Source: Desulfovibrio sp. (GTDB lineage: Bacteria; Desulfobacterota; Desulfovibrionia; Desulfovibrionales; Desulfovibrionaceae). Taken from it: a DNA stretch of 22,609 nt. Of the stretch, positions 1 to 22,609 are shown one piece after another (position 1 is the stretch's first letter; each line of letters begins with the position of its first letter). Under the pieces are notes generated by a model. The model searched no databases. It saw only the letters and a program-made list of their open reading frames with translations, and was not told where the DNA came from. A program made the translations under genes and the position numbers. The stretch is taken from assembly GCA_028708195.1 (NCBI GenBank), contig JAQVZK010000002.1:1-22609 (forward strand), read 5' to 3'.

Positions 1-692
1 CCACTACGGCAGAGATGTTCAGTACCAAAAGCAGCCAGCCGGTTTTGCGCGAAGGCTTCAAGACAGGCCCCCACGCTGGGCAATCCCGCATTGTGGTAGA
101 CGGCGATTCCGGCAGTCTGCATGGCCTGCAGGGGGCGAGCCCCCATGCCGCCAGCCAGCAGTACCGTCACGCCCATACGGGCCAATGCCTGCACAGGGTT
201 GGCGCAATCGCCGGGCATATGCCCCGAGCTTGCCCGAACCACGACATCGTTAACCTGGCCAGCCTTTACCCTGGCCAGGGTATAGACGCCACATCGGCCA
301 AAATGTGCGTGCGGCGCGGCCAGAAGCCCGCCCGGTTCCTGTGAAGGAACAGCCACCAGCACGCCATCAGAACCGTGAGAAACCACATCGTCATCCAGGG
401 CGTCCATTGCGCACACGCCGCCCTCGATCCGCAGGGCCAGGCCGTCCACAAGAACCACGGCCACACAGTTTCTGGCCCGACGCAACAGCCTGCCGAAGGT
501 ATGACGCGACACCCCCATACGGGCGGCGGCTTCATCCATGTTCAGGCCTTCGTAATCAGCAAGCCGCAAAGCCTCAAGACCATCCAGCGTCAGAACTTTT
601 TCGTCCATCTCTGACATGGGGATGCCTTTAGGCTTGAAATAATTAACTTTGGGAAGAGCGCTCACACGCCTGCAATGACTGGGTCTTGGCAT
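1..692 (-). CDS. UPF0251 (DUF134) HTH regulator fused to a NifX/dinitrogenase-cofactor domain, 3' end off window
   Basis: The reading frame stays open to the left edge, so the C terminus is missing (230 codons visible). I place the start at ATG 692, not the internal ATG at 617. The extra 25 residues begin MPRPSHCRRV and continue into VNYFKPKGIP, the conserved UPF0251 N terminus. Residues about 36-75 form a sigma-like helix-turn-helix (EALRLADYEG, then MGVSRHTFGRLLRRAR). From about residue 110 a second domain carries HFGRC and LLAGGMGARP, typical of proteins that bind the nitrogenase FeMo cofactor or related clusters (NifX/NifB family). UPF0251 proteins are putative DNA binders of unknown function. 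The fusion suggests a regulator that senses a metal cluster or its carrier, possibly controlling the neighbouring ORP-like operon. The SD is weak (GAG 6-8 nt before ATG). Family assignment is firm; the role is inferred. Confidence 0.88.
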   Translation of the reverse strand, partial: MPRPSHCRRVSALPKVNYFKPKGIPMSEMDEKVLTLDGLEALRLADYEGLNMDEAAARMGVSRHTFGRLLRRARNCVAVVLVDGLALRIEGGVCAMDALDDDVVSHGSDGVLVAVPSQEPGGLLAAPHAHFGRCGVYTLARVKAGQVNDVVVRASSGHMPGDCANPVQALARMGVTVLLAGGMGARPLQAMQTAGIAVYHNAGLPSVGACLEAFAQNRLAAFGTEHLCRS

Positions 693-714
693 ATTCTCAC
701 ACTGATTCAATTTT

Positions 715-748
715 ATTATAAAATACGGTACTGGGTGACGCACGTCAA
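715..748 (-). promoter_or_regulatory. Candidate sigma-70 promoter for the UPF0251-NifX gene
   Basis: On the minus strand TTGACG (743-748) lies 17 nt before TATTTT (720-725). A perfect TATAAT (715-720) directly follows at a 22-nt spacing. Either -10 would start the transcript about 15-22 nt before the ATG at 692. The pairing of boxes is ambiguous, but the AT-rich patch in a GC-rich genome supports a promoter here. Confidence 0.5.
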
Positions 749-843
749 GAGTGCTGCAAGTAGCTCGCACACCAGAGTTCACAACCATTTACAACAGACA
801 ACATACTGTATTTTCAGCATGTTATTCAAAACGCATAAAGCAG

Positions 844-881
844 GCATGCGGAACCGACAGAGTAAAATCGGTCCCGCATGC
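844..881 (-). terminator. Strong hairpin after the ORP-like operon
   Basis: GCATGCGG/CCGCATGC and ACCGA/TCGGT arms form a stem of 13 pairs with one mismatch and a 10-nt loop. It begins 47 nt past the stop of the receiver-like gene. On the minus strand it is followed by a broken T-rich stretch (CTGCTTTATGCGTTTTG) rather than a clean U run. It could be a weak intrinsic terminator or a 3'-end processing or stabilising hairpin. Confidence 0.5.
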
Positions 882-927
882 TGCACGGAATATTTACTGA
901 TACCTGAAGTATCTGATCTGCAATACG

Positions 928-1305
928 CTATCCCCCCGGCCGCGTCACCTGCACCAGAAGTTCGAGCAGCCTGCGGGCATCCTGCGCCGTCGGCTTTTGC
1001 GGAAGCGACGTCAGTATTCCCAGACCCTCCATAGCGTCATGAAAGGCCTCTGCGGGCATGTCCGTCACAACGGCGGTGTGCATTCCTGCATCAATCATCA
1101 TAAGATCCGTTACCCAGGACCGCGCAAGATGCCCAGAAGGCGGATCAAGCACAGCCAAAACCGGCCGCTCGCGCTGCGCCACCTCTTTGCACTGCTCAAA
1201 ACTTTTCGCCATGCCTATGCTGCAGGCGTCTGCCCGCAGTTGCGCCACAAAATCCGCCCAAGCCTCCGGTCGGCTGGTCTGCAGCAGAATATACCTGTTT
1301 TTCAT
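928..1305 (-). CDS. Degenerate receiver-like (CheY-fold) protein in ORP-like operon
   Basis: 125 aa. The start at 1305 has AGGGGCGG upstream, overlapping the stop of the preceding gene (gap 8 nt). The pattern of hydrophobic strands suggests a response-regulator receiver fold. RYILLQ would be strand 1, VLAVLD ends in the possible phospho-acceptor Asp54, TAVVTD would be strand 4, and SLPQKP has Lys104-Pro105 where receivers carry the conserved Lys-Pro. The acidic pair normally at the end of strand 1 is absent (LQTSRPE), so Mg-dependent phosphorylation looks unlikely; a pseudo-receiver or docking role fits better. No output domain is present. Its place as last gene of the operon suggests it works with the MinD-like ATPases. 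The fold call rests on pattern only, and I do not recognise a named family. Confidence 0.75.
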   Translation of the reverse strand: MKNRYILLQTSRPEAWADFVAQLRADACSIGMAKSFEQCKEVAQRERPVLAVLDPPSGHLARSWVTDLMMIDAGMHTAVVTDMPAEAFHDAMEGLGILTSLPQKPTAQDARRLLELLVQVTRPGG

Positions 1306-1313
1306 GGCCGCCC

Positions 1314-1694
1314 CTAATGTGAGCCGCCACCGCAGGTCTGGTCTGTGCTGAAGCGGTTCAGCCTGCCCAGACCAAAGGCCTCCACCGCCTGCCCCACGGT
1401 GGCACAGTTGCCAGCAAAAAAGACATCAATATGCATCTGGTTAAAGCCCATGAGAGGCCGCATACCCATGCCCCCGGCCAGCAGGGCTGTGACGCCGTGC
1501 TCGGCCAGATACTGCACAGGAGCCATGCACCCCCCCTGCTGGTGAGGAATAGACGCCAACGTGGACTGACCCAATACAGCCCCGTTCTCCATTTCCACGA
1601 TGGTATAGATGTCGCAATGGCCAAAGTGCATACCCATACCTGCATTCATGCCGCCGGGAAGTTCAGAGGGAATAGCCAGAACTGTCTTGCTCAT
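1314..1694 (-). CDS. NifX/NifB-type cofactor-binding protein (orange-protein-like)
   Basis: 126 aa, a single dinitrogenase iron-molybdenum cofactor-binding domain. Visible family features are an N-terminal strand MSKTVLAIPSE, the metal-ligand-like motif GMHFGHCDIY (residues about 21-30), LLAGGMGMRPL near the middle, GQAVEAF in the last helix, and a Cys/Gly/His tail CGGGSH. The D. gigas and D. vulgaris orange protein, which carries a Mo-Cu sulfide cluster, belongs to this superfamily. Together with the two adjacent ATPases this makes an ORP-complex role plausible, but I cannot tell from sequence which metal it binds. It lies 12 nt after the upstream ATPase gene, in the same operon. The Cys/His tail could serve metal delivery. 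Confidence 0.88.
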   Translation of the reverse strand: MSKTVLAIPSELPGGMNAGMGMHFGHCDIYTIVEMENGAVLGQSTLASIPHQQGGCMAPVQYLAEHGVTALLAGGMGMRPLMGFNQMHIDVFFAGNCATVGQAVEAFGLGRLNRFSTDQTCGGGSH

Positions 1695-1706
1695 GATGAA
1701 ATGTCC

Positions 1707-2621
1707 TCACAAAGAGTTGATGTTGGCCCGTCGGGCGGGCTTGTCTGCCAGGGCGCGGATGCGCTCCCATATTTTTTCCAGCTCTCTGGCCAGGGGCGAA
1801 TCCTTTTCCGCCAGGGTTTCGCCCCGCAACATGGCCTCGGTCACAAGAGGGCTGAAAGGCAACCGCCCCGCCAGCCCATAGCCGCGTCGCGTGGCGTACC
1901 CTTCAATGGCGCGCGCTGCATCGTCATTGAGATCTGCCTTGTTGATGATGACGGATACAGGAATGCGAAAATGCTCGCACAGATCCGCCACACGCTCAAA
2001 ATCATGCCGCCCCGAAGGGCTTGGCTCCACCACCGCCACTGCCAGCGTAGCCCCGGAAAGGGAGCTGATGACCGGGCAGCCTATGCCGGGTGACCCGTCG
2101 CAGAGGATCAGATCGCTCTCTTCTGCCACGGCCAGTTGCCGCGCCTGCTGTTTGAGCAGACTGACCAGACGGCCAGAATTTTCCTGACCGGGGTCAAGCT
2201 GGGCGTGTACAAAAGAACCAAAGCGCGTCCGGCTCAGATACCAGGTGCCACAATGCCGCTGCGGAAACTCAATGGCTCCGGCGGGGCAAAGCTTGTGGCA
2301 CACGCCGCACCCTTCGCAGTCCAGAGCCTCTATCGAGAACTGCCCGCCTTCATTCTGCCGCACAGCCCCAAACTGGCACAACTCCAGACAGCGGCCGCAC
2401 TGTGTGCAGGCAGCTTCATTGATGACCGCCGTATTGCCAGAAACAAAAGCCTGCTCCTGCTGCACGCGGGGGTTAAAGATGATGTGCAAATCAGGCACAT
2501 CCACATCCAGATCACAAAGAACAGGGTTACGGCCCCCACGGCTCGCAATATCCGCCAGGGCAGCACACACCGTGGTTTTGCCCGTACCGCCCTTGCCACT
2601 GATGACAACTATTTCACGCAT
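1707..2621 (-). CDS. MinD/Mrp-type P-loop ATPase with inserted 2[4Fe-4S] domain (second copy)
   Basis: 304 aa from ATG 2621. An upstream in-frame ATG at 2738 would add 39 residues lying inside the previous gene, and the P-loop belongs at the N terminus, so I reject it. The start codon overlaps the previous stop by 8 nt, with AAAGGGGG upstream, implying translational coupling. Residues 9-16 are the Walker A/deviant MinD loop GKGGTGKT. Two ferredoxin motifs CxxCxxCxxxC use Cys72, 75, 78, 82 and Cys102, 105, 108, 112. Walker B is in ILCDGSPGIGCP. Fe-S-containing MinD ATPases of this architecture are part of the D. vulgaris ORP complex, which has been linked to cell division. Fe-S or Mo/Cu cluster assembly is an equally reasonable role. 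Confidence 0.92.
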   Translation of the reverse strand: MREIVVISGKGGTGKTTVCAALADIASRGGRNPVLCDLDVDVPDLHIIFNPRVQQEQAFVSGNTAVINEAACTQCGRCLELCQFGAVRQNEGGQFSIEALDCEGCGVCHKLCPAGAIEFPQRHCGTWYLSRTRFGSFVHAQLDPGQENSGRLVSLLKQQARQLAVAEESDLILCDGSPGIGCPVISSLSGATLAVAVVEPSPSGRHDFERVADLCEHFRIPVSVIINKADLNDDAARAIEGYATRRGYGLAGRLPFSPLVTEAMLRGETLAEKDSPLARELEKIWERIRALADKPARRANINSL

Positions 2622-3636
2622 GCCCGCCCCCTTTGTGCCCGGCGCGCATGTGCGCCGAACCGGCACCGGCATAGGCCATATCGTGGGGGCGGATTTCGCC
2701 GCCAGCCCACTGCCGCAGGGCTTCGTACAAGTATTCAAAGCGTCCTTGCCAGATCAGGGCATTGGCGCTTTGGGCCACAAGAGGCAAATGGCCGCGTGCA
2801 TAGGCTTCTGCGGCCTGCTGGTCAAAGGGCAGGCTTGCGAGCAAGGGCAGGCCTTCTGCCGTGCAATAGCTCTCAAGCGCCGCGTCGCCAGTTTCGTTGC
2901 CGGGTATGCCCGCCCGGTTCATGACCACAGCCAGAGGCATGTTCAGCTTTCTGAAGGCAGCGTGCGCCAGCTTGAAATCGTACATGCCAAAAGGAGTGGG
3001 CTCCGCCACAAGCACAAGAGCGTCAGCCATGCGGGCCGTGGTCATGGCCGGACAGCTCACGCCGGGGGGCGAATCTATGAGGATGTCGCGTACGGTATTG
3101 GCATTGTTGCCGCATTGGGCAGAAATCGCGCCTTCAAGCGCCCGCAGCAAGGGCGGTGACATGGCTTCGCCTATACGGCTTTTGCCCATGAGCAGCGTTT
3201 TGTCCGGGTCAGGAGACAGGGGCTGGTCCGAGTCAGGGGCCAAGGCCTGGCCGAGACTCCACGTTCCCCACTGCAGGCTGCCCAGCTCACGCCTGCCCTT
3301 CTTCAGGGCCTTGGGCTGGCAAACCTCAAAGCAGCCGCCGCAGCCGTGACACATATCTGCAAATATGGTCAGCCCTGCGCCCAGCCTGGCAATGGCCTTG
3401 TAAGAACATATGGCCGCGCAGTCGCCGCAGACAGTGCATTTTTCTTCATCAAGCTCAGGCACGGTCAGGTACACTGGTTGCTGCGCGTCCAGACGAGGAT
3501 GCAAAAAAAGATGCAGATTGGGAGCCTCCACATCAGCGTCAACCATCAGACAGGGCCGCGGCCAAACGACGCCCAGAGACGCTGCTACCGTGGTTTTTCC
3601 TGCACCACCCTTGCCGCTGGCAAATGCTATACGCAT
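2614..3636 (-). CDS. MinD/Mrp-type P-loop ATPase with inserted 2[4Fe-4S] domain (first copy)
   Basis: 340 aa. P-loop GKGGAGKT at residues 8-15, the switch/Mg region MVDADVEAPN at 31-40, and Walker B in LIDSPPGVSCP. The inserted ferredoxin module has two CxxCxxCxxxC motifs: Cys67, 70, 73, 77 and Cys96, 99, 102, 106. It is a clear paralogue of the next gene, which suggests a heterodimeric ATPase. It has a longer C-terminal tail that ends in a Gly/His-rich stretch (HMRAGHKGGGHA), possibly metal-binding and absent from the second copy. The start at 3636 follows the upstream stop by 6 nt, with AGTAGGCGG as SD. ORP-complex membership is inferred from synteny and architecture. Confidence 0.92.
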   Translation of the reverse strand: MRIAFASGKGGAGKTTVAASLGVVWPRPCLMVDADVEAPNLHLFLHPRLDAQQPVYLTVPELDEEKCTVCGDCAAICSYKAIARLGAGLTIFADMCHGCGGCFEVCQPKALKKGRRELGSLQWGTWSLGQALAPDSDQPLSPDPDKTLLMGKSRIGEAMSPPLLRALEGAISAQCGNNANTVRDILIDSPPGVSCPAMTTARMADALVLVAEPTPFGMYDFKLAHAAFRKLNMPLAVVMNRAGIPGNETGDAALESYCTAEGLPLLASLPFDQQAAEAYARGHLPLVAQSANALIWQGRFEYLYEALRQWAGGEIRPHDMAYAGAGSAHMRAGHKGGGHA

Positions 3637-3642
3637 GGCCGC

Positions 3643-3993
3643 CTACTTGTTGGGGGCCGATGCCGGGATGAGAGTACCCAGAGAATAACAGCGCACAGCC
3701 TCGCCCACGCTACGGCAGTCCATATCCTGATAGACCTGCATGCCCGCCGCCTGCAGAGCGGTAAAAGCCTTGGGGCCAACATACCCGCTGAGAACAGCGC
3801 TTACCCCCAGGGCGGACAGGCGCTCGGCAGTCTGAATGCCCGCGCCCTGAGCCATAACCTGAGAGGCCCCGTTGTCTGCATATTCAGTGTTCATGTTTTC
3901 CATATCCACAATCACGAAGCCTGCGGCGCGTCCAAAACGCGGATCCACCTGGGATTCCAGGCCCGGCCCTTCACTTGAGACGGCAATTTTCAT
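3643..3993 (-). CDS. NifX/NifB-type cofactor-binding protein, first gene of ORP-like operon
   Basis: 116 aa from ATG 3993. An upstream in-frame ATG at 4017 would add 8 residues, but AAAGGA lies about 9 nt before 3993 and MKIAVSSEG is the usual start of this family, so 3993 is preferred. Family features are VDPRFGRAAGFVIVD (residues about 16-30), GAGIQTAERL, and AVLSGYVGPKAF, the position where relatives have GGMG or GNVGP. It lacks the Cys/His tail of the second NifX protein, although it retains Cys94 and Cys102. It is the first gene after the promoter at 4043-4070. In ORP-type clusters several such small proteins accompany the MinD ATPases; the ligand here is unknown. Confidence 0.88.
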   Translation of the reverse strand: MKIAVSSEGPGLESQVDPRFGRAAGFVIVDMENMNTEYADNGASQVMAQGAGIQTAERLSALGVSAVLSGYVGPKAFTALQAAGMQVYQDMDCRSVGEAVRCYSLGTLIPASAPNK

Positions 3994-4033
3994 CTGCCCG
4001 TTCCTTTGCGCAGCCATGCCGCGCCGTTGTTTT

Positions 4034-4045
4034 GCTCAAATGAGC
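4034..4045. promoter_or_regulatory. Dyad operator overlapping the ORP-like promoter
   Basis: GCTCA-AA-TGAGC is a perfect 5+2+5 inverted repeat. It extends outward to about 9+2+9 with a single mismatch (about 4030-4049). It covers the -10 box and the expected transcription start on the minus strand, the position where a repressor or redox regulator would block transcription. The adjacent UPF0251-NifX protein is one candidate ligand; this is inference. Confidence 0.5.
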
Positions 4046-4070
4046 ATAACGCTAGCGCTGTAAATGTCAA
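4043..4070 (-). promoter_or_regulatory. Sigma-70 promoter of ORP-like operon
   Basis: A perfect -35 TTGACA (4065-4070 read on minus) is followed after 16 nt by TATGCT (4043-4048). The predicted start near 4036 gives a leader of about 43 nt to the ATG at 3993. The published D. vulgaris ORP operons use sigma-54, so a good sigma-70 match here is a notable difference. Confidence 0.6.
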
Positions 4071-4280
4071 GGGGGGAGTGCCACCTGGGGCAGAGCATTG
4101 GTAAACTTTCGCGCCAATAATACCGACATCGCCAAAAACAAAACGCTCTGTCGTGCAAGTAATGTGCACAGGTCTGTGCAGTTTTTCAGGCAAAGCTGCG
4201 GAGGTTGCCGGGGCGGCGTTATAAAGGACCGAAGCCGACACGGCGGCGAGATTCGTGCGTAGCCGGCCCCGCCTTGCCGC

Positions 4281-4340
4281 CCGCCTCGCAGGCGGCCCAA
4301 ATGAGAAAAAAAGCCCTCGTGCCCGCAGGGCACAAAGGCT
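4281..4340 (-). terminator. Rho-independent terminator of the pyrB-to-MEMO operon
   Basis: GTGCCC-gca-GGGCAC (4319-4333) is extended by outer AGCC/GGCT arms (4312-4315 and 4337-4340). On the minus strand it is followed directly by seven Ts (4312-4306). A second hairpin CCGCCT-cgc-AGGCGG (4281-4295) lies just beyond. It insulates the upstream operon from the ORP-like promoter. Confidence 0.8.
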
Positions 4341-4404
4341 CTCGTAAACACGACTGATGCTTTTTCAACCAGCAGGTGACCCCCGTCCCCGCACTGAACC
4401 AACA

Positions 4405-4491
4405 ATAAAAGTTTTAGGGGGAAGGGGCGTGGGACTTTTTTACAAAAGGATCCCACGCTCCCACAAAATATACCTCCCCCACAAAGCCTTT
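4405..4491 (-). repeat. Dispersed 3'-UTR hairpin element, copy 1
   Basis: Read on minus, it runs from AAAG through TTGTGGGGGAGG, then a hairpin with CCTTTTG...AAAA in its loop side and CCCACGCCCC, ending CCCCCTAAAACTT. The hairpin pairs GCGTGGGA (4427-4434) with TCCCACGC (4451-4458). A related element with the same order of blocks lies downstream of gpsA (18784-18857), again in the sense of the gene it follows. Confidence 0.65.
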
Positions 4492-4510
4492 CACACTAAA
4501 AACATCACAC

Positions 4511-5425
4511 CTACGCAATGCCAAAGCGCAGCCCGGCATACCCCACGACCCGACTGGTGTTGCCGGATGCTGCCGCGGAGGTGTCATAGAGGCTCAGTTC
4601 TGCCCAGGGGTTTCCGAGGGTGCGCACGGCAAACAGCGCCAGGGCCAGTGCTCCGACCCCGCACATGGTTATGCTTTCTTGGTCCACTACCGACAAAAGA
4701 CCTTCGGGGTCACAGGTCAGGGCCTGCGCCAGGGCTTGCGCGTCTTTGTGCAGGGTCTGATCCTGATTCTGATAATGGTTCATGTCCGAACTGACGATGA
4801 AGCCCACGTCCTGCCCACTGGCTCTGAAGTCATCCATAACCTGTGCCAGTGCCAGCCCTGCCGCATGCAGAGCATCAGGCCTGCGCAGGCCCACGCACAC
4901 GGGTACAATGGTGCGGGCGGCTGCCGGGGAGCCACCGTGCGCCGCAGCCGGGGGAAGGCTTTGTAAAAAGGGCAACAGAACCTCAATGGAGTGTTCGCCC
5001 AAATGGCTGAGCTCGTCTGGCAAAAATCCGCCTGGCGCTTTAAGCAGTGCCTGGGCCAGTTCTTCATCCACCTGCATGGCCCCCAGAGGCGTCATCCATT
5101 GCCCGTCTGCCCAGACGCCCAGCGGTTTTCCCTGGCCGGTATGGTTGGGGCAGAGGATAAAAAGCCGCTGGGGCAGACTGGCCCCGACGGTGGAATTTTT
5201 CCAGGGACTGCCCAGTGTGCCGCCAATAATGCGCCCGCAATACACATACCCTGCATGGGGCAGCATAAGCCCCAGCAGGGACGCGCCCGCATCACGCAAA
5301 TGCCCGTCCAGTGCAGCCCCCGCTGCAGGGGCCGCTGGCATGAGCCATGCCTTGATCTCTTTTTTCAACTGCGCAGCATCGGCCGGGTAAAAACGCCCTG
5401 CCACTATGGGGTGTCGTGTGCTCAT
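4511..5425 (-). CDS. amrB: AmmeMemoRadiSam system protein B (MEMO1 family)
   Basis: 304 aa, the full usual length. The N terminus RHPIVAGRFYPAD is the family signature. The metal/active-site positions of MEMO proteins are visible: His57 in LPHAGYVYCG, His95 in CPNHTG, Cys255 in SITMCG. The SSDMNHY motif lies at 212-218. MEMO is related to non-haem-iron extradiol dioxygenases; human MEMO1 binds metal, and the bacterial function is unknown. In prokaryotes it commonly sits beside an AMMECR1 protein and a radical SAM protein, neither of which is in this window. The start at 5425 has GGGAG about 6 nt upstream. It is probably the last gene of the pyr operon (24 nt after the aldehyde dehydrogenase). 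The symbol follows current family naming and is not a studied gene. Confidence 0.9.
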   Translation of the reverse strand: MSTRHPIVAGRFYPADAAQLKKEIKAWLMPAAPAAGAALDGHLRDAGASLLGLMLPHAGYVYCGRIIGGTLGSPWKNSTVGASLPQRLFILCPNHTGQGKPLGVWADGQWMTPLGAMQVDEELAQALLKAPGGFLPDELSHLGEHSIEVLLPFLQSLPPAAAHGGSPAAARTIVPVCVGLRRPDALHAAGLALAQVMDDFRASGQDVGFIVSSDMNHYQNQDQTLHKDAQALAQALTCDPEGLLSVVDQESITMCGVGALALALFAVRTLGNPWAELSLYDTSAAASGNTSRVVGYAGLRFGIA

Positions 5426-5449
5426 AGTCGCTCCCGGGTACGTCGTCTA

Positions 5450-6907
5450 TTACATGCCACCAAGCAAGGCATAGTGGGTTTCCATATATTCCAGCAGTCC
5501 TTCACGGCCGCCTTCACGGCCCATACCGCTGCCCTTGACCCCGCCAAAGGGCGTTTCAGCCGATGCCAGTCCCGCATCGTTGACGCCCACCATGCCATAC
5601 TGAAGGCCCTTCCAGAGCCGCCATGTGCGGGCCATGTCGCGCGTGCAGACATAGGAGGCAAGGCCGTATTCCGTATCATTTGCAAGGGCCACGGCCTCTT
5701 CTTCGTGCTCAAAGGACATGACCGCTGCCACAGGACCAAATATTTCTTCACGAAAAATCCGCATCTGGGGTTTTATACCCGTCAACATCGTCGGCTCGTA
5801 AAAATTGCCGCCAAGCGTGTGGGGCTGCCCGCCAGCAATGCAGCTCGCGCCGTTTTGCAAGGCGTCCTGCACAAGGGCCTCCACATGGGCGACGGCTGCG
5901 GCATTGATAAGCGGCCCCATTGTGGTCCCAGGTTTGAGGCCGTCACCAACCTTGAGGTTTTGTATACCTTGCAAAAGGCGGCTCACAAAGGCGTCAAACA
6001 CATCCTTGTGTACCAGAAAGCGGTTGGCGCAGATGCAGGTTTGCCCAGCATTGCGGAACTTGTTGCCCAAGGCCATGCGGGCTGCCATATCCATGTCGGC
6101 ATCATCAAACACGATGAAGGGCGCGTTGCCCCCGAGCTCAAGAGAAACGCGTTTGAGGCTGGGGCCGCACTGGGCGGCGAGGGTTCTGCCCACAGGGGTG
6201 GAGCCGGTGAAGCTGAGTTTGCGTACCAGCGGGCTTTCGGTGATGACAGAGCCAATGGCCCCGGCGCTGCCCGTAATAACGTTAAAAACTCCGGCAGGAA
6301 TGCCCACCCGCATGGCCAGTTCAGCCAGGGCCAGCGCGCTGTAGGGCGGGGCGCTGGCAGGCTTGACAATGGCCGTGCAGCCAGCGGCCAGAGCCGGAGC
6401 CACTTTGCGGGGAATCATCGACATGGGGAAGTTCCAGGGCGTGATGGCGCAGGCGACGCCTAGGGGCTCGTGCCGGGTGAGCGCCTGCACACCGTGGCGG
6501 AACTCGGGCACCACCTCGCCGCTGACGCGGCGGGCTTCTTCTGCATACCAGGGAAAGTAGGAAGCGCCCTGAAGAATCTCGGCTTTGGCTTCGGCCAACG
6601 GCTTCCCCTGCTCAAGAGTGAGCAGGCGGGCCAGGTCTTCAATATTTGCGTGTATGGCCTGTTCCCAGGCGTGGAGGTAAACCCCGCGTTCCAGTGGGCT
6701 TTTGGCCCGCCAGGCGGCAAAGGCTGTATGAGCGGCTTCAACGGCGCGTTTGGCATCCTCAACGCCGCAGTTGGGCACTTGGCCCAACTGCGTACCATTG
6801 GAAGGATTGATGACATCCAGAACGCTTTTATCCGCAGCGTCACACCACTGCCCGTCAATAAGACAGTGGGGACGAAAAAGACTTTTATCCTGCAGTATTC
6901 GGTGCAT
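5450..6907 (-). CDS. gabD: NAD(P)-dependent succinate-semialdehyde dehydrogenase family
   Basis: 485 aa, normal length for class-I aldehyde dehydrogenases. Catalytic residues are in place: Asn159 in ITPWNFPM, Lys182 in VKPAS, general base Glu257 in LELGGNAPF, and nucleophile Cys291 in NAGQTCICANR. The second Cys two residues on (CxC) is typical of the GabD/SSADH branch. It oxidises an aldehyde, probably succinate semialdehyde, to the acid in the cytoplasm with reduction of NAD(P). GGGGG precedes ATG 6907 by about 6 nt, and the gene follows pyrC by 30 nt, suggesting co-transcription. No GABA transaminase or transporter is nearby, so the physiological substrate is uncertain. Confidence 0.85.
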   Translation of the reverse strand: MHRILQDKSLFRPHCLIDGQWCDAADKSVLDVINPSNGTQLGQVPNCGVEDAKRAVEAAHTAFAAWRAKSPLERGVYLHAWEQAIHANIEDLARLLTLEQGKPLAEAKAEILQGASYFPWYAEEARRVSGEVVPEFRHGVQALTRHEPLGVACAITPWNFPMSMIPRKVAPALAAGCTAIVKPASAPPYSALALAELAMRVGIPAGVFNVITGSAGAIGSVITESPLVRKLSFTGSTPVGRTLAAQCGPSLKRVSLELGGNAPFIVFDDADMDMAARMALGNKFRNAGQTCICANRFLVHKDVFDAFVSRLLQGIQNLKVGDGLKPGTTMGPLINAAAVAHVEALVQDALQNGASCIAGGQPHTLGGNFYEPTMLTGIKPQMRIFREEIFGPVAAVMSFEHEEEAVALANDTEYGLASYVCTRDMARTWRLWKGLQYGMVGVNDAGLASAETPFGGVKGSGMGREGGREGLLEYMETHYALLGGM

Positions 6908-6937
6908 ATGTGCCCCCGTTACGCGCAGGCCGGGGGG

Positions 6938-8200
6938 TCAGAATATCTGTCTGCCTCCCATCCAGTGGTGCTTGACGCGCCCGCGCAAGGTCTGCCCCAA
7001 GAAGGGCGTGTTCAGACTTTTTGAGTACATGGTTTCCCGTGATGGCACCCATGCTTCTTCCGGGTTAAACAAAAAGAAATCTGCCGGGTCGCCGGGGGCG
7101 AATCCGTTCCAGGGCAAAGCAAATATCTCCGCCGGGCGGCGGCACCACAGGCGGTGCGCGTCCGCTTCGGTCAAAAGCCCTGCATCCACAAGCTTCCAGG
7201 TGAGGCTGAGGGCCAGGTCAAGCCCTGTAAAGCCGCACGGCGCTTCATCAAGGGTGCCGTCTTTTTCGTGCGCGGCATGCGGGGCATGGTCCGTCACAAG
7301 AATATCCACAATACCCGTTTTCACGGCTTCACGCAGCGCCTCACGGTCACGCGCAGTGCGCAGGGGCGGGCTCACCTTGGTTTGGGTACTATAGTTTCCA
7401 AGAGCTGTTTCGTCCAGCAGTAGATAGTGGGGGCATGTCTCTGCACTTACCTTTACGCCGCGCTCCTTGGCCCAGCGTATGATGTCCACAGTCAACGCCG
7501 CAGATACATGCGCTATATGTACTGGAATATCAAGATATTCCGCAAGCATGATATCGCGTGCCGCCTGCACGGCCTCCCCGGCGGGGGGCTGCCCTTTAAG
7601 GCCCAAAAGCCCGCTGACGCGGCCTTCGTGCATGATCCAGCCACGTCCCAGGTGCGGGTCTTCGCAGTGGTCAATAAGAATCAGGCCAAGATCGGCCCCA
7701 TATTCCATGATACGGCGCACAAGCTCGGCATTTTCAAGGGGGCGTCCGTCGTTGGACACGGCCACGCAGCCCGCCTCCTTGAGTTCGGCCAGAGGGGCCA
7801 TCATTTCGCCCTTGAGGCCGATGGTGGCCGCCGCTATGGGCAGAAGGCGCGGGCCGTACGGGTGGCTTTGCCGCGCCCTGTCGAGCATATGCCGGGTAAC
7901 GCTGGCGGTATCGTTGACGGGCTTGGTGTTGGCCATGCACATGACCGCGCCAAAACCGCCGCGTACCGCCGCCTCAAGCCCTGAAGCCACGTCTTCTTTG
8001 TATTCAAAACCGGGTTCGCGCAGGTGTACGTGAGCATCAATGAGGCTTGGCATGAGCACAAGGCCACCAGCATCAAAAATTTCACACCCTTCGGGAGCCT
8101 CGTGATGGCCAGCCGGGGTCATTGTCATGATTTTGTCGCCGTCCACCAGAAGATCCACAGGAGCTTCAAGGTGGCGGGCATTTTTGATGCAAAGCCTCAT
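6938..8200 (-). CDS. pyrC: Dihydroorotase
   Basis: 420 aa, type-I dihydroorotase of the amidohydrolase superfamily. It catalyses the reversible cyclisation of carbamoyl aspartate to dihydroorotate, the third step of pyrimidine synthesis. The metal site looks complete: His57 and His59 in [10 protein letters not shown], Asp151 in SNDGRP, His178 in IDHCED, His231 in HIAHVS, Asp304 in TDHAPH. It is therefore probably catalytic, unlike the inactive PyrC' partners of some pseudomonad ATCases. Its ATG overlaps the pyrB stop as ATGA, so the two are translationally coupled and may form the class-A ATCase-dihydroorotase complex. Confidence 0.95.
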
Positions 8201-9153
8201 GCGCGTCCTCCGTCGTTGCGCGTAGCCAAAAGATAGAGCACGGCCATGCGCGTCGCCACACCCGCCGCCACCTGGTTCAGCACCAGACTGGCAGAAGCGT
8301 CGGCCATGTCATCAGAAATTTCGAGTCCACGGTTCATTGGGCCGGGATGCAGTACCTTGGCCCCGGGCCGGGCCAGTTCCATATGCCCAAGGCCCAGACA
8401 GAAACGCCGCGAGTATTCGGCCAGGTCCGGCAAAAGCCCGGCCTGCTGGCGTTCCAATTGCAGGCGCAGGCACATGGCGGCGTCCACATCGCGCATGGCC
8501 TTCTCAAGATTTGTATACACTTCCACAGGCCAGTGGTCCACCCCCGCAGGCAGCAGCGTACGCGGAGCGCAAACCCGCACGCGCACGCCAAGGCTGGTCA
8601 GCAGGTGAATATTGGACCGCGCCACCCGGCTGTGCGCAATGTCGCCAAGAATAAGCAGGGTACGGCCTTCAAAGATATTGTCCCAGGCCTGACGCAGGCT
8701 GAAGCAGTCAAGCAGGGCCTGGGTTGGGTGGGCATGCCAGCCGTCGCCACCATTCACCACGCCGCTGGGCATCAGGTCCGCTATATAACGGGCCGCACCA
8801 CTGCTGGAATGGCGGATGACAATCACATCCGGCGACATGGCCTGCAACGTCAGAGCCGTGTCCTTGAGGCTTTCGCCCTTGTTGAGGCTTGAGCCGCTTT
8901 TGCCCAGGGCAAAGGTATCTGCCGAAAGACGCTTGCCCGCCACATCAAAGGACGTCTTGGTGCGGGTGCTGTCTTCCACAAAAAAGAGCACCACGGTCTT
9001 GCCCTTGAGCGTGGGCACCTTCTTGACGGGACGGGTGTTAATTTCTTGAAAGCTGGCTGCCAGATCCAGAAGGTGCAGGGTGTCGTGCCTGCTCAACTGG
9101 GTCACGTCCAGGAGGTCTTTGTGTGGCCAGTGGTAACGATTTTCGGTATTCAT
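8197..9153 (-). CDS. pyrB: Aspartate carbamoyltransferase catalytic chain
   Basis: 318 aa. It joins carbamoyl phosphate and aspartate, the committed step of pyrimidine synthesis. The carbamoyl-phosphate loop [10 protein letters not shown] has STRT at 62-65. [12 protein letters not shown] supplies the mobile Lys loop. HPTQALLD and HPGPMNRG are further signatures. The ENSTRT-like loop and linkage to pyrC resemble the class found in pseudomonads, which uses PyrC rather than PyrI as partner; no pyrI is seen. There is no convincing SD before ATG 9153 (ACACCGCAACGCC). The ATG instead overlaps the TGA of an upstream small ORF by 4 nt, so translation is probably coupled to it. Expression is likely set by the attenuator in the leader. 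Confidence 0.95.
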
Positions 9154-9323
9154 GGCGTTGCGGTGTAAAAGGTAAAAAAAAGCCCCGCTGATTTTTCAAC
9201 GGGGAACGGCGGGAGCGCCTGCGGCCCTGACCCGGAACAATTTGAACTAAAAAAAACCGGGCATCCAAGGCGCCGATAGGGGCGCCCCCTGAATTTGCAG
9301 AGTATGGGAGCGGCAGACATCAT
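9150..9323 (-). CDS. Candidate pyrB leader peptide (PyrL-like)
   Basis: A 57-codon ORF from ATG 9323 (a second ATG lies at 9320, and an in-frame TTG at 9362 would give 70 codons). It ends TGA exactly overlapping the pyrB ATG (ATGA). It runs through both U8 tracts, encoding VFFSS and GLFFTFY. This is the same logic as the 44-aa leader of E. coli pyrBI, in which a ribosome following RNA polymerase through a U-rich pause stops the attenuator from folding. The SD is weak (GGG before the second ATG), and the candidate promoter puts the transcript start very near the ATG. The product has no family match; its existence as a translated ORF is inferred from position. Confidence 0.45.
9174..9204 (-). 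terminator. Attenuator terminator in the pyrB leader
   Basis: Minus-strand hairpin with a 9-bp stem (9196-9204 with 9183-9191, one G-U pair) and a 4-nt loop (9192-9195). It is followed by C and then eight Ts (9181-9174), ending 20 nt before the pyrB ATG. No minus-strand gene lies upstream of pyrB for it to terminate, so it most likely acts as a conditional terminator of the pyr operon. Confidence 0.7.
9249..9286 (-). promoter_or_regulatory. Pause-like hairpin plus U8 tract in the pyrB leader
   Basis: On minus, GGCGCC-CCTATC-GGCGCC (9286-9269) is followed after 12 nt by eight Ts (9256-9249). Its position is 45 nt ahead of the attenuator hairpin. A hairpin some 11 nt before a U-rich stretch is the geometry of a hairpin-stabilised pause, and low UTP would prolong the pause. 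Its role is inferred by analogy with pyrBI. Confidence 0.45.
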
Positions 9324-9329
9324 ACCCAG

Positions 9330-9358
9330 TTTGTAGGCGCGCAAAGGGGCTTTGTAAA
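9330..9358 (-). promoter_or_regulatory. Candidate promoter of the pyr operon
   Basis: On minus, TTTACA (9353-9358, five of six -35 matches) is spaced by 17 nt from TACAAA (9330-9335, four of six). The predicted start lies around 9323, which would make the leader ORF nearly leaderless. A promoter further upstream is possible. Confidence 0.35.
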
Positions 9359-9553
9359 GCAAAAAGTCTGTTGACGCGTGCAGGGCCTTTGTCTAGTTAG
9401 AGGAGGGCTGTTCCGTCTGCGGGACGGCGCAGGCCCATACGGTTGCCAGACGGGGCGCGGGGCATCCGGCTGCAGGCTTGAGCGCGGCTGCCCCCAGGGC
9501 GCGATTCATTGTATCAGTATTTCCACCAGGCTCTCTTTTGGAGGATGTGACCA

Positions 9554-10351
9554 ATGCTTTTGTCTCTTGTGATCTATCTTGCATGTGGCGCTGTGGCCGG
9601 TGTGCTGGCCGGGCTGCTGGGCGTGGGCGGCGGCATAGTGCTTGTGCCAATGATGGTGGCCATATTTCCCACTGTTGGCGTGCCTGCGCAATACGTGCAG
9701 CAAATGGCTCTGGCAACGTCGCTCGCCAGCATCATGATTACCTCCATTTCCAGCGCCCGCGCGCACAACAAGCGCGGTGCCGTGCACTGGGACATCTTCC
9801 GCAATATTACACCGGGCATCCTTATTGGTACGTTTGTGGGCGGCCTTATCGCCACGCACATGCCAACACTTGCCCTCAAGATTATCTTCATCTGCTTTCT
9901 GCTGGTGGTATCTGCCCAGATGCTTTCAGGCTACCGGCCCCCGGCCACCCGTAACATGCCGGGCTTTGCCGGCACCTCGGGCGTTGGCATGGGCATAGGC
10001 CTTATTTCAAGCTTTGTGGGCATTGGCGGCGGCACCCTTTCTGTGCCCTTCATGTCTTCCTGCAACGTACCGCTGCACCATGCCGTGGGCACCTCGGCCG
10101 CCATTGGCTTTCCCATAGCTGTGGCAGGAACCCTTGGCTTTGTGGTGGGTGGCTGGGGCCGACCGGACCTGCCCGCCATGTCCTTAGGTTTTGTGAACCT
10201 GTGGGCCTTGCTGGGCATAGCCTCGGCCAGTTTTCTCACTGCGCCCATAGGCGTAAAACTGTCGCACGCCCTGCCCGCCGACAAGCTCAAACGCGGCTTT
10301 GCCTGCTTTTTGGTCATTGTGGCCGTCAAGATGGCCTGGGGATTGATGTAA
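9554..10351 (+). CDS. TauE/SafE-family (TSUP) anion permease
   Basis: 265 aa, an almost entirely hydrophobic inner-membrane protein of about 7-8 helices. The family's internal duplication is clear: GLLGVGGGIVLVPMMV near residues 20-35 and SFVGIGGGTLSVPFM near 152-166. These proteins are linked to export or uptake of sulfite, sulfoacetate, taurine-related or other small organic anions. In a sulfate reducer a sulfur oxyanion is an attractive substrate but is not shown by the sequence. GGAGG ends 9 nt before ATG 9554; an ATG directly after the SD (9545) is followed by TGA and cannot be used. First gene of an operon with the YitT protein 26 nt on. Confidence 0.88.
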   Translation: MLLSLVIYLACGAVAGVLAGLLGVGGGIVLVPMMVAIFPTVGVPAQYVQQMALATSLASIMITSISSARAHNKRGAVHWDIFRNITPGILIGTFVGGLIATHMPTLALKIIFICFLLVVSAQMLSGYRPPATRNMPGFAGTSGVGMGIGLISSFVGIGGGTLSVPFMSSCNVPLHHAVGTSAAIGFPIAVAGTLGFVVGGWGRPDLPAMSLGFVNLWALLGIASASFLTAPIGVKLSHALPADKLKRGFACFLVIVAVKMAWGLM

Positions 10352-10377
10352 CCAATAATTACTGTCAAGATGGAACC

Positions 10378-11244
10378 ATGAAGCTTTATTCCTACAACCA
10401 CAAACTGGCTGAATCCGTCTGGTGGAACCTCTTTTTGCTGACCCTGGGCGGTCTGCTCACCGCTATCTGCATCCAGAGCGTCGCGGCACCACATGATTTT
10501 CTTGCTGGCGGCATTATGGGCGTGGCGCTGCTGACCAACTACTGGACTGGCACGCTCACTCCCCTTGTGTGGTATGCGCTTATTTGCGTGCCCATTTATC
10601 TTTTCGGCTGGTTTGTTGTTGGCAAACGCTTTCTGCTTTACACAGCTTACGGCACCCTGTGCACAACAATCTTTGGCTTCTTTATCGACTTTACCATCCC
10701 GGTGCAGGGCGAACTGTACGCCGCTGTGGTGGGGGGTGTGCTGCACGGTGCCGCCGGGGGCATCATGCTGCGAACCCTGGGCAGCGGCGGCGGCACGGAC
10801 GTCATCGCCGTAGTGCTCAAGGACCGCTGGAATTTTTCTATCGGCCAGTTCAACGTCGTTTTCAACGGCCTGCTTTTTCTCCTGGGCATTTACCGCCTGC
10901 CCCTCGACCTCATAGTAGCCTCGATGATCATGATGTTCATTTCGTCCAACGCGCTTGAATACGTGCTGGGCATGTTCAACCGGCGCAAGATGGTCTTTAT
11001 CATTTCTGACCACGGCGAGGAGATCAGCGAAGCCATTCTGGTGACGGAGCGTTTTGGCGCTACCATGCTGCGGGGCAAGGGGGCCTACTCCGGCTCTGAC
11101 CGCGAAATCTTGCTTACCGTTACCAACAATATAGCGCTCAAGCGGCTGGAAAATCTTGTTTTCAGCATTGACCGTAACGCCCTTTTCGTTGTTGAAAATA
11201 CCTTTTACGTTTCCGGCGGGCAGTTCGCACGCAGGAGCAGGTAG
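10378..11244 (+). CDS. YitT family membrane protein (DUF161 + DUF2179)
   Basis: 288 aa from ATG 10378 (GGA about 3-5 nt before; weak SD). An in-frame GTG at 10201 would add 59 residues inside the preceding gene, so it is rejected. The N-terminal part (residues about 15-185) has five to six hydrophobic helices with GGIMGVALLTNYWTG and GSGGGTDVIAVVLK, typical of the YitT membrane domain. The C-terminal soluble domain has GATMLRGKGAYSGSDREI and NALFVVENTFYVSG, the DUF2179 signature. The family is widespread, is located in the inner membrane and has no agreed transport substrate. It lies between the TSUP permease and the amidohydrolase in one apparent operon. Confidence 0.88.
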   Translation: MKLYSYNHKLAESVWWNLFLLTLGGLLTAICIQSVAAPHDFLAGGIMGVALLTNYWTGTLTPLVWYALICVPIYLFGWFVVGKRFLLYTAYGTLCTTIFGFFIDFTIPVQGELYAAVVGGVLHGAAGGIMLRTLGSGGGTDVIAVVLKDRWNFSIGQFNVVFNGLLFLLGIYRLPLDLIVASMIMMFISSNALEYVLGMFNRRKMVFIISDHGEEISEAILVTERFGATMLRGKGAYSGSDREILLTVTNNIALKRLENLVFSIDRNALFVVENTFYVSGGQFARRSR

Positions 11245-11253
11245 GGTCAAAAC

Positions 11254-12504
11254 ATGGAGCCCTTCGCCCCCTTCACGCACGACCCCGCCTCTGAAAAGCC
11301 GGAGCCTCAGGCGCTGGCCATCAGAGCCAAAAGCGTCGTCACCCTGGCGGGAGAAGACCCGGCAAGAGGCGCGCGCCTGTTCGCCCCCCTGAAAAAAATT
11401 GACAATGCCGTGCTCATTGTGCGGGACGGCATGGTGGAAGAAGTGCGGGCATGGTCAGCCAGCGCTGCTCCGGCTGGCGCTCTGGTGCGGGATTTGGGCC
11501 CGGTATGCCTTGCCCCTGCCTGCGTCAACGCCCACACCCATCTGGAGCTCTCGCACCTGGCGGAGCGTACCCGCTGGGGCAAGGGCTTCACGGCCTGGTT
11601 GCAAAGCCTCATTCCCCTGCTTCGCGAAGCGCCAAACCCGCAGGCCGCTGAAAACGCCTGCGCCCACATGGCAGGCACCGGAACCCTGTACGCTGGCAAT
11701 ATCACCGGGTCCCTGCCCGGCGGCCTGCTGCTGGCGGACGCCGCCTGCCGTGGGGCTGGCCTTGCGGTGAACCATTTCTGCGAATGGTTCGGCTTTGGCG
11801 CTCCCTTTGCCGACGGTGTGCGGCCGTGGCCGCCCCGCTGTCGCGACCCTCTTGAAGAAGATCCCTTTCTGGCGGCGCGCTGCTCGCCGGGGGGCCACGG
11901 CCTCTACTCCACCGGGCCGGATATTTTGCGTGCCGCAAAACAGGACTGCGCCAGCATGGGCCGCATTTTTTGCTTTCACCTGGCAGAATCGCCTGACGAA
12001 ACGCAGCTCTTGACCACAGGTGATGGCCCCTTGCGAGAGTGCTACGAGCAGGCGGTGCTGCCCCCCGACTGGCAGGCCCCCGGCTTGCGCCCCCTGGCGT
12101 ATGCCTTTAAGCTGGGCCTTCTGGACGCTGGCACCCTGGCTGTACACGGCACGCAACTGGACGCGCAGGAAGTGGAAGTGCTGGCCGCCAGTGGCGCGGC
12201 CCTGTGCATGTGCCCGCGCTCAAACCGCAACCTCGGCGTTGGTGTGCCGCCAGTACGTGACCTGCTTGAAAGCGGCTGCCTGCTCTGCCTCGGCACTGAT
12301 GGCCTGACCAGCAACCGTGACCTTGATGTACGCCAGGAAGCCGTGTGGCTGCGCGAAAACCTTGACGTGCCCCCCGAAGCCCTGGTGCGCCTTATGACAA
12401 TCAATGGCGCCGAAGCCCTCAACATGCTCCAAAGTGGCGCTGGCCGCCTGGAACCGGGAAGCCCTGCGGACTTCTGCGTTCTGCCTGAAGCACTCACCTA
12501 CTGA
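11254..12504 (+). CDS. Amidohydrolase-superfamily deaminase, possibly aminofutalosine deaminase
   Basis: 416 aa, a metal-dependent TIM-barrel hydrolase of the chlorohydrolase/cytosine-deaminase group. Metal and catalytic positions are His94 and His96 in NAHTHLELS, His242 and Glu245 in FHLAES, His298 in AVHGT, and Asp349 in LGTDGLTSN. MCPRSNRNLGVG at 319-330 is also characteristic of this group. The HTHLELS signature and the DGLTSN loop recall 6-amino-6-deoxyfutalosine deaminases of the futalosine menaquinone route, which Desulfovibrio-type bacteria are expected to use. I make this a suggestion only, since S-adenosylhomocysteine or guanine deaminases share the fold. No other menaquinone gene is in the window. 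The gene begins 9 nt after the YitT stop, with GTAGGG as SD. Confidence 0.85.
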   Translation: MEPFAPFTHDPASEKPEPQALAIRAKSVVTLAGEDPARGARLFAPLKKIDNAVLIVRDGMVEEVRAWSASAAPAGALVRDLGPVCLAPACVNAHTHLELSHLAERTRWGKGFTAWLQSLIPLLREAPNPQAAENACAHMAGTGTLYAGNITGSLPGGLLLADAACRGAGLAVNHFCEWFGFGAPFADGVRPWPPRCRDPLEEDPFLAARCSPGGHGLYSTGPDILRAAKQDCASMGRIFCFHLAESPDETQLLTTGDGPLRECYEQAVLPPDWQAPGLRPLAYAFKLGLLDAGTLAVHGTQLDAQEVEVLAASGAALCMCPRSNRNLGVGVPPVRDLLESGCLLCLGTDGLTSNRDLDVRQEAVWLRENLDVPPEALVRLMTINGAEALNMLQSGAGRLEPGSPADFCVLPEALTY

Positions 12505-12520
12505 ACCTGCGGCTGAGCCA

Positions 12521-12582
12521 CTGCCGCAACCCGGCACACGCTGCCACAACCCGGCCACGCCGCTGCCGCAACCGGGGCAGAC
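12521..12582 (+). repeat. Three-copy short tandem repeat after the amidohydrolase gene
   Basis: Units CTGCCGCAACCCGGCACACG (12521-12540), a 22-nt variant beginning CTGCCACAACCCGGCCACG (12541-12562) and CTGCCGCAACCGGGGCAGAC (12563-12582). It starts 16 nt past the stop codon. GC-rich and imperfect; function unknown. Confidence 0.7.
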
Positions 12583-12865
12583 TACAAGCACAACCCGTCC
12601 GACTCCACTGCCCTTGCCTCTCTCTGTATTTTTTGGCACATGCCGCTATCGAACGCGTGAACACAATCGGGCCTGACAATTTTGACTTTTTTATCACCCT
12701 CAATTTCTGGCTATTTTGGCCCCCTCAGGCGATTTTACGGCCGTGCGCGGGCAAGCGGGCAGAACACTTGCCCGAATTCCCATCTTTCCGGTCAATAAAG
12801 GTGTTGTCATCACAAAATCTTGCTGGCAGTATCTGCCCCACGCCAGACAACTTCGTTTACCACTA

Positions 12866-12894
12866 CTGGAGCCATTGCCGTGCAATGACTCCAG
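12866..12894 (+). promoter_or_regulatory. Stable 5'-UTR hairpin ahead of the Hpt gene
   Basis: CTGGAG/CTCCAG and CATTGC/GCAATG arms make a 12-pair stem with one C-A mismatch and a 3-nt loop, ending 43 nt before the ATG. No U tract follows, so it is not an ordinary terminator. It may protect the mRNA, be a processing site or be a regulator target. Confidence 0.45.
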
Positions 12895-12937
12895 CGGCGT
12901 CTGCCGTCTGTCATCAACCTGCGTCAAGAAGGAAAGC

Positions 12938-13276
12938 ATGAGCGAGGAACTACTGGACTGGAAAGAAGCCATGACCCGTGTGCTCAACAAACGCGACCTC
13001 TACGTCAGCCTGTTGGGCAAGTTCATTGAGACGGAGCGCAACACTCCCGACAAAGTGGCTGTGGCCCTGAAGAACGGCAACTCAGAAGAAGCCCGGCAAC
13101 TGGTGCACAACACCAAGGGAGCCGCCGCCAACCTGGGTGCCAAGGCCCTGGCCTCCGCCGCACTGGAACTCGAAATGGCTATCAAGGCCGGTGCGGACAC
13201 AGGCCGTGCCCTCAGCCATTTCAGCACCACAGTTATGGAAACTCTCGTGACTATGCACGCCTTCATGACACAGTAG
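12938..13276 (+). CDS. Stand-alone Hpt (histidine phosphotransfer) domain protein
   Basis: 112 aa from ATG 12938, which has AAGAAGGAAAG immediately upstream. The phosphorylatable residue is His57 in VHNTKGAAANLGA, matching the Hpt pattern HxxKGxxxxxGA. The rest is predicted helical, as expected for the four-helix bundle: LYVSLLGKFI before it, and ALASAALELEMAIKAG and HFSTTVMETLVTMHAF after it. It would relay phosphate between a hybrid sensor kinase and a response regulator in the cytoplasm. No kinase or regulator is adjacent, so partners must be encoded elsewhere. It is a monocistronic unit followed by a strong terminator. Confidence 0.88.
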   Translation: MSEELLDWKEAMTRVLNKRDLYVSLLGKFIETERNTPDKVAVALKNGNSEEARQLVHNTKGAAANLGAKALASAALELEMAIKAGADTGRALSHFSTTVMETLVTMHAFMTQ

Positions 13277-13300
13277 TCCCGGCGAATTTTGCAGCACATA

Positions 13301-13338
13301 AAACCCGCCTCTGCCGCATACGACAGGGGCGGGTTTTT
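13301..13338. terminator. Bidirectional terminator between the Hpt gene and copA
   Basis: AAACCCGCC (13301-13309) pairs with GGCGGGTTT (13328-13336). The stem is extended by T-G and CTG/CAG pairs around a 10-nt loop. Five Ts follow on plus, and TTTTA follows on minus. It can end both the Hpt transcript and the convergent copA transcript (stop 13416). Confidence 0.85.
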
Positions 13339-13415
13339 GCCGCTTTGTGGGGGGGGGGAGCCGCGCGGGCGGCAGTTGCGGACGGCAGCCCGCTCAATAC
13401 TCCATCACCAGCACA

Positions 13416-15767
13416 TCAATTCTCAATCTTGAACAACCGCAACCTAAGGGCATTCGTCACCACAGAAACAGAAGACAAAGCCATAGCCGTTCCCGCAATC
13501 ATAGGCGAGAGCATAGGCCCATCAAAAACGTGCAACAACCCCGCCGCCACCGGCAATCCCAACACGTTGTAGCCAAAAGCCCAAAACAGGTTCTGCCGGA
13601 TGTTGCGCATGGTGGCCCGTGAAAGGGCCAGGGCGGTCAGCACAGCCTCCATGCCGCCGCGCATAAGCACGATGTCCCCTGCTTCGGCGCTCACATCCAC
13701 GCCCGTGCCCACTGCCATGCCCACATTTGCCAAAGCCAGGGCCGGGGCATCGTTGATGCCGTCTCCCACCATACCCACCACATGCCCTTGCTCCTGAAGG
13801 CGGCGAACGTAGTCGGCCTTTTCGGCAGGCAAAAGCCCCGCCGCCACTTCATCTACCCCCACCTTGGCCGCTACGGCCCTGGCGGTGCGCTCATTGTCGC
13901 CCGTAAGCATGACGACGCGCACACCCATCTGTTGCAACCGGGCCACAACTGAAGGAGATTCTGGCCGGATGGCGTCCGCCAACGCCAGTATGCCCGCAAG
14001 GCGGGTTTCGTCGCCACGACCCAGGGCAAGCAGCAAGGGTGTCTGACCAGCCTCGGCCAGCACCGCCAGCTTTTCGGCGACGCTTTGAGAAATTTCGAGT
14101 CCGTATTCCTTCATGAAGGCACGGTTGCCCACAGCCAGATGGCGGGGCACATCCGAGCAAAACACCTCCCCTGCTATGCCCATGCCGGGAGACACCACCA
14201 CGTCTTCCACGCGGCAGGCGGGCAGGTTGCGGTCCTGCCCGGCCTTGATCAGGGCCTGGGCCAGGGGATGTTCGGATCGGGCTTCCAGCGCTGCGGCCAG
14301 GGCCAGCAAGCCGTTTTCATCAAGCTCTTCTGCGCCGGAAAGCAACGTTACACCTGTGAGCACGGGCTTGCCCGTGGTGAGGGTGCCGGTTTTATCCACA
14401 GCCAGGATGTTGATGTGTCCGGCCTGCTCCAGCGCCGCCCCGTTTTTGATAAGCACGCCAAGCTGCGCCCCGCGCCCGGTGCCCACCATGATGGACATGG
14501 GCGTTGCCAGCCCCATTGCGCACGGGCAGGCCATGACCAGCACTGCCACAAAGACGGTGAGCGGAACCGTGACAGGTTCGGAGCTGAACACCAGCCAGGC
14601 CAGGGCCGCCAGCACGGCATAGAGCATGACAGCGGGCACGAAATAGTAGCTGACGCGGTCTGCCAGCCGGGCAATGGGGGCCTTACTGCCCTGCGCTTCG
14701 CGCACCAGCCGGATAATACGCGCAAGACGCGTGTTGCGGCCCACGGCATCGGCACGCAGTGTCAGCGAGCCTTCGCCGTTGACGCTGCCCGCCACCAGCT
14801 TGTCGCCGGGGCCCACAGCCACGGGGATAGATTCCCCGGTAAGCAGGGCAAGGTCTACGGCGCTTTTACCCGTCAAAATTTCACCGTCCACCGGCACACG
14901 CCCGCCAGGCCTGAGCAGCAGATGGTCACCAGCCCTCAGGGTCGCCACTGCGACCTCTTGGGGCGGCAGGGCCTCATTGGCCGGGTCAAGCCGCAGGGCG
15001 GTTTCTGGCGTAAGACTCATGAGTGCGCCCATAGCGTCACCGGCCTTGCGCTTGGCTGTCGCTTCAAGAAACTGACCAAACTCAATCATGGTCAGCAGCA
15101 TCGCTGCCGACTCATAATACAGGTTCATGGCGCGCCCCACAGGGTCAATCCCCATAAGGCCAAGCACCGTGTTTACCATACTGTAAATGAGGGCAGCACC
15201 CGTGCCCACGGCCACCAGACTGTCCATAGTCGGAGCCTTGCGCAGCAACGCGCGGATGCCGTCCACATAAAAATGCCGTCCAAGCCAGACAATGGGCAGG
15301 CTCAAAAAGAGCTGTACCAGCATGAAGGTGCGCGGGGCCGCATGCGGGTCCATCCAGCCCGGCAGACGTAAGCCCATCATGTGCCCCATAGAAACTATCA
15401 GCAGGGGCACGGCAAAGCAGATCATGGGCACAAGACGGCCCAACCGCTCGCGCTTGTCCTTGAGCGCTTTGACCTTGCTTTCGGCAAATTCGGCTGAGGC
15501 ATCCTCATCGGCAGAGGGTGTGGCACTGAAGCCCAGTGTGGCCACGCGGTCTATAACCGACTGCTGCACTTCATCTTTTCTACCGGGGCTGGGCCACACC
15601 TCCGCCTTGGCGGTGGCGAGATTGACGCTGATTTTATCCACGCCATCCATATGCCCCACCACGCGCTCGATGCGCGATGAGCAGGCAGCGCAGTGCATCC
15701 CCCCTATGTCGAACTGCAAGGGGCAGGCCTCGGTATCGGCACATTTTTGCGCAGTGGGTTCGCTCAT
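13416..15767 (-). CDS. copA: Copper(I)-exporting P1B-type ATPase
   Basis: 783 aa, full length. It pumps Cu(I) out of the cytoplasm at the expense of ATP. One N-terminal heavy-metal-binding domain has GMHCAAC (Cys26, Cys29). Eight membrane helices are expected, with TGES at 310-313, the ion-path motif CPC at 414-416, phosphorylated Asp458 in DKTGTLT, the nucleotide-binding HP at 500-501, and GDGINDAPA from 668. FWAFGYN in helix 7 and MALSSVSVV in helix 8 mark Cu(I) specificity. GGAGGAAG precedes ATG 15767. It is transcribed divergently from copZ, the matching chaperone. The Cys9 and Cys15 pair in the N-terminal tail may add a further metal site. Confidence 0.96.
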   Translation of the reverse strand: MSEPTAQKCADTEACPLQFDIGGMHCAACSSRIERVVGHMDGVDKISVNLATAKAEVWPSPGRKDEVQQSVIDRVATLGFSATPSADEDASAEFAESKVKALKDKRERLGRLVPMICFAVPLLIVSMGHMMGLRLPGWMDPHAAPRTFMLVQLFLSLPIVWLGRHFYVDGIRALLRKAPTMDSLVAVGTGAALIYSMVNTVLGLMGIDPVGRAMNLYYESAAMLLTMIEFGQFLEATAKRKAGDAMGALMSLTPETALRLDPANEALPPQEVAVATLRAGDHLLLRPGGRVPVDGEILTGKSAVDLALLTGESIPVAVGPGDKLVAGSVNGEGSLTLRADAVGRNTRLARIIRLVREAQGSKAPIARLADRVSYYFVPAVMLYAVLAALAWLVFSSEPVTVPLTVFVAVLVMACPCAMGLATPMSIMVGTGRGAQLGVLIKNGAALEQAGHINILAVDKTGTLTTGKPVLTGVTLLSGAEELDENGLLALAAALEARSEHPLAQALIKAGQDRNLPACRVEDVVVSPGMGIAGEVFCSDVPRHLAVGNRAFMKEYGLEISQSVAEKLAVLAEAGQTPLLLALGRGDETRLAGILALADAIRPESPSVVARLQQMGVRVVMLTGDNERTARAVAAKVGVDEVAAGLLPAEKADYVRRLQEQGHVVGMVGDGINDAPALALANVGMAVGTGVDVSAEAGDIVLMRGGMEAVLTALALSRATMRNIRQNLFWAFGYNVLGLPVAAGLLHVFDGPMLSPMIAGTAMALSSVSVVTNALRLRLFKIEN

Positions 15768-15780
15768 ATCTTCCTCCGGC

Positions 15781-15809
15781 TTGTCATTTGCAGGGGTGGC
15801 GCGTAGACT
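15781..15809 (+). promoter_or_regulatory. Candidate copZ promoter in the copA-copZ gap
   Basis: TTGTCA (15781-15786) and TAGACT (15804-15809) are separated by 17 nt, predicting a start near 15816 and a leader of about 38 nt. The spacing is the normal 17 nt rather than the stretched 19-20 nt of CueR-type MerR promoters, and I see no CueR-like dyad, so regulation probably uses another repressor type. Confidence 0.5.
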
Positions 15810-15853
15810 GGTGCTTCTATGAAATTGAAAATGGATTCCCCAAGGAGGATACG

Positions 15854-16051
15854 ATGAAAAGCCTGAAAGTCAATGGCATGCATTGCGCCCACTGCAAAGG
15901 CGCAGTGGAAGAAGCGGCCAGCAAGATTGCCGGCGTGAGAAATCCGCTGGTGGATCTGGACGAAAAAGTTCTGCGCTATGAAGAAGACGGCCCGGTGGAT
16001 ATGGAAGCCCTGCGCACGGCCATCAGCAATATCGGCTTTGATCCTGAATAG
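15854..16051 (+). CDS. copZ: Copper chaperone (heavy-metal-associated domain)
   Basis: 65 aa from ATG 15854 with a strong SD (AAGGAGG, 6 nt before). One ferredoxin-like HMA domain binds Cu(I) through Cys11 and Cys14 in NGMHCAHC. AVEEAASKIAGV and LRTAISNIGFDPE supply the rest of the fold. It delivers Cu(I) to the divergently encoded CopA. The in-frame extension to 15677 overlaps copA and lacks an SD, so it is rejected. His13 within the CxxC loop is less common than Ala or Ser. A strong hairpin terminator follows. Confidence 0.93.
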   Translation: MKSLKVNGMHCAHCKGAVEEAASKIAGVRNPLVDLDEKVLRYEEDGPVDMEALRTAISNIGFDPE

Positions 16052-16089
16052 ACTGGCATGGTCCGGGGCAACTCCGGAACAGGTTTTTG

Positions 16090-16137
16090 GGCCAGCGCTA
16101 CGGGTTTTGCAAAAACCATTGGCGCTGGCCTTTCTTT
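16090..16137 (+). terminator. copZ terminator
   Basis: GGCCAGCGC (16090-16098) pairs with GCGCTGGCC (16122-16130). An inner hairpin GGTTTT-gca-AAAACC (16103-16117) nests within. TTTCTTTT follows, giving a compact intrinsic terminator 39 nt after the stop codon. Confidence 0.8.
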
Positions 16138-16315
16138 TCCACATGACAACGCCTCTGTATCTTGCCGTTTGTTACCAAATGCCGTAGTGGTAAAGGCAGT
16201 ATCCCGCCTGCGAACGCGCCCCCATAACTCAGCCCGCAGGCAAACCCACACCACTATCATGCAGCCATACGACCTGTTTTTTCCGCACCGCCTCTGGTGC
16301 AGGGGCAATCTGTTC

Positions 16316-17731
16316 ATGCGCAGCGGTTTTTCAGGCGTGTTCTTGTGCTGTGTTCTTTTTTTGCTTGCGGGTGCAGCTTGCGCGCAGGATGTTTTTCCGC
16401 TGGATTTCACGGTAATCCGCTTGGGTGAAGGGCCGCGTACGGCGCTGGTGGTGGGGGGCATTCAGGGCGACGAACCTGGGGGATTCTCCGCAGCGACACT
16501 GCTGACCACCCACTATCGGATAGAAAGCGGCAGCGTGTGGGTTGTGCCCAATCTGAATTTTCCCAGTATCATCAAAAGAACACGCGGCCTGCACGGTGAC
16601 ATGAACCGCAAGTTTGCCCGGCTGGATGCTAAAGACCCCGAATTTACCACGGTGCGCCGCATTCAGGAACTCATAGACCACCCACAGGTCGCCCTTGTGC
16701 TCAACCTGCATGACGGCAGCGGCTACTACCGCCACAAATACGAAGACAAACTGCGCAATCCCGCCCGCTGGGGGCAGTCTGTCATCATCGACCAGTCGGA
16801 TCTGCCCGGAGTTTTTATGGGCGCGCTTGAGGCCGAGGCCCGCAATGCTGCGGCACAGGCCAACGAGAGCCTCATCCATACAGGGCATCGCCTGCACGTG
16901 CACAATACAAAAACGGCCGACGGCGACCAGGAAATGGAAAAAAGCCTTTCCTTTTACGCTGTACGCCAGGGCAAGGCGGCTTTTGGCCTTGAGGCCAGCA
17001 AAGAATTTTCTGTCGAGCTGCGCGCCTACTATCACCTATTGATGGTGGAATCCTTTTTGCGCCAGGCCGGGATGCATTTCAGCCGCTCTTTCGCCCTCAC
17101 GCCCGAGGGCGTGCGCGGTGCGCTGCAAGACAACCTCGCCGTATCCTTTGCCGACAACCGCGTGTTTCTTCCGCTGGAAGACGCCCGCCCGGCCATCAAC
17201 TATCTGCCCCTGCCCAAAAGCGGCCCGGCCCAGGCCGTGCCCACCAAGCCCATCATGGCCGTGCTGCCTTGCGCTACGAGCGACAATGGGCAATTTTGCG
17301 TGTACTACGGCAACCGCATGCTGACCCTCATCCGTCCCGAGTGGCGCGAGGTGGATAACAGCCTGAGCGCTGTGCCCGTTCGCGTGGACGGCAAAGACAA
17401 GCTGGTGCCCTTCGGGCAGGTTGTCTATGTTGGCGAGTCCCTGCAGGTTCAATCTATGGATGGATACAGGGTCAACGCCATCGGCTTTGACAATGGCATG
17501 CCCGACGAAGCCGGTGTGGAACTGCGCCTTAAAGATTTCATGCAGCGCTTTTCGGTTGACAAACAGGGCAAGATGTTTCGGGTTGAAGTCTACCGAAATC
17601 AGCTTTTTAGCGGTATGTTTCTGATTTATTTTGATAATGCCAAGAAGAACAACCCCAACAGGCCGCGTATGGCCCGTAACGCGGGCGCATTGCCCGACCG
17701 CCCCGGCCCGGAATCATCACTGGGGTTCTGA
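16316..17731 (+). CDS. Csd4/Pgp1-like M99 peptidoglycan carboxypeptidase (cell-shape enzyme)
   Basis: 471 aa from ATG 16316. That start opens an export signal (MRSGFSG, a hydrophobic core, cleavage after ACA near residue 23), with AGGGG about 10 nt upstream; longer in-frame starts lack an SD and hide the signal. The mature protein is a periplasmic zinc carboxypeptidase. Ligands are Gln50 and Glu53 in GGIQGDEPGG, and His132 in LNLHDGSGYY; the catalytic Glu226 is in GLEASKEF. A Gln in place of the usual His is the unusual hallmark of Helicobacter Csd4, which trims muropeptide tripeptides to dipeptides and is needed for helical shape. Here the spacing matches Csd4 closely. The C-terminal part (about 260-440) resembles the family's beta-rich accessory domains. 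It is followed 8 nt later by gpsA. Confidence 0.88.
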   Translation: MRSGFSGVFLCCVLFLLAGAACAQDVFPLDFTVIRLGEGPRTALVVGGIQGDEPGGFSAATLLTTHYRIESGSVWVVPNLNFPSIIKRTRGLHGDMNRKFARLDAKDPEFTTVRRIQELIDHPQVALVLNLHDGSGYYRHKYEDKLRNPARWGQSVIIDQSDLPGVFMGALEAEARNAAAQANESLIHTGHRLHVHNTKTADGDQEMEKSLSFYAVRQGKAAFGLEASKEFSVELRAYYHLLMVESFLRQAGMHFSRSFALTPEGVRGALQDNLAVSFADNRVFLPLEDARPAINYLPLPKSGPAQAVPTKPIMAVLPCATSDNGQFCVYYGNRMLTLIRPEWREVDNSLSAVPVRVDGKDKLVPFGQVVYVGESLQVQSMDGYRVNAIGFDNGMPDEAGVELRLKDFMQRFSVDKQGKMFRVEVYRNQLFSGMFLIYFDNAKKNNPNRPRMARNAGALPDRPGPESSLGF

Positions 17732-17739
17732 GAACAAAC

Positions 17740-18738
17740 ATGTCTGAAAAAATTTCTCTCTGTGTGGCTGGCGGGGGCAGCTGGGGTACAGCCCTGGGAC
17801 ACCTTCTGGCACGTAGGGGGCACCACGTCTGCCTCTGGATGCGTGACACCGCCGTGGCCCAAGCCGTCAACGAAAAGCACGAAAACCCGCGCTACCTTCC
17901 CGGCCTGCCTCTGGATGAACGGCTCATGGCCACCACTGACCCCACAGTCCTGGACCGCCCACTGGTGGTTCTGGCTGTGCCCTGCCAGCAGTTGCGCGGC
18001 TGGCTCACGCAGCACGCCCGCCACTTTCAGCCCAGAGTGGTGTTGGTCAACGCGGCCAAGGGCATTGAAACCGGGTCACTGGCAACCTGCTCGGAGATGA
18101 CCGCTCAGACAATCGGGCACCTGAACCCGCGCTATGCTGTGTTATCCGGCCCATCCTTTGCTGCGGATGTATTGCGTGACCTGCCCACAGCCGTTGTTAT
18201 GGCCGCCCATGACGAAGAGCTGGGACGCTATTTGCGCGATATTTTCTCCAGTTCTGTCTTTCGCTGCTACTCCAGCACCGACGTCACAGGGGTGGAGATG
18301 GGCGGCGCACTTAAAAACGTCATGGCCATTGCTGCGGGCACCTGCGATGGTTTGGGGCTGGGAGCCAACAGCCGTGCGGCCCTCATAACGCGGGGCCTGG
18401 CAGAAATGAGCCGCCTCGGCGTTGCGCGCGGGGCGCAAGCGCATACCTTTATGGGGCTTTCTGGTCTGGGCGACCTTACCCTGACCTGCACCGATGACCT
18501 CTCCCGCAACCGACAAGTGGGACTGCGCCTTGGACGGGGTGAAAAACTGGACCATATCACGCAAAGCCTGGGCATGGTGGCAGAAGGTGTAAAAACCACA
18601 GCCGCCATCCATGACGTGGCGCAAAAACTTGGTGTGGATGCCCCTCTGACCAACGCCGTGTACAGCCTCCTGTATGAAGGGCAAAGCCCCCAGGCTGCAT
18701 TGCGCGATCTGATGGGTAGAACGCTGCGCGAAGAATAG
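17740..18738 (+). CDS. gpsA: Glycerol-3-phosphate dehydrogenase [NAD(P)+]
   Basis: 332 aa, full length. It reduces dihydroxyacetone phosphate to sn-glycerol 3-phosphate for phospholipid synthesis. The dinucleotide-binding loop GGGSWGTALG is at residues 11-20. NPRYLPG is at 49-55, NAAKG with Lys107 at 104-108, and LSGPSFA at 135-141. Catalytic Lys192 is in GGALKNVMAIAAG, and RNRQVG lies further on. The SD is weak (GAGAACAAAC). It follows the carboxypeptidase gene by 8 nt, so the two are probably co-transcribed, an envelope-related pairing. The transcript likely ends in the dispersed 3'-UTR hairpin downstream. Confidence 0.95.
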   Translation: MSEKISLCVAGGGSWGTALGHLLARRGHHVCLWMRDTAVAQAVNEKHENPRYLPGLPLDERLMATTDPTVLDRPLVVLAVPCQQLRGWLTQHARHFQPRVVLVNAAKGIETGSLATCSEMTAQTIGHLNPRYAVLSGPSFAADVLRDLPTAVVMAAHDEELGRYLRDIFSSSVFRCYSSTDVTGVEMGGALKNVMAIAAGTCDGLGLGANSRAALITRGLAEMSRLGVARGAQAHTFMGLSGLGDLTLTCTDDLSRNRQVGLRLGRGEKLDHITQSLGMVAEGVKTTAAIHDVAQKLGVDAPLTNAVYSLLYEGQSPQAALRDLMGRTLREE

Positions 18739-18783
18739 ACGCGCAGGGCATAACACTCCCCTTCGTTATATCTTCAAGTTTTG

Positions 18784-18857
18784 AAAGATGTTGTGGGGGA
18801 GGGACCCTTTTGCAAAAGAGGCCTCCCCCACGCCCCCACCCCCTAAAAATCTAAAAC
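18784..18857 (+). repeat. Dispersed 3'-UTR hairpin element, copy 2
   Basis: Downstream of gpsA and in its sense. The block order is AAAG, TTGTGGGGGAGG, CCTTTTGCAAAAG, CCCACGCCCC, then ACCCCCTAAAAATC, as in copy 1 (4405-4491). GTGGGGGAGG pairs with CCTCCCCCAC around TTTTGCAAAA, a very stable hairpin. It may act as a terminator or mRNA 3'-end stabiliser. Confidence 0.65.
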
Positions 18858-19324
18858 TCTTAGCTGAGCGTTCCATATACCGCCATCCTCCTGAGCCCCC
18901 ACGGCGCGCTCCCTGATACCTCTGCTGGGCTTTCCAAGACCACCAGTCCCCGAAGGCTGCACGGCCTCTGCTTCGGGAGCTTTCTCGCTTCGCGCGGCGA
19001 TCTCCCTGCGCGCAGTTCCCCCACTCCACAGTGGCAAAAAGTGTTCATGATTCCGGTGGATAAATAAATCACATGCTCTTTTTGACATAAAAACATGCAA
19101 TGCGCTAAAAATTTTTTAGTAACACGATTTTTTTTATCTGCGCGTTTACTTATCAAGAAAGAAAAAATATCTCCACGTAACAATTTTTCTTCTGGCGCTC
19201 GAATCTTATTATGTGCCATATGTCAAACAGGTATTGATTGAGTAATCAGCTAATTATGCTGTACATTGGATTGAGCAAACACCCAACACACAAATGGCGC
19301 AAGTCCAAACTACTGCCGAACTGC

Positions 19325-19340
19325 TGTGAATTATTGCACA
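19325..19340. promoter_or_regulatory. CRP/FNR-family-like binding site
   Basis: TGTGAATTATTGCACA matches the TGTGA-N6-TCACA pattern with one mismatch. In Desulfovibrio, CRP/FNR-family regulators include HcpR and CooA; CooA sites differ in sequence, so I cannot name the factor. It lies about 150 nt upstream of the best promoter candidate, far for a class-I or class-II site. Confidence 0.3.
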
Positions 19341-19464
19341 TTCCAGAATTAGACACGCAAAACCAGCGCCAAGTCTATGCCAGATAAGATAAACCCCATA
19401 ATTTAAGTGAAATAATCGGCACTTGCACTGATTAGCGAAGTACGATAAGGCTGTTAACGCTCGA

Positions 19465-19503
19465 TTTACTATTTTTTTCACGACTTGGTATAAGTATGAT
19501 ACC
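19465..19503 (+). promoter_or_regulatory. Candidate promoter with overlapping dyad before the CooM-like gene
   Basis: TTTACT (19465-19470) precedes TATAAG (19489-19494) by 18 nt. TGGTATAAGTATGATACCA (19486-19504, 6-bp arms, 7-nt centre) overlaps the -10 and start site, the usual place for an operator. The leader to ATG 19575 would be about 75 nt. Confidence 0.45.
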
Positions 19504-19515
19504 ATGTTGCAATAG

Positions 19516-19570
19516 GCGTAGCTGGGGCCAAGCACGGTGCTGGCCTGAAAGACCCGCAAACTACGGGGCG
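19516..19570 (+). promoter_or_regulatory. Two-hairpin 5' leader of the CooM-like gene
   Basis: The first hairpin pairs GGCC-a-AGCAC with GTGCTGGCC (about 19527-19546). The second pairs CCCG with CGGG around CAAACTA (about 19553-19567). The right arm of the second contains the GGGG that serves as the SD 6 nt before ATG 19575, so its folding could hide the ribosome site. I cannot assign it to a known riboswitch class. Confidence 0.4.
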
Positions 19571-19574
19571 AATT

Positions 19575-22500
19575 ATGACGGAATCATTGTTCTCGGCTGG
19601 CGGCCATCTTGTGCCGCTTCTGGTGGGAATGGCCCTCATGCTATACGCTGCGGCGCAAGCCGTACGCCAGCGTAAGGACCCTCGCCGCCTGATCCTCTGG
19701 GGTGCCCTGCATGACGCGGGCATTGTCTGCCTGGGGCTCGGTGCGGCTACTGCCATCGGCGCCACCGGCCTGTGGCTTTTCATACTTTTTCAGATCGCCG
19801 CGCGCGGTCTGTCCTGGACGGCCCTAAGCCGCCTCACCTCAGCATGCCACACAGGGGCAGCCTGTAGTCACGGCCCCGTACAGACAGACGACCTGAGCGG
19901 CTCTGGCCAGCGCCACCCCTGGATGGCGGCCCTGTTTGCTCTGGGTCTTCTGGCTTCGGTGGGCGGTACGCCCTTCCTGCTGCCCGAGGCTCGCCTCTTC
20001 ATCAATGCCGCTGTGCTTGATGCCATGCCCGCTGGCCTCACGGGCCTTCTGGTCATGGCTTTTGCCACCACGGTCTTCATCTGGCTGTACGTCAACGCCG
20101 TACGCCGCATTGTACTTGAAGACGCGCCCGAAGACGCACCCACGGTTTTCAGCCCCATGTGCGGCCGCTCTGGCCTTGTGATAGGTCTGGCGGTGATTGT
20201 AGGCCTCATGGGCCTCTTCCGCGGGCCGCTGACTGACCTTATTGGCAGTCAGTACGGTTTTTCTGCGCCCCATTCGCCTGCGCACCCGGCCTACTGGTGT
20301 TACTACCTCGGTGCCTTTGTTGTGGGCGGGGCATTTCTGGCCCGCGTGCGGCTGGCCCCTGCCATAGGCACGGCCTTTGCGGCTCTGGCTTTTGCCACCG
20401 TGATTGTCGCCGACGCTCCGGCCACTGCCAAACTGTTCCTGGTCATGATCAGCCTTGTGGCTCTTGTGGTCTGCGTTTACTCACAGGGCTACATCCACGG
20501 ACGGCACCAGGGGCGGTACTGGTTCTTCCTGCTGCTTACCTTCGGCTCTCTGGCGGGCATAGTTTCCAGCACCGACGCTTCGGGCCTTTATGGCTACTGG
20601 GAACTTATGACCTTCGCCTCCTACTTTCTGGTAGTGCACGAAGGACGGCGCAGCGCCTATGACGCTGGCCTCAAATACTACGTCATGTGTGCGGGCGGCG
20701 CACTCTTCATGCTGCCCGGCCTGCTCATGCTGGGCGAAGGCTTTGTGCCCACCCCTGTGGTTCAGGCGGCCTTTGTGCTCTGTCTGATGGGCTTTGGCGT
20801 CAAGGCTGGCCTGGTGCCTCTGCACTCGTGGCTGCCCGATGCCCATCCGGCCGCACCTTCATCGGTGTCAGCCCCCCTGTCGGGCATCATTACAAAGATG
20901 GGCATCTTCGGCATTGTAGCCGTACTGCTCATGCGGCCTATGGTCAGCACCCTGCCCGGCCTGTTCGGACTTTCCTGGCTTGGCACGGGCCTTGTCTTTA
21001 CTGGCGCGGGCACGCTCATTCTGGGCGAGATCATGGCCCTGCGCCAGAACGACATCAAACGTATGCTGGCCTATTCCACCCTGGGACAGCTTGGTGAAAT
21101 TGTACTGGTGCTCGGCATAGGCACGTGGCTTTCGACCACGGGTGCCTTGTGGCACATGTTCAACCACGCCATTATGAAGGACCTGCTCTTCCTTGGCGCT
21201 GGCGCACTCATCATGCGCAGCGGCAGCCGCAAGCTCAGCGACCTGCGCGGCCTGGGCCGCCAGATGCCCTTTACGGTAGCCTGCATGGGTGTGGGCCTTG
21301 TGAGCATTATGGGTCTGCCGCCCTTTGGCGCTTTTTACAGCAAATTCATGATGATTCAGGCTGCCACCGCTGCCGGACAGCTCTGGCTGGCCGCGCTTAT
21401 TCTTGGCGGCTCCCTTGTGGGTCTTGTCTACTATACCCGCATTCTCAAAACCCTGGTTTTTGAGGAGCGCCCCGACTACCTGCCTGCGGTCACCGAAGCC
21501 CCCACATCCATGCGTATAGGCATGGGCGTACTGGCGGGCATGTGTGTTCTGCTTGGCCTTGCGCCGCAGATGGCCATGCAGCTTGTAGCCCCTGTGGCTT
21601 CTCTGGCCTTTGTGCCCAATCCGTCGGACGCGGGCGTTCTTTTGGCCATGCACGTCAACTGGCCCATCTATGTGGTAGTGCCCGTGTTCGGAGCCCTGCT
21701 GCCCGCCATCTTCTACAAGAACCGCATTATGGCGGGCAAGGTCAGCGTGGGCGTACTGCTTGTCACGGCCCTGCTGGTCATTCTGTTTGGCCGTGGGCTC
21801 GACACGCTTTCTTTCTGCTTTGCCCTCATCGTCCCCCTGCTGGGTGCGGTGAACATGAGCTACGCTCTGGGTTATATGGAGCACAGCCACAGGCAGTGGC
21901 GTTTCTACTGCGCCTTTACCGCCATGTGCGGCGGCCTGGTGGGTATGGCGGCCAGCCAGTACCTGCTGAGCTTCTTCCTGTTCTGGGAAATCATGAGCTC
22001 GTGGACGCTTTACCTTGCCATCGCGCACGAAGGCGACAAAGCCTCCCTGCGTGAAGCCTTCAAGTACTTTATCTTCAACGTCTTTGGCGCGGGCTTCATT
22101 TTTGTTGGCCTGTGCATCATTGGACCTTTTACGCCCTTCACGTCAGTGCTGCTGACCGGCATGGTGCCCAACCTGCCCGCAGGGGCTGCATGGTTTGGCA
22201 TGGCGCTTCTGGCGGCAGGCTTTGTAATGAAAGCCGCGCAACTGCCCTTCCGCATTGACTGGCAGATGCACCCGGCCCTGGCGCCCACGCCTGTTTCCGG
22301 CTACATCTCATCCGTGCTGCTTAAAAGCGCCATCCTCGGCCTCATCAAGCTGTTCATGCTCATGGGCGGCGGCTTTATGCTGGCCGGCGTGCTGGGCGGC
22401 ATGGAGCAGAACATCATCAGCACCGTTGCCATGTGGATCGGCGGCATCACCATCATCATGGCTGCCGTGCAGGCCCTGCGCACCAACGTCATCAAGCTTG

Positions 22501-22609
22501 TGTTCATCTATTCTACGGTGAGCCAGCTTGGCTACATGGTGCTGGCGGTTGCCGCTGGCGGCGCGCTGGGTTACGCGGGCGGCATGCTGCATGTGATCAA
22601 CCACGTGTT
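19575..22609 (+). CDS. cooM: CooM-like membrane subunit of an energy-converting hydrogenase, 3' end off window
   Basis: The frame is open from ATG 19575 to the window edge: 1011 codons, C terminus missing. It is a polytopic inner-membrane protein with two Complex-I antiporter-type (NuoL/M/N) halves in one chain. Half one has the helix-5 Glu343 in YWELMTF and the helix-7 Lys410 in FGVKAGLVPLHSWLPDAHPA. Half two has Glu805 in FFLFWEIMSS and Lys886 in FVMKAAQLPFRIDW; its PFRIDWQMHPALAPTP replaces the usual LHTWLPDAHPEAPTP. Such a fused double subunit is characteristic of CooM of the CO-induced Coo hydrogenase, also present in Desulfovibrio, where it is thought to couple H2 evolution to ion pumping. 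Single-unit EchA or HyfB are about 600-670 aa, too short. The remaining hydrogenase genes would lie to the right. Confidence 0.8.
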   Translation, partial: MTESLFSAGGHLVPLLVGMALMLYAAAQAVRQRKDPRRLILWGALHDAGIVCLGLGAATAIGATGLWLFILFQIAARGLSWTALSRLTSACHTGAACSHGPVQTDDLSGSGQRHPWMAALFALGLLASVGGTPFLLPEARLFINAAVLDAMPAGLTGLLVMAFATTVFIWLYVNAVRRIVLEDAPEDAPTVFSPMCGRSGLVIGLAVIVGLMGLFRGPLTDLIGSQYGFSAPHSPAHPAYWCYYLGAFVVGGAFLARVRLAPAIGTAFAALAFATVIVADAPATAKLFLVMISLVALVVCVYSQGYIHGRHQGRYWFFLLLTFGSLAGIVSSTDASGLYGYWELMTFASYFLVVHEGRRSAYDAGLKYYVMCAGGALFMLPGLLMLGEGFVPTPVVQAAFVLCLMGFGVKAGLVPLHSWLPDAHPAAPSSVSAPLSGIITKMGIFGIVAVLLMRPMVSTLPGLFGLSWLGTGLVFTGAGTLILGEIMALRQNDIKRMLAYSTLGQLGEIVLVLGIGTWLSTTGALWHMFNHAIMKDLLFLGAGALIMRSGSRKLSDLRGLGRQMPFTVACMGVGLVSIMGLPPFGAFYSKFMMIQAATAAGQLWLAALILGGSLVGLVYYTRILKTLVFEERPDYLPAVTEAPTSMRIGMGVLAGMCVLLGLAPQMAMQLVAPVASLAFVPNPSDAGVLLAMHVNWPIYVVVPVFGALLPAIFYKNRIMAGKVSVGVLLVTALLVILFGRGLDTLSFCFALIVPLLGAVNMSYALGYMEHSHRQWRFYCAFTAMCGGLVGMAASQYLLSFFLFWEIMSSWTLYLAIAHEGDKASLREAFKYFIFNVFGAGFIFVGLCIIGPFTPFTSVLLTGMVPNLPAGAAWFGMALLAAGFVMKAAQLPFRIDWQMHPALAPTPVSGYISSVLLKSAILGLIKLFMLMGGGFMLAGVLGGMEQNIISTVAMWIGGITIIMAAVQALRTNVIKLVFIYSTVSQLGYMVLAVAAGGALGYAGGMLHVINHV

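Follow-up and report, generated by a model that had tools for sequence, protein, structure and literature searches.

Comparative evidence for a probable ribosome-coupled attenuator with a putatively leaderless leader ORF upstream of pyrBC in Desulfovibrio

How is transcription into the pyrB gene of a Desulfovibrio species controlled, and does the control resemble that of the Escherichia coli pyrBI operon? The question is raised by a stretch of 22,609 nucleotides (the window; contig JAQVZK010000002.1), on the minus strand of which pyrB, encoding aspartate carbamoyltransferase (8197–9153; Pfam PF02729 and PF00185; ATG 9153–9151), is followed by a gene for a pyrC-like dihydroorotase (6938–8200), the start of which overlaps the pyrB stop. 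Upstream of pyrB, on the same strand, are a hairpin, GGCGCC-CCTATC-GGCGCC (9286–9269), which is a possible pause hairpin, a T8 tract (9256–9249), which is a possible UTP-dependent pause region, and an intrinsic terminator, the candidate attenuator (9204–9174). The latter comprises a stem of 9 pairs, 6 of them G-C (9204–9183), and a second T8 tract (9181–9174) separated by 20 nt from the pyrB ATG. All of these elements are present where a preliminary description of the window had placed them, as is an ORF whose TGA (9152–9150) sits inside an ATGA shared with the pyrB start; it had also noted the lack of a convincing pyrB Shine-Dalgarno sequence, and there is indeed no Shine-Dalgarno-like match 5′ of pyrB in the window. 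The terminator alone is unremarkable, with one terminator-like site in 8900–9700 compared with a shuffle mean of 1.1, and folding of the window leader is not unusually stable (z −0.81). Since the terminator and fold of this single sequence are at chance level, the case for attenuation must rest on comparison across relatives.

For this comparison pyrB was located in 75 of 79 genomes of the genus Desulfovibrio. The genus set consists of 75 unique pyrB leaders, identical upstream sequences having been removed, and thinning gave a set of 36 dissimilar leaders, from which L105, containing N, was left out. Of the 92 unique outgroup leaders, 84 belong to other genera in the same family (drawn from 128 such genomes with a pyrB match), and the remaining 8 come from different families within the order.

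The usual plan in the genus is TTTACA, 17–18 nt, TAnnnn, 6–8 nt, an ATG, a short ORF, the terminator and then pyrB. In the window, the −35 element TTTACA (9358–9353, minus strand) is followed 17 nt 3′ by the −10 element TACAAA (9335–9330) and then by an ATG at 9323–9321. The promoter-ATG part of the plan is present in 57–58 of the 75 genus leaders (58 in a search that used the ATG), including that of Desulfovibrio piger ATCC 29098 (L115). In a second choice of the −35 element, the ATG was ignored and the YTTTACA site with the T-richest preceding tract was taken in each leader. Such a site was found in 59 of the 75 leaders, and in 57 of the 59 an ATG lies 35–37 nt from it, the exceptions being L065 and L126, in which the predicted +1 has no ATG; none of the other offsets between 25 and 59 has an ATG in more than 6 of the 59. 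With this spacing, the A of the ATG falls on the expected transcription start or no more than 1–2 nt from it. The leader ATG is preceded by C or T in 57 of 58 leaders, as expected at a start site, and in the window the promoter spacing and this preceding base together predict initiation at A9323. No Shine-Dalgarno match of at least 4 precedes the leader ATG in any of the 36 dissimilar leaders, and codon 2 is AAA or AAG in 28 of 58. It appears, with the 5′ end placed by promoter geometry, that the leader ORF starts on the predicted first nucleotide of its RNA, i.e. that it is leaderless.

In the window the ORF so defined has 57 codons (9323–9150, minus strand), is predicted to lack a 5′ UTR, and has a second ATG immediately after the first. 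The preliminary description had begun it at a TTG at 9362; that start is rejected because it precedes the −35 element and should be outside the transcript, and ATG 9323, the start at the predicted first RNA nucleotide, had been missed. A T tract at 9367–9359 on the minus strand (e.g. ACTTTTTGC), directly 5′ of the −35 element and abutting it, is conserved in most genus leaders; it could serve as an UP-like element or bind a regulator.

Does the frame from this ATG behave as if it were translated? In 57 of 58 leaders it meets no stop codon until at least 6 nt inside the terminator stem; the single exception, L109, has a 5-codon ORF ending 17 nt before the stem. The frames and the encoded peptides vary between leaders. 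A one-base gap early in the ORF separates the window from its nearest relatives (L053–L056), and in group A (L002, L026–L028 and L060) indels move the frame and restore it, with no stop arising before the terminator. Frames that remain open despite indels are what selection for ribosome passage, more than for a peptide, would be predicted to leave in the sequence. The alternative is that a promoter preference for C-A starts and a stop-poor composition produced the ATG at +1 and the open frame incidentally, with the terminator acting alone and the ORF unused. It draws on the facts that A is a common start nucleotide and that composition alone opens 22.3 ± 2.7 of the 36 dissimilar leaders from ATG to stem (dinucleotide shuffles). 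The number actually open is 35, however, compared with 21 and 18 for the other two frames, and it is the complete ATG, beyond the A alone, that recurs in 57 of 59 leaders; together with the maintenance of frames through indels, these observations make the by-product explanation very improbable. At TTGACA promoters of the genus, leaderless starts are not enriched, with 18 matches at the leaderless distance and 15 at 14–16 nt. A leaderless start is accordingly not a general property of genus promoters, a point that counts against the leaderless reading, and a genus-wide habit of such initiation is rejected.

A terminator lies within 130 nt of pyrB in 67 of the 75 genus leaders compared with 7 of the 92 outgroup leaders, and its median stem energy is −13.3 kcal/mol. 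The promoter-ATG plan and the terminator occur together in 56 of the 75, and the plan occurs in none of the 92 outgroup leaders, the pattern searched for having itself been derived from the genus. Absence from the outgroup suggests that the element arose within the genus and hence, by the sequence comparison, convergently with that of E. coli.

The 17 genus leaders without the promoter-ATG plan count against the attenuation reading. Several of them, among which are L106, L107, L176, L177 and L187, keep a terminator before pyrB and have no recognised promoter of the TTTACA-ATG kind. In L106, L107, L108, L110, L111 and L112, none of which has the plan, pyrB has a GTG start and a Shine-Dalgarno-like GGAG, and several of this group keep a terminator further upstream. 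L187, likewise without the plan, has ahead of its terminator an ORF containing very T-rich stretches (TTTTTTTG, TTTCTTTG), which is what a leadered variant might look like.

What could then prevent the terminator from forming? When leaders are folded from the ATG to the T tract, the terminator's 5′ arm is paired inside its own hairpin with a probability of at least 0.9 in 30 of the 36 dissimilar leaders, and it pairs upstream at more than 0.3 in one of the 36 (L102), which has a near-repeat of the terminator inside its leader ORF; the ORF remains open through the near-repeat. No antiterminator fold is evident in the 36, and an RNA-only switch is rejected, there being no competing fold among them. 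Without an antiterminator, some other factor has to block pairing of the 5′ arm physically, the role played by the ribosome in E. coli.

A protein could in principle serve. Under a Bacillus-like scheme, PyrR would bind the leader RNA and control the terminator, and the genus does resemble Bacillus in apparently controlling pyr genes at a terminator and in having a PyrR-family gene, which scores above the curated cut-off in 35 of 41 genus genomes, that of the window included; the same model passes its cut-off in 6 of 14 control genomes. By contrast with Bacillus, no PyrR-binding RNA or antiterminator was detected in the Desulfovibrio leaders examined. Thus, the window has no Rfam match at gathering score; there is no PyrR-site match in the window leader with E up to 10, none in 20 leaders with E up to 0.5, and no PyrR site at gathering score around two pyrR genes. 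A consensus for the PyrR loop matches 4 of 58 leaders, in all four inside the terminator, and Rfam scans of the leaders gave only sub-threshold matches, to unrelated RNAs. Control by PyrR would, in addition, leave the leader ORF unexplained, and we regard it as extremely unlikely. As far as the portion consulted indicates, PMC3766115 surveyed Rfam motifs, PyrR among them, in the Desulfovibrionales, with no statement there on the occurrence of PyrR sites in that order.

The comparison therefore shows conservation of a promoter, an ATG at the predicted +1, a terminator, and an ORF open into that terminator. These features are probably best explained by a ribosome-coupled attenuator of the E. coli pyrBI type controlling pyrBC, with a leaderless leader ORF. 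In E. coli, according to passages of PMC10135430 and PMC5021804, low UTP causes the polymerase to pause on the U-requiring pyrL template, and the coupled ribosome blocks the terminator hairpin. In Desulfovibrio, RNA polymerase would start at, or no more than 1–2 nt from, A9323, giving an mRNA that opens with the leader AUG and has no 5′ UTR; a ribosome would load onto this 5′ AUG and trail the polymerase. If the polymerase lags within the pyrimidine-rich leader, for which low UTP is the simplest cause, the ribosome would catch up and shield the 5′ arm of the terminator, and transcription would continue into pyrB. With ample UTP, the polymerase would outpace the ribosome, and the hairpin would end the RNA. 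Beyond the conserved features, the position of the 5′ end, translation of the ORF, protection of the terminator by the ribosome, and UTP as the signal are the four elements that we infer.

The likeness to E. coli pyrBI/pyrL (L282) lies in the pyrB-proximal intrinsic terminator, the leader ORF that runs into it (through it in E. coli), the pyrimidine-rich leader, and an arrangement in which an antiterminator is not needed. By contrast, the ATG of pyrL in E. coli K-12 follows a 5′ UTR containing GGGAGG, where the Desulfovibrio ATG itself occupies the predicted +1; the Desulfovibrio leaders contain less U, and U runs are not general in them; and the gene after pyrB is pyrC-like, not pyrI. The Desulfovibrio leader is not a plain member of the pyrBI class, given the 5′ UTR and Shine-Dalgarno sequence that pyrL possesses.

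The nucleotide signal is the weakest link of the attenuation reading. pyrB makes a precursor of UTP, and for this reason UTP would be the expected signal. The T fraction of the genus leaders is 0.26 and the A fraction 0.16, compared with 0.18 and 0.25 at the start of pyrB; in E. coli pyrL they are 0.35 and 0.17, so that the genus leaders shift in the same direction relative to pyrB, with less T. The last 25 nt before the stem carry an excess of T (z 4.67 across 32 leaders, of which 22 are positive), and T runs of at least 5 are only mildly in excess among the dissimilar leaders (15 compared with 10.6 expected). As a rule, the sequence preceding a T run is no more stable than its shuffles (mean z −0.62, 19 segments); a strong hairpin before a T run (z of −3 or lower) is present in L006, L031, L054 and L057. 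It may be that the leader is ribosome-coupled and leaderless as proposed but responds, through the speed of ribosome loading, to the supply of initiating 70S ribosomes or to translation capacity, or else responds to CTP. T runs of at least 4 are missing from 15 of the 36 dissimilar leaders and C is the commonest leader base (0.33), both of which would suit such a signal; that the T fraction climbs to 0.45 across the 10 nt preceding the stem, and that UTP is the expected effector of a gene supplying its precursor, tell against it, and we consider it unlikely.

The counts of T runs and folds lead us to reject the U8 tract and pause hairpin as generally conserved parts. The pyrBI-like logic advanced in the preliminary description is accordingly retained for the attenuator and for a leader ORF that extends into it and is kept open, but not for the U tract and hairpin. 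Likewise the alignment of leaders that it had proposed bears out the terminator and an ORF that stays open while its peptide changes; the upstream U tract, the pause hairpin and an ORF end at the pyrB start do not recur in the expected manner.

The end of the ORF raises a further question, i.e. whether the ribosome that cancels the terminator also initiates pyrB. Of 58 leaders, 13 have the ORF stop overlapping pyrB as ATGA, and 22 have it within −7 to +8 of the pyrB start. There is no ATGA in L053–L057, the window's five nearest relatives, where the ORF stops 6 nt into the stem, 41–48 nt before pyrB. The overlap is therefore rejected as a conserved part, and the case for translational coupling of leader and pyrB through ATGA is weakened, the preliminary description having itself named absence from close relatives as counting against the idea. 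Among the 17 dissimilar leaders with an ORF reaching the pyrB start, 10 end in ATGA compared with about 5.7 expected by frame, a weak excess. A pyrB Shine-Dalgarno match of at least 4 is present in 5 of the 6 dissimilar leaders with an ORF stop at least 57 nt upstream, compared with 5 of the remaining 30, whose stop lies less than 57 nt upstream or past the pyrB start (Fisher p 0.003, with no correction for relatedness). The latter rate is near chance, 10.5% of random leader 17-mers giving a match; 5 of 10 other ORF starts in the window, chosen mechanically, have a match of at least 4. It is possible, though doubtful, that one ribosome from the 5′-terminal AUG cancels the terminator and then passes to a pyrB without its own Shine-Dalgarno sequence. 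Counting against such a hand-over, several leaders without a pyrB Shine-Dalgarno match have the stop 41–48 nt before pyrB, from where re-initiation at a distance would be needed.

A precedent for a leader RNA that begins with its ORF is available in Sinorhizobium meliloti trpL (rnTrpL, peTrpL), the leader RNA of which, in the part of PMC7298713 consulted, opens with the ATG of the leader ORF, as is predicted here from sequence. By contrast, the S. meliloti leader is, from the same part of that paper, a Trp-codon attenuator with mutually exclusive RNA structures, where the Desulfovibrio leaders have no competing structure and, on an unsystematic look, no amino-acid codon signal was noticed. Among the matches listed by a literature search, from the scope of which subscription journals were mostly excluded, there was no Desulfovibrio pyrB attenuator and no leaderless pyr leader peptide; the text of PMC2965389 has no occurrence of pyrB or Desulfovibrio. 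If the proposal is correct, ribosome-coupled attenuation of pyrB is not confined to enteric bacteria and has probably arisen by convergence; its form in Desulfovibrio would be near-minimal, a promoter and an AUG at +1 followed by a distance to the terminator stem that is only 45 nt in the shortest of the open-ORF leaders. It would also provide a natural system in which the speed of ribosome recruitment to a leaderless mRNA is set against a moving RNA polymerase, enabling one to ask whether a leaderless start is chosen for speed.

Occurrence of the promoter-ATG combination elsewhere was assessed in the 79 whole genomes with the pattern CTTTACA-N17/18-TAnnnT-N6-8-ATG, which gives 82 matches, 47 of them pyrB leaders, compared with 7 matches for a reversed control pattern; the window's own genome scores zero because its −10 element ends in A. 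The promoter-ATG pattern also begins genes for proteins of about 207–222 residues (L260, L262 and L264, with similar cases in G006, G212, G213, G220 and G222). By eye these resemble secreted relatives of each other, and two that were scanned have no Pfam match; they may represent a second leaderless gene in the genus. In G007 the pattern lies directly 5′ of a gene for a 314-residue DUF362 protein (PF04015; L273), and matches in G184, G185, G004 and G224 look, by eye, like the same case.
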